Source: Trichodelitschia bisporula (lineage: Eukaryota; Ascomycota; Dothideomycetes; Phaeotrichales; Phaeotrichaceae). Taken from it: 64,000 nt of DNA. The translations under genes were made by a program, and so were the position numbers. The notes beneath the pieces are model-generated. The model saw only the letters and a program-made list of their open reading frames with translations. It was not told the DNA's origin and searched no databases. The stretch lies in NCBI GenBank assembly GCA_010356995.1, contig ML996689.1, positions 104,283 to 168,282 of the forward strand, read 5' to 3'. Each line of letters opens with the position of its first letter. The first letter of the stretch is position 1. Shown in pieces: positions 1-64,000 of this stretch.

Positions 1-1325
1 AGGATAGGGCGATGCAGAGGGCGCCGAGGACGGAGAGGAGTAGGGTGAGTTTTGTGCCGGCGCGGTTTATGGCTGTGCCGTCTAGTGCGGAGCGCGTGAG
101 GAGGCAGCGGACTGTTGTTGGGACGATGATGGTCAGGCATATGATGTTGACTGCTGCCTTGAGGGAGAGCAGGTAGCCCGCCTATACTGTCAGAAGCCAC
201 CTCCGGCGCCGCAAGGACAGTGATCTCACATCGGCAAATGTCCACCCGTACCGCTTCGAGATGTACTGCACCAGTACAGGCGTATTCGAGCTCGCCAGCG
301 ACGCAAGGCTGAAAATGCCGAGCAGGATACTGAAGTTCGTGCGGCGGATAGGTAGCTTCTTGATGGTGGATAATCCTTCGGCGAACTTGCTCACCGCACG
401 GCTGAGCATGCTCTGCTGCCCGCCTCGTGGGACAGGGTCGAGCAATGAGCTGCGCTCTGCCTCATCGCCGCGCTCGCGAAGTTTGGCCTTGACCAAGGGT
501 CGATTCGGAAGCACCAGAAGCAGCGGCATTGCAGCGAGCAGCAGTCCAATGCCGAGCCAGAACGGCGCCCAAAGATTCCAGGTCATGGTGCGCGCGGCGA
601 TGGACGGGCTGAGCAGGGCCACGATGTACGAGACGGAAGATTGGTACGCAAAAGCGGAGGAACGATGCATCTCAGTGCTCGAGATCTCGATGATGACGCT
701 CGCGATGCTAGACTGGATGACGCAGTCCCCGCCGCCAAAGAGCGAGAACAGCGGCGCGAAGAGCATGGCGTAGGTGGGTATGGTGTCGAAGTAGCCTAGC
801 CGTCAGACGTCTTCCGCATAGCGTACAGTACACATACCAACAACCACAAGCCACGAGTACATCAGCGCCAAACCGCCCAAATTCGCGCACAAAATAACCC
901 TCCTCCACCCGCGATCCGCAAGCACGCCCAGCGGAAGTGTCACCAGCAAATCTAACCATCAGCCGCATCCCCACCAGCACACCAGCACACCAGCACCTAC
1001 CACAAACCACATGCCCCGTCTCCAGCATCCCCACCAACCACGCCAAGCGCGTCTGAATACCATCCAACTTACACAGCCTTTCAGGCACATCCCCCCCCGG
1101 CCCAACCACGCCCGGATCCCGCTCGAGGTAATACTCGCGACAATACCGCAACTCAACCACACGCGTGAGCGGGAGGTTCATCATGCGAACCGCCATGTTC
1201 TGGCACGCGAGCAGGGCGAGCAGCGCAGCGAGCCGGAGCGCATAGCGGGGATCTTTGGGCGGAGGCGCGGCTGGCGCGTCTGGCGCGTCGGGGGCGGGGA
1301 CGCTGGACTCAGGTGAGGCCGTCAT
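1..1325 (-). CDS. MFS transporter, C-terminal part outside the window
   Basis: Integral membrane transporter of the major facilitator superfamily. Reading leftward, exons are 1325-1001, 951-838, 795-230 and 181 to the window edge. The three introns are GT..AG (49, 42 and 48 nt) and keep one frame. The start is ATG at 1325 (MTASPESSVP), followed by a Pro/Ala-rich cytosolic tail and the first hydrophobic helix (RLAALLALLACQNMAV). Exon 2 carries DLLVTLPLGVLADRGWRR, the MFS loop between TM2 and TM3, and exon 3 has several further helices with a charged central loop (KAKLRERGDEAERSSLLD). About 395 residues are visible and the last helices lie outside. The substrate cannot be read; general resemblance is to fungal drug/H+ antiporter-type MFS proteins. 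No neighbouring gene hints at the cargo. Confidence 0.8.
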
Positions 1326-3755
1326 GGTTGGGTTGGGGGCTCGGGTCGGCCGTTGCCATGGCTTTTGAAGGGGATCCAGTGTGGGCTGTATTTGTTCGGA
1401 GGTTGGTGGAGTGTGAAGGTAGGCCCGCGGCGGGATGGGTGTCGATCGTGGTGAATGGTGTTGTCCGCACGCCAGTAGGTCCGTGCACGTGAGGCGTTTC
1501 GTACGTTCAGCCTTCCTCACAAATGGGAGTCCTCTCGGGTTCTTGAGTACGGATATTATGCAGGTCTCAGTACAGCATAATTCAGCCGTGACATTAGCTC
1601 CCCACATAGACTTTAATCGTCATTATAGCAGTGCAGTACGGTGACCTGTGAACGATGCGATAGGCTTATCGATAAGGACATATCACTGCTTTGAGCCAAA
1701 GAGAAGCTGCCTTCTGGCCATTATCGTCGAATACCACAACAGTCTTTGAGCGATCAAAGCGAGCTGGAACAGGTCTGGGAACCCATAGCTCAAGAAGCCC
1801 AGGCGGTAAGTCCTCTTTAAGCTCGGTCGGGCGCTCAAATCTCCGGGCCCCACTGGCGGCCTCTAAGGCGACACTCTCGTCAGCAAGTTGGCAGGTACTT
1901 GAGGACAGAGACTTGCCAGTCCCAAAATCCCGCGCTCCTGGGATTTTCTAACTTGCAGAAATGGCTTTGGCATGCACGAACAATGTGTATCTCTTGCTGA
2001 CGCCCGCATGTCCTAACGTCCTAGCTGTTGAGATGGACCACTCCCGTCCATTTGCCCAATACGGTCATCTGCACAGCCGCCGTTTCCGCAGTTCCCACTC
2101 ATCAATGCAGAAAAAGCCCTGCAGACGAATGCCCCGCCTCACTTAACCACCGCCCCAATGCATTACCTGCTAGCAATACGCATATGAAGCCGCGAAAGTG
2201 GATCCAATACCGCCCAGAATTGTTCGGAGCTTTGGAGTGAAGAAAGCTTCCACGACGTTGTGGGGCAGCAGTATCCAGTGATGCAGGAAGACGAGTCAAG
2301 AACCTGCATTCCCTCCGCAAACCGTCGACATCGGAGAAGTGTCTCGGCAGGACTGCAGCGATCGGCGGGTGGCTGCAGATGGCGTTGTTAGGGACGGGAG
2401 GCCGGAAGGAGCCGTGCGGGGCACGAGGGGAGGGGCGGGGGCGGGGCAGGTGGAATGCTCCGTTGGCGACGGCATTGGCGATGTAATGTGGCATCGGACA
2501 GTATTTTCTCTGCGAATCTTGCTAACACCTCGTACTCGGTTGTACGTGGTGTCGCTGTCTTCAGTTCGGCCTTCGGAGTATGGCAGTCACGGCCCAAGGG
2601 GCCTTATGTAAACAGCATATTGTACCCCACAAGCGCTTTCGACGCCCCGCAGGAATGCAGGTGCAATGCCCAACCATGAACATCCATTTTGCATTGCAGC
2701 ACACTAACCACGCACAGAGAATACGAGGCATACCGCCTGACTCTTCTCTTCTTGCTGCGAAGGTAAGCGCGGCAGCAGAGAATGCGTTGGTGTTGTGGAG
2801 CCTGGGATGTAGCTGGTCCTCTCACTTCAGCCACTAGTTCATTCCCTCGCCTGGATCCGAGTGGAGCGATGCATGATAGGCTAGTGGTAAGGCAGAGAGC
2901 AAATATCTGAGGAGAGTGGGAATGATGGGATCCGGAGGGTAATACAGGTGGGGCTATCAGAATGGCTGGTGGGAGATTCAGTTCGGCAAAGTCCAGAGTG
3001 TGGTGATGGCCTGGCGAGCTGAGGGGTAGTATGAGAGCCCTTTATCTTCAGGGAAGAGCTACAGTTCAAGGAGACACGTGCAGTGGTGACGGTGTGATGT
3101 GAACGATTAGACAAAGGCGAAGAGAGAAAAGAAGAGAGAGAGACGAAGCTAAACTAAAATACATGCGGCGGTCCGGCGGCGCACGCGGGCCCTCGTCCCC
3201 CTGCCCGTCCTGGGCATCGCCGTCCTCGAAGGCACGGCTGATGATGTCATCCATGCCGACGGTGTACGACAATGGACGAGCCGAAGGCGGTTTGCGAGGG
3301 ACCCGGGACACCCTCAGCCTCATCCGCAACAGGCGCGTTGCCGCCCGTCCCTGTCTGCACATAGCTGTACTCACGTCCCATGTGTGCTTTCCTTTCATCA
3401 TGCGTACCTTCCGTCATGAGCGGCCTTCCAGGCTAACATGCTCCTTCACGGACACGCAGGGCTGTGGGGATCTCATTGGGAGACAGGCCAAGCCGAGTGA
3501 TTTTCGCGTTGTTCAAGGAGTCTTGAATTCAGCCAACGGTATCCGGTCGACTCGACCTTGAACGCGTCCTCGGGGAGCGACCGACTCGCGGCCATGCCCG
3601 ATGTTCAATCCTTTCATTCCAGTACTGAAAACCCCGCTTCAAATGTTTCTGACAATGTCAGGTATGAGCGCCTTGACGGTCGGGTACTGACGATCCGGAA
3701 ACGTAGAAAACCCAGTCATCTTGAGCCCTGTTTACTAACATGTGGAGATAGCATT
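1326..3755. other. gene-poor interval
   Basis: No gene is supported. Two weak candidates lie on the minus strand. The first is an ORF at 2494-2102 with a C-rich third codon position in its first half and no recognisable domain. The second is a 44-codon ORF at 3381-3247 (MGREYSYVQTGTGG...), whose composition looks protein-like but which ends abruptly with no convincing splice site. Around 3375-3430 there is a faint resemblance to the dispersed element described at 18.1, 22.1 and 28.0 kb. Confidence 0.4.
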
Positions 3756-4402
3756 TCAATGGGAGCCCTCCCGAAGGTCGGTAACAAAAGCCTACGCCGG
3801 TTGTTAGTACTCCCTAGGGCGGGGGATGTAGATGTCGTATACCGTACATACCTCCATCTTCCTGGTCGTTTTGGACTTGTATTGCCTAATTCCGTCCATT
3901 ACAATCTTCCGTCCGACGTCGTACTCCCATCCAAGCGGGCCGTTAGCGGGGCCGAATACCTCCGTCCAAGCATCGTCAACCTGGAAGCTTGATGTGTAGA
4001 GGAAGGCCTCTAAGCGCGCCCTAACAGAGATGATGCGCATCCGCTGGTCAGTTGCCGCTTCGGCTTCCTGGACATCCTGCTGCATCTAGGCCTTGGCTCG
4101 GCGCTTCCGCTTCTTGGACGCTCCTTCGAAGCGCTCATGAATAAGCAGCTCGCGGGGCATGGTGCTGATCCATTGTGACCCTCTGCCCGGGCGGACCTGT
4201 TCTTATTAGCATAAGCATCAAACTTTGCGGCGTAAACTCACAATCTGAATACTCGCGTTCGCATATCAGCTTCTACTCCTTCCCCATTTGCTACGCAGGG
4301 GGGTTTTTCATTGGGTGGTGGATTGCCGGAGGAAGGAGATATTCCCCACATTTTGAGGACTTTGTCCACTTCTTGGTATTGGTGTTCAAACGGTCTGGAC
4401 AT
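3756..4402 (-). pseudogene. three-exon gene of unknown function with one in-frame TAG
   Basis: I do not recognise this protein. Exons read 4402-4242, 4182-3852 and 3791-3756. Intron 1 (GTGAGT...CAG, with TGCTAAT inside) and intron 2 (GTATGT...TACTAAC...GTAG) are textbook fungal introns, and both restore frame. The frame is open except for TAG at 4088-4086, after a basic stretch (SKKRKRRAKA); the downstream frame resumes at once with MQQDVQEAEAATDQRMR. The full frame would give about 175 residues, starting MSRPFEHQYQEVDKV and ending VTDLREGSH. A single C-to-T change (CAG to TAG) would explain the stop. Alternatives are a genuine short 85-residue product, an assembly error, or readthrough. No transposon signature was seen. 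Confidence 0.45.
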
Positions 4403-5022
4403 TGTAGAGGAAAGGCAGTGAGAAATGCAAGAAATCCCTTACATAATCACCTTCGGATATTCTTCACGGCACCACTCGTATCTGAACGTCGGGCTGCCAT
4501 TGCGGTGTGGTGTGACGAAAGTAAACGGCTGTTTTGACTGATATCGGCATCAGCTTGGAGCGAAAATGAACAGCCAACATTCAGAGGAAGTTTGGAAGAT
4601 GGCTTGCATGAATTGAATGATGGGTTGCATGACGGCACGAGTGATGAACGAGCGATACGATGAAGGATGGGCTGAGTGATGGGTTGAGTGATGAAATGAG
4701 TGATGGGTGGAGGTGTTGGGTTGAGGTGTTGGGTTGAGGGTTGAGGGTGTTGGGTTGAGGTGTTGGGTTTTTATGGGGAGGTTGAGACTTGAAGTTGGGA
4801 AGGAGCCGTGGAGGTCTCGACTAGGGCTACACAACCTCAGCATCATGGCCTTCCTCACAAATTTACACTCTCAGGAAATGACGTCAACTCATACGAGGTA
4901 GTAGCCTAGCGTTGGCTACAGCATTCATTTTGTACCGACACCGAGATTTGACACAATTAATCGCCAGTCATGTCCAAGTCGCCTTCGTCCACCCACCGTT
5001 CCGCCAACATCTCCATCCTCGC
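4403..5022. other. intergenic, with a minisatellite
   Basis: Lies between the 5' end of the TAG-bearing gene and the 3' end of the sugar transporter. Apart from the short G/T-rich tandem repeat listed separately I see nothing in it. Confidence 0.4.
4710..4768 (+). repeat. G/T-rich minisatellite
   Basis: Tandem array built from GGTGTTGGGTTGA-like units, with a shorter GGTTGAG variant in the middle. Just upstream (4620-4710) are looser repeats of GATGGGTTGAGTGATG type. The array is short, intergenic and not coding. Confidence 0.7.
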
Positions 5023-6721
5023 TCATGCCTTCTCCGCCCTATGCTCCACAAGCTCGACATCCCTCTTCTCCAAGTCCTTCGGCAAGGCACCTAGCGCGCG
5101 CTCACCAAACAGCAAATCAATCTCCTCAAGCGACAGCTGCTTCGTCTCCTTGAACACGAAGTAGATAGTCGGAAACGTGATGCACGTGTTGAACGCTATG
5201 AAGATGAAGTAGAACTTCCATGTAATAGCTCCGAGAGCCTGCCTCTATCAGTTTACCACCAGGCCGAGGGATAGAGGAGACTCACAATTGGCGACACCTG
5301 CGCCCAAAACGTGCTAACGAGCCAATTCCCGATACCAGTCGCGAACGCACTGCCCCGCGCACGGATCGGCATCGGCATGACTTCGCTGGCGTATGTCCAG
5401 GATATGGGACCGAAGGACAAGCTGAAGATCACGGTGACGCAGAAGACAAAGAACACGCCTGCGATGCTCATGCCGTGGTTCGGGTGGTCGTTGTCGATGC
5501 GCGAGCCGATGACCGCGACGCAGATGAGCGCGACGGTGATGCCGACCGTACCGAAGAGGAGGGGACGCCGACGGCCGACGCGGTCGGACAGGAACCAGAT
5601 GAAGAATAAGTCTGATGACAGGTTAGGGAGAGGAGGGGTGGAAGAGGGTGGACCGACTCGTCACTGGGCCTACGACGTTGTAGATCCCCGTTACCAGTAG
5701 ATTCTTGCTCCCTGTGATGCCCAGGATCTTGTACATGATCGTGGCGTAGTAGCCGAAGACGTTGACTGTGTTGTGTTAAATCTGTTCTTTGGGACGAGGG
5801 TGGGTACCGTACTCCCGGTGAACTGCGTGAAGACTTGCATCAGGGTCGCATGCATCAGCCGCGTCCGCCATTGCGGCACCGTAAACATAACCTTCCAGCC
5901 GGGCGCCGTGATAGCCTTCTCCGCCTCGATGGTAGCCTTGATCTCGTTGAACTCTTGCAAGATCCACTCCTCGTTCTGGCCATTGAAGTGGAGTTTCCTC
6001 AGCTGCGAAGGTCAGCCCCACCCCTCAACAACAGCAGCATACATACCACCTGCAGCGCCTCCTCCGCGCGATCCTTCTCGACCAACTGGCGCGGACTCTC
6101 AGGGAAGAACAGCAAGCCGAAGATGATAACCGCGCACGGCACCACCTGGAACGCCAGCGGAAAGCGCCAACTAAACGCAGAGTTCGGCAGCTTGCTGCTC
6201 CCATAGCCGACCCACGTCGACACAATGAAGCCGACTCCAATCATCTGCTGCGTTATGCCGATCAAGAAGCCACGGGTCTTCGGATGCGCACACTCGCTCT
6301 GGTAAACCGGCACACTCATACTCATGAGCCCAACCGCCCACCCCGCCAGCACGCGGCCCACAAGCATCATCGCCAGATTCTGCGCTGCGGTCTGCAAAAT
6401 CGCGCCGAAAAGACAGATGATTGCGCCCATCTGGATCGTCCACCGCCGCCCAATCCGGTCCATGACGAAGCCGCCCATGAGAGAGCCGAGACATGCGCCG
6501 CCGTTGAACACGCTGTTGATCGCGCCGATGATGGGGCTTGTGTCGATGGTGTTGAAGAAGTGCAGGAAGTGCGGCGATTGGATCACCTCAGTCATCACGC
6601 CGGCATCGTAGCCGAAGAGGAAGGACCTGGCCCGTCAATCAGCCTTGCGCTCGTCCAGAGGCAGAGCAACTCACCCCGTGCCCGCAAACACGGCCAGCGC
6701 CGCTGTGAACCACACGCCCAT
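5023..6721 (-). CDS. MFS sugar (hexose-type) transporter
   Basis: Plasma-membrane sugar/H+ symporter family, 488 residues from six exons: 6721-6675, 6626-6047, 6002-5813, 5765-5658, 5611-5286, 5238-5023. All five introns are 44-48 nt, GT..AG, and frame-consistent. Family motifs are clear: FLFGYDAGV after TM1, DRIGRRW in the TM2-3 loop, GRVLAGWAVG with VPVYQSE in TM4-5, PESPR before the central loop, DRVGRRRPL in the second-half loop, and the C-terminal FKETKQLSLEEIDLLF. The start is the ATG giving MGVWFTAALAVFAGTGSFLFGYDAG. It is slightly short for the family because the N-terminal tail is minimal. The 5' end faces a secreted GH3 glycosidase, which suggests uptake of a sugar that enzyme releases. 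That link is inference; the substrate is not determinable. Confidence 0.92.
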
Positions 6722-7688
6722 GATGACTGGCGATAGAAAATTCCCACGTCGTTGAAGGTTTCCAGAAACGCACGCTCAGGACCAGCGCCCGGGATAATAC
6801 AGACAAATATATCGCTCCGCCGGGATAGCCCTCGGCGCACCTTCGGCCGCTCTAAGTGTCCTCCCCCGCCCACACGTTACACCCACCAGCGACAGCGCAG
6901 CAGCGGCGCGTCGTATAGTTCTAGCGCAGCGCAGCAAGCCAGCAAAAACTAGCCTCCGTCCGCGCAGGTCTCGCCATCTCGTCCCCTCCCCGGCCTGGGA
7001 TCGGGGTTTTGAATTCCGGGAAAGACCGCGGTCCGGGCCTGATGCGGGCGGCATATTTCCACCTATCCACCGAGGGAGTTTTGGACATGGTCGTGCCTGG
7101 TTCATCGCGTGCGCGGACCCCGCACTCGTTGGTGGCTCGCTAATGCGCGCGCATGGCGAGGCTGGGACCCCGCATGTAACGCTGGGGTGACGGCGCTAGG
7201 GCGCCACAATGGCACCTTGATTTGACGTCCCCACTTGGCTGCTGCAACGGCCTCGAGGACCGCGCCGTTGTAACTCTGGGGAAGCGTGCGCGTGGGGAAG
7301 AGGCGGGAACATAGCAGGTAGCGGCGGGAATGTGGGAAATCTGGGGTGCGGCATGAGTCTTGCTAACGGTGGGGAGGGGGAAATCCCGTTGAAAGGACTT
7401 GTTGCCGGGGTACGGCTGGGAAGGGTTGATTGCAATATCGCGGACGATCTAGAGAATTTTGGACGTGCCTGGTTGCGGACGGTGCTGGTTTGGCACTGAC
7501 GGCGGAAAAGTATGCCCATCGTGGTTCTGGTTTGGGTAATTGTGAGGGTAATTAGCGTTGGCTAACTAGCTGAGTAGTGTACGGAGGCCTCCGAGAGCTC
7601 AGAGCTGTCATAGCGGACCTGGAATATTCGGATATATTAACATACCGGTACCCAGCATGACGACTTCAAGCCTTCAACCATCACCACA
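6722..7688. promoter_or_regulatory. divergent promoter region of sugar transporter and GH3 gene
   Basis: A 967-bp non-coding stretch separates two divergent starts. A TATATTA at 7633-7639 lies about 50 bp before the GH3 start codon. GGCTAA occurs at 7560-7565, which matches the core of the XlnR/XYR1 site, and several SYGGRG (CreA-type) hexamers such as CTGGGG near 7182 are present. Such short motifs occur by chance, so regulation by these factors is inference only. Confidence 0.4.
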
Positions 7689-10091
7689 ATGCGGCTCATC
7701 CAACTCACCACGCTGGCCGCCACGGCGGTCAGCACCGTCCACGCCGTCGCCCTCCCCTCCGACGCCAGCACCCCGCTCTACAAGCAAGCAAGCGCTCCCG
7801 TCGAGTCCCGCGTCGCCGACCTCCTCAGCCGCATGACCCTCGCCGACAAAACCGCTCAACTCATCCAAGGCGACATCGAAAACTGGCTCAACGTCACCTC
7901 CGGCGCGTTCAACGCCTCCGGTCTCGCAGACTCCATGTCCCTCAAGGCGAGCCAGTTCTACGTCGGCAAGGCCGTGCCGCAGTCCTGGATCGCTGAGAAC
8001 GTGCAACGCGCTCAGGAGTACCTGGTGCATAACACGACGCTTGGTATCCCGGCGTATGTGCAGTCCGAGGCGATCCACGGCTTCCTCGTCGTCAACGCCA
8101 CCATCTTCAACTCCCCCATCGCCTACGCCTGCGCCTGGAACCCGGCCCTCGTCGAGAAAATGGCCGGCATCATCGCGCGCGAGGCCCGCGCCCTCGGCGT
8201 GAACCAGCTCTTCGCCCCGCTCGCTGATCTCGCCCGCGAATTGCGCTACGGCCGCGTCGAGGAGACCTACGGCGAGGACCCGCATTTGACGGGCGAGATC
8301 GCGTACAGCTACGTCGTGGGCCTGCAGGCGGGAAATGTGTCCGCGATGGTGAAGCACTTCGCCGGGTTTTCAGCGCCGGAGCAGGGGCTGAATACGGGGC
8401 CGGTGCATGGGGGGGAGAGGGAGCTGCGCACGACGTGGTTGCCACCGTTTAAGAGGGCGATTATTGATGCCGGGGCGTACAGTGTCATGTCTGCGTACCA
8501 TTCGTACGATGGGATTCCGGCGATTGCGGATTATCACACGCTCACTGAGGTAAGTCCCCCCTAACCCCACCCCGTCGCAAGGGAGTGAAGCTAACGACCC
8601 CAGATCCTCCGCAACGAATGGGGCTATAAATACTTCGTCGTCTCCGACGCCGGCGCAACCGACCGCCTCTGCGCCGCCTTCCACATGTGCCGCGCGAAGC
8701 CCATCGATTCCGCCGCGGTGACCATGTACGCGCTCCCCGCGGGAAACGACGTCGAAATGGGCGGCGGCAGCTTCAACTTCAAAACCATCCCTGACCTCGT
8801 GGGGAACGGCACGCTCGACTTGTCCATCGTCGACGAAGCCGTTCGCCGCGTGCTCCGCGCTAAGTTTGCGCAGGGATTGTTCGAGGAGCCGTATACGGGT
8901 GTTTCGGCGAAGGAGGCGGAGAAATTGATCAATGCGGATGATGCGGTGCAGCTGGCACGCCAGCTGGATGCGGAGTCGATTGTCCTGCTTGAGAACCGGA
9001 ATAACACCCTCCCCCTCCGCCGCGACGCGAACATCGCCCTGATCGGCCCCATGGCCTCCGGGCCCATGAACTACGGCGACTACGTCGTGTCGGGCAGCAT
9101 GCTCCGCGGCGTCACGCCCCTCGCCGGCATCACCGCCGCATCCAAAGGCCACGTAACCTACACGCAGGGCTGCGATCGCTGGTCCACCTCAACCGCCTCG
9201 ATCCCGGCTGCCGTTGCGGCGGCTAAGGCCGCTGACGTCGCCGTTGTGATCGTGGGCACCTGGAGCCGGGACCAGAACGAGCTATGGTCGGGCCTGAACG
9301 CAACGAGCGGCGAACACGTCGACGTTCAATCGTTGAAGCTGTTCGGCGCGATGGGGCCGCTCGTGCGCGCTGTGCTCGATGTCGGGAAACCAACTGTGGT
9401 CGTGTTTAGCTCTGGCAAGCCGGTCGCAGAGCCTGAGATCGCGGCCCGCGCATCGGCGCTTGTGCAGCAGTTTTATCCGGGGGAGCAGGGCGGGCACGCA
9501 TTGGCCGATGTGCTATTCGGGGATGTGAATCCAAGCGGCAGACTGAGTGTCAGCGTGCCGCAGGACATTGGCGCTGGCCCTGTGTTCTATGACTATTTGA
9601 ACAGTGGCCGCGCGGCGGGGGGGACGGTGCCGGATGTTGGTGTTGTGGGGAATGATAGCGAGGTTGTGTTTGGGCATAGCTACGTGCTCGGGACGCCGGA
9701 GGCGATGTACGAGTTTGGGTTTGGGCGGTCGTACACGACGTTCAATTACAGCGGTGTGCGGCTTGATAGAACGACGGCTGGGGCGGGGGATACGGTAAGT
9801 GTGAGTGTGGATGTGCGGAACACCGGGGACAGGGATGGGATGGAGGTTGTGCAGGTTTATGTCAAGGATGTGATTGCGAGCGTTGCGGTGCCAAATATTG
9901 CGCTGAGGGGTTTCAAGAAGGTGGCGATTGGGAAGGGGGAGAGTGTGAGGGTGGAGATTCCGATTAAGGTTGCGGATCTTGGGGTTTGGAATGTGAGGAT
10001 GAAGTATGTGGTTGAGCCGGGAGAGTTTGTGGTGTTTGTGGGGGCGAGTAGTCGGGATTTGAGGGGGAATGCGACGCTGGTTGTTCGGTAG
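7689..10091 (+). CDS. secreted glycoside hydrolase family 3 (beta-glucosidase/beta-xylosidase type)
   Basis: GH3 enzyme of 782 residues, removing terminal beta-linked sugars from oligosaccharides outside the cell. Two exons (7689-8549 and 8604-10091) flank one 54-nt GTAAGT intron. A signal peptide is evident (MRLIQLTTLAATAVSTVHA). The N-terminal catalytic TIM barrel holds IPAYVQSEAIHGF, ARELRYGRVEETYGEDP and VKHFAGFSAPEQGLN; the catalytic nucleophile should be Asp302 in FVVSDAGATDRL. The second alpha/beta domain begins near ARQLDAESIVLLENRNNTLPL and includes GEQGGHALADVLFGDVNPSGRL. The C-terminal third (FGFGRSYTTFNYSGV onward) is the fibronectin III-like domain. Several N-x-S/T sites fit secretion. 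Whether it acts on glucosides or xylosides cannot be told from sequence alone. Codon use shifts from C-ending to G-ending codons along the gene. Confidence 0.92.
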
Positions 10092-11718
10092 GTGGTGGCG
10101 TTGGACGATGGTCTTGTATATAGGAAGCGCTGCTGGGACTCGCGATGGATAAAAGTACCACAGAACTGATAATGAGAAGCGTGGATGGAGATCGTCTTGA
10201 TCTGAGATATACAATTGGTACCTGAGCGAGAACCCGCAGTCAGTGACAAGTCTGAGCCGAGATCATTGAAGTCGCAGCGAGGTGTCAAGATTGGTACTTT
10301 GGTATTCTGTACGACTAGCTACCTAACGGCCTATGAGCCGTTGGACTGGACGCAGTACCTGCTCGCCACGGCTTCTGGGCCTCGTGGCTCATGCTGTGTA
10401 GCCGACTGACTTTCCAGTCATGGCGAAGTTTATTGCGGGAATCCCATACATCGTCCACAAAGAAGAAAGTCGAGTCAGCCCCATTTCCTTTGGCGCTAAT
10501 GATGAATCATCTCGTTCTGGATATGGACACCGGTGCCCATGGAAACCATATGATGCTAAGTAATGTCAGTGTGGTATCCTAGACGTTCAGTTCAAGTTCT
10601 CTTACTGTGCCCACATCGTCGCATCGAAGCCACTTGAGACCATAATCAAAAGCATTCAAGCCCCCAACGTTCCAGCCAAGTTTTACCTCAAGATGCGGCT
10701 GAGCACGTTTGCTAGGTAGGTAGCGGACAAATCTTGATGTCAGAGTGCGAATTTTCGTAGTACACGCAATGATACTGCCCTACGCACCGCAGTCAGTCGC
10801 CTACTGGCTCAGAGACCTAATCTCCTATCACAGCAACAGCTTCTGGTCCACGGATCTCGGATAACCGAGCCATTGCAGAATCGGACCTGGATGCTTTATG
10901 AGAATAGCACATACTGGAAAGAGGAGTCATGCGAAAGTGAGAGTCTGGACCAGGCCGCGAGAGCAATAAGGCTGCGGGTTGAGTTGTCCGGTTGTGCAAC
11001 TGTAGGTGCCAACTTTTCAGCTCAGCCAGGTAAAGCGAGTCGAGTGGCCGGATCAAGTCGGACGTAGAGGCTGAGCTTTTGGGCTGTAGAGTTTGAGTAC
11101 GTTATCAACTAATGGATGTATGCCATACACGCCAATCCGGGGACCGACCATCTCTGCCTCGTATCACGCGCTGGAATGGTAAGAATGGTAAGAATGGCAT
11201 ACCAATGGGAGCATAACCATGTTACCGGGAAAGGAGGCACCGTAGGGTGATTTAAAGTGCGCAAATCCCCAGATACCGTATGATGGGGCTCCCAACGGGC
11301 ATCTCATGTCACACACCATCGTCAGTTACCGCTGAAGGCGAAGGGCACATGTCCGGCTGCCCTTACCCTCGCCCAAAGAGTGAGGCGCGAGGCGGAAGAT
11401 CAACGAAGAAGTCAGAAAAAAAAGGCGGACTGCGGGGCGTAAACGCCTAGTTAATATCTTTGGGCGCCTGCGCTTCGAGACCCGATATCCGCTGCAGCAT
11501 GCAACATCGCCACATGCAATGCATCCCTGGGGAACATCACCATCTATGCCCGTGCCATGCGTCGGCCGCACCGCCCGCAGCTGGAACCCCGGTGTCGAGA
11601 CAGGAAGCGTGGTATCCGATTCGACCTTCTATCGTGACATGCTATATGTACAGGTTCGCCCGACACTCACGCCCGACATAAACTGTCAGCACCCAGCAGC
11701 ATCGTCGTCGCTAGCGGT
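10092..11718. other. intergenic, no gene seen
   Basis: About 1.6 kb between two convergent genes (GH3 and ATP19). No ORF has convincing codon bias, splice structure or a known motif. Confidence 0.5.
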
Positions 11719-12147
11719 CTAGTGCTTCTTGTCGGCCTCGGCCTTGGTGACGAACTCTCTGTACAGGGCGTTAGCTAGCCGAACCTTGTTACACACTTCA
11801 CACACCGCCTCCCTTCCGCACCAGATGCACGTACTTTATGAAGCTCTCCTCGTCCTTGCTCGACGCCTGGATGGGCGGGCCCTGGCTCTTGGCTGAGGCG
11901 GGCGAGCGCATGGAAATGGCGGAGACGGCGAACACGGAGCTGAGCGTGGCAATGGCCAACTGTTTCTCCCGTTAGCAAGGGAGTGTTGCATTTAGGATTC
12001 AATGCGAACGATGCGCGGACAGCGCAATTAGCGCCACGCAGGCACGCAAACGCGCGGCCGTGGGGGTGGGTAGAGGTGTTGGACGGGGCGTAAACGTACA
12101 ATGTGCGAGCCGACCTGCTGGCCGAAGATCTTGTAGTAGGCAACCAT
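11719..12147 (-). CDS. ATP19: ATP synthase subunit K, mitochondrial
   Basis: Small membrane subunit of mitochondrial F1Fo-ATP synthase, associated with the dimeric enzyme in the inner membrane. Three exons (12147-12100, 11959-11835, 11758-11719) give 70 residues. The introns are 140 and 76 nt with GTACGT/GTACGTG donors. The protein starts MVAYYKIFGQQVGSHI, has one hydrophobic segment (LAIATLSSVFAVSAISM), then the family signature QGPPIQASSKDEESFIKEFV and a lysine-rich end (TKAEADKKH). Length and the KDEE-x-FI motif match yeast Atp19 and its filamentous homologues. No single exon exceeds 125 nt, so ORF scanning misses the gene. An AG about 15 bases before the ATG suggests a further 5'-UTR intron. 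Confidence 0.9.
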
Positions 12148-12710
12148 TGCGTAATTTGGTCCTGAAGGAGGCGAGGTTGGAGTGAGGGTGTGGGGGGGGG
12201 TGGTTTGTTCGGGTGGAGATGATCAATTGGTTGACAGCGACGGGTTGTGCTTTGGGTGTGACGGGTAAGGTTATGGTGGAGGTTTTTTTCGGAGCTGTTG
12301 GTGAGGAGGGCTGGCACGGCAGCGGTCGGACTCTCTCCTTCGTCGGAGCTCGGAAGAGAACCCGGTTGGATGCCTGAGCGCTACGGATGTATGCTGTGGA
12401 TGCCTGATGTTGACGTCGTCACCCATCATGACCCACATCCCACCAGTTCATCACCATTATTTCTCTTGTGCCAACTCGGTTCGGCTCGACCTGCAAAACT
12501 TGCATGACTCTTGACACTATCTTTTGGTAGCTGCATTATCGCTGATCAACTGCTCGCTCTTCTGTCCTCTTTTGTCCTCCAATCACTCTCTATCCAACAC
12601 GATCTAGGCCTCCTCTCTTGTACATGATTGCACTGTACCATACTGTAGGATAAGGATACGATCGGACATAGCCAGCTCGCAGCTCGACTACACACCCTCC
12701 CACCGCCACC
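12148..12710. promoter_or_regulatory. divergent promoter region of ATP19 and MTFP1
   Basis: A 563-bp non-coding spacer between two start codons pointing away from each other, both for mitochondrial inner-membrane proteins. The MTFP1 side is C/T-rich (12540-12710), as fungal leaders usually are. No named binding site is claimed. Confidence 0.45.
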
Positions 12711-13672
12711 ATGCCCGCAGACAACGAATCCGACATCCCCCACATCCGCAAAGAATCGCGCCCCGACTTCTCGACTCCGCCGCCAGCGAAGCAGCTCCCC
12801 AAAGCACTGCAGGAGACGCTGGACAATGAGGAGAAAGTATGGGAAGCCATGTACGACGGCACGTAAGTCAGCCGCACACCGCCCCGCCAACCCCATTTGA
12901 CACCCCTCCAGAGCCGGCGAGTCAACCGACTCCTCAGTGCGCTACGCCGGCTACGCCTCCCGCGTCCGCACCATCCTCCACTCCGCCCACCGCTACGTAG
13001 CCTACACCAGCGACATAGGCGAGTCCTTCCGCCCCGTCGCGCACCCGTACCTCGTGCGCGGCGCTTATGGTGTCTCATGGGCCTATCTGGCCGGCGACGT
13101 CGCGTACGAGGGCTACAAGGCCTACCTCCAGAACCAGCGGGTGCTGAATCCGCCAGTAGCGCAAGCGAGCTCGAACGTAGGCGTGCAGACGACGCTGGGG
13201 CCCGGCGTCGCCGGCGGGAGCATGGCGGGCCAGCAGAAGGAGCTGCAGCCGCAGCCGGGGCGTGTGGTGCCGATTGAGGACTATCGGGCCGTTATGGCGC
13301 AGCGGGCTATTTTTCAGAGTCTTGCGTCTATGGGGTTGCCGGCGTTTACGATTCATAGTGCGGTTAAGTACTCGGGGCGGGCGCTGAAGGATGCGAAGAA
13401 TAAGACGTTGCGCTCGTATGGTCCAATCGGGGTACGTTCTTTGGGAGTGTCTGCCAATCATCTGCTGACTTGCATAGCTGGGTCTGGCTATCGTGCCGTT
13501 CCTCCCCTACATCTTCGACGAGCCCGTCGAGCACGCCGTGGAGTGGGTGTTCCACACGGGCTTCAAGGCGGTAGGCGGGCCGTCGGCCGTTGGTGACCGC
13601 CCCGTCACCGGCAGAGACCATCTGCTGGCCAAAGAAAGCAAAGCCGGTGCCCACAAAGAGAAGGAGTTGTGA
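12711..13672 (+). CDS. mitochondrial fission process protein 1 (MTP18/MTFP1 family)
   Basis: Inner mitochondrial membrane protein whose animal homologue promotes fission. Exons 12711-12862, 12912-13431 and 13478-13672 give 288 residues, with introns of 49 and 46 nt. After a polar N-terminus (MPADNESDIPHIRKESRPDF) comes the conserved core: SVRYAGYASRVRTILHSAHRYVAYTSDIGESFRP, then AYGVSWAYLAGDVAYEGYKA. The second conserved block is AIFQSLASMGLPAFTIHSAVKYSGRAL, followed by LGLAIVPFLPYIFDEPVEHAVEWVF. The FDEPVEHAVEW motif near the C-terminus is typical of the family. It is longer than the animal proteins, mainly through the N-terminal tail and a Gln/Gly-rich insert (about residues 125-155). Confidence 0.9.
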
Positions 13673-14093
13673 TGATAGTCCTTGTAATACAAACATCTTC
13701 GCTCTGCTCCTTTCGTGCCTTCGGGATTGGTGTTTTGTACGCCTCTGATTTTTTCTTTGTGCTGGCGGTTTTTCGGATGCCTGCCGGCGATGTCGAGGCC
13801 AGTCGTGGACGTGCAGCTGCGGGGCGTAAGTACCGCATGGCCCGTTTCTCTTTGTACCCGGCTAATAAAAAAATGCCAGGAGTGTTTGAGGACGAGGCAT
13901 AATCGTACGAACGGGGAGGAAAACTCACATCCTCAACAATGGGTGAACATCGTGGCGCCGGTCACAATGTCGCGAGTAGCCATGTCGCCAGCACACAGTC
14001 CCCCATATAAACCACACTCTCACACGTACAATTCCTCGCCATCACCAGCTTCAACAGCACAGTCCGCTCTACAGCCTCGTCTTCTGCATAGCA
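13673..14093. other. intergenic, 3' end of MTFP1 and leader of the acyltransferase
   Basis: 420 bp. The last 130 bp before the next start codon are C/T- and CA-rich, like a fungal 5' leader. No gene seen. Confidence 0.4.
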
Positions 14094-15503
14094 ATGCCGT
14101 CCACTTCTACAGCAAAGTCTCCCGTTACTGAACACCGCATCCCCCTTTCCCCCATCGACGAAACCATAATCCGGAACTACACCCGCACAGTAACCCTCTT
14201 CCCCTTCAGCAATCAATACCTCCGCTCCCACGCCGCCGAAAGAATCGAATCCGCCTTCCAGGCAACCCTCACCCACTACCCGTATCTCGCCGGCACCGTC
14301 CAGCGCCAATCGCCCCCGGGCAATCCTCAGCGCCGCTCCATCCACTACACCCTCCCCCCCCCCACCGTCCGCGATCTCGACCTTTTCAGGGTCGTCGACC
14401 TCTCCTCCACCTACCCCCACACCTACCCCTCCCTCCGCGCCGCCGGTTTCCCATCCTCCGCCTTCCCACCCTCAACCTTCCACTTCTTCCCCGAAGCACC
14501 AGATCCCTCCTCCCCCGCCCCAATCCTCGGCCTCCAGGTTAGTTTCTTCACCGACGGTCTCGCGCTCGCCTTCTACTCGCACCACTCCGTCCTCGACGGC
14601 ACAGGCCGAACCACATTCCTCTCCCGCCTCGCCGCGAACCTGCGCTCTGGCCGCACCGACGACCCCGCAACCGGCCCCCCCGCCGTCGCCGCGTTCCCGA
14701 CCCCAACCATCCCGGCTCCGAGCGCGTTGCCGGAATTCCGCATCGCCTCCCCGGGGGAGCCATTTCCGGCCAGTTGGATATCCCACCCCTCCCCCCCACC
14801 AAGCCGAATCCTAACTTTTGCCCCCGCGACCGTAACCGCGCTCAAGAAATCCCTAAACGCACACTCGACCTTCGACGCGCTCACGGCGCTGATATGCGTG
14901 TCCATGAGCCGCGCGCGGTACGCGGCGTTCCGCGCTGCTAATCCCGGGTCCGCGGAGGAGGGCAAGGCCGATGTCCGGCCGCGCTTCGGTCTCGTGCTCG
15001 ACGTGCGGGGCCGGGCGGACCCGCCGCTTCCGAAAGGATACATCGGAAACGCGGCGCTGTATACATTCGCCACCGGTCCGACGTTCGACTCCATGATGTC
15101 GGACGCTGCGTCAGCGCGGGCGGCGGTAGCAAAGGCGATACGGGGTGCTATCGAGGAGGTAGACGGTCCCTGGGTCTCCTCCCGCCTTGCCTTCCTCGCC
15201 GCCGCGGTAGCGCGAGGCGAAGCCGAGCACGTAGGGTGCGGACTCGACTGCGCTGGGACGGACATCATGGTCACATCCTGGGCGGGTTTCAGCGGGGGCG
15301 AAGAATGGAGCATTCCGGGTGCGGGAAGCGTGGGTGCTGTTCGGAAGCCGTGGGGCCCGGTGGACGGGGGAGTGATTTTCCTGCCGCGGGTACCGGGGGG
15401 AGGGGTGGAGGTTATGGTGGGTTTGAGGGAGGGGGTTATGCGGGAGTTTNNNNNNNNNNNNNNNNNNNNNNNNNNNNNNNNNNNNNNNNNNNNNAGGGGT
15501 TGA
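14094..15503 (+). CDS. BAHD/transferase-family acyltransferase, 3' end interrupted by an assembly gap
   Basis: Acyl-CoA-dependent O/N-acyltransferase of the fungal BAHD-like family (relatives of trichothecene 3-O-acetyltransferase). One long exon starts at MPSTSTAKSPVTEHRIPLSPID. The catalytic HxxxD motif is present as H164-S-V-L-D168 (YSHHSVLDGTGR). The C-terminal half has RFGLVLDVRGRADPPLPKGYIGNA, a block typical of fungal members, and the structural Gly-rich region near SWAGFSGGEEWSIPGAGSVG. The frame continues through MVGLREGVMREF into 45 Ns at 15450. With the gap taken as 45 bases the frame stops at 15503. The more protein-like reading after the gap is another frame (VERMEERGQELGRAG), so the true gap length is probably not 45. 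Substrate unknown; no secondary-metabolite cluster surrounds it. Confidence 0.82.
   Translation: MPSTSTAKSPVTEHRIPLSPIDETIIRNYTRTVTLFPFSNQYLRSHAAERIESAFQATLTHYPYLAGTVQRQSPPGNPQRRSIHYTLPPPTVRDLDLFRVVDLSSTYPHTYPSLRAAGFPSSAFPPSTFHFFPEAPDPSSPAPILGLQVSFFTDGLALAFYSHHSVLDGTGRTTFLSRLAANLRSGRTDDPATGPPAVAAFPTPTIPAPSALPEFRIASPGEPFPASWISHPSPPPSRILTFAPATVTALKKSLNAHSTFDALTALICVSMSRARYAAFRAANPGSAEEGKADVRPRFGLVLDVRGRADPPLPKGYIGNAALYTFATGPTFDSMMSDAASARAAVAKAIRGAIEEVDGPWVSSRLAFLAAAVARGEAEHVGCGLDCAGTDIMVTSWAGFSGGEEWSIPGAGSVGAVRKPWGPVDGGVIFLPRVPGGGVEVMVGLREGVMREFXXXXXXXXXXXXXXXRG
15450..15494. other. assembly gap (45 N)
   Basis: Run of N inside the 3' end of the acyltransferase gene. Confidence 1.
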
Positions 15504-15944
15504 ACGGATGGAAGAGAGGGGGCAGGAGCTGGGGAGGGCTGGGAGGAAGAGGAGGTGGAGTGAGGTGAGTAATATGGGCGGACTCTTGTGCTACTATTGT
15601 ATCATCTCCTTGTACCATTGTGTAAGGCTGTAGGTTTGTACTAATGAATTGGCTTTTTTGCGCAGCGGCCGTGTGGGCATCGCGGCTGGCTGCGGGAGTG
15701 GGGTGTGGACTGAGGCCGTTGCATCGCGGAGCATGGGAGGGGCTATTGGCCGCAGGGTCAAGACTCAGCCTTGCGGAGACAAAAATCATCGCCACGCACG
15801 AATCTCACGGCAAGCACGGCAAAGCACGCCGACCGGTCAAGAATGCCATCGCAGTGAGTGGGGTGCTTCATTGCTAACATGCAAGCGATCGCATTATATA
15901 TGATCCTCATCGTCCTCGGCCACAATTCCTCGCCTTAAGTGCTG
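15504..15944. other. intergenic, no gene seen
   Basis: About 440 bp after the acyltransferase. The first 60 bp may still belong to that gene if the gap length is wrong. No other feature seen. Confidence 0.4.
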
Positions 15945-16377
15945 TTACTCGGACTTCTTGTTCTTGTTCTTCTTCTCGCTCGCTGCGGCTTCCGAGGCGG
16001 GAATGTTTTCAATACGCACAAAGTGCTTGACATTATTACTGACAAAGTCACTAGCACCTCAATCCATCGGGATCTGAAACTGACCGGATAGCCTAGCGAA
16101 CCTTGCTTGCCAGTACGAACAGGCGCTTCCGGCTGCAGTCGTAGGCCCAGGTTCCGTCGAAGCGGGGCCACCGAGCAACTTGACCGCGAATCCTCCGATA
16201 TAGGCGTGTTCAACGCCCTGGTCCTGGAGAATCGAAGAGACTGCCTCGATGGTGTGGTTTTATCTCCGGGCACTCCATCAGGTCCAGGGTATTGTCGGGC
16301 CAGGCTGCCTCTAGAGCGTCACCTCCAATCGCCCGGCAGGCCGCCAGAGAATCGTGCCCACCGTTCATAAGATTCAT
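15945..16377 (-). pseudogene. decayed gene fragment, possibly nucleotidyltransferase-like
   Basis: Stretches of convincing protein sequence occur on the minus strand in all three frames, as in a decayed gene. From ATG at 16377 one frame reads MNLMNGGHDSLAACRAIGGD and continues to MECPEI. After a shift near 16246, at a short A-run, another frame reads TIEAVSSILQDQGVEHAYIG and then GFAVKLLGG. A third reads RFDGTWAYDCSRKRLFVLAS. The end is Lys-rich (EKKNKNKKSE, stop at 15945). The HAYIGGFAVKLLG pattern resembles the N-terminus of fungal nucleotidyltransferase-fold proteins, a weak match from memory. The first frame extends upstream through a TAG at 16452-16450 into the repeat units next door, so both may be one former gene. 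Confidence 0.4.
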
Positions 16378-17521
16378 GCGGCACATCACTGCATGGTAGG
16401 CGTTGGTTTTGACGAGACTCTTGACGGTCTCGGAGACTCGAAGGTTGCGCTACGCAATTTGCTTGCCAGTCGACTTTCCAATGCTCGGGGCGCGAAGGCA
16501 GAGAGTGGTGGGTGGAGCTTCATGTTTGATATTGTAAAGACGGGATGAAGAGTGGAGCCTAGGAAAGGGCCTCGTCGTCAGCAACCCTTTATCATACCGC
16601 TTCAAGACTTACATCTTGCGAAGGATGATCTCCCCATAAACTGGCATGGTCAGCTTTCCAGCAGTTGGGGCGCGAAGGCAGAGAATGGTGTATTGGCGTT
16701 TCATCTTCCGTCTTTTCGTAAGACGGTACCCGTATCTGAGGCTGAGAAAGGGCCTCGTCATCAGCAACCCTTTAGAATATCGCTTCAAGACTTACACCTT
16801 GCGAAGAAGGATCTCCTCATGAACCGGCATGGTCGACTTTCCAACACTCGGGGCGCGAAGGCAGATAACGGCGGGCTGTCGGTTCATCTTCCGTCTTTTT
16901 GTGAAGACGGGACGATGAGTTGAGCCTGGGAAAAGGCCTCGTAGTTAGCAGCCCATCAGCATATCGCTTCAAGACGTATATTTTGCAGAAGATTCTGTCC
17001 AGTTGAAACCGGCAATGTTCTCGACAAACCAAGTCTGAGTCGCAGACGACATCTTGTGGAGAAGGGTGTCGAAGATGGTTCAGGTATTGGAAGGCACCGG
17101 CGTCCGGTATGTTTCGGCGTATGTGTCACAGGCATATCGGATTCGCGGTCACTGTCGGTGCCGCTCTCTTTGCCTGCCTCCTCAGTGGTTGTGCGGGCAG
17201 TAGGTGACATGGTCTCATGATCTGTCTGCTCTGGGCTTCGGCCTCAAGCTCAGTTTCAGCCCCCTCATCCTCATCAGGAGTGTCGGGACGCAACGTCTCG
17301 TCGCGGGTCGGTGAGTCATCCGCCATAGCAGCGTCTGACATCGGATCTGACGCACAGCAGTCAATATATGGTTTCCTCGCGCAATGTGCGTAGGGCCATT
17401 CACCTACTGATGGGTAAGGTGTTTGCTCTGAGCAGTTGCTCTCGGCGATGTGATAATGGTCAAAATATTCTGCTTCTGAGCAGGTGCTCTCGGCAGGAGG
17501 CGACAATGGTCGGGTCTGCAT
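16378..17521 (-). pseudogene. degenerate multi-exon locus with tandem exon-intron units
   Basis: I do not recognise the family. An ORF starts at ATG 17521 (MQTRPLSPPAESTCSEAEYF), is acidic (DTPDEDEGAETELEAEAQ) and loses its frame near 17240. The frame that then looks coding reads MSPTARTTTEEAGKESGTDS, and a third reads AGAFQYLNHLRHPSPQDV. From 17045 down to about 16450 the sequence is made of repeated units that read as a 129-130 nt exon plus a 54-nt intron. Exon copies encode CLRAPTAGKLTMPVYGEI, CLRAPSVGKSTMPVHEEI and CLRAPSIGKSTGK. Frame breaks, a lost splice donor and an in-frame TAG argue for decay. Copy A of the dispersed promoter-like element lies upstream on the same strand. Confidence 0.4.
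16559..17045 (-). repeat. tandem array of about 183-bp units
   Basis: The 15-mer GGGGCGCGAAGGCAG (plus strand) recurs at 16487, 16667 and 16850, and a worn copy lies near 17030, giving spacings of 180-184 bp. On the minus strand the three spacer segments 16612-16559, 16795-16742 and 16979-16926 are each 54 nt. The first two begin GTAAGTCTTGAAGCG and end in TAG or CAG, so they look like introns. The third keeps the body but its donor has become ATACGT. Confidence 0.75.
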
Positions 17522-18469
17522 GGCAGTTAGCTGCGGCTCTGCTCATGCATGGCATGTAGTCGGAGCTTCTCACGAATGGGCGAGTGCAGCGAGAGATGAT
17601 TGAATGCTCCGAAGAGTTTAGAATTCTCGCTGTAACCCTGAGAGATGAAGGGGATAGCAGTATTATGTCCCAGACGTTGCCCGTGACAGTATACCTCACA
17701 GAGGTGCTTCTCTAGAAGATGCGGAGCAAACAGCAGTCCTGGTGCAGACAAAAGCAGACAATCGAGAGATGAATGAGAGGAAAGCGTTGCAAAGGCTCTA
17801 TAAGTTCCATCTTGACGAGCGATGAAAAGATTGATGAATCGGTATTGAGAGATGAAGTGGGAAGCCTTTGAGTTGATGGTGCTGTGGTATGGAAGCTGAT
17901 GGAGGCGTCGGCTTGACGGTTTGAGTTTCCGTGGTGGGAAGTGATGAATTGTTGAAAGATGATTGATGATTGGAGAGATGAACGAGAGAAGAAGAGTCAG
18001 AGACGCTCGAGACTTAAATACACCGTTGGTGCCAAGTATCGTCCCAAGCTCCTTCCTCCCATCATGCGCACATTACATCATGTTCCTTCCTAAGAGTGAC
18101 ATGTTCCTTCCCAAGCAATGTGCTCCTTCCTCCCGTCATGAGCACATTACATCATGTTCCTTCCCAAGAGTAGCATGCTTGCCTGAGGTGTGTCTACACC
18201 AGATTCAAAGAGTCAATGGGGTGGCAGTCGGTGCCCAACAATGTCACCACATTTCCTGCTAAGCCATAAAGCAAGAAGGGGAGCTTCGTAATATGTAGTT
18301 ACAGACGCTCACGATGCAGAGACGTGGCCAAAAAAGTCGTAGTCAAGCCCTGTCCAACATGAGAATGAAGCATGTCATAAGAAAGGCCATTGCCACTGCT
18401 GTAGGACGCCTCATCCACCCGCCATCAAACCAACGCGCAGCGTCTCCATCACCAAACCCAAGGCCAACC
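17522..18469. other. leader-like tract and dispersed element A
   Basis: On the minus strand 18000-17590 holds at least five copies of a CATCTCTC-type octamer within C/T-rich sequence, resembling a long fungal 5' leader. An ATG at 17810 opens only a 32-codon frame. Another frame without ATG (GLLFAPHLLEKHLCEVYCHG) looks protein-like but stops before 17521. The dispersed promoter-like element A is listed separately. Confidence 0.35.
18007..18172 (-). repeat. dispersed promoter-like element, copy A
   Basis: Shares with copies B (22044-22120) and C (28013-28084) a block which, in the presumed transcription direction (minus here), reads CATGATGTAATGTGCGCATG, then ATGGGAGGAAGGAGC, about 20 variable bases, GTGTATTTAAG and CTCGAG. 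In copy A the upstream block is duplicated: plus strand 18049-18090 and 18122-18164 are nearly identical. A C/T-rich leader follows on the minus strand. Confidence 0.65.
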
Positions 18470-21353
18470 CTACTGCGGCACATCCTCAACCCTCAACCCC
18501 TTAATAACCTCAATCCTCGCCTCCGAATCCAGGGTGTAAACACGCAGCCCAACAACGCAAACCGCGTTCCACGGATCTTTGGCAAACATATCATCATCCG
18601 TCTCATCGCCGCTGCTCTCGTCTTCCGACGGCGTCGGTGGGCCATCGACTTCACTGTCCCATGAAAAGTCCGAGTCGGCGACGGAGCTGATCTCGCTCAG
18701 CGCGTCCTCGGAATCGGATTCGCAGTGGTGGTCGAGCTCGCTCAGGTCGTCGGCGGGTGAGTTCCTGCCGGCACCGGGGGCGGAGGGAGCTTCAGGGGCG
18801 GAGGGAGCTTCGGGGGGGGAGATGCCGGCTTTGGAGTCTTCCTCTTCTTCTTCCTCGTCGTCGTCGTCGTCCTCTTCTTCGTCTTCATCTTCCCACTCGA
18901 CTTCTTCGCCTTTACCTTCATCCTTGGCTCCGACCTCGGCCTCAGCCTCGTCATCGCCGTCCTCAGACGAATCTTCAGCTTCAGGCTCAGCGGCCACGGG
19001 AACGTCTTTTCCTTTCGGTTTGACCGTTTCCTCAGCTGCAGGCTTGTCATCCTTCTTCGCAGCGGCCCCCTTCCTACTCATCTTGCCCTTAGCAATCTCC
19101 CTCTTAGCCCTCCCAGCCTTCTCATCCTCCTTCTTCTTCGCCTTCTCAGCCCTCTTCCTCTCCACCCTCTCCCTCCGCTCCGCCTTCTTAATCTCCAACT
19201 TCCGCTTCTCCTCCGCCCTGACACGCCTCTTCCTTGCCTTCTCCTTCGCCCGCTCCTTGCGCCTCTGCCTTCGCTCCACAAGCAGTGCCTCATGCTCCTC
19301 CCACCGCGCATCCCGGCAATCCTCCCTCTCATTCTCCTTCTCCTTTTCGCGCAACCTCCCCTTCGCATGCGCAAGCTCAAAGCTCCTTCCCACAGCCATA
19401 AGTTTCTCAGCCTTGTCCGTGCGATACTTGCGAATAGCCTCCGCGCGGGTCAGCGCGTCGCCCCGCTCAGCCTCGATCTTGACTAGCACCGTGTACGTGC
19501 CGGCATCGAGATGTGTCTCCGCGCTGCACGAGCGCCGCGAGCCAGGCCGCTCCATCGATCTTAGCAGATACGTCTCCTCGCCCGCGCGATACAGCCGGAA
19601 GTGCAGGTAGAACGCAAACCGGCCCGCTAGACCACGGAAGTAGCGCTCGTCCGGCTGCGCGAGCACAATAACCGTGGGTCCCGCCTTAGGGAGCGTAAGC
19701 GTAAAGCCAGTGTCTAGGTACGTGGGCGCCCAGGGTGCGTTGAGCGCAGTCCACTGCTGGGTAACGCTCCACTCCGGGCCAATAAGCCGCGTGCGATTGA
19801 TCTCAGGATAGAACTTGAGGAAGTCGCGGTAGGCAATCCAGAAGATGCCGTCGTCGCCGAATGTGTGCTGTAGCTCTTTCATAACCTCTGGACTCCACTC
19901 GCGGCTGCCGTCCGACCACCGCCCGTTCCACTCCACCCGACCCCAGGGGTTGCGGATCTTGAGCAGGCGGACTGTGGATTCGCCTGTGCCGGGCAGCGGC
20001 TTGCCTATTTTTGAGGCTTTTTCTTCTTCCGCTTTGATGTTGGCCGGCTTTGCGATCTCGCGCGCAGAGAGGACGGTGTACGCGTGCCCGCGGACGAAAC
20101 CTTCTTCGTCGGCCGGGAGGTCGTCGCGGCCACGCCGGCTGGAGCAGTTGAATAGGAAGGCGTCGTTGACTTGCAAGAGCTCGCGCCACAGCTGCTCTTT
20201 GTCGAGGATGTCTTCGGTGTCGGTGCTGGTGGCTACGCCGCCGGTGAGGTCTTCGATGCCCTCGCTGGAAGGGAGTTAGCTAGTAAGAGGAAGGGGTAGA
20301 GTATACGCACCCTGGGTATCCCCCCTCAATTGCCTGGTAGTCCCCATGTGCCTTAGCATACGCCTTCTCCATCAGCGGCAACCACGTCTCGTTCAGACTC
20401 TCGCAGCTAGCAAAATACAGCGCACGACTCCCCTTTCGCAGCCCATCGCGGAAGTCAGCAGGCAGCGGACGGATCTCAGCGCCCAACTGGCACAGCTCCG
20501 TGGTGAAGGGGTTCTGGTCGCCGGGCACGCGGAGGAGATACTCAGTCTGGTAGTTCGTCGCATCGTCGGTGTGCCCAAGACACAACCGATCATCCACCAC
20601 ACTGCTAACCCACTCCCCATCGCGAAAGAACACAAACCCATACACCCCCACCTTCTCATCCCTCGCCACACAAAGCCGTTCCAACAACGCCGTCTTCCCA
20701 CTCAACGCACTCAACGCCGCCAAAAACCAACAATCCCCATTCCGTCCCTGCCTCACATCCGCCGCGGACGGGCCATCCTCAAAGAAAACCGGATTCTCAA
20801 AAATATCCTCCACGCGCTTCACAGTACCCACGCCCTTCAGTCCCTGGACACTCATAGGCCTCGCCTCCGCCCCCAAACTCTCCAACGTCTCCGGCTTGGC
20901 AAGCATAAACAACGGATCAAAGTACTTAGTATTCAGCCTGCGGGACTCCTGTACTATGGCCGCGACTTTAGCCCGACAACTCGCCGCCGCCTCGTCGAAG
21001 CTCGTCGCCGCGCGCTGGCTCCCCACCACGCCCGCCGTGTTCTGCCGCAGCGTCAAGTGCACCGGTCGGCCCTCGACGTCGCGCTCGACGCCGGATGCGG
21101 GTTGGGCGTGCGCGGCGCGGCGCCCGCGGAGGCGGGCCTTGCGGTCGGTGTGCTTTTTGCGTGTGAATGCGTCCCAGTGATGGTAGAAGGCGTCGTCTTT
21201 TAGCTTCTCGGCGGGGTTGGCGGACGGGGGGTCGTCCGGAGGGGGGGCTGGGGGTGCATCTTCCGCGTCATCGTAGAGGGGGCCTGGGTCGTACTCGTCG
21301 CCGACGGGTTGGGGGTGGGCGTGGCCGTGGGATATGGGGCGGAGGGGACGCAT
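18470..21353 (-). CDS. calpain-family cysteine protease with long charged tail
   Basis: Calpain-like (C2 peptidase) protease of 945 residues. Exons 21353-20311 and 20264-18470 flank a 46-nt intron whose removal restores YPGEGIEDLTGGVA, a calpain landmark. The catalytic triad is complete: Cys208 in GRNGDCWFLAALSAL, His408 in GFVRGHAYTVLSA and Asn453 in IRNPWGRVEWNG. The protease core spans about residues 150-520, with FWIAYRDFLKFYPEINRTRL at its end. A beta-rich domain resembling calpain domain III follows to about 640. The rest is low complexity: a Lys/Arg/Glu helix (about 640-730), then acidic Asp/Glu runs and Ser-rich acidic repeats, ending in GLRVYTLDSEARIEVIKGLR. The start is the first ATG of the frame (MRPLRPISHGHAHPQP). 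It is not the PalB/Rim13 type by overall layout, though I could not test this. Confidence 0.9.
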
Positions 21354-22656
21354 TGCTGTGGTGCTTCGGGACGATGGAGGAGGATGGTGGGTTGGAGGGG
21401 TGAGTATGGGAGCTTGAAGTGCTAGCAGGTAGTGTCTCAAAGCTCCGTTGAGGTGAACGAAAGGAGAGAACAGCTCACGCGGGAGAAGCTCTCCTTATAT
21501 GCATCCCCGCGCCCGCTGTCGAACCGTGGGGGCTGAAGCGGCTGACGTGCGGTATGCTGCGGGGCAAGGGTAGCTGCATGCGGTCCCGAGCTTCAGCCGT
21601 GCACCAGCTAGGACGCTGGTGGTTGGCCATGATGACATAGAAACGCGATGTTAGTCTCATAAGCAAGTGCGAACAGCTCCTCGGTTTTCTGAGAGGCGGG
21701 GCGGGATGAATGCCGCGCGCGACACCGCCGTGACCGCCTCCGACATGTCAGCTCGCGGGCGCTAGAACTAGTTCTAGTCGGGTGCCACAGCCAGTGTCGT
21801 TGGCGTTTCAGCGGCGGCACACCGGTGGGCGCGACTACGGCTGAGTAAGAGCGACCGCTGCTTCTTGAGTTAGATATACCATTGGAGTATATAATGGGGT
21901 TTTGTGCGTTTTGGGTTGAAAGGCGGTATTCGGCGTGTGAAGATGTCGTTTAATGGGAGCAAGGGCTCATTACGTGCGGCGGCAACTGTAACCTTAAGGT
22001 TAACGCTGATTATTGAAGTGGGCACAAAGAGGAAGAGAGGAAGACACTTAAATCCACGATGCCAAGTATCCTCCTCTGCTCCTTTCCTCCTATCATGCGC
22101 ACATTAAATCACGTTCTTTCATAGCAATGCTCCTGCCTAGAACTAGTCTACATTACCTCACTAGAGCCGTCTAATCACCGCTACTCGAGCAGTCTCCAGC
22201 CTCACCACGCAAACCAGATACTCGTATCTCAGCAGAATTCAACCGTAGACCCTTGGGGCATGAGTCGGCGGAGCATCAAAGCATCTTCGGTACGAGAAAA
22301 GGAGAGAGAAGCACAACGCAGCCGCGTGCAGGTTCCTAGCCTAGGTATCTACGCATGTACGCCAGTAGACATGCCGAAATCGCACAGCCCGAGCACCGTT
22401 GAGGGCGCCTCGTTGGGTATCGCAAAACCACTTTTCCGCCGCCAGGTCGCGCTCGCACGCCCCGATCGCCCATTCCCGCCGTTGAAGACATGCACGCGCC
22501 TAAAAACCAGACGCCCGTCCCTCGCGTAACAAACGCCTTATGCGTCGCGAGCCCGTTCATGCCATGTTGAAAATGCCCCCTTTTGCGTCCAAGACCCGAT
22601 CCATGCTTTGTTGAAAACACCAAAAACTCCGTTCACGGCTCCAACTGAATGCAAGT
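21354..22656. other. intergenic, contains dispersed element B
   Basis: About 1.3 kb between the 5' end of the calpain gene and the 3' end of MTHFR. It holds the dispersed element B and, at 21766-21777, a short palindromic CTAGAACTAGTTCTAG-like motif. No gene supported. Minus-strand sequence after element B (22010-21880) reads VTVAAARNEPLLPLNDIFTR without ATG, similar to the reading after element C. Confidence 0.45.
22044..22120 (-). repeat. dispersed promoter-like element, copy B
   Basis: Same element as copies A and C. On the minus strand it reads GATTTAATGTGCGCATGATA, then GGAGGAAAGGAGC, GATACTTGGCATCGTGG and ATTTAAGTG, followed by a CTTCCTCT-rich leader. The match to C continues downstream (TTTGT, ACTTCAAT, then a GCACGNAATGAGCC segment). 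Confidence 0.65.
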
Positions 22657-24596
22657 CTATTTGTGCACATCCGCGGGCGCCGTTGAGGCCCCATTGGTGG
22701 TGGCAGGGTCGCGCACCTCGTGCAGCGGCCGGTCGATGTCTGGCACGACGAGGCCGTCGAAGAGCTCGAAGATGGCGTGCTTCTGTCGGAAATCGTTGTG
22801 TACTAGCAAGGTCAGCGACGCCTTAACCCTCCAAAGTCTGCACGTACCAATATTCACAAGGTACCATGTATCCATCAGGTCCTCGATCAGGTACCGCGTC
22901 GGCGTGGAGGCCGAGTGGCAATCGGCCCAGTCCTTACCCAGGCGGAAGAACTCGTCCTTCCACGCGAGGAAGCTGATTGTCTCGACGATGGTCGGCTGGA
23001 TGATCTCCTTGCCGGGGAACACGCCCCAGGTCACGGCATTGGGCCCGTCGCCCGGCGCGTTGGTCTTCAGGTCACCAGCCTTGTTGACAGCATAGTACGT
23101 CAGATCCGGGTCGCGCTCGATGCGCGTGATTAGCTCGGCAATCAGCTCCGACGAGATGAGCACCTCGAGGTAGGCCTTTTGGTAGACGTAACCGCCGCGC
23201 GGGCCCCACCCATGTACAGGATCCGATGACTTGGCCCCATCAACAGCCGGCTGTGAATTAATGGTGAGCAAGCCGCGTTCATTGAGGGCGATGAGTTTGT
23301 CCTTGATATCACCTGCCTCGAGGGAGATTGGCTGGTCGCTCCACGGCAAACTGTCCACCTTACCCTGCATGTACTTGATGAACAGATTCGACACATCCTT
23401 GACCGACGTTGGCGTGCCCCACAGCTTGACGTAATGCTCGTTGGAGCCCTGGAGGCCCACGCCGTACGCATCTAGCTCGCCGAAAGCGGGAGAGCGCGAG
23501 TCGCCCCAGCGGCCGTTCGGGAACTCGTCCCACTCCTGTGTGCGCGCCACGTACGAGCGGCCGCGGTTGCGCCAAAAGATAGGCCGCACGTTCTCGTCCT
23601 TGCGACGCAGGCCGAGGGACTGCCGCCACGGCAGCGGCTTCTCGAGCGGAGCTTCGATATCGGGGAGCAGGCCAAGATCTTGAAGCACCATGCGGGTCGC
23701 CTGGGCGAGGTTCATCGTGTAGCTGGCGGTCAGACAAATACCAAAATTATGCCTACGAGAGCTTACAAATGAAGGTGGTGGATGAGCCCCGAGTCCAGCA
23801 GCTTGCGGCACAGCTCGACCACCAGATTCTTGCCAATCTCGCGCACCTCGACGTCGTTATTCTTAACCGGCTCGAGCGCGGCCATCCACGAATCGGGGAT
23901 CTTGCACCGCATAGGGCCGTTCGCACGGCGGATGAAGGCCGCGTAGGTCGAAATCGGCATGATACCGGGAATGATTGGCACGGTGATGCCTTTGGCGCGG
24001 CACTTGCGGACCCAGTCGAGGAAGATGTCGGCATCATAAAACATCTGCGTCACCACGAATGTGGCCCCTGCATCGACCTTTTCCTTGAGATGGTCCACCA
24101 GTTCGTCCACATCCTCATTGTCCTCGCAGCGCTCCGAGTACCCAGCCACACCAATATCAAAGTGGTCGCCGTAGGCATCGCGGATGTACGTGACAAGATC
24201 CTTTGCGTAGCGGAAGCCGCCCGACGTCGCCTCCCACTGTTCTTTCTCGCGGGGTGGGTCACCACGCAGGGCCAAGATGTTGGTGCAGCCGGAATTGTAG
24301 GCCTCCTTGAGTGCGTCGTCAATCTTGGACTTGGGCATGTCGGTGCAGGTCAGATGCATGCACGTCTCCAGACCGAGAGCTGTCTGTGCCGTGTGCACCA
24401 TCTCGCATGTGAGGTGAGCGGATCGACCGCCAGCGCCCCAGGTGATATCAATGTAGCTCGGACCGAAGCCGTGCATACGGTCCATACGGTCATAGAGGTT
24501 TTGGATGCCCTGGGCGGTTTTGGCCGGGAAGAATTCGAAAGAGAAGGTGGGCTTGCCGCCATTTGAGGCATCGGCCAGTTTATCGCTGATATGCAT
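22657..24596 (-). CDS. MET13: methylenetetrahydrofolate reductase
   Basis: Reduces 5,10-methylene-THF to 5-methyl-THF, the methyl donor for methionine synthesis, in the cytosol. Exons 24596-23767, 23722-22848 and 22802-22657 give 616 residues; the introns are 44 and 45 nt. The N-terminal FAD-binding TIM barrel (about 1-300) has SFEFFPAKTAQGIQNLYDRM, ITWGAGG, LHLTC-type MHLTCTDMP, ILALRGDPPRE and TQMFYDADIFLDW. The C-terminal eukaryotic regulatory domain (about 330-616) has VRPIFWRNRGRSYVARTQEW, DEFPNGRWGDSRSPAFGELD and the NAVTWGVFPGKEIIQPTIVE block. It ends in a Thr/Ala-rich tail. Fungi have two paralogues; this resembles the Met13/metF type by its N-terminus, but MET12 is not excluded. Confidence 0.93.
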
Positions 24597-25393
24597 TCTG
24601 GGCTATGAATAGAAGGAAAGGCTGTATGAGAGGCAGTGTTAGGTTGGAGGTGAACAAGAACTATCCAGGAAGCGATGGTGACGTACAAATCACTCAGTGT
24701 CGCAGTGTGCAGAGGGAGAATTTCCTCCGCGGTCAATTCCCGGCTATCCCAAATAACGAACGCGAGCCCAGCGGTCTGCCAGATACCGCAGCATGTACGA
24801 AGCTTGATTTACGTGGCAGGTGAGAGTTGGGTTTGAGTGGTGTAGAAGGCAGAAGTTTGAGGAAAGTTCAGATGAGGGGTGCGCACTCTGCAAAAGACCA
24901 CACGAGAAGCGAAGCGAAGTCGGAGGCGGGGAAGCTTGAGCCCACTTGGCGTTTGGTGGGATGTTTGGTGAATTCTCCGCAGAACAATCAAGATGTACAT
25001 GGAAACATGAGGCTCGTAGAGGTTCAAGAATCCTTAAGACAACCACAGCAAACCATTTGGTACCTGCAAGCAAGGCGCTAATTCAGATAGGCAACGCTTT
25101 ACAGCTGCGTGTCAGATCCAACGCGATTGATATTCTGCTCTCTGGGCCCATATGCCGGGCCTTTCATCAGAGAAATTAAAGAAGCTGGAAGATCGCCACA
25201 GATCCACGTCCGGTTAGAGAGATATATGAACTTAAAACAGTCACATACGTAGTAGGACGGAGTAGGCCGGCCATAACGGATAGGAATCAATGATTCGATC
25301 TAGGTCGTTTATTCATCAATCCGTCTTGGATTATGACCTGCTGCATTCAATGTTGACGTTCCTATCCCATCACGTGGATATACAACCTCATAA
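24597..25393. promoter_or_regulatory. divergent promoter region of MTHFR and aminopeptidase genes
   Basis: A 797-bp non-coding spacer between two outward-facing start codons. No specific site is recognised. Confidence 0.4.
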
Positions 25394-27633
25394 ATGAACT
25401 ACACCGCTCGCCAGCAAATCATATATCTTCCCCAACCCGCCTGTACCTTTGAGTTCTCGATGACCATTTTGCGACCTCTTTCATTTCCGGGAGGTCTATC
25501 ACGCATTAGTTCTGCCATAAGCGGCCTTGTGCCTGTCCGGAACATGGCTCACGTCACCGCCAGTACCCCGCGCGACCCCAACACGCTCAGCAACTACAAC
25601 AAGTGGCGCACCTCGCACGTCACAGCCAACCTTGAAATTGATTTTGCTACTCAGTGGCTCAAGGGGAATGTTGTGCTCCGACTGAAGAGCTTGACGGACA
25701 GCGAGAGCAAAGAAATCCGCCTCGACACGAGGTACAGTGGTATATTGGATAGCATATCAAAAAGCTAACCGACCAGCTACCTCGACATCAAGGACGTTAA
25801 ACTCAACGGTGCCGCTGCAAAATGGGCGCTGGAGCCACGCTCCGAGCCGTACGGCAGCCCGCTGTCCATCATTCTCGACAAGGGTGTGGCCAAGGATAAG
25901 GAGGTTGAGCTTGATGTGAGCATAATTCCTCCGGCAGACCAAGCATACTAACGACGTAGATCTCGCTCCGTACCACGGACAGCTGCACCGCGCTGCAGTG
26001 GTTCTCGCCAGCACAGACCTCTAACAAGAAGCACCCGTACATGTGTAAGTCCTGGGACCATCCTGTACCGGCACTGCTCACGCCCCAGTCTCCCAATGTC
26101 AGGCCATTCACGCTCGCTCCGTGTTTCCCTGCCAGGACACGCCGGACGTCAAGGCGACGGTTGACTTCAACATCCGCTCGCGGCTGCCCGTGGTCGCGAG
26201 CGGCCTGCCCACTGGGACAAAGGACTTTCGCCCAGGGAAACCCGGCGAGTCCGGCACTCTGCTGTACACGTTCCGGCAGGGCATCCCGATCCCGAGTTAC
26301 CTGTTTGCAATTGCCAGTGGTGACCTCGCGAGCGCGTCCGTTGGCCCGCGCAGCACCGTGGTTACGGGGCCGGAGGAGCTGACGGACTGCAAGTGGGAGC
26401 TGGAGCACGACATGGAGCGGTTCCTCGAGGCCGCGGAGAAGATTGTCTTTCCCTATGCCTGGACGACCTATAATGTGTTGGTTTTGCCGAGCTCGTTTCC
26501 TTATGGTGGTATGTGCTCATCCCTTTGTAAGAAGTCTGCTGACATCTCCAGGAATGGAGAATCCCATATTCACATTTGCGACGCCTACCATTATCAGTAA
26601 GGATCGGGAGAATATTGACGTTATTGCACACGAGCTGGCTCATAGCTGGAGCGGCAATTTGGTCAGCAATGCGTCGTGGGAGCACTTTTGGTTGAATGAA
26701 GGCTGGACGACGTACATTGAACGCCGCATCCAGGGGGCCGTTCACAGCGAACCTCACTTTCATTTCTCTGCTCTCATCGGTTGGCGCGCACTCGAAGGCT
26801 CTGTTGAGATGTACGGCAAGGACCACGAGTTCACGAAGCTGGTCCCCGACCTCAAGGGCAAAGATCCGGACGATGCATTTTCATCCATCCCGTACGAGAA
26901 GGGCTTTGTATTCCTCTACTACCTAGACACGCTAGTCGGGCGGGAGAAGTGGGATAAGTACATCCCGCACGTAAGTCCCTCCGGTTTCCCATCATTCCTC
27001 AGATACTTACTCGAGCAGTACTTTAAAACCTGGCAACAAAAGTCCCTCGACTCCTTCGAGTTCAAAAAGACCCTCCTCGACTTCTTCGCCTCCGACGCGG
27101 AGGCATCCGAGAAGCTTGCCGGCGTCGACTGGGACACCTGGTTCTTTGCCCCAGGCTACCCGCCCAAGCCCGCCTTCGACGATACCCTCGCAAAGCCCTG
27201 CACCGACCTCGCGTCTAAATGGCAGCATCGCCAGACCACGCCTTTCACCCCAAAACCCGAGGACGTATCGCGCTGGACCGCGAACCAGGCCGTACTCTTC
27301 CTAGAAACGCTTCTCGGGTCCCTCTCACCGCTCAGCACGAACGATATAGCCGACATGGGCGCCGTGTACGCCTTCGACAAGGGGGAGAATGTCGAGGTCG
27401 TGGCACGCTACTTCCAGGTTGGCCTGAAGGCGCGGCTGGAGAGCGTGTATGTACCGACGGCCGAGCTGCTGGGCAAGGTGGGCCGGATGAAGTTTGTGCG
27501 GCCGCTGTTCCGCGAGTTAAATCGGTGTGACCGTGGACTGGCGGTTAAGACGTTTGAGAAGTATGCTGGGTTTTATCATCCGATTTGTCGGGGGTTAGTG
27601 GAGAAGGATCTGTTTGGGGAGGGGAGGGAGTGA
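25394..27633 (+). CDS. LAP2: leukotriene A4 hydrolase-type aminopeptidase (M1 family)
   Basis: Zinc metallopeptidase of the M1/LTA4H family, 671 residues. Exons: 25394-25731, 25777-25915, 25960-26044, 26089-26508, 26552-26970, 27019-27633. All introns are 43-48 nt. The zinc site is HELAH (354-358) with third ligand Glu377 (WLNEGWTTY); the substrate-binding GMEN motif at 328-331 is created by splicing. The N-terminal saddle holds [11 protein letters not shown]-like [15 protein letters not shown], and the C-terminal helical domain is complete. The first ATG adds about 50 residues ahead of [20 protein letters not shown], where cytosolic homologues start. An internal ATG at 25544 could give a second, shorter form. 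The last intron is 48 nt without a stop, so reading through it would insert 16 residues. Confidence 0.93.
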
Positions 27634-28012
27634 GGTTTAGAGCCATATGCAGTATTCCCTGGATGAAGCATGAGATTTTGCTGCCGCGACTTCTTGTCTT
27701 CCCGTGATGTAGCCCTAAGGAAGGCATTCCTATTTCACAGAAATACGCATCAGCATCTAAAGGAACATCTTGATTCTTGAGAAAGAAGGGCTAGGACGAC
27801 TATGGCAAGCGCACAGGTGGACACTTGACAAAACATTTCATACGGATGTATATCATAGCATAACTTCAACGCTCCATCTACCTTCCCCGGATTTGTCTTT
27901 TGGTCCTCATTCACTTTGCACTGGTTGCTCCGCACATGCTTAGGTTATGCCCCATTATCCCAGTGCTCAGTCCTTGCCATATGATGTAGACATGGAAGGA
28001 GCATACTTAGGG
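27634..28012. other. intergenic, downstream of the aminopeptidase
   Basis: About 380 bp of 3' flank before dispersed element C. No gene seen. A degenerate extra copy of the element's GGAAGGAGCATACTTAGGG part occurs near 27993-28012. Confidence 0.4.
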
Positions 28013-28084
28013 GCATGATGTACTCGTAATGAGCGCATGATAGAAGGAAGGAGCAAGGGAGCATCGTGTACTTAAGTCTCGAGA
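28013..28084 (+). repeat. dispersed promoter-like element, copy C
   Basis: Plus-strand copy of the element at 18.1 and 22.1 kb: GGCATGATGTACTCGTAATG, AGCGCATGATAGAAGGAAGG, then GCATCGTGTACTTAAGTCTCG. A C/T-rich leader follows (TCTAAACCTCTTCCTCTATT), then ACTTCAAT and a GCACGCAATGAGCC segment shared with copy B. Confidence 0.65.
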
Positions 28085-31000
28085 ATCTCTAAACCTCTTC
28101 CTCTATTTGTCTTCTACTTCAATCTTGAGTATTACAGTCGCCTTCGCACGCAATGAGCCTTGCTTCTATCACCATAGCGAGCTCTTCAACCGTCCACGAT
28201 CCCTCCCGATTCCCGCATCCTCCCAGTCCCGCTCCTCATCGGGCACTCGTACACGCGACCACCTGCATCATGGCAGCACAACCACCGTAAGCGAGCAAGA
28301 AGCTTCTCAGTCCGACCGCGCCTCACCCCGCCACGCGATGCCTAACCGACATGCCCAAACGTCATCATCAGCCCACAAGGCTGAGCCAAGCCGAACAACA
28401 CTTCACCGCCTCCCCCAGCGCCCAGCATCCCAAAACGCACTTCCCAACCCCACGCCCAGCCTCCGCATGCCAGGTACGCGCGCGCACCCCCACATCCCCA
28501 CACGGCCCTACCGTACATGATGTGCAGCACTTCAGGGTGCGACTGGGACCTGGGGTACGTGTCGTGTTGCGCATGGCAATCCGGAGTGTACCCCCACTGT
28601 ACACGCTTTACCTGGTGCTCACCCCGGGCCCGACCGCTTGCGAGATGTTACCCTAGGAGCGTACCGGTTGATACGGCGAAAGCTGCTCAGCGCCTCCGCG
28701 GCCCGGCTCGCGTCGTCGCGTTGGAGCGGATACTTCGGCTCCCGGAATTGTACTCGCGCCATACCAATTCCCAGAACCCGCGTCTCGGGCGCGGCGTGGC
28801 GCGCGGCTGTTCGCCGCCGCGGTTCGTGGGGGTCGGGCGTCGGGCGGACGTGGGGGTGAAAACTTTTCACAGGATTCGAGTCTCGCAGCTGCTGCAAGCG
28901 CTGTGGTTGGACGACAGGAGGAGCAAATTTTTTATTCACGCTTGTGCAACGTCTGTCCTCGTCATGTGTGACGACATTGAGGGTGTGGGGGAGGTGGTTG
29001 GCTGCCCCCGCGTCGATAGGTTTCTAGAAGGGGGATGGAATGCGCGGTTTGCGGGATGTGGGACAGGCACAGAGATTGACATGCCAGCCTTGCGTGGACA
29101 GGTCCCGATCGGGCTGTCGGCGTCGACGTCAACTCGCCTTGATACTTGTGACGGCGAACTCCTGACCGCCATGCCGTTATTACCGCCAATCGCGGCTGCG
29201 CAGCCTCGCAGAGTTTTCACAGTGATGGTCCTCGCTCTCGCCGTGTGACGAGGTTGTGAGAGATTTTCGTACCGTGTATGATGTGTTGGCTGATGATGAT
29301 AGGGGAGTGTGCATGCACCGCTTTGCGCCGGAAAGGGGGGGGGGAGCCGCTTACACTGCTCGAGGCCGGTTAACTATCGCAAGGCGGTCGGCAAGGTGAC
29401 CGGTCTCGAGTCCCATGCGGCGCGGTCCCGAGCCGGGCCTTGCGTACCGGCCCGTCTCGGCAGGCTGCGTCCCGGGACGCCAACACCACCCCCAGCATAG
29501 GACCACGCTTCTCCGCACCAGCCCAGCAATCACGAGCCGCGTACGCCTGAAATGAGCCCTACTCGCGAGCCAACTACCGTCCGAGAACGAGCACCGTGGC
29601 GCGGGAGAACTCGGCTTGCGCAGCCTTTGTGCAACGCTCGGTTAGCGTGCAGGGAATGGGTCCTGGCGTGTGAAAACCGGGGACGGTCGCACAGGATGAG
29701 CCAGGACAAGGCTGTAGGGTTCTGGAGCGATATCGAGCGCCGGGTCGCAAGCAGGCGCGAACCCGAAATACGGACGGTTTCTATGCTTAGCGGGCCAATC
29801 TCGACTCCGTCGGATATCCCACAATCAATCTCAATCCCAGGCCCAACACGCACTCCGCGGATCATACCTCGATCGCCCTTCCATTTCGCGGCGCGTTTGA
29901 TGCGCGCGCTGCAATATATCCCCTCCCCTCCTCCATCCGACCGCGCCAACCGCCTCAGCCAGCGCCCAGCGCGGACCAAACGTTCCCCTCCTCATAAACA
30001 CCAAACCCCCACTCAACCCCCACGGCGCCTCGGCCCACGGGTGCGGACACCCACCGTTCCTGCATCTCATCCCCGCGCCGTGCCGAAGGCTGCTACTCCA
30101 AACCCGCCCGCCCGCCGCCGCGGTCCCAGGCTAATATGCGCGGTACGAGGCGCTCTTCCTATCTTCCACGGACTCCATGGACGCCTCTTCGCCTTTCGCG
30201 AGCGAGAGAAGGCAGGCGCGCGTAGCGCGCTAGCGCAGCCGTATCTTATCGCGGTGCCGTGCGCCGCCGCCCCAGCCGGGGAGCACCCCCAGGGCGGAGC
30301 AATGTGGCGTCTTCGACTGGGGATCGGATCTGCGGGGATGGGGCACTCGGGGCTGACGCGAGGTCGACGCTTCGCGTTCTCGGTTTCCCGTGCTGGCAGC
30401 AGGGTATATCAAGGTGCGGATACACCGAGCACGGCTCACGTTGCGACAGTCGGATACATCAAATGTTCGATCGGCTTCACGGCCGCCGAAGTCCCCCCGC
30501 CATGCCCGAGTGTCCCGATCTCCACTACAGTAAGCGTATGGGTTATTTGCGGTTAGCCCAACGCATTTCCCGCGCCATCGCGCGCAGCCCAGTGCACTGG
30601 TGTGCCTTGGCGCATGGCGCTTCAGCAGCGGCAGTGCGGCACCGCGCGGGTGATTGGCGCAGGGCGCGCCGGCGGGCGGGTGACGCTGCGGGCGGGAAGG
30701 AGCGAAGCGAGAGAATGCGCCGGCCGCGATGCGCGAACATCAGGATTGCGATACCGGTGATGTCCCAAACGAGGCATGGCCGAAGGAGGGTAGAGCACAC
30801 GGCGAGCCCAGCATCTACGGCATCATTGCCCTCGCGTCCTCGTGTTCCTCGGCCTTGCTCTGGCCCCCAGTCCGCGCCTGGTGCCTGCCTGCGCAGGCTG
30901 GCCAGGCTGGCCGGGGTGGACGCACGCGCGCCCGCATGCGACATAGCGCGAGATCGTGGGCTGCTCGGCGGCGCGCGGCGGCGCGCGACGCAATAGCCCG

Positions 31001-33768
31001 CATTGTCTTGGATGGACTCGGCTGACGGGCGTTTGGTGGCCGGTGCGCGCACTGCGAAAGTCGACCCCCCACGCTGCACCTCTGGCCACCCCCACGCGCG
31101 CCTGGCACGGCTGTGATGATGGAATCTGGGGCTGCATGCGATCCAGGAGGCTTTGGAGGTGGCCTTTTGGTGGTTTGGGGAGTGCAGAGCGAGAGGGAAC
31201 GGGTGGAGTGGGGATGGTGGTGAGTGGCTAGGGTTGCTGGTTTGGGACGTAGGCGTGGTGCGGGGCCGGGGGAGGGGCGCGGCTGACTGGTTACTGTACA
31301 CTACTGGAGGCATGGAGGCTGGGGGCGGTGGATTGGTGAGAGAGATGGAGAAAGAGACGGCAATCTCGTGTCTCTTGACGGTTAGGGACAACGATGGGCG
31401 AGAATGAGGAGGGCGAGGTGATGATGCGATCAGCATGCAAGCAAGCTTCTGTCGACATCCTCGTCCGTATCTGATGCCCATCGCGAATTGCCCAACCGCA
31501 TCACGACCTCACTCCTTCTCTCCCGCTCCCCATCCTCCTGCCAGCCTGTCCACATTCCTCATCCCCCTCCATCCATCCCGCCGACCGCCAGCCACCGCCA
31601 CTCTTTACTTCCAATGGCATCTCGGCGTCTTTGCAACTTTTGCGCCGACGAGCGGGCGGCGCCGTCTGCTGGCCCTGGCAGACGGACAGGCAGGTAGGCA
31701 GGCAGGCAGACAGCCTGAGGGGCAGGTGGGTGCACGGACAAGGCGGGACGCGATTACGGCGGGGGAGTTTCGCTGCGACGATTTTATTATGCCAAACAAT
31801 CTACGGGCGCCTGAGCTGTTGTCTGCTTTGCTGGTGCTTTGATGGCCGTGCTGCGTTGCTGCTGCTGCTGTGACCGAATGGAGGTTACTGGCATGCGTGA
31901 TGGATGGACATGGCTTACGGATTGGAGCAAAGAGAGGTTTTCCAATTGCTCTGTTGGCTCTGTCTTGCGTGGCGGGGGGAGGGGCAGCTGGTAGTGAAGA
32001 GTTTTTGCGCTGATGTGGTTGGGTGAGGAGCTGAAAGGTGAGGGGGTGAGGGGTGAGGGTGAGGGGTAAGGATGAAGATAATTTGTGACGGGGCATTATT
32101 GGGTTGTCGTGATAAAATTTTTGTGTGAGCTGGCTTTTGCGGCTTCAGAAGCATTTAGGCTTCTGGAAGGCGTTTTCTTTCATCGGTTGGAATTCAGCTC
32201 CATTCAAGCGCCGTTTGCCATCGTCGACGTTCTCAGCTTCATTCCTCAGTGTCACCGCTGGCTGCTGACTTGCCTTGCTCGTTCCTCACCACCGCCATGA
32301 GCCGACGGCCACTCAACACCACCAGTGACCCTCAGTGACCATCAGTGACCATCAGCAACCTCCAGGCGGCCCCCCCCTACTCCAACCGCCACCGGCAAGC
32401 TCACCTGTTTTGCATTTCCCTTTGGTCATAGAAAAGGCCCGGCGGGGGCACTACGGGGGTAGACTTGCGCCTCCCATCCTCCCCTGTACAACTTCTCCGC
32501 ATTTTGCAGCGTGCGGCTGGCCGTTTTGCCTTATTTATTTTTGCTGGCACTACTGCTATTTTTTTCATTCGACGGCCCTGCTTTCGACGACGGTTCACGC
32601 CTCTTTCAAGCTCGAGCCTCCTCTGCGACGAAGCGAGCACTGTGACGCTGGCTTGGAGACCGGGAAGAGGTTCGATTGGAGAGGAGAACGAGGAGCTTGT
32701 TGAGCTTGTTGGCTCACGTGCACCCCTCCCCTTCGATCTCCAGGCTTCAATATCCAGTCTCTCTCTCTCTCTCTCTCTACAACAACCATTCCGGCAAAGA
32801 CAAGGAAGAGGGTCAGCAGTTGCAGTTGGAGTTGCAGTGATCAGTGAACAGTTGAGTGACAGTTTTTGAAGGTGTGCAGGAAAGAAAGAAAGAAAGCGAG
32901 AGCTGAGAAGAAGAGAGACATTGGGAGAAGAGGCGTTGAGGAACTGCTCTCTTCCTATTCTACCTGACCATCTGTGCTGCTACACATTCTGCTGCTGCTG
33001 CATCACTCTGCATTCTCTGCATCATTTCTGCATCGACTCTGCATCGACTCTGCATCATTTCTGCATCGACTCTGCATCAATCTCCGTTAGGCTCTCTCTC
33101 TTTCGCTCCCCTTGCACTACAAGCTTCATTACGGACTACTTTCCTATCCTATCATCATTACGACTATCCTATCAACGCTCTCCGATATCCGATATCCGAT
33201 ATCCTATTCTCCCGGACATCAACTCTCCTCCATTCTCCCTTCCCCAGCCCCCGAAGTCCACTTTCTCTCTCTCGTCTTCCCGAAGCAAGCCATCTCCCAC
33301 TATCCTAAACGGGCGCATCATCACCAATATTACCACCTTACGGAGTACCCGTCCTTCTACATACCGTACCGCTCTCCCCCCTCCTAGCCCACCAACCATA
33401 GCCAACCCGGATCCACTTCCCCTCCTCTCATCGGTCGCCTTGCTCCTCATCCACGCCCAGACCCCAGACTTTCACCATCTCAACAGCCTGTCCTGATCAA
33501 CTTCTGCATCTCCATCCACTACAACAAAACGACAACAATTGACATATCCTGTCCTGTACATCGATATTTCATTGCTATTCCTATCCTGTTATCCCTCCCC
33601 CCACCCCCCGCAACGCTAAGCCTTGTCCTGACTTCTTACACTCTCTTCTCCTCCAATCCATTTCCGACCTCCTGGGAGTCCCGGCTTCTCTCCACTCGGG
33701 AATCCGTCAGCTCCCTTCCCCTCCCGGCCGGCATCAGTGCTCATCCACCACCATCACACACCAAAGAA
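28085..33768. other. long gene-poor tract upstream of the transcription factor
   Basis: About 5.7 kb in which I support no gene. Several long ORFs exist on both strands (for example 29552-30556 plus, 30543-31481 minus), but all are Arg/Pro/Ser/Ala-rich translations of GC-rich DNA without motifs or splice structure. Just after element C a frame without ATG reads SITVAFARNEPCFYHHSELF. A (CAGG)n tract lies at 31685-31715. The last 1.5 kb are C/T-rich and probably belong to the promoter and leader of the gene at 34302. Confidence 0.45.
32758..33080. repeat. cluster of simple-sequence repeats
   Basis: (TC)n at 32758-32778, (GAAA)n at about 32878-32896, and an array of TCTGCATCGAC/TCTGCATCATT units at about 32990-33080. 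A GATATCC triplet follows at about 33182-33202. All sit in the pyrimidine-rich upstream region of the C2H2 factor. Confidence 0.8.
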
Positions 33769-33998
33769 NNNNNNNNNNNNNNNNNNNNNNNNNNNNNNNN
33801 NNNNNNNNNNNNNNNNNNNNNNNNNNNNNNNNNNNNNNNNNNNNNNNNNNNNNNNNNNNNNNNNNNNNNNNNNNNNNNNNNNNNNNNNNNNNNNNNNNNN
33901 NNNNNNNNNNNNNNNNNNNNNNNNNNNNNNNNNNNNNNNNNNNNNNNNNNNNNNNNNNNNNNNNNNNNNNNNNNNNNNNNNNNNNNNNNNNNNNNNNN
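33769..33998. other. assembly gap (230 N)
   Basis: Run of N in the C/T-rich upstream region of the C2H2 transcription-factor gene. An upstream exon could be hidden here. Confidence 1.
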
Positions 33999-34164
33999 GA
34001 CCCCCATCTTTTCTCCCCACACCCGCTCTACCAGTCCCACGACCTCGAACCCTCCCCCCACCATTCACACTCACCAAACCCCAAAATCAGTACCACGCGA
34101 CGCAACACAAGCCCCCAGTACCCCACCCCTCTTCGGGCTTAGTCGCAAAAGAAGGTTGTGCAGG

Positions 34165-34209
34165 AATGCCCGCCGACCTCCGACGTCTGCCTTCGACCAC
34201 AGCCCGCTA
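34165..34209 (+). other. upstream ORF in the transcription-factor leader
   Basis: ATG at 34165 opens a 14-codon frame (MPADLRRLPSTTAR) that ends at TAA 34207-34209, 92 bases before the main start. It is closed and non-overlapping, so it could lower translation of the main frame. That effect is inference. Confidence 0.45.
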
Positions 34210-34301
34210 ACCCTTTGAACCGTTCCACAAGCAACACCACCATCTCCCCACATAGCATCCCTTTTGCGACTTCGACATCCCACTTGCTCGAGATTCGCCG
34301 G

Positions 34302-37300
34302 ATGGCGCAGATACTGCCCATGCACGCTGGTTTGCCTCCGTCTTTTGGGCCCGAGCCTGGTCTGCACGCCCTTTCGGCTGCTGGGTCGGCGGCGCAGTCT
34401 GCTGCTGCGCACTCGGCGCACTCGGCGCAGGAGCACACGCGAGACAGTCCGGATAGCGGCGCGCACAGCAAATCCGGAAGTGCGATGGAGCACTCGAGTG
34501 CGTCGGGGTCGCCGGGCGGCCACGAGGAGAATAATGCGCGGGGACGACGAAGAACGCGCGACACGGGTTCGGGCGACGATGAGGATGGCCCGGATGGCGA
34601 TGGCGGCCAGGGCGGCTCGAAGAAGAGGCGGAGGAGCAGGAAGGGGCTGGATAAGAAATTTGAATGTCCGCACGAGGGGTGCGGGAAGAGCTATTCAAGG
34701 GCTGAGCATCTGTATCGCCATCAACTGAACCGTAGGTTGCTGCGACGAGATGTGGACGATATGGAAGGCTGACCCCCACTTCTTCTCCCATAGACAACCC
34801 GAAGCAGATCTACAACTGCGACTTCCCCGAGTGCCACCGCTCCTTCGTCCGCCAGGACCTCTGCGCGCGACACAAGGAGCGCCACACGGCGCGCGGCTCC
34901 CAGCTCCTGCGCAAGGAGAACTTCATGCAGAACCTCAACCCCATCGTCACGGCTGCCATGCAGGCCCAAAGCGCTAAACTCGGCAAAGCCCAGGGTTCGC
35001 CCACGGGGCCTCCTAGCAGCGCGACGTTCTCCTCGCCGACATCCTATCCCGGTCTCCAGCAGCAGGGACCCGATCGCGGCTACCCGATGCAGTCGCCCGT
35101 CGCCAGCTCCGCCACCATGCGCTCTGAGAACTCGACCCCGCTCGACCCGGCTATGCACTCGCCCGCTACGGACCCGTCGACCGTGCAGCGATCCAAGAGC
35201 GACGATAGCTACCGCTCCGGCGACCCGGGGAGGATGGATGTGAGCGGTGCGCCGCGGTCGGCTACGTTTGCCCCTAACTACGGCCAAAACGGGCCGCGGC
35301 CACATGTGCCCGAGGGTTACAACAAGCCCGGCGGCCAGAACTACGGCAATAACTCGCCGTACGCACCGCCCGGCGGGGGTAACTTCCCGCGGCTCTCGCA
35401 GCTCGGGAACCACACTGCAGCACAACCCGGGAGCAATTTCCAGTCCCACCATAACTTCCCTCCGCTCACAGCGCTGCCACCACCGGGCTATGCAACCATG
35501 ACTCAGCAGGCGACGACATCCGCCGAGTCGGCGCCTCCCGCACAGACCATGGGCCCGGAAAATCACCCCATGACTTCCGCGTCGGATAACTCGTTGCTTG
35601 AGAGCATGACGCCGACGTACTCCATCCCCATGTTCGGCGGCGAGAGTTATAGCCGATCGCCGTTCGCTATGGCGGATGACTTCACGGCTTGGCTGTTCAA
35701 CGACGCGAACTTCGGTCCTGGGGCCTCGCCCATGGCGCACGCTGGCAACGCTCCGGGCATCGTGAGTAACACGCCTTTCAGTCTGCAGGCGCCGTACTTC
35801 AACCACGATCTCAATGTCAACGGGTATCTCACGCAGCCCGTGCCGCCACAACACCCCATGGCGGTTAACAATCTCATCGACACGAGCATGCAACAGCTGG
35901 CACTATCCGAGGACCGGCGACAACAGATTCTAGACCTCATCGACACGCGCTTCAACGACACGAGCCACGCCCCCGTCAAAAAGCGCGACGAACTGCTCGA
36001 CGGAAACCGCGAGGACGAGAACCACGTGCTGAGCCTGCACATGATGCAGACCTACATCGGGTCCTACTGGCACTACTTCCACCCGCAAATGCCCATCCTG
36101 CACAAACCCACCTTCCAAGCAAACTCCTGCCCGGAGCTCCTCCTCATCGCCATCATGGCCCTCGGCGCCTCATGTCTAGAAAAAAGCCACGGCTACGACG
36201 TAACGCAGAACTGCAGCGAGCTGTCTAACTTCCTGGCCTGGCACCTGCGCTGGGAAATCTTCATGGACGCCGATTTCCGCCCCCCGGCTAAGCTGTGGGT
36301 CTTCCAAGCCCTGCTCCTCCTCGAGATCTTCGAGAAAATGTATTCTACGCGCCCGCTCCACGAGCGCGCGCATATACACCACGCCACGACCCTGACGCTT
36401 ATGCGCCGCGGCTCCTCGCTCATCGGTCGCAGCGCCGTCGATTCGCCCCCCAGCGGCGCAAACAGCAGTCACCAGAGCCGCGCCGGGTCGTTGAACGGCA
36501 CGCTGAGCGCAGCCCACGGCGCGTACACGCCGGACGAGTGGTGGAACCAGTGGATCACGAACGAGGCCACGCGGCGCGCCGCCTTCGCCGCCTTCGTCAT
36601 GGACTCCATCCACGCGACTATGTTCGGGCACTCCGCCGTCATGGTCGCGCACGAAATGCGGCTCCCGCTGCCCTGCGACGAGGCGCTGTGGAGCGCAACT
36701 GGCTCCGCCGAGGTCGCGCGCGTCGAGGCCAATTTGCTCCAGAACGGGGTCAAGCCGACTACTTTCCTCGAGGGCTTGAAGAAGACGCTAAATGGGCAGC
36801 ATGTCCGCACCAATAGCTTCGGGCGCACGATTCTCATGGCTGGCTTGCTGAGCGTGAGCTGGCATATGAACCAGCGCGACTTGCAGGTTTCGAGTCTCGG
36901 GGTTTCGCAGGCGCTGGGCGGCCGGGACAAGTGGCGCGGGTCCCTGACCCGGGCGTTTGATTTCTGGAAACTGGATCTCGATGAGTCGCTCGCCAAGTCT
37001 GGGGACGGGCCCGCGGCGGCGTATTACCAGCAGAGTCTGCGCGCGGAAGAGGAGAATATCTTCGAGGGGCGGACGGTGCTGCATCACCTTGCGCACATGG
37101 CGATGCATGTCGATATCGTGGATTGCCAGATCTTTGCGGGGGCGAGCAGGTTGCTTGGGCGTAGCATCACACCGCAGGATTATAATGGGGCGCAGAGGAG
37201 GATGAAGGAGGGGTGGGCGCCGACGGCGAGGGCGCGCGATGCTACCTTCTACGCGTTGAGGTTTTTGTCCCAGGTGCTTATTCCGGATGATGCGGTGCCG

Positions 37301-37660
37301 GGGAAGCGCAAGGCGGAGTTTACGTACTCGGCGCGCGACGACTTTTTGATCAACAGGCCATGGGTGTTGTACTTTGCGACGCTGATTGTGTGGAGCTATG
37401 GGTATGCGCTTGATGGGCCTATCAAGCCCATGTACTCTCTGAATTCGGAGGAGGAGGTCGTGGACGACATGACGGGCTTCCTGCGCAGGGTGGGTGGCGT
37501 GCGCGCGCCGGATGATTTGGCACGCGTGCCGAATCGGAATGCGTGTCTGGGGTTGTTGATTCTTATGCGGGATACGTTCGGCAGGACGAGGTGGGAGCTG
37601 CTGCATGAGGCGAGTAAGTTGCTGACGAAGTGTGTTGATATGTTGAGGGGGGAGGCGTGA
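34302..37660 (+). CDS. C2H2 zinc-finger transcription factor with fungal-specific transcription-factor domain
   Basis: Nuclear regulator of 1098 residues. Exons 34302-34731 and 34794-37660 flank a 62-nt GTAGGT intron that splits the first zinc finger. The N-terminus is Ala/Ser/Gly-rich, then basic (GGSKKRRRSRKGLDKKF). Finger 1 is CPHEGCGKSYSRAEHLYRH plus QLNH, finger 2 CDFPECHRSFVRQDLCARH plus KERH, both C-x4-C-x12-H-x3-H. A long Ser/Pro/Gln/Asn-rich linker follows (about 190-510). The fungal-specific (PF04082-like) domain starts near SYWHYFHPQMPILHKPTFQA and includes LWVFQALLLLEIFEKMYSTR. The combination of paired C2H2 fingers with this domain is a known filamentous-fungal class; no target can be assigned. 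The chosen ATG is the first in frame. A short upstream ORF precedes it and a 230-base gap lies further upstream. Confidence 0.9.
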
Positions 37661-37714
37661 GGGGGGGGGAAGGAGGAGTTAGTTAGGTGGTTTGTTTGAT
37701 TGCGTTTCCGGCAA

Positions 37715-37739
37715 GGGGGGGGGGGGGGGGGGGGGGGGG
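37715..37739 (+). repeat. homopolymer, 25 G
   Basis: Uninterrupted G run 55 bases after the stop codon of the transcription factor. It faces a C run of about the same length 268 bp downstream. Confidence 0.9.
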
Positions 37740-38007
37740 TGTGAGCGACTTGGGGGGGAAGCGGAGCGGGCCGTTGGAAGAGAAGAGCTGGGGAATTGAG
37801 CCGCGAGTTCCGGTGCCGGGCGTGCGCTTGTGCGGTGGCCATTTCGTCGTTTTTTGGGTTTCCTGCACCCGTGTGTGGGTTGGATGTTGCTGGGGGCGGT
37901 TTTGTCGTCGTTTGGGTTCTACGTGTGGCTGTTTTTCCTGGCTATTTCTAGCTAGCGAGACCGGTTCTCGACCGCTCTCGCTGGTTGGATGCATTTCCTT
38001 ACCTATA

Positions 38008-38033
38008 CCCCCCCCCCCCCCCCCCCCCCCCCC
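38008..38033 (+). repeat. homopolymer, 26 C
   Basis: Uninterrupted C run. With the G25 run it forms a potential inverted pair around a loop of about 268 bp. Confidence 0.9.
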
Positions 38034-38526
38034 TTTTCTGTTCTCGTTTTTGGTTTTTGGCTTGGGTTGGTTTTTTGTCTTCCGGTTTGCTTTGGGGGTG
38101 GTTTGGTCTGGGGGTTGGGACTGGGGATGTCGGGAGGGAGATATGGATGGACGATGTTGGATGGATGAACATGCCAGGGGACAGTGCACATATTCGCCTC
38201 TTTTCTCACTGTTTTATCGTTTGATCTTTTGCGTCTTTTGCTAGCTTGGAGGGTCTTTTTGCGCATTGGTTTGGTTGGGGATATGGGAAAGGGGTAAAAA
38301 TGGGAATCTACGGTCTCTGCTATGGGATGTGTGAAGGACGAAGGCATGCGGCTGTTGTGTTGATCCGGCGTAGATACCTAGGCTAAGGTCATGGATGCGG
38401 CTGCGTTGTGCTTCTCGTCTGGCTTCGAGTGCTTAAGATGTCTTTGGTGAGGCGCGGCTAAGAATAGGATTTAAGCCTCGATTAGCTCTAGGATCGATAT
38501 GCTTCTCCTCCCCCGTAGACCGCCGT

Positions 38527-41500
38527 TCACAAGCCCGCCACCTCAACCCATCGCCTCTCCATCCGCCCCCCATCAACCTTCATCCCCATACCGCCCTCCC
38601 CTCCCTCCAACTCAGCAAAGCTCTCTCCCTCCAGCTCACCAACCCCCTCTCCCCCGCCCTCAGCCTCATCCTCACCCCCCCTCTCCGCAACCACGCTCCA
38701 CCTCTCCCTCCTCCTGTCCGCCGGATGCCCACCTCTCGTCCTCTCCTTCCCCCAAAGAAAATCCTCAAGCGCAACCCGAGCCCACACGCCGAGGTGAGCC
38801 ACGCGCTCTCTTCGCTCGCCCGCCCTCCGCGCAATGCGTTTGCTCAACCGCTTGGTGTCGCCGAGCATGCTCACGGGGGAAGATCCTGGTGGACGGGGAT
38901 AGCACAGGCCGGAAGGCGGAATATGAGCCCGGACAGGGGATGATGTTGGCGGGGTGGTTGTTGGGGGGTAGAGGGGCGTAGAGGGTTGTGGGTAGAAGGG
39001 TGTTGTGGAGGGTGTGTTGGTCGGCGATATAGTGCTGGATTCGCGGTGGTGGGTTGGCAAGGGAGTAGGGGGCATCGTGGTCATGGGCTGGGCGGTCGTC
39101 ATTGGCTGGGTGATTGTCGGTGTGAGTCGTGCTATCGGAGCCTCATCCGCCAGCGCATCTGTGAGCCGGTCTTCTTCCGCGATTGAAGGCGCGTAGACGC
39201 TCACCACTGAGGATGAGCGAGAGGATATTGAGTGGTCCCCACTGCTGCTGCCGCTGTAGGAGGTATCCCGCGTAACGATGGTACTGCGGGAGGGGGTCGC
39301 CACATGGTGGGGGTTGGGGTGGAGGGGGGGGGTGTACGGCCGTGAGTGATGATGGTGATGGTGGTAGTGGTGCGGTTTGTGCTTGTGCGGCTTTTGCTTG
39401 GGCGGGTTGTGGTGCTTGTGCGAGTCGTGGTGCTTGTGCGGCTTCTTCTTCAGAGAGTGGTGATGCTTGTCCGACTTGTGCTTAGGCGGGTCCTCATTCC
39501 CGTGCGGCTTCTGCTTCGGCGAATAGTCGTCCTTGCACGGCTTCTCCTTGGTCGGGTCGTCGTGTTTGTCTGACTTGTGCTTCGGCGGGTCGTGGTGTTC
39601 GTCTGCTTCCTGCTTCGGCGGGTCGTCGTCCTTGTGCAGCTTTTGCTCTTGCGGGTCGTCGTGCTCATCTGACTTCTCCTTCTGCAGGTCGTCGTCCTTG
39701 TCCGACTTTTGCTTAAGCGGCTCGCCGTGTTCGTCCGACTTCTGCTTGGGCGGGTCGTGGTGCTTATGCCGATGCGAAGAATCAGACGTACGGTGCGAGG
39801 AGTGCGACTTGTGCCGTGAGCCCGACTTGTGCCACGAGGAGTCCGAATGATGGCGATGCAGAGAGCCTGAGGGACGATGCCTGGAGTCCGAGTGACGATG
39901 CGGGGAGCCCGAGTGACGACGATGCGGGGAGCCCGAGTGACGAGGATGCGGAGAGCCCGAGTGACGAGGCCTGGAGTCCGAGTGACGATGGTGGGAGCCC
40001 GAGTGACGATGCGGAGAGCCCGAGTGACGATGCCCAGAGCCCGAATGACGATTGGGAGAGCCAGAGTGACGACGATGCGGGGGGGCCGAGTGACGATGCG
40101 GAGTGCCCGAGTGACGACGATGCGGAGTGCCCGAGTGACGACGATGCGGAGTGCCCGAGTGACGACGATGCGGAGTGCCCGAGTGACGACGATGCGGAGA
40201 GCTCGAGTGACGATGCCCATAACCCGAGTGACGATGCGGGGAGCCCGAGTGACGACGGTGAGAGGAGCCCGAGTGACGGCGATGTAGGGAGGCCGAGTGC
40301 CGATGCGGGGAGCCCGAGTGACGACGATGCGGGGAGCCCGAGTGACGACGATGACAGGAACCCGATTGAGAGTGACGATTCGAGGAGCCAGACCTACGGT
40401 CCGAAGAGAGAGACTTGAAGTACTCTTCTATCTCCCTCGCCCTCGCCATGCCCACCTCCCCCGGGTGATAGTTCCACATCGCCTCATTCAGTGCCTCCTT
40501 CCGCCTCATCGCCTCCTCGTCCAACTTCTGCCTCAGCGGGTCTCCGTATTCATCCACCTCCTGCTCCAGCGGCTCGTGGTACTTATGTCGATGCAAGGAG
40601 CTCGACGTACGGCGCGAGGGGTTCGACCTACGAGGCGAGGAGCCCGACCTGTGCCTCTCCGCCGCAGCCTTTGCCGCAGAGCTCCTCCTCTCTCCCGCGC
40701 GATACTTCCTCCTCTCCTCATCTAACATCGTCCTCGATCCCACACCCCGCCAATCGCCCTCAACACCCATCTCCCCCTGCCACCCCAACTCCCTCAGCCT
40801 CATCCTCCCCCTCTCCAGCTCCCAACCTCGCTCCAGCTCCCGACTCCGCCGCGACCAATCCTCCCCCCTGTGCCGCCGACTCCGCCTTGCCGGCACCTGC
40901 AGCGTATTCTCCCCGCTCATCTGCCCCTTAGCGTGGGTCCCCGCGATCCGGGCCTTGATGCGCTGCCGGACGGGCTTCTTCCTCGCGTGCTTTTTCTTCC
41001 GCGACTGCGGGGGTAGGCCGGCGATCTCTCGACCGAAGGCCAGGACGCGTTGGATATGAGAGGGGGGGTGGTAATGCCGCCGGTGAGATTTGTGCCGTGA
41101 GTGGCTGCGGCTGCGGGAGCCTTTTTTCTTCTTGCCGCCGTGCCCTGCGAGCGCGACTTGCCCGTAGTATTCCTTGCGGCGGACTTTGCGGATGCGGTCG
41201 GGGTCTGAGGGGTAGTGGGTGACATTGGTGTTGCCGACGATGGTGCCGTTGGTGAGGGTTGACGTTAGGGAGGCGGGACCGTCGATGGGTGGGGTGAGTG
41301 GTTCCGGCGCTGTCTTGCGACTTGGGGAGCTAGAGACACGTTTGGTACGTTTCTTGATTCCCTCGGATTTCGACTTTTTTCGACTCCGTGTTGAACCCTG
41401 TGTGCTCTGTTTCCGACCCCGAGTCGGCGGGTGTGGTATCGTTAATGGTATGCTTGGTAGGTATTCGCTTATGGTGGTGTCGGTTAGGCGTCTGGGGCGC

Positions 41501-41670
41501 AGCTCGACGTTGGATGGGTCGTAGATCTTGATTGCGGGGACGGATGGGTCAGCGGGGGAGTGGAGTGTATGATGGTGGTAGTGTGGGACGGTGATGAAAG
41601 GGCAGCGGAGGAGGGAGCAGATGGGATATGAGTGGGGATCTTCGGTGCTGGCGTAAGATGGATGATACAT
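38527..41670 (-). CDS. large His/Arg/Ser-rich repeat protein, function unknown
   Basis: Single-exon frame of 1047 codons from ATG 41670. I do not recognise a family. The N-terminal part is non-repetitive (KIYDPSNVELRPRRLTDTTI, then YYGQVALAGHGGKKKKGSRS) with an SR-like basic stretch and HIQRVLAFGREIAGL. A conserved-looking segment lies near EAMRRKEALNEAMWNYHPGE and EIEEYFKSLSSD. Then come dozens of HRRHSGSP/HRHSGSP octamers (about residues 430-620), a charged block of PPKQKSDEHDDP-like dodecamers (about 640-770), a His/Lys-rich part and a Thr/Pro-rich region. The C-terminus (MLGDTKRLSKRIARRAGERR, then VWARVALEDFLWGKE) looks globular or helical. Such R/S/H repeats recall nuclear-speckle SR proteins, but no RRM is present. 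Reverse-frame ORFs here are shadows of the repeat. Confidence 0.65.
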   Translation of the reverse strand: MYHPSYASTEDPHSYPICSLLRCPFITVPHYHHHTLHSPADPSVPAIKIYDPSNVELRPRRLTDTTISEYLPSIPLTIPHPPTRGRKQSTQGSTRSRKKSKSEGIKKRTKRVSSSPSRKTAPEPLTPPIDGPASLTSTLTNGTIVGNTNVTHYPSDPDRIRKVRRKEYYGQVALAGHGGKKKKGSRSRSHSRHKSHRRHYHPPSHIQRVLAFGREIAGLPPQSRKKKHARKKPVRQRIKARIAGTHAKGQMSGENTLQVPARRSRRHRGEDWSRRSRELERGWELERGRMRLRELGWQGEMGVEGDWRGVGSRTMLDEERRKYRAGERRSSAAKAAAERHRSGSSPRRSNPSRRTSSSLHRHKYHEPLEQEVDEYGDPLRQKLDEEAMRRKEALNEAMWNYHPGEVGMARAREIEEYFKSLSSDRRSGSSNRHSQSGSCHRRHSGSPHRRHSGSPHRHSASLHRRHSGSSHRRHSGSPHRHSGYGHRHSSSPHRRHSGTPHRRHSGTPHRRHSGTPHRRHSGTPHRHSAPPHRRHSGSPNRHSGSGHRHSGSPHRHSGSHHRHSDSRPRHSGSPHPRHSGSPHRRHSGSPHRHSDSRHRPSGSLHRHHSDSSWHKSGSRHKSHSSHRTSDSSHRHKHHDPPKQKSDEHGEPLKQKSDKDDDLQKEKSDEHDDPQEQKLHKDDDPPKQEADEHHDPPKHKSDKHDDPTKEKPCKDDYSPKQKPHGNEDPPKHKSDKHHHSLKKKPHKHHDSHKHHNPPKQKPHKHKPHHYHHHHHHSRPYTPPLHPNPHHVATPSRSTIVTRDTSYSGSSSGDHSISSRSSSVVSVYAPSIAEEDRLTDALADEAPIARLTPTITQPMTTAQPMTTMPPTPLPTHHRESSTISPTNTPSTTPFYPQPSTPLYPPTTTPPTSSPVRAHIPPSGLCYPRPPGSSPVSMLGDTKRLSKRIARRAGERRERVAHLGVWARVALEDFLWGKERTRGGHPADRRRERWSVVAERGGEDEAEGGGEGVGELEGESFAELEGGEGGMGMKVDGGRMERRWVEVAGL
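39841..40385 (-). repeat. coding minisatellite, 24/27-bp units
   Basis: More than twenty imperfect copies of a plus-strand unit like GAGCCCGAGTGACGATGCGG, 24 or 27 bp long, encoding HRHSGSP or HRRHSGSP on the minus strand. A cluster at 40080-40200 has five nearly perfect 27-bp copies. Unit lengths are multiples of three, so copy-number change keeps the frame. A second coding array with about 36-bp units lies at 39450-39770. Confidence 0.85.
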
Positions 41671-42122
41671 GTGTAGGGATGTGATAAGGAGTGTAGGTAT
41701 TGGCGATAGCTTGTGCTTGATGGAAAGGATGCAAGTAATGCTGCGCTTTGGAGTGTGGATGTGGTTTGAGCCAGTGGAGGTTGGGATGGAGGTGAGGGTG
41801 GCAAGGCTGAGATGGGAAGGAGCGGGTTGGTTGGATTAGGAAGTCTGTTTAGTGTTGGTCAACTTCCGAGTTGCAGGGTATGAGACGTTCTAAAGAAGCC
41901 TTGTAACTTAACTAGATGCGTGTAGAATGCTTTGGTATGGTCCCATGAAGAAGTGGACCGTTAAAGCGTCATCAGCTGAGCCGCCTCCCGAACCACCACC
42001 CGACGTCACTCAGCCAAACGACGTCAGAAAGGCGGGCAGCACTCGACTTCAAATATCAGACCCTGCAACCCAACGCGTGCAGTCTTCTTCATCAAAGCAT
42101 CCATTTTCAACATCTGTCCGAA
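41671..42122. other. intergenic
   Basis: Upstream of the repeat protein and of the small gene at 42123. An ATG at 41927 opens a 73-codon frame (MLWYGPMKKWTVKASSAEPP) that overlaps the start of that gene and could be an upstream ORF; not claimed as a gene. Confidence 0.35.
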
Positions 42123-42452
42123 ATGCCCATCCCATCAAGAAGCATTAACGAAACCTCCACTACCGCATTCACCTCTTCCTCTTCGAACCCAACTACCTCA
42201 ACCAATCCCTTCCAAATAACGCCGGGCGAGCATCGAATTCATGCACCCACCCTGGTTGGCGATGAAGACGGGCCCTCAATCCGCGGGGCCCGCCGTGTGC
42301 TCGACGAAATTACCGATGATGCGGGCGAGGAGGAGTTGCTGCCGCCTGCGAAAGCGAGGCGGTTGACAGATCGCGAGCCACTAGAGGGGCCAGTGGAGGG
42401 GCCGGCAACTCTAGAAGACGATGAGGAAGTGGGGTACCTTCCTGTAGTGTAG
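42123..42452 (+). CDS. small hypothetical protein
   Basis: Single-exon frame of 109 residues from ATG 42123 (MPIPSRSINETSTTAFTSSS). The first third is Ser/Thr/Asn-rich. The rest is acidic with basic patches (GARRVLDEITDDAGEEELLP, then PAKARRLTDREPLEG) and ends in DDEEVGYLPVV. Codon use is mixed but plausible, and composition resembles small nuclear or intrinsically disordered fungal proteins. No domain recognised; no signal peptide or membrane segment. Confidence 0.45.
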   Translation: MPIPSRSINETSTTAFTSSSSNPTTSTNPFQITPGEHRIHAPTLVGDEDGPSIRGARRVLDEITDDAGEEELLPPAKARRLTDREPLEGPVEGPATLEDDEEVGYLPVV

Positions 42453-43468
42453 AGGCGCCTTGGTGGTAGAGTAGGCTGATGCCGTGATTTGAGCTGAAAG
42501 GACACGATCTCTACTACCATACTATCAAGCGACGTCGCCTGGTATGTCGGAGAACAACCATCTCTTCCTTGTATCCACGAGCCATTTGTCTCACTGCTCA
42601 ATGGCCTTGATGTTGATATGTCCGAGCCGTGACATGTTTCTTCAGATTCATTGCCTCGATGGAGTTTGGGCGGCTTGCTCGCGGCCACACCGCGCCGTCG
42701 CGGCTGCTGAGGCAAGGTTACCTGACATACGCCGTTTATCGGTGAATGATGGATCCCAGAGTAGATGAATGAAGCTCGGCGTAGGGTGTGACGACGCTTG
42801 CCTCTGCAAGCTAGTGCGACTCGACGGGCAAGAAGGCGGTTCGAAGTGCGACGACATGCGCAACCTATGTAAAAATGAATGTATTAACCCTTCTGATGAT
42901 GGTGAAGCGCACTGAGTTCTAGCAGCACTGGAATCTATGGCTAAAAAGCTGGAGGCTGTCGGTCGGGGCGATAGCTTCACCTGGAGAGTGTCGAGGTCGG
43001 CGACACTGGGCGGAAGCACCCGGTAATACGGTTACGTCAATCGATGGGTACCATTACTTGAAGCGGATATAACCTTAGAAGGATGGCTACAAAGACACCG
43101 TGTCATTGCCTTTCACAGGCCCACGTTGTGGCTCTCAGTCTCTCCAACGCACACATTATCAGCCAAAAGCTTCGTGCATCTCCCCCCTCTCCCCCGCGAA
43201 GAACGTTGGCCTCTCGCCCTACTTGACCTTTCCGAACCAACTTCGATTTGGCCCAAGCTCCTGCAGCTCCCCAGCTACTACCCCAGACAGGCCTAGCGCA
43301 ACTGCCACCGTCCACCCGCACGCCTGGCTGTTGTTTGGATCGGGCGTCAGAGGCTTCGATCTTGTGTTCGTGGTTAGCCTCTCGCCCTTCAAACTTAGGT
43401 TGTATTTTCCTCCAAAACACTACGTAAACCGCTCTCATCCCTATTCCATCTCCGATTGCGACAACACC
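42453..43468. other. intergenic, PNS1 upstream region
   Basis: About 1 kb. No gene supported. The last 350 bp before the PNS1 start are C-rich, as a fungal promoter and leader would be. Confidence 0.4.
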
Positions 43469-45145
43469 ATGGCTCAAAATGCGCCTCAAGGCGAAGCCTC
43501 TGGGTACTACCAGGGTGCTCCTCAGCAGGGGGGCTACGAACAGTCCAAGTACGGCGAACAACCTAACTACGCGCCGCAATACCAGCAACAACCGCCACAG
43601 TATGGCCAGACGTACGCGCCGGATGGCTACAGTCATGGAGGCGAGAAGCAAGACTTCGCCGAAGCCTTCAAGATCCAGAAGCCAAAATGGAACGACTGGT
43701 GGGCTGGAGCGCTGGTAAATGCCTGCTCGAAGGAGCTATGAAACCAAGTTGCTAATGAGTTGTCGCAGTTCCTTGCCTGCGTAGCGGGCTTTGCCGCAGT
43801 GTCGGGCATCGCGATTAGTGCCTATGACAGCCACAAGAGCTCCAATGGTAACGGCATCTACGACGGGAGCAACGATTTCGGCCTGTCGACCAACACAATC
43901 ATCCTGTTCGCGTTCTGCCTTGCTTCCGCGCTTGTTCTCAGCTATGCCTACGTGTGGGTCGCGCGCGTCTTCCCGAAGCAGTTCATCTGGATAACAGGCA
44001 TTCTGAATATTCTCTTTGGGCTCGTTACTGCCATCTACATGCTGTCGCGCCGGTACTACTCTGGCGGCATCGTATTCCTACTGTTCTCCATCTTCGCCAT
44101 CATCTGCTTCGTCAGCTGGATTCCACGCATCCCCTTCAGCGCACTGATGCTCCAGACCAGCATCGATGTCTCGAAGAACTATGGTCACGTCTACCTCGTC
44201 AGCTTTCTGGGTGGCCTTGCGGCGACGGCGTTCGCAGCGTGGTACTCTGTCACCCTGGTCGCCATCTACGTCAAGTATGAGCCGGGGAATAACCCGTCGT
44301 GCCCGAATGGAGGCTGCTCAAGCGGCAAAGTGATCGGGCTGCTGGTCTTTGTGACGTTTGCTGCCTACTGGATCTCCGAGTGGCTGAAGAATACCGTGCA
44401 TACCACTATCTCTGGTGTCTACGGCTCGTGGTACTTCTGCTCGCACAACTTCCCTCGCGGCGCCACGCGCGGTGCATTCAAGCGCTCCGTCACGTACAGC
44501 TTTGGCAGCATCAGCCTCGGCAGCCTCGTCGTCGCGATTATCAACTGTCTACGGCAGGCCTGCTCCATCGCACAGCAGCAGGAAGGGGCCTCTGGTAATA
44601 TCGTGGGCTACATTCTGTTCTGCGTGCTTGGCTGCCTCATCTCGATCCTCGACTGGGCGGTACAGTTCATTAACCGCTACGCTTTCTCGCACATTGCGCT
44701 CTACGGCAAGTCGTACTTTTCAGCTGCCAAGGACACCTGGAAGTAAGTTTCTCATCAGTCATGCATTGTGTCCGTCTATTGACATTCCAGGATGATCAAG
44801 GATCGCGGAATCGACGCGCTCGTTAACGAATGTCTCATTGGCCCCGTCCTGACTATGGGTGCTACCTTTGTCGGCTTTGCGACCGCTTTCCTCGCGTACC
44901 TCTACCTCGTCTTCACGGACCCCGCATACAATAAAGGCGACAAGTACACACCCGTCGTGGTTGCCTTCGCCTTCTTGATTGGGCTGCAAATCTGCCAGAT
45001 CTTCACGACACCCATCTCCAGCGGCATTGACACAATCTTCGTCGCGTCGGCGTGGGATCCCGAGGTTCTCATGCGCGACCATCCGGATCTGTATGCGAGG
45101 ATGGTGTCAGTCTATCCGCATGTGCAGCAGGCCATACACGCGTGA
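43469..45145 (+). CDS. PNS1: choline transporter-like (CTL/SLC44) membrane protein PNS1
   Basis: Plasma-membrane protein of the choline-transporter-like family, 524 residues. Exons 43469-43714, 43769-44742 and 44791-45145; introns are 54 and 48 nt. The cytosolic N-terminus is Gln/Tyr/Pro-rich (GYYQGAPQQGGYEQSKYGEQ) and ends in FKIQKPKWNDWWAGAL, the fungal Pns1 entry motif. About ten hydrophobic helices follow. The CTL core signatures are present: ISGVYGSWYFCSHNFPRGAT, SFGSISLGSLVVAIINCLR, then NRYAFSHIALYGKSYFSAAK and DTWKMIKDRGIDALVNECLI across the last splice. The end has the family's DPEVLMRDHPDLYARM. Despite the name, choline transport by yeast Pns1 is not established. Confidence 0.95.
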
Positions 45146-46282
45146 TTGGGAGGAACCGAGGGAGGCAGAGCTGCATCTGCACGGACCTCTCGGTACGGTA
45201 CTCGGGGGCTGCAGGAACGTAGGTGCAATACGGCGGCGTTTAATCCTTGTAACAGTGATTATGGGTAAAAATGCTCCTGGGGGGATAGTGTCTATTGTAA
45301 TATCAACATAGAGGCCGGACGGGGTATCGGGAGCATTATTCGCGTTCAGTATGCACACTCTGCACTCTGAAGCATTGAAGTGCTGCGCTACGTCCCTCTA
45401 ATTACTGTTTGTGCGCTTGAGCGCGATAGCTTCCGCAGTGGATCTCCAAAGCCCGTCCGCTTCTCGAGAGTGGGGACTGGAGACCGGGCCGGCTTCGAAG
45501 CTAGCTTCACTGCACCCCTTGCAATGACGTAGTACATGGTGAGGGCCTCCAAAGCTTCATGAAATGTGCATTTGCCTCAGATAATGGTGATGCGAACCGC
45601 CCAGAGCTCGTGCTCAAAAGAAGCAGCCACTACACGGCGGTCTGACGTCTTACAAGGCCCCCACTGCGGCGCCGCTCTTTCCTCGCTGGCATCGCACGGT
45701 CCCCACTTGCCCCGCGCGCCATTTTGCATGAGAAGTCACGACGGGGGGTGTGGGGCGCGACTCCTGCCACCGTGACTGCGCGATTGAGGGTCGATGGGGT
45801 GCTCTTCTCCCAAGACTGCGGCCCGTGGTGAGCTGGCAGACCCGTTCTTGCTTTTTGTAGTGGAAAAATGTGAGAGGCGTGTGAGGAAGGCGCGGGGTGG
45901 AGAGTGTTTCCTTCCCTGCCGGAGATTCGTGGCCCCGAGCCTGTGACGCGGGGTGGTGGGGTGGTGGGGGTGGGGTATAAAGCTGTGGAATCCAAAGCTT
46001 TTCAACTTCTTCTCCTCAACAACCTCATTCTCAACTTCGCTCTTCCACAGCAACTCTCTTGCCTTTCCTCTATTTGCGTGTGTTCCTTGTTACGAACGTT
46101 GAAGCAAGTTTTGTGAGTCTGCTTCGTTATCTTCTCCTTTGGCGGTGTGCTAACGGGAGCTTAGCTGCCTCCCGCACAGTTCCTGTCTGCCATCCATTTG
46201 ACGCCAGATCATCAGATCCAGCTCGTAAGTTTTGGTTGCTCCTCAGTCGGGCATGTGCTAATCGACTCAGCTCGACGTAAAG
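45146..46282. promoter_or_regulatory. promoter and spliced 5' leader of the mannitol-1-phosphate dehydrogenase gene
   Basis: A clear TATAAA lies at 45976-45981 within GGGGTATAAAGCTGTGG, followed by a C/T-rich leader. Two probable 5'-UTR introns follow. The first is 46113-46164 (GTGAGT, branch GTGCTAAC, TTAG). The second is 46225-46270 (GTAAGT, branch GTGCTAAT, CTCAG), ending 12 bases before the ATG at 46283. No gene seen between 45146 and 45900. Confidence 0.6.
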
Positions 46283-47494
46283 ATGTCGTTTGAAAGGACT
46301 GCAGTTCACTTTGGCGGCGGCAACATTGGCCGGTAAGTTGCTTGTCATGACGCCCTGCCACACTGACATCGCGCTAGTGGCTTCGTTGCGCAGCTGCTGA
46401 ACGAATCCAAGTATGAAGTGATCTTTGTGGATGTCATGGATTCGATTATCAACAAACTCCAAGCAACTCCCACGTACACCGTGACGGAAGTTGGTGATGA
46501 CGGCGAGCGTACATTCACGATCGACCACTATCGCGCCATCAACTCCAAGTTCGACGAAGCCAAGGTGATCGAGGAGATTTCCAGGGCAGACACTGTCACT
46601 TGCGCTGTTGGCCCCAACATCCTCAAGTTCATCGCCGCTGTCATCGCCAAGGGCATTGAGGCTCGCAAGCTGGACTATCCGCTTGCTGTCATCGCGTGCG
46701 AGAACATGATCGGCGCCACCGACGCTCTCAAGGGCTTCATTGACACCCACCTCAGCGAATCCACCAAGTCGTCCCTCGATACCAAGGCTCGGTTCGCCAA
46801 CTCTGCCATCGATCGCATCGTTCCCAATCAGGCTCCCGATGCTGGCCTCGATGTCAAGATTGAGAAGTTCTTTGAGTGGTGTGTCGAGCTCCCTCCCTTC
46901 AAGGGCGGCAAGAAGCCCGAGATCAAAGGTGTCCACTTCGTGGATGATCTCACGCCCTACATCGAGCGCAAGCTCTTCACGGTGAACACCTCGCACGCCA
47001 CCGCGGCCTATGTGGGCAAGGCTCGCGGGAAGAAGTTCATTCATGAGGCCATGCAAGATGAGGAGATCAACAAAATCGTTCGCTCGGCGCTGAAGAACAC
47101 CGCGAACCTCATCGTCACCAAGCACGGTATCTCCGAGGCGGAGCAGGATGAATACGTTGAGAAGATTATCAAGCGTATCTCGAACCCCGCCCTGGAGGAC
47201 ATCGTGGAGCGTGTCGGCCGCGCGCCTCTGCGAAAGCTCTCTCGCAAGGAGCGTTTCGTCGGGCCGGCGGCCGAGCTGGCGGAGAAGGGGCTCGACTACC
47301 AGGGGCTCCTTGTCCCTATCGACGCCGCCTTTAGGTTCACCGATGTCGAGGGGGATGATGAATCTGCCAAGCTCGCCACGATCCTCAAGGAGAAGTCCTC
47401 GAAGGAGGTCGTGCAGGAGGTTTGCGGCCTGGCACCCGACCATCCGCTCTTCGGTGACATCGTGGAGATTGTGGAGAAGGTCCAGAAGAAGTAG
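46283..47494 (+). CDS. mpdA: mannitol-1-phosphate 5-dehydrogenase
   Basis: NAD-dependent enzyme interconverting fructose 6-phosphate and mannitol 1-phosphate in the cytosol, the main entry to fungal mannitol. Exons 46283-46332 and 46378-47494 give 388 residues, the usual family length. A 45-nt intron interrupts the dinucleotide-binding motif [16 protein letters not shown]. Other landmarks are [30 protein letters not shown], the [13 protein letters not shown] motif of the polyol-dehydrogenase superfamily, the [16 protein letters not shown] active-site region and [16 protein letters not shown]. The C-terminal domain is complete through [11 protein letters not shown]. The strong TATA box and two leader introns suggest high expression, which is inference. 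Confidence 0.96.
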
Positions 47495-48160
47495 ACCTAG
47501 GGCTCACCCTCTCGAGTGAGTGAAGATAGATGAAAAATTCATGTGACCTAACTTGTCGTACCGTGATGTGCCCCGCTTGATGTGACGCAGTAGTCCGTTG
47601 TGCTTCGGCGATTTACCTTGACGTGAGCTGCCGGCTTGTGATACCTGCACAAACGGCATGTTTTATCAGCCTTTGCGACTGGTGGGCGGGGTCAACCTCA
47701 CTTAGAGTTGGTCATTCTTTCGCGTGCTGTAGTCACCCGATGAGGCTATCGTAGATGAACCTGAGCGACGTTGCTATCGCTAGAGTGACTGGCAAGCGAT
47801 CTTCTAAAGCCGTATCCCCACTCAGCTCAAGGAGAGCGCAGCAATGGCGATGCTTCCACAGCCGGCAGCATACAGAGCCGTGTGGAGCTTCACGGACAAT
47901 GGTAACAGCTGGAGCGCAACACGCCGCAGACACCTTTTGAAAGAGAACCGTAGGTAGGACATGATTATCTGCGACAATGTACCGCCGCCATCACACAGTA
48001 CGAGACAAGGCCGCAGAAAACAGTTTCCAGGCTCCTCTTGCCGGACGGAAGAACACCCCCAATGATCCCTAATGATACACACGCACGCACATACACACAG
48101 CAACAAGCGCTAAATCCATCCGCGTCACACGCCGAGTAAACAACGCCCGGAAGTCCTTCG
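47495..48160. other. intergenic between convergent genes
   Basis: Shared 3' flank of the mannitol-1-phosphate dehydrogenase and the YIP4-like gene. No gene or repeat recognised beyond a short (AC)-rich run near 48073-48100. Confidence 0.5.
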
Positions 48161-49196
48161 CTAAGAAATGAAACACAGACACCCGAGACTGATGTAGAAC
48201 ACGAGCAGCGGGTAGACGGCGATGCCGACGCGGTTGCGCACCACGCCTGACCCGCCTAAAATGCTGATGCCTGCTGCGAGCGACCAGGCTACCAGGGCGA
48301 TGTAGACGGGGATGCGCGGGATCATGGGGAGACCGAGGCTGCTGAGGAGGGAGGCGATGACGAGGGGGAAGAGGGTGTAGCCGATGATGCAGACGGATTG
48401 GAAGAAGGAGCTGCGAGCGTTAGTGCGGAGAGGGTTTGAGGGGGAGAGTAGCGTACATGCTTCCACCCAGCAGCTTGATCTGCATAGTTACGACGGCCTC
48501 GCCAATCCACACGATGGCGAATACCCCGCTAAATACGGCTGCGCGCTGGTCGTTGCGCGCGCTGCGGGACAGGAGGAAGCTAAGCAGTAGCGAGAACAGC
48601 AGCGGGCCCCTGAGACCATTAGCATCGCTCACTCCCATAACCGCAGGAAAAACATACCACAAGTCCCAATCCCTCAACCCCTCACTCATCCCCCCATCCA
48701 GCACCTCAGGCCACCTCCCCAACGCCCCCCTCACAGCCCCCATACTCAACACCGGCCCCGATCCCGCGCTCTCCTCATCCCCGCTCCCTCCACGCGCCAG
48801 TATCCCGCCCATGAGGTGCTTCGGCCACAGTACATGGTGCATTTTCTCCCACACCGCGCGCAGATCGCGCGACAATGTCGCCCACACCGATTCATCGATT
48901 GTGTTCGTCGGCGCGCGCCGGTCTTCGCCCGGGATGCGCGACGAGAGGTAGTTCTGCGTGGAGGACGCGGTGCCGCCGCTGCGGGTGCTGCTGCTCGGTT
49001 GGGCGGGATTGAGGGGGGCGCGGTCGGAGGTCGGGCCTAGGGGGTCGTCGAGGTCGGAGAGGGAGGCTGTGGGTTGGGTTTAGCTGGGTGGTGTTGGAGG
49101 GGACGGGGGCTTACCATCGTCTGGGTCGACGAGGTCGGATTCTATGCGTGTGCCGGTGTCGTAGGACGGCTGGCTGGGTTGGTAGCGGCCGGCCAT
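48161..49196 (-). CDS. YIP4: Yip1-domain Golgi membrane protein (YIP4/YIPF6-like)
   Basis: Multi-pass Golgi membrane protein of the Yip1 family, which binds Rab GTPases in vesicle transport. Exons 49196-49115, 49066-48658, 48609-48457 and 48410-48161 give 297 residues. The cytosolic N-terminus (MAGRYQPSQPSYDTGTRIES) is acidic and Ser/Pro-rich. The conserved family block TIDESVWATLSRDLRAVWEK leads to MHHVLWPKHL. The spliced junction gives RDWDLWGPLLFSLLLSFLLS, a Yip1 hallmark, then IVWIGEAVVTMQIKLLGG and SFFQSVCIIGYTLFPLVIAS, followed by two more hydrophobic segments. About five membrane helices are expected. A Ser/Gly/Glu-rich insert (about residues 105-135) is not seen in yeast Yip4. Confidence 0.9.
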
Positions 49197-50165
49197 GGCT
49201 GCGAGAGTTGAGTGGATGGGGTGGTGTTGTGGGGGAGCGTTGCGGTGCGGAGGACGCGGCGGCCTGCTGGCGGAGCTTGGGAGAGGTGTTAGGTTGCGTT
49301 GCGGGCTGGGATGCGGGTGAGGGTTTTTCCGGGCCGAGGGGTGAGACTGCGGTGATGTACGGTTGGCGGAGATGGGTTGGATAGGATTGGAGCTTTGTAA
49401 TGGCCGGTGAATTGCTTCGAAGCTGATGTTGCCAGACCTTTTATTTAGAGCTGGTTATTACTCGAGACTTCATTCACTCTACAGTTGCAAGAATTGCAAG
49501 GCACCTCGGAGTGCGCTCTAATACCACCAAGCATTCATTCGTGCAGAGTATCTTACTTTGTTTGAAGTCCAGCAAAGTCGTTTCTCGTTTCTCGCGTCTT
49601 GAAGTTGTGAGGCTCAGTATATGCACGTAGAACCTGTCTGAACCTCGCTGATTGAAAGCTCTGAATTACAGTGAATCCCCGCACCGGTTCATTGCCTCTC
49701 TGTGCGTTATGATGTCGAGATGGTCTAGGGTGACCTTGCGTCAAGATGGTGATTCGACCCGCTCGCTCCAGTTGATGGACGCTCAAGCTTCTCCGGCTAC
49801 GTCAAAGTATCTCCCCGGGATCCTCAAATCGGATGGCTCTAAGCTCCCCTTCGTTGCGGCACAGCATGCACGTCACGGCTAATCGCGTCTCTCGCTACAT
49901 GCACTTCGATGCTTGCGGATATGCACATAGCGTCCCGATTATGCTGTTCCAGGTGGTTATACAGCCCGTTTGCTATCTTTTGCGGGTATCCGAGCAAGAG
50001 CTCCGATTGCTTCGGTTTTGACTTCAACTTTTCTAGGACCATTTTCATTCCATCTGCACCGCCTGCTCCCTCTTTTTCATCATCATCATCATCTCTCTCC
50101 CGTTCCTCCACTCAGCACATCGTTAAGATCTGTTTCTCATTCATGTCGGAATAGCTTCCTGCTCC
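49197..50165. other. intergenic, no gene seen
   Basis: Nearly 1 kb between the 5' ends of the YIP4-like gene and the DUF4238-like gene, so it contains both promoters. A (TCA)n-like stretch occurs near 50076-50093. Confidence 0.45.
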
Positions 50166-52199
50166 ATGTCTGGTCCAGCGTCTGGCTCATTGGACTGTGA
50201 GCTGTATAGGCCTCATGTCCCGCGGTTCATCCACCAGAATTTCTCCCCACCACTGCGATTGAAGGGGAAAAAGAAACAGAAGCGGGGTTCCAAACTCGGG
50301 CTTTTCGTCAATGCAGTCTCTTTTGGAGGCGAAGCAGTTGATCCGCGCCTGGAACGACATCGGCATTCCGTAGCAACAGACGCACCACCGGATTCGTTTT
50401 ACGGAGATGCTCTTCGTATACTCCTCAGCATCGAAACAGAAGTTGCAGAAATCCTTGGAAGTGTAAAGGACGCCGCCGAGCAAGGGGAAAATGTCCTCTT
50501 GACTCGCGACCAGGTGGATCAAGTGCGGAAGTTTGTTATCCTCCAGAAATACTGGGGGGAAAACTATTCGGTTTTCGATCAATATCCCATTATGGGACGC
50601 GAGACCGAAGGCTACTTCCTGGACAGCCCGATGGAGTACGCCCGGATCAAGGAGTTGAAGAATCCCGCACACTTCTGGTCTCACAATATCAAGACTTTTG
50701 CCAAAATCCACATCGACACTGAGGGCCAATGGGAAGAAGCATTGAGGTCCCAAATGTATCGCCCCCATGCCGAATGGTTCATCAGGCTCTTCACTGAAAC
50801 CTTTCTTTCCTTTTGCAAACCTTCGGTTGAGGACGATGAGTTTATTCTGACAAGAACTGCCTGTTGGACTAGCGAAGGCTCTATTGATTCACAAGACCAC
50901 TGGTCGTACGCATACCATCTCATGGTACCGATTTCTCCCAAATTGATGGTCGTTCTTCGCAGCAACTACCTTCCGGGTCCACGGGACGATCCGACACTTT
51001 GTCAAGTCAAAAGCCGAGTGCTGGACACGATGAGGCGGCCAAGGCAGACTGCAACTACTCTTGGGCCATATTCCGCGCTCCCGGATTTAGCGGTTGACAG
51101 GGCTGCAAGCTCCTTTGAAATATGGGTGGGTCAACGGAGGGTTGGGCGAGATGTCGCTTACCGAGGTGACAAAATCGCATTTGAGACCTTCCATATCCCG
51201 TCCCATCAGGTCCAAACCATCAATAGCGTCATGTTGGAGAAGGTGGACGAATCCCTGTACTACGTCTCACAACCTGCTCTCCTTAGAGCATTGGACTTCT
51301 ACCTCTCCCTTCCATGCACTGCAGAGAGTCCCTTCAAAAGGCTGGCCCGCTTTATGCGGCCCATGCTCACAAAATTGAGGAAATTGCATCAAGTCGCGCG
51401 TCAACTCTCTTCCGAGGCAACTTTGGAATACGCCATTTATGTGGGAGACGAGTCTCTGCTTGGAATCGAAGAAAGTTCGAATTTGAAGGGGGCAGACTTC
51501 TTCCGAGAAGCACCGGATGGCCCTAATGCGCGCTGGCTGAGGAAAGTGCGGGAGCCAGCGGATGACCACAAAACTGCGAATGGAGAGGAGCCAGCGGTCA
51601 TTGAGGCACCTTCCTCCGAGGTCTCCAATGTTGCTCAGGCGAGCACTCGAGCAGCGACGCCGGAACCAGAGCGACCTCCACCAACGCAGTCAGCTCCGCC
51701 GGGCGAAACCGACGCCGAAAACCTTCGTGGTGCAACAGGTACTTCCACATTTGCCGAGAGCCAGAACGGCGACGCTACTGGGGTCCGGCGCTCAGAATCC
51801 AGTACCAACCGAATCATTCCGCCTCCAGAAGACAATACTGAGTCGGCCGCGAGGTTGGGGAATATCGAGGCAACCGTGACAAGCGGGCAAGGCGACAGAA
51901 ACTCGGGTGCGGATGAGCCAGTGAGACAGGCTACTGACCCTGCGACGTCAGCAGCCCCTCACCGTGCTGACCTCACGGATCTGCAGAAGACCGTTTTGGA
52001 GATACACTTAGGGATGTTGAGTGCGGTATGGGTCATCATCCAAGCCATACCGTTCGTAACCCGGTGTGCATTCATCACACTTGATGTGTTGTTTTTTGTA
52101 GCTGCCAAACTCGTATGGCTCGGCTCGTGGCTCCTGTGGGGTTTTGCATGGATGATATTATTTGTGATCCTGCTTTTCCCACTGCTGTTGTCACGATGA
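50166..52199 (+). CDS. DUF4238-like protein with C-terminal membrane anchor
   Basis: Intronless frame of 677 residues. The N-terminal motif PHVPRFIHQNFSPPL (residues 16-30), the following basic stretch, and LLTRDQVDQVRKFVILQKYW (about residues 112-131) match the layout of DUF4238 proteins, common in fungi and of unknown function. The middle includes FWSHNIKTFAKIHIDTEGQW and FLSFCKPSVEDDEFILTRTA. Residues about 480-600 are a disordered Ala/Pro/Glu/Thr-rich linker. The C-terminus has two hydrophobic stretches (VWVIIQAIPFVTRCAFITLD, then LVWLGSWLLWGFAWMILFVI) ending in a very hydrophobic tail, so the protein is probably membrane-anchored. The start is the first ATG. No catalytic motif is recognised. 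Confidence 0.75.
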   Translation: MSGPASGSLDCELYRPHVPRFIHQNFSPPLRLKGKKKQKRGSKLGLFVNAVSFGGEAVDPRLERHRHSVATDAPPDSFYGDALRILLSIETEVAEILGSVKDAAEQGENVLLTRDQVDQVRKFVILQKYWGENYSVFDQYPIMGRETEGYFLDSPMEYARIKELKNPAHFWSHNIKTFAKIHIDTEGQWEEALRSQMYRPHAEWFIRLFTETFLSFCKPSVEDDEFILTRTACWTSEGSIDSQDHWSYAYHLMVPISPKLMVVLRSNYLPGPRDDPTLCQVKSRVLDTMRRPRQTATTLGPYSALPDLAVDRAASSFEIWVGQRRVGRDVAYRGDKIAFETFHIPSHQVQTINSVMLEKVDESLYYVSQPALLRALDFYLSLPCTAESPFKRLARFMRPMLTKLRKLHQVARQLSSEATLEYAIYVGDESLLGIEESSNLKGADFFREAPDGPNARWLRKVREPADDHKTANGEEPAVIEAPSSEVSNVAQASTRAATPEPERPPPTQSAPPGETDAENLRGATGTSTFAESQNGDATGVRRSESSTNRIIPPPEDNTESAARLGNIEATVTSGQGDRNSGADEPVRQATDPATSAAPHRADLTDLQKTVLEIHLGMLSAVWVIIQAIPFVTRCAFITLDVLFFVAAKLVWLGSWLLWGFAWMILFVILLFPLLLSR

Positions 52200-52570
52200 T
52201 CGGTTTTCGGTACGTCCTCCCTGCTGTTGTGCATTTCGCGTGTCCAAGAGTTCAGTTGAATTCGCGACGAACTTGGCACGTCTTTGACTTGCTCTTCGTG
52301 TGACTGACACGAGCGGTCCTTTAGGGTATACATCATTTATGAGAATCTGCGCCAGTGAAGTACATTGAACCGAGCCTCGAACGAAGGGAACTATGGTTTA
52401 TCGGCATTGGACATGTGGCGTCAACAAGTGTATCTTCAGACCTTCCCAATACTGTATGCTAGCGACAGCGTGATGAAAAAGTATCAAACATGTTGTATTG
52501 GTACATTCTGGGATGGAGAGGTCTCATGTGCTGTGACCGCGATCTATGAACCTGAAATCCGGACCATGCA
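52200..52570. other. intergenic between convergent genes
   Basis: 370 bp of shared 3' flank. Nothing recognised. Confidence 0.5.
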
Positions 52571-53155
52571 CTACGCCCCAAGTTCCTCCTTGATGATTCT
52601 TGCGACCAGCGGTTTCTCAACAGGCTTTCCCTCTAGTACTCCACCAGGGCCAATGGCCCTCTTCATGACATCGCCAAGGGCCAGTTTCTTCCCCTCAGTG
52701 CGCAGGCTCTCAACGGTGGCCTTGACGGCATCTCGGATTTCCGTCTCGCCCATCGTCTTCACGCCGCTTGCATATTCTTCCAGAATGGCCAACTGCTCCT
52801 GCTCCTTGAACACAAGGTCCTTGCGGTCCGCCTCATAGAATTCCTGTACGGAGTTCTTGCCCGAAGCGATGCGCTTCTTGAGCAGTGCGAGCAGGTTCAG
52901 GTCGTCCTGAACGGGCGACGCTGTCTTAGAGAGGTTTGTGATATCCGCTAGTACACCGCGCAGAACAGCGAGACGCACTTGGTCGCGAGCGCGCATTGCC
53001 GTCTTCAGGTCTTCGCGCAGCTTAGACAGCACGGGGGACGGCGCAGTCTCGGTGGAGTGGCAGCGCGGACATGTGGCGAGGCTAATGGGCAAGCGGTGCG
53101 GAAGCGGACGGGCAAGCAGGCGGAAGGCCAATCGACGGGATGCGGTTGGGACCAT
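52571..53155 (-). CDS. AIM41: mitochondrial YqeY-family protein (AIM41)
   Basis: Mitochondrial member of the YqeY/GatB-related family, 194 residues, intronless. Residues 1 to about 37 form an Arg/Ala/Leu-rich targeting sequence (TASRRLAFRLLARPLPHRLP). The YqeY domain follows: VLSKLREDLKTAMRARDQVR, LAVLRGVLADITNL, ALLKKRIASGKNSVQEFYEA, then EEYASGVKTMGETEIRDAVK. The C-terminal small domain has LALGDVMKRAIGPGGVLEGK and ends VARIIKEEL. The ATG at 53155 is the first in frame. Yeast Aim41 has no firmly known reaction; the domain is related to the tail of amidotransferase subunit GatB, so a role near tRNA is possible but unproven. Confidence 0.92.
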   Translation of the reverse strand: MVPTASRRLAFRLLARPLPHRLPISLATCPRCHSTETAPSPVLSKLREDLKTAMRARDQVRLAVLRGVLADITNLSKTASPVQDDLNLLALLKKRIASGKNSVQEFYEADRKDLVFKEQEQLAILEEYASGVKTMGETEIRDAVKATVESLRTEGKKLALGDVMKRAIGPGGVLEGKPVEKPLVARIIKEELGA

Positions 53156-53810
53156 AGCTACAGCTGACACTGAGGGATTCTAATATTTATGAGACAGGGT
53201 GGTCTGGAGCAATGATATTGCAATTGGTGACTTACATTGTAGCTAGTGTGGGGAGGTAGTTCGTGGGGAAACGGCTCGGAGGTGTCGCCTTTTCCGACCA
53301 GGATAGTGCATGGGTCAAGCGAAAAAGTGATAGCACCCTTTCTGGTAAGTCTATGCTTCTTCGTCAGCTAAAGCTTTGGCAAAAAACGGCTATGACTTTT
53401 GGGGGAGTGCCATTACTTTTCCGCACGAGCCTTGGATGTTGGTGGATGCGATGCGATGGCTGATGGGCCCGAGCTTTGAGTTTTTGCGTGTTGACAGCTC
53501 GACGGCGCGTGGTCGTGAACAACGAACAACCACCACACCCAGGAAATTCTGTCATCACTGCTTTTATTCTCATCTTTGGCGTGCCAGCTCACTCGCGCAC
53601 CTTCACCTCACCCATTAATACTGAGGCTGACCCAACACTTACACCCGCGCCTTGCTTCGACCTCCCTGCCTTCAAACCTCCCTCGAATGTATCACTTCGC
53701 GACTTCGCCTTAGCGACACCAACCGCATCCACTGTCCCACACCCCATCCTCGTCTCCGACAACCTACTTCGGTCTTTCCGGCGGCTCTCGCAGCTTCCTG
53801 AAACCGCGCC
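53156..53810. promoter_or_regulatory. divergent promoter region of AIM41 and NUP170
   Basis: 655-bp non-coding spacer between two outward-facing genes. The NUP170 side from 53590 is C-rich and leader-like. No specific site recognised. Confidence 0.4.
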
Positions 53811-56800
53811 ATGTCTTACCCAATGCTCAGCGCTACGCCTACGCGTCCTCTCCCCGGAGCCTATATGGCAACGCCTGCGCCCACCCGTCCCCCAGCGACA
53901 GGCCCGTCTGCGCGACCCCCATCATTCCGCATACCTTCATCCTCATCTGTATCGAGGTCGGCGGTTGCGCCGAAGCACCCGGCTGCGACAGACGCCCCGC
54001 CGAGCGCCGATGCTCCAGTCGCGAACGCGCTGAGTCCCATCGACCGCGCCGCGAACGCCATTACCCAGGACATGAATAACGAGGAACGCTTCCCGCCGCT
54101 GGAGGATTATGTTACGCGTAAGTTTGCTCATGTCCTAGATGGCCACACTAACGGGAACAGAGGGCATCTCCGCCGAGTATGACATTCCTGAGAGCACGGC
54201 GTGGGCGCCGTTCCAGAAGATGCAGACGTATGATCTGCCGGATCGCATATTCGAGCACTACAACACGGCTGAGATGTCGACTATGATGGGTCTCTTCGCG
54301 GAGCTTCACCACGCCTGGATTACCATCGACAACGCGCTCTACATCTGGGACTACACACATCCTAACCCGGAACTGCTGGGCTTCGATGAGCAGTCGCACA
54401 CAATCACGGCCGTCAAGCTGGCCACGCCGCGGCCTGGTGTGTTTGTAAACCAGATCTCGCATCTGCTCGTTATCACGACGATGTCGGATATCTTCCTGGT
54501 TGGTCTAGAAAGCAAGAAAAACAATGCTGGGATCGTTTCTGTGTCGCTCTACAGCACTGGAATGCAGACACCAGCGAAAAACATGAACATCACCTGTGTC
54601 GCCTCGTCCAACACGGGTCGCATCTTCGTCGGCGGAAAGACGACAAATGATGTTTACGAAATCACTTACCAGCAGGAGGAAAAGTGGTTCTCGAGCAAGT
54701 GCGGAAAGATCAACCACACGGCGAAACCCATTACGTCTGTGGTTAAGTCTTCACTGACCACGGCGCTGAGCTTCAGCGGGCCCTCGCCGCTCGAACATGT
54801 GGAACAGATCGTCGTTGACGACTCGCGTGGCCTACTGTACACGCTGTCATCACTTTCGACCATCCGTGTGTTCCACATCAAGCCCGGTTACGGACTCCCG
54901 CTGCTGCTTACGCGGACTCTCGGGGACATAATGTCGAACATCGCGCACATGGTCTCGCGGTCGGAGCTATTGGCGTCCAAGCCTAGCCTCGCCTCCATCA
55001 CCCCCATTTCCGCCGCAGAGTCCGACCGCTTGAACCTCATGGCGACGACTTCAAACGGAGTGCGCATATACCTGAGTTCCACTTCTGGCGGGTACTACGC
55101 CTCAAATACCTCGAGCCCCTTGTCCAGCATGCAGGTGCAGCACGTTAAGTTCCCGCCGAGTACCGAGCCCACGCCGACGACTGCGGTGACCTACCAGGCC
55201 TCGACGCATATTGACACCAACTCCCAGAGCCTCACTCCGACGCGCACTAGCCTTCGCTTCCCTCCCGGCTACTTTCTCTGTTTTGTCGACAAGGAGGGGA
55301 ATGATGTCGTGTTTCTCTCTGCGCCTGATACCGCGCGGATAGCGCGGCCTTCGGATAATTCGTCGCTGTCCCGCTATCTGGAGACCGGTCAGTGGCTGCC
55401 GCTCCTGAGCCGTGCGGAGGACGTTGGCCTCATCACCCCTCCGTTTGCTGCGGGGCCTAAGCCTCTCGGCTTTGGCAATGAGCTTGCAGTGCAATTCAAC
55501 CAACCGGCTACAGAGATTGCTATTCTGACCAATACCGGCGTGCACACCGTCCGTCGGCGGCGGTTGGTCGACATCTTCGCGTCGGTACTGCGGAATGAGA
55601 GCTCCTCGGAAGATTTCGAAGGCACAGTCACGAAGTTCATTCGCCTTTACGGTCGCACTGAGACATGCGCAACGGCGCTTGCTGTCGCATGCAATCAGGC
55701 TGTCGACGTCACGGACGCGCGTGTAACGCAGATCACGGACAACGTCGTGATTGATCTGGCTCGGCGAGTGTTCGTTGAGCACGGTGGTAAGCCAACGTTC
55801 AACGAGAACAGTTTTGCTTCATCACCTCTGGACAATGTGAGCCCGTCGCCGCGCGCTGAAGGCCTGACGCGGTACCTCTCGCGGTTGGTAAGCCTGCTCT
55901 GGAAAATGCCGATCCTGAAGGAGAAGACGAGCCCAGGCGGCGGGTTTCAGGTCGTGTCCACTATCCCGCTGGCGAAATTACAGAGCATCCAGCGCGATAT
56001 CACCCGCCTGCGCGAGTTCCTCGACGCAAATAAAAGCTATATCGAGGGTTTGGCGGGTCCCGAGGCTCTCCAACGCGCGCAGACTCGGCAGGACGAGGTC
56101 GCTCTGCAGGGCGAGCACCGTACTCTCAATGCCATCGTCCGCGCTATTGCAAACATCATCGAGGGCATCGCGTTTGTGATTGTCCTCTTCGACGAGCCCG
56201 TCGACGAGATTGTCATCTCGCTCAACGACACCACGCGCCAGCGCGTCCGTCAGCTCACCTACGAGGTATTGGTGTGCACGGATGGTGGTAAGGAGCTTGG
56301 AAAGGAGCTAGTCAAGGCTATTGTCAACCGCAGCATCGCAAAGGGCGGCAATGTCGACACTGTGGCTGATGCACTGCGTCGGCGGTGCGGCTCGTTTTGC
56401 AGTGCCGATGATGTCGTCATTTTCAAGGCGCAAGAGCAGCTCAAGAGAGCACATGAAGCAGGTGCGGACACGCAAAAGGGACGCGGCCTGCTCAATGAGA
56501 GCTTGAGGCTGTTTCAAAAGGTTGCGGGCAGCTTGCCAATGGAGCAGCTGGAGGCGGCCGTGGGTGCTTATGTTGAGATGTCTTTCTACGCTGGTACGTT
56601 TCGTTCTTTCAGAGCTTCAGAATGTCCTGACATGACAGGCGCCATTCGGCTAGCACTCACTGTTGCTGAGAGCCGTGACCGGGCCAATCGGGCCCTGCAG
56701 TGGATCAAAGACGGCTCGCCGGATCCCGACCCGAGAAAGGCCGCCCATGACGCCCGAACGCGCTGCTATAAGCTCGTGTGTGACGTGATGGAGGCAGTCG

Positions 56801-58083
56801 ACAATGTCTGGGCGCAGGTGAAAGCAACACACAACGATGTCGAGATCTCAACTATGGAGAAGCGCAAATCCGAGGCCTACAGCGAGATCAACGGATCGTC
56901 CGATGAGGTCTTCCAGACGTACCTTTACGACTGGTATCTTGCCAACGGTTGGGATGAACGCCTGCTGGATATTGAGTCGCCCCATGTAGTCAACTACCTG
57001 CAGCGCCGGTCAACCGAGGGTGTGTCGCATGCGAACCTGCTGTGGCTATACTATTCCAGGTACCATAATCCCCTGGAAGCTGCGAAAGTCCAGCTCCAGC
57101 TCGCAAAGAGCGGCTTCGGCCTCAAGCTCTCGCAGCGGATAGAATACCTCAGCCGAGCCAAGGCGAACGTAGCCGTGCCGCGGCATGGCTTCTCTGAATT
57201 TACCGAAGCGAGGCAGTCGCGTCAGGAGGTTTCCCGTGAGATTAACGACATGATGGATGTTGCAACAATTCAGGAGGAGCTGCTCCAGCGCCTGACCAAC
57301 GACCCGCGCGTCTCAGCTGAGCGTCAGCCCGAGATCGAGAAGGAGCTCAATGGGCCCGTTCTGCCGCTTGACGATGTAGGTTTTTATGCTTGATTGGCTT
57401 CAATGTTTGCTAATGTGTGCAGCTCTATCAGGAGTACGCAGACCAGGCCAGTTATTACGATATCAGCCTGATCATCTACAACGCTGCTGACTACCGCAAC
57501 TCGACCCATATTGCCGCGACCTGGGAAAATCTCATCAAATCGACGCATGAGAGGGCCGTTCATGAGAAGGTCGCGCAGCCGTATGAGATCATTGCTTCGC
57601 GCGTCAAGAGCCTGGGCAAGCGGCTGAACCGCTCAGATATCACGTTCCCGATTTGTAAGTAATTCCGACATTATCCGTTTGTCGTGCTAATTCCCGCTAG
57701 CTGTCGTGTTGCCGATTCTCCTTGCCTACGCTTTCGAGCACAACGGCAGGGGGAGCACCAACTACCTCTGGCCCGTTGAGACGCTGTTCGAGCTCAATGT
57801 GCCGTACGAGTCCATCATCACGGTTTTGGAGGACCTCTTCTACCGCAAGCAACGCCCCTGGGATGGCCCGGCCCGTGTGCAGCTCGCCAAGTTGCTGGCG
57901 TACGTGATCGACAAGTGGTACGAGAAGACGAGGCACTCGGGCATTGCATTTGGCAGCGAGGAAAACATCGCCACGCTGCTCGAGACATTGAAGATGGTCC
58001 TTGGTGCTGGTGTGCTGAGCGGAGAAGACCGCGAGGAAGTGGAGCTCGTCATGACAAAGGTGGGCCGGGCTCTGCAGTGGTAA
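53811..58083 (+). CDS. NUP170: nucleoporin Nup157/170 (Nup155 family)
   Basis: Inner-ring scaffold subunit of the nuclear pore complex. Exons 53811-54117, 54161-56593, 56639-57375, 57423-57654 and 57701-58083 give 1363 residues, normal for the family. A disordered Pro/Ser/Ala-rich N-terminus leads to ERFPPLEDYV and YDIPESTAWAPFQKMQTYDL, the conserved start of the Nup155 beta-propeller. Propeller landmarks are AWITIDNALYIWDYTHPNPE, GVFVNQISHLLVITTMSDIF and DDSRGLLYTLSSLSTIRVFH. The C-terminal alpha-solenoid has FQTYLYDWYLANGWDERLLD, LLWLYYSRYHNPLEAAKVQL and ISLRIEYLSRAK-like SQRIEYLSRAKANVA, ending with LPILLAYAFEHNGRGSTNYL. The second intron (56594-56638, 45 nt) has no stop and is in frame, so retention would add 15 residues. 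Confidence 0.95.
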
Positions 58084-59013
58084 TGGGTTGGTTTGGTGGA
58101 TCGGTCTGTAGGATGATTGCTCGGCTTGGGCAGTCCGAGGTCTAAGTTGATTCTGGGGATTTGCGCCCACTGTACCAACTACCAGCATATCCTTGCAGCG
58201 AGGCTTTTGTATAATGGCGATACTATCCGGGCTGTTGCCGGCTGATGAGGCGAGGCATAGCGAAGGAGCGTTTGTAATCTTACGTCATGGGCTGCCGGCG
58301 TTTTGTGGGGGTTGCTCCTAGATCTATCTGCAAGGCTAGTGTCCGAAATGCATTCAAGCCGTTCGTATATGTGTGAGGTGGAAGTTGGACCAAGCACCAA
58401 GCACCACCCGAAAAAATCGTGCGCTCTCCGCCTGGGTGTCTCTCTGATGGCCCTGGAATATTAAATCCCCAGATCATAGGTTGTAATCCAATCTCTGCTT
58501 GTACATACGGCCATAGGTCGCAGACATATACCTGTGCCCCCGGGAAAATAGCCGCCAAATCCGGCGGGTTGTAACGGCGTTTCTAGTGTCAGATTTCCCC
58601 AATGCAGGCTTCCAAGAAATCGGGCGCTTAGAGTGTTCAGTATCCCTGTTGATGGCTAGCAAATTCCAGCGGACGAATTATATAAATTAGAAAATCTAAA
58701 AAGCGGCTTACCCCGCATCGAGAATCAGCCCTGCGCCACTTTGTCCAGCTTCCGCCTCGTGCCCCTCTTGGGTCTCTCCATCGCTGCCGCCTCAATGCGT
58801 CCTCCCGCATGCCGCTTTTTCGTCTCGCCCACCCCTTCGTCTCGCCCGCCCCTTCGTCTTGCCCACTTCTTCATATCGCTTTACCCCTTGCCTCGCCTAC
58901 CTTTTCGCCTGATCTCGCCCTAGCAGCCACGCTGCCCGAGCACAGACTGCCTACTTGGCTCGCGTGGGGAATTGAGGCGGGCATGTCGGGCGCGCTGGCG
59001 GATGAGGACGGGG
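58084..59013. other. intergenic
   Basis: About 0.9 kb after NUP170. No gene supported. A C/T-rich tract at 58740-58920 has tandem CTCGCCCACCCCTTCGTCT-like units. Confidence 0.4.
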
Positions 59014-59283
59014 GCGTACGAGGGCTTGTTGCTGGGCGTTAAGTTGATTGGCGACCGTAATGTGCCGCACGGGCAGCACACGTTCGTGGGGCCAGATTTT
59101 GGGAGAGTGAATTTCGTGCGGCGTGCGCGGGAGGAGCCGTTTCGGGGGGAGGGCAGCGTGCTGGTCAGCAGGGAGGTGGCGTTGGTGATTAGGCTGGCTT
59201 CCGAAGGGGAGCCAGTGCTATGGACGAAGCCACGGTGGGTCAGGGTTAGGACGTCGTTGTGTGTGGGTTCTGCGGGCGCCTAG
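59014..59283 (+). pseudogene. fragment resembling the C-terminal part of a fungal F-box protein
   Basis: The frame reads AYEGLLLGVKLIGDRNVPHG, QHTFVGPDFGRVNFVRRARE and EPFRGEGSVLVSREVALVIR. In my recollection fungal F-box proteins carry a C-terminal domain with GLLLGVKLTGDPNVPRGE-like sequence followed by a shortened EEPF/EFKGAR motif. No F-box or in-frame start with homologous sequence is visible upstream; the ATG at 58972 precedes only Arg-rich sequence. I read it as a gene remnant. A novel short gene is the alternative. Confidence 0.35.
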
Positions 59284-59497
59284 ACGAGAAGTGGGAGTAG
59301 TGTTACAGGGATAGCCAGTGTGGTAGGCACGTGGGATACGTGAGAGATCCAGCAGTTGCCAAATCAGGCAGGATGTGGTCTATGCTTGGCATCAGCCTAC
59401 GCACAGGCCATCTCCCGCAGTAGATAGCTTAGCTGGAGAGCTTCACTCTCTATCCCCAGTCATCCATCACCTTACCGCTACAGCGTCCAAGTTGCAT

Positions 59498-59770
59498 TCA
59501 GCATACTGTGACAGAGTAGGGAGGTACGAGGTTCACGAACTGGTGGAGGTTTCGGCGGTGCTGCGGGGGGGTCGGGAACTGCGGGTAGTTTTGCTTGCGT
59601 CCACCGGATGAGTTGCTGCAGCTGTTGGTAGTAGACTGGTAGTAGTAGAAGTTATCCGTTGGGCCGCAGGAGGGGCTGAGCGGGAGAGGTTGCAAGAAGG
59701 GCAGCTGCGTGTAGGTGCGGGCGGCGGTGGGGTAGTTGCCGGTGAAGGTTTGCACACCGGGAAGCGACAT
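59498..59770 (-). CDS. small hypothetical protein, possibly partial
   Basis: Frame of 90 residues from ATG 59770 (MSLPGVQTFTGNYPTAARTY). Codons are strongly C-ending through most of its length, unlike the flanks, which supports coding. The protein is Tyr/Pro/Ser/Asn-rich (CGPTDNFYYYQSTTNSCSNS) with no signal peptide or membrane segment. The last dozen codons lose the bias, and GTGAAC or GTACCT near 59535 could be a donor to an unseen second exon. Family unknown. Confidence 0.4.
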   Translation of the reverse strand: MSLPGVQTFTGNYPTAARTYTQLPFLQPLPLSPSCGPTDNFYYYQSTTNSCSNSSGGRKQNYPQFPTPPQHRRNLHQFVNLVPPYSVTVC

Positions 59771-60907
59771 GATGATACGTAAGGCTTTGCGCGGCGTGAC
59801 TTGCGGCGGGTATGCCTAGGTGATTCTGATAGCCCATCAGACGAGGGGAGAGCTGGGCGCAGTTTATTCGCAAACGAAGAGGCGGTGGAATGGGGTACTT
59901 GCGAGGCTGAGAATGCGATGGATACGGGCCACATGGGGCCGCTTGATGGACGGGAGGAGCCGCTAGGCTAGTTCGAGGGGAAGCTAGGCGCTGTCTAGCA
60001 CTTCAACCTTTTGCCATTGTTGGCCTGTTGGCGACAACTTTTGGAGTTGTAGATGGACAATCGTTTCTCCTCGATGGGGATGAGGCCTTTCCTTCGCAGT
60101 TGGAACGGCCGCACTCTCCCGCGGGCTCAATTGTTCCACGGTACTGTATGTTTCTTGAGTCCCGCGCTGACGACACGATACAACACGACTGATAAGATGT
60201 CGTCTGTTCAACTCCAATCGAGCCTTCAATCCAGCACCAGAACGCTTGCTAACACCCATCTCACACATTACCCAGCCACCTCTTCCACAAAATCAACTAC
60301 GTATCTTGTTAAAATGAAGTGTGAACATGACTGAGTTGCTTAATTGACTAGCAGTGGGAAGTGAGCTGACTATATACCTCGCCAGGAGACGACCCCTATC
60401 TCCTGGCTCCGCTCCAGCCACCCCAGGTTGCCGCCGCAAATTCAACATATCTCCTCCATCAGAACAGTCTGTATGCTCCGTCTGTCCCTCACTGCGCTGC
60501 CAAATTCCCGCCCAAAACCATGACCGTCACTCCGGCATCCTCCCGAGCCTGCTTATGCTCGAGCCCTGGTCAGTCTCGATATCCCGTACAGCACCTACGA
60601 CGCGGGCATAGACGACGCAAGCAGCGTGGGCGGTGCAACATGGATGAACAACCGGGTATGTCCTCCAGCGAAGTCTTCGTCTATAAACTGATCAGTTGGT
60701 AGGAAAACTTGATGCCCCGTAGCATGTGGCTGTGTCTCCTCCAATCTCGTCCTCCCCTCCGCGCCCGACAGCTTACAGCCTCATTCTTGGCATTCTGCCC
60801 CACAGTTAAGCTCAGCTCGAAGCCCCAAAGCCTCGCCTTTAACCTCCAGTTCCACTCCTGCATTTTCGCAAGTCCGCAATTTCTTGACTAGCATCATTAT
60901 TTCCAAG
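59771..60907. other. intergenic, upstream of the STAND gene
   Basis: About 1.1 kb. Short ORFs on both strands (for example from ATG 60053) lack motifs. The last 200 bp are C/T-rich with leader-like composition. Confidence 0.4.
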
Positions 60908-63900
60908 ATGCCACCTGCAAAGCGGATCCGGACACGGGGCCGCTTCCATGCCTCTTCCAGTCTTTCACAACCCTCCTCACCTGTTGCTGGTGAGACCACC
61001 ACACCTGCCCCCGCGAGCAATGTCAGCCAGACCTCAACCTTAGCACTTGCCATCCAGAGAACCACCAACAGAAAGCCAACCCGCCGACTTCGTCACGAAG
61101 ACTACACAATAGGGTGGATTTGCGCGCTCCCGATTGAACTTGCAGCAGCCCAGGAGATGCTCGATGAAGAGCATCAACCTCTCCCTCAGGACGCGTCCGA
61201 TCCCAATAGCTACACGCTCGGCCGCGTTGGCGAACACAATACGGTCATCATGGTCTTAGGGCTGACGGGCACAAACTCGGCGGCCTCGGCGGTTGCTCAA
61301 ATGCAGTCAACCTTCACTTCGGTTCAACTCGGCGTCATGGTCGGCATTGGAGGCGGTGTGCCAAGCGCAAAAACCGACATCCGGCTTGGGGACGTTGTCG
61401 TTTGCCAGCCGTCCAAGGATTGTGGCGGGGTGATTCAGTACGACTTGGGCAAGACCAGGCCGGACGGAGTTGAACGAACTGGATTTCTGAACGCGCCCCC
61501 AATGACCTTGCTGAGCGCGCTGGCGAGTCTGAAGGCTAGCCATCTGAAAGGAAGAGTCGGTTTCCTAGATCATTTTGCGAAGCTCAGCAGCCAGTCTCTT
61601 TTCGCTCGCGACAAGGCTGGGCCCGATGTCCTATACCACCCTGTGTACAACCATAGGGGGGGAGAAGAAAACTGCAATAATTGCACGAAAGAATATAGCG
61701 TGCGGCGCCAGACGCGTGGCGAACATGTCATAGTTCACTACGGTACGATCGCCTCGGGGAATCAAGTCATGCGCGATGCCAAGGAACGCGACAAAGTCAG
61801 CAAGGAACTCGGAGGCGTCCTGTGCTTCGAAATGGAAGCCGCCGGGGTGATGAACAGTCTTCCATGCCTGCCTGTGCGGGGAATCTGTGACTACTCGGAC
61901 TCTCACAAGAGCAAGAGCTGGCAGCCGTACGCGGCGGGAACGGCGGCAGCATTTGCTAAAGAGCTTCTGTTGTGGCTTCCGCGGGCCAAGGTCAAGATGC
62001 CTGAAGGCGAGACAGACCCATCTGCGCCGGCAATGCCCCTAAACTTGCCCAGGGCTGCAGACACACCATCCAACCCATACGAGCGGAAAGTTTCGCCTTG
62101 CTTGACTGGTACCCGTGTTGAACTTCTCAAACAGATATACGCCTGGGCTTGCGGGGAGAACTCGCCAAATATTTTCTGGTTGAGTGGTTTAGCTGGCACC
62201 GGCAAGTCCACCGTGGCTCAAACCGTGGCCACTGGATGTTTTGAGACGGGAAGACTTGGAGCCAGCTTCTTCTTCTCGCAAAGTGGCGCAGATGTCCGGC
62301 ATGCCGGCAAGTTCGTGACAAGCATCGCAGCGCAACTTGCAGACAATGTGCCGGAGGCAAAGCGGTCTCTCAACAAGGCACTGAAGGAGCGGGATACCAT
62401 CACTGAAGAGCCTATCCGCAGTCAGTGGCATCATCTCATCCTCGGTCCCATGTCGAAGCTCGAAGGCGACACCTCCTCTGCTCCGTACATCCTGGTGGTC
62501 GATGCCCTGGACGAATGCGAGGGCGAGGACGACATAGGGGAAATTCTGAATCTCTTTCGCTTGCTGAAGAAAACCCGGCTCCGGCTGTTTTTAACGAGTA
62601 GACCTGAAGTGCCAATCCGGTTTCCTTTATTTGAAATGCCAACAAGCGAGCACCTGGACTTTGTGCTCCACGACATCAAGAAGTCGACTGTTGACAATGA
62701 TATCCGCTTCTTCCTACGGCACGAGCTCGAGCGTTTAGCCCGCAAGCACTCTTTTGACAAAGATTGGCCAGACGAGCAAGCCATCGACTCTCTTGTCCGG
62801 AATGCCAGTGGTCTGTTCATCTGGGCTGAAACTGCATGCCGCTTTGTTCAAAAAGGAAGAATATTGGCTCCCAAAAAACTAGGCTTGATCCTCGATCAAA
62901 ACCACAGTACTGTGAAAGGGCCAGAGCAGCATCTCGACGAGATCTACGCGACTGTTCTTCGCGAATCCCTTACCAACTATGAAGGCGATGATGCAGAGGA
63001 GGTGCGATGCACATTGAAGGAAGTGCTTGGAGGCATCGTAATCCTGTTCAATTCACTTTCCGTCCCGTCCTTGAGGAGGCTACTAGGTCAGAATGTGGGA
63101 CAGGCACTGGGTGATCTTCACGCCATTTTGGATATTCCAAAGGACATTCGAAAGGAACCAGGTGACGCACTCCGTTTACATCACCCTTCGTTTCGTGACT
63201 TCCTTCTCAACCCAGGGAGAAGCGAGAAAACAGGCCTCTGGGTTAATGAAGAGGAGGCGCATCGAGCCCTTGCCACGAAATGCATACAGGTCATGTCTGA
63301 CTTCCTTGCGCAGGACATGCTTGGAATAGGTCGGCCTGGAGTACTCAAGACCGAGGTCGACAGTCATGAGGTTGAAGGCTCCCTCCATCCTGAGAAGCAG
63401 TATGCATGCCTCTACTGGATACAGCATCTTCATAAGAGTGGATCTCAGCTCAACGATGACGGTGAAGTTCATCAGTTCATGAAGGAGCATCTCCTTCATT
63501 GGCTGGAGGCGCTTGGATGGATGCAAAAGGTTTCCGAAGGGTTCCATGCCATCGTGTCTTTGGAGTCCATGATATCGGTAAGCTGGACCTAAAGCAGAGT
63601 GGGTATACTTGACTGATACTTGGCTGATACTTGGCTTAGGCGCAGAGGTGTCCCCGACTAACGGAGTTTGTTCATGACATGAAACGATTTGTCCTCTACA
63701 ACCGGTCAGCCATCGAACTAGCTCCCTTGCAGACACATTGCAGCGCGCTGGTATTTTCCCCGACAGCAAGTCTTGTAAAAAGGCAGTTTCAAAGCCAAAA
63801 GCCTCTGTGGATGCCCGGACTACCGCAGGTTAGGAACAACTGGGATGCCTTGCTGCATACGCTCGAGGGCCATTCGGCTGTGGTCTGGGCCGTGGCCTTT

Positions 63901-64000
63901 TCGCTGGACGGCAAGCAGCTGGCGTCGGCATCGCACGACAGGACGGTCAGGCTGTGGGACGCCGGCTCGGGAAAGGCGCTGCAGACGCTCGAGGGCCATT
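60908..64000 (+). CDS. STAND (NLR-like) protein: PNP domain, NACHT ATPase, WD40 repeats; 3' end outside window
   Basis: NLR-architecture protein. Exon 1 is 60908-63577 (890 codons); a 62-nt intron (GTAAGC...TTAG) leads to exon 2, which runs past 64000. Residues 65-355 form a nucleoside phosphorylase-like domain: YTIGWICALPIELAAAQEML, VGIGGGVP, IRLGDVVVCQP, YGTIASGNQVMRD, CFEMEAAGVMN and RGICDYSDSHK. The NACHT module starts near 400 with Walker A GLAGTGKST (427-435) and Walker B YILVVDALDEC (527-537), then LRLFLTSRPEVPIRF and the winged-helix region ending HHPSFRDFLLNP. Exon 2 starts the WD40 array: LHTLEGHSAVVWAVAFSLDG, then KQLASASHDRTVRLWDAGSG. The next repeat begins exactly 126 bp (42 residues) later. 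The start is the first ATG in frame. Such genes act in fungal self/non-self or immune-like recognition; a role for this one is inferred. Confidence 0.92.

Follow-up and report, generated by a model that had tools for sequence, protein, structure and literature searches.

At its 3' end the window (the whole 64,000-nucleotide stretch of Trichodelitschia bisporula DNA analysed here, C3:104283-168282 of a 25.65-Mb assembly in 30 contigs, the one genome covered) carries the 5' part of a gene at 60908-64000, whose in-window product of 1010 aa raises the questions of whether it is a fungal NLR, what its enzyme-like N-terminus might do, and whether its WD40 repeats belong to an array homogenised by exchange. 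The gene model and its ATPase domain comprise the following elements:

60618..60907, + strand: 5' flank/promoter region common to the gene family (300 bp from 60618 compared with paralogs)
60908..63577, + strand: exon 1, 890 codons, starting at the ATG and open throughout; disordered tail, PNP, NACHT and helical region (open frame, Pfam)
62132..62611, + strand: NACHT/NPHP3_N ATPase domain, residues 409-568 (Pfam)
62186..62209, + strand: Walker A, GLAGTGKS, residues 427-434 (sequence)
62486..62518, + strand: Walker B region, YILVVDALDEC, residues 527-537 (sequence)
63578..63639, + strand: intron, 62 bp, GTAAG...TTAG, phase 0 (sequence; annotated proteins P0001-P0003)
63640..64000, + strand: exon 2, extending past the window end (frame, Pfam)

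The original prediction had read a PNP-NACHT-WD40 receptor with intact Walker motifs from this stretch. Its layout is borne out by the Pfam domain order, with PNP_UDP_1 (PF01048) at residues 67-332 (6.6e-8, 32.7 bits vs a cut-off of 25.1), NPHP3_N (PF24883) at residues 409-565 (2.7e-29), NACHT (PF05729) at residues 423-568 (5.9e-8, above cut-off) and WD40 (PF00400) in exon 2 (9.5e-14), the helical region lying between NACHT and WD40; it had passed over the 62-bp intron, which the annotated proteins P0001-P0003 cross at the same site (SLESMIS directly followed by AQRCPRL). Both Walker motifs are present as GLAGTGKS and VVDALDE, and their key residues (G430, G432, K433 and S434 in Walker A; D532, D535 and E536 in Walker B) are invariant among 48 aligned sequences. 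No HET domain was matched in the gene product by Pfam at E 0.1 or better. An AlphaFold2 model of the 890 aa of exon 1 reached a mean pLDDT of 81.8 and a pTM of 0.57, with residues 1-58 below 50. With an N-terminal effector, a NACHT domain bearing Walker A and B and C-terminal WD40 repeats, the predicted protein has the composition of a fungal NLR.

The effector domain and its putative catalytic residues are located as follows:

61106..61963, + strand: PNP (nucleoside-phosphorylase/MTAN-fold) effector domain, residues 67-352
61136..61138, + strand: Glu77, counterpart of MTAN Glu12 (aligned with E12 of 1zos; E in 48/48)
61835..61837, + strand: Glu310 (FEMEAAG), counterpart of the second Glu of MTAN EME (4bmx alignment; E in 48/48)
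61889..61891, + strand: Asp328 (GICDYSD), counterpart of the MTAN Asp, Asp197 in E. coli (4bmx alignment; D in 48/48)

The domain shows the fold of MTA/SAH nucleosidases and retains their catalytic acids, and in the GICDYxDSHK stretch Asp328, Tyr329, Asp331, His333 and Lys334 do not vary among the 48 aligned sequences. It is matched by the PADLOC PN-superfamily defence effector models PDLC00759 (1.7e-16) and PDLC04726 (1.3e-13), with the best stretches at residues 211-294 of 311, and appears akin in sequence to bacterial defence PNP effectors. The original prediction proposed comparing the FEMEAAG and RGICDYSD pocket with ATP-nucleosidase effectors, and this fold, these residues and these defence-model matches fit such an enzyme; cleavage of ATP, or of a related nucleotide, is what we infer from the sequence. 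The fold and catalytic residues would, however, suit an MTA/SAH nucleosidase equally well, and the domain could, instead of being a killer enzyme, serve in scaffolding or signalling as an MTA/SAH-type nucleosidase that is inactive or has a housekeeping role. In keeping with this, the best solved-structure matches listed are MTA/SAH or futalosine nucleosidases, none of the best 50 listed in either of two structure searches is titled an ATP nucleosidase (which is no evidence against one), and the NCBIfam MTAN models match weakly. Yet these matches fall far short of the equivalog cut-offs for MTA/SAH nucleosidases (NF004079, 53.9 bits vs 169; TIGR01704, 15.3 vs 73.8), and the stronger of the two PADLOC matches and the five invariant residues also speak against a housekeeping role, which we consider unlikely while granting it some weight.

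Rousset et al. reportedly described in 2023 immune ATP nucleosidases, namely Detocs and other bacterial PNP effectors. The domain studied here shares with such enzymes the PNP superfamily, the PADLOC match and the catalytic acids, but differs in that sensor and ATPase are fused to it in one fungal protein, and its activity is a prediction. Two bacterial PNP-EAD7 proteins (L039, L040) likewise have a PNP domain with GICDYADS and KNDxWQxYAA; the GICDYAD motif was the search pattern for bacterial relatives, so that the shared motif is partly a product of the search, whereas KNDxWQxYAA lies beyond the pattern. Unlike the fungal protein, to which they are 24-25% identical, they are small and end in the effector-associated domain PF19960, with neither NACHT nor WD40. 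At L039, from a Chloroflexi MAG, a gene that by eye resembles a membrane protein and the PNP gene lie side by side (4262-5737 and 5746-6786), both ending in EAD7, and the pair is a candidate two-part bacterial defence module. Two further loci, L037 (Deltaproteobacteria MAG) and L038 (Bryobacterales MAG), carry PNP domains 59-60% identical to the fungal one, and the frame that comes next in L037 looks by eye like a P-loop (NB-ARC-like) protein; both are probably fungal contigs binned into bacterial MAGs.

Turning to the sensor, exon 2 reaches the repeats shortly before the window ends:

63859..63984, + strand: WD40 repeat 1, exactly 126 bp, TLEGHSAVVWAVAFSLDGKQLASASHDRTVRLWDAGSGKALQ (sequence; 71 genome-wide DNA matches)
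63985..64000, + strand: start of repeat 2 (N from 64001 onward)

This one unit has 71 DNA matches in the genome (itself included), 73-100% alike and spread over 13 of the 30 contigs. Not every WD array of the genome is included: in a protein search with the unit (64 matches), likeness in the others reaches just 45-72%. Among 19 full units readable in the 27 loci scanned, which were selected by at least 26 of 42 matches to a unit pattern of our own composition, a choice that favours likeness, mean DNA identity was 0.828 within arrays (13 pairs) and 0.863 between arrays (158 pairs), the lowest pair standing at 0.675. Since likeness within arrays is not above that between arrays, sharing is family-wide. 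Mean repeat identity lies above about 80% both within and between genes, the array of the window gene itself being readable only at its two edges. Three loci (L013, L029, L041) have a different NACHT chassis, with a NACHT 41% identical to that of the window in L013 and L029, yet their WD units are close to the window unit.

A second layer of variation lies in the effector:

61157..61867, + strand: dimorphic PNP core cassette, codons 84-320, version A (A-B dS, identity steps)

Compared in 90-bp identity steps, six copies including that of the window carry version A of the core and five carry version B. Far upstream, A and B are 95-96% identical; the figure is 89-90% near the start codon and 82-84% over codons 24-83, falls to 56-78% over codons 84-323, and is 85-97% over the remaining exon 1, where copies of different versions resemble each other about as much as copies of the same version do. 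Silent divergence between the versions amounts to a dS of 1.72 in codons 84-320 against 0.12 in NACHT, a 14-fold excess; dN in the core is 0.22, and beside such a dS both cores look constrained. None of the 11 copies has lost any of the ten motif residues checked, which include Glu77, Glu310 and Asp328. Positions at which no A copy has a residue in common with any B copy (one B gene is that at C4:495 kb) fall mostly within codons 80-279. When 120 PNP domains were placed in a midpoint-rooted tree, A and B grouped with a third version, C, in one T. bisporula clade (support 100), which argues that the versions arose in this lineage. One gene on C11 has a version-A PNP whose likeness of 91% extends to about residue 371; the NACHT joined to it is of quite another kind, and the WD units behind that are again 85-92% alike to those of the window over 53-92 bp. 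From 33 NACHT loci found, 21 were examined, and 14 of these match the window gene in both PNP and NACHT; L025 holds PNP fragments only.

Could all this likeness simply be inherited, the gene having been copied lately together with its flanks, with no continuing exchange of repeats? The flanks lend this some credit: the 300-bp stretch beginning at 60618 has counterparts of 91-97% likeness at ten paralogous loci (22 loci searched), the C-terminal end with about 1.2 kb of 3' flank is 87-91% alike in four paralogs, and shorter 3' stretches are 88-92% alike in three more and 80% in L028. Because the paralogs have these flanks in common, part of the likeness is due to recent duplication and not to exchange. 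Duplication alone, however, is at odds with the mosaic inside the genes. Likeness to the window gene shifts abruptly along exon 1, and trees of the PNP, NACHT and helical regions (12 genes) reject one another (AU p 1.3e-64 to 1.2e-3). The steep contrast in dS between PNP core and NACHT, with NACHT about equally alike within and between A and B, points the same way, as do L027 and L028, which are 53-75% alike to the window gene in the first 16 of 17 exon 1 steps but 93-96% at codons 861-890, beside the repeats. We judge duplication alone to be distinctly improbable; a continuing exchange of repeats and of front-end enzyme cassettes among sister genes is likely.

Some members of the family appear to be decaying, as two of the 11 close copies (L012, L019) have open stretches in exon 1 of only 698 and 529 aa. 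A stop lies inside the PNP match at C20:259887-260630, and L019 shows no WD array in 9.5 kb free of N. RIP was considered as a driver and set aside, the 11 copies bearing no signature of it (TpA/ApT 0.44-0.55, (CpA+TpG)/(ApC+GpT) 1.29-1.49) by the customary index thresholds; repeat-induced mutation seems not to police the family, although long stretches of the copies are more than 90% alike. Past the gene's end, a segment of about 130 bp (L009:6299-6428, outside the window) recurs near six other NLR loci as a separate match of 110-130 bp and 87-91%, like a small dispersed element.

The array itself runs into a stretch of Ns. Repeat 1 is exactly 126 bp, as had been proposed, and its first 16 bases (63859-63874) recur unchanged at 63985-64000, although 16 bases by themselves are thin evidence for an array. 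The 64-kb window contains no N, and 1,590 Ns, which may be an assembly gap or masked sequence, begin directly past it, at 64001. Beyond them comes a repeat end, the opening 44 nt of which are identical to the end of repeat 1, and then a divergent C-terminal part with a stop at L009:5244-5246, 1,863 bases past the window. Neither an early stop of the frame nor a few divergent repeats, either of which would have spoken against a homogenised array, appeared at the two edges of the N-run, where alone the repeats can be read. The phase distance across the run is 1,762 bp, or 13.98 units of 126 bp by hand division; as this is not a multiple of three, the run length is an estimate or the array does not consist of whole units only, and an exact count of 14 would be a guess that we do not adopt. 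A profile search against the PDB, uninformative about the PNP domain, returned matches filled by WD40 proteins, among which 2ymu would fit a 14-repeat double propeller, its two halves of about seven repeats being our reading of the alignment; the two-propeller model of PMC12222747 would fit as well. The number of repeats does lie outside the window, as originally stated, but specificity does not do so entirely, for repeat 1 displays A, V, W, H and R at unit positions 7, 8, 10, 26 and 28.

Such gaps invite the suspicion that mosaic genes and near-identical repeats are products of mis-joined short-read contigs. In the 28 loci, which were picked by NACHT or WD matches so that the figure is not a genome-wide rate, 11 of 13 N-runs have at least one readable edge inside a WD repeat, and three of the four contig ends examined are also in repeats. 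Three public proteins (P0001, P0007, P0051) carry the label partial, and P0007 ends mid-repeat, which we count in favour of the N-runs being assembly gaps. The A/B boundaries, however, fall within exon 1 and recur in six A and five B copies, nine of these 11 having an open stretch of at least 842 aa across them, and the differences between units are non-random, being coding changes at fixed codons; we regard a purely artefactual origin as very unlikely. Several unit matches far from any NACHT match had raised the idea of orphan WD arrays serving as donor cassettes, which we do not claim: the array at C13:152.9 kb is no orphan, having a PNP start, 93% alike to the window, on the same strand behind a 3,818-base N-run (C13:153181-156998; L034:782-1401 and L042:1-3198), and the unit match at C16:615 kb also borders an N-run. 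Where the C13 run stands, the public protein P0013, with the same C-terminus, has NACHT, so that a gap in the public record does not by itself account for this run. WD repeats also occur head to head on opposite strands at L028:8142-8234 (C4:1431641-1431733), L032:1578-1670 (C24:332777-332869) and C21:516579-516671; the fold-back junction is similar, slightly diverged, in the L028 and L032 translations, which makes an inherited rearrangement likelier than a mis-join.

Variation between repeats is concentrated in five codons while the rest are nearly frozen, silent sites included, as the per-codon comparison called for by the original prediction brought out. Amino-acid diversity in the 19 units is 0.79-0.89 at codons 7, 8, 10, 26 and 28, the next most variable codon being 39 (0.53) and the remaining ones at 0.45 or less. 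In 17 of the 19 units, pN and pS were 0.586 and 0.277 at the five variable codons, compared to 0.059 and 0.082 at the other 37. The same five positions are the most variable in 60 relatives with a repeat identity of at least 0.6; of 120 proteins considered, 89 had four or more units, and the 60 come from these. According to PMC1805685, codons 7, 9, 25 and 27 of the Podospora repeats are positively selected and flank the conserved codons 8 and 26; since the conserved V9 and D27 set the numbering here one higher, they equal codons 8, 10, 26 and 28 of the present unit. Four of the five hypervariable codons thus correspond to positively selected Podospora NWD codons, the chance of four named codons all falling in a given top five of 42 being 4.5e-5, and the five codons map, by sequence, to the predicted interaction face of the WD40 fold. 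We give almost no credence to purifying selection and codon bias holding the WD40 fold without recombination, since protein-level selection leaves silent sites unfrozen and, although the unit retains the WD40 consensus, silent differences too are rare at the 37 codons while five codons vary freely. The claim of a homogenised array stands as far as the genome-wide unit, the frozen silent sites and the hypervariable codons go, but needs amending in that the likeness is no private feature of one array and extends between genes and to promoter, NACHT and 3' flank.

As to function, we consider it probable that the gene encodes a fungal NLR of PNP-NACHT-WD40 type, with a repeat unit recurring closely alike in many genes, that would act as a cell-death receptor with a predicted nucleosidase output. 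Recognition of a non-self protein would fall to the variable face of the WD40 propeller; in a model of HET-E, hypervariable residues sit at the ligand between two propellers (PMC12222747), and by analogy the repeat faces here may read the target. Binding would be followed by oligomerisation of the NACHT ATPase, and the PNP domains, once clustered, would turn into a working nucleosidase that is predicted to cleave ATP or a related nucleotide; the depletion of nucleotide would kill the cell or compartment. The trigger may be another strain or a parasite, and the output may be allorecognition or defence.

Much of this has parallels. The tripartite layout is that of fungal PNP_UDP-NACHT-WD40/ANK/TPR receptors. 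With the Podospora anserina NWD/HNWD genes (het-d, het-e, het-r), the family shares NACHT and 126-bp WD40 repeats, which in Podospora are exchanged within and between genes, as well as variable codons at positions matching the positively selected ones there (PMC1805685), and arrays that are unreliable in short-read assemblies (PMC12222747). It differs from HNWD in having PNP in place of the HET domain, and in that incompatibility function is proven there whereas the present family is known from its sequence. Published fungal NLR swaps place totally distinct N-terminal domains on NODs 80-99% alike (PMC4986451); here, in contrast, two diverged versions of one PNP core sit on one chassis. Literature naming Trichodelitschia revealed no NLR topic in its titles or abstract openings, and the accessible portions of the open-licence literature yielded no report of PNP dimorphism on one homogenised chassis. 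PNP-NACHT-WD receptors, repeat homogenisation and effector swaps are already published for other fungi; what appears to be new is the PNP core in two diverged versions on one chassis, with version A also on a different NACHT chassis.

Taken further, the locus may belong to a modular library running at two speeds, in which promoter, ATPase and repeats are made uniform by exchange while PNP-A and PNP-B, anciently diverged and both predicted to be catalytically intact, are kept apart on one chassis, PNP-A having also been joined, at a break in the linker, to a chassis unrelated to the first; our confidence in this reading is evenly balanced. The family extends family-wide repeat homogenisation, known from the HET-effector genes of Podospora, to a PNP effector family that is probably nucleotide-destroying, and offers a clear example from nature of an effector core that departs from the rest of its gene, with its 14-fold excess of silent difference over NACHT. 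It opens the question of what maintains two isoforms of the same enzyme on a single receptor chassis. If the two-speed library is real, any sensor could be paired with either effector isoform, and PNP-A and PNP-B would be unlike in the partners they choose, in their regulation or in how readily inhibitors affect them.
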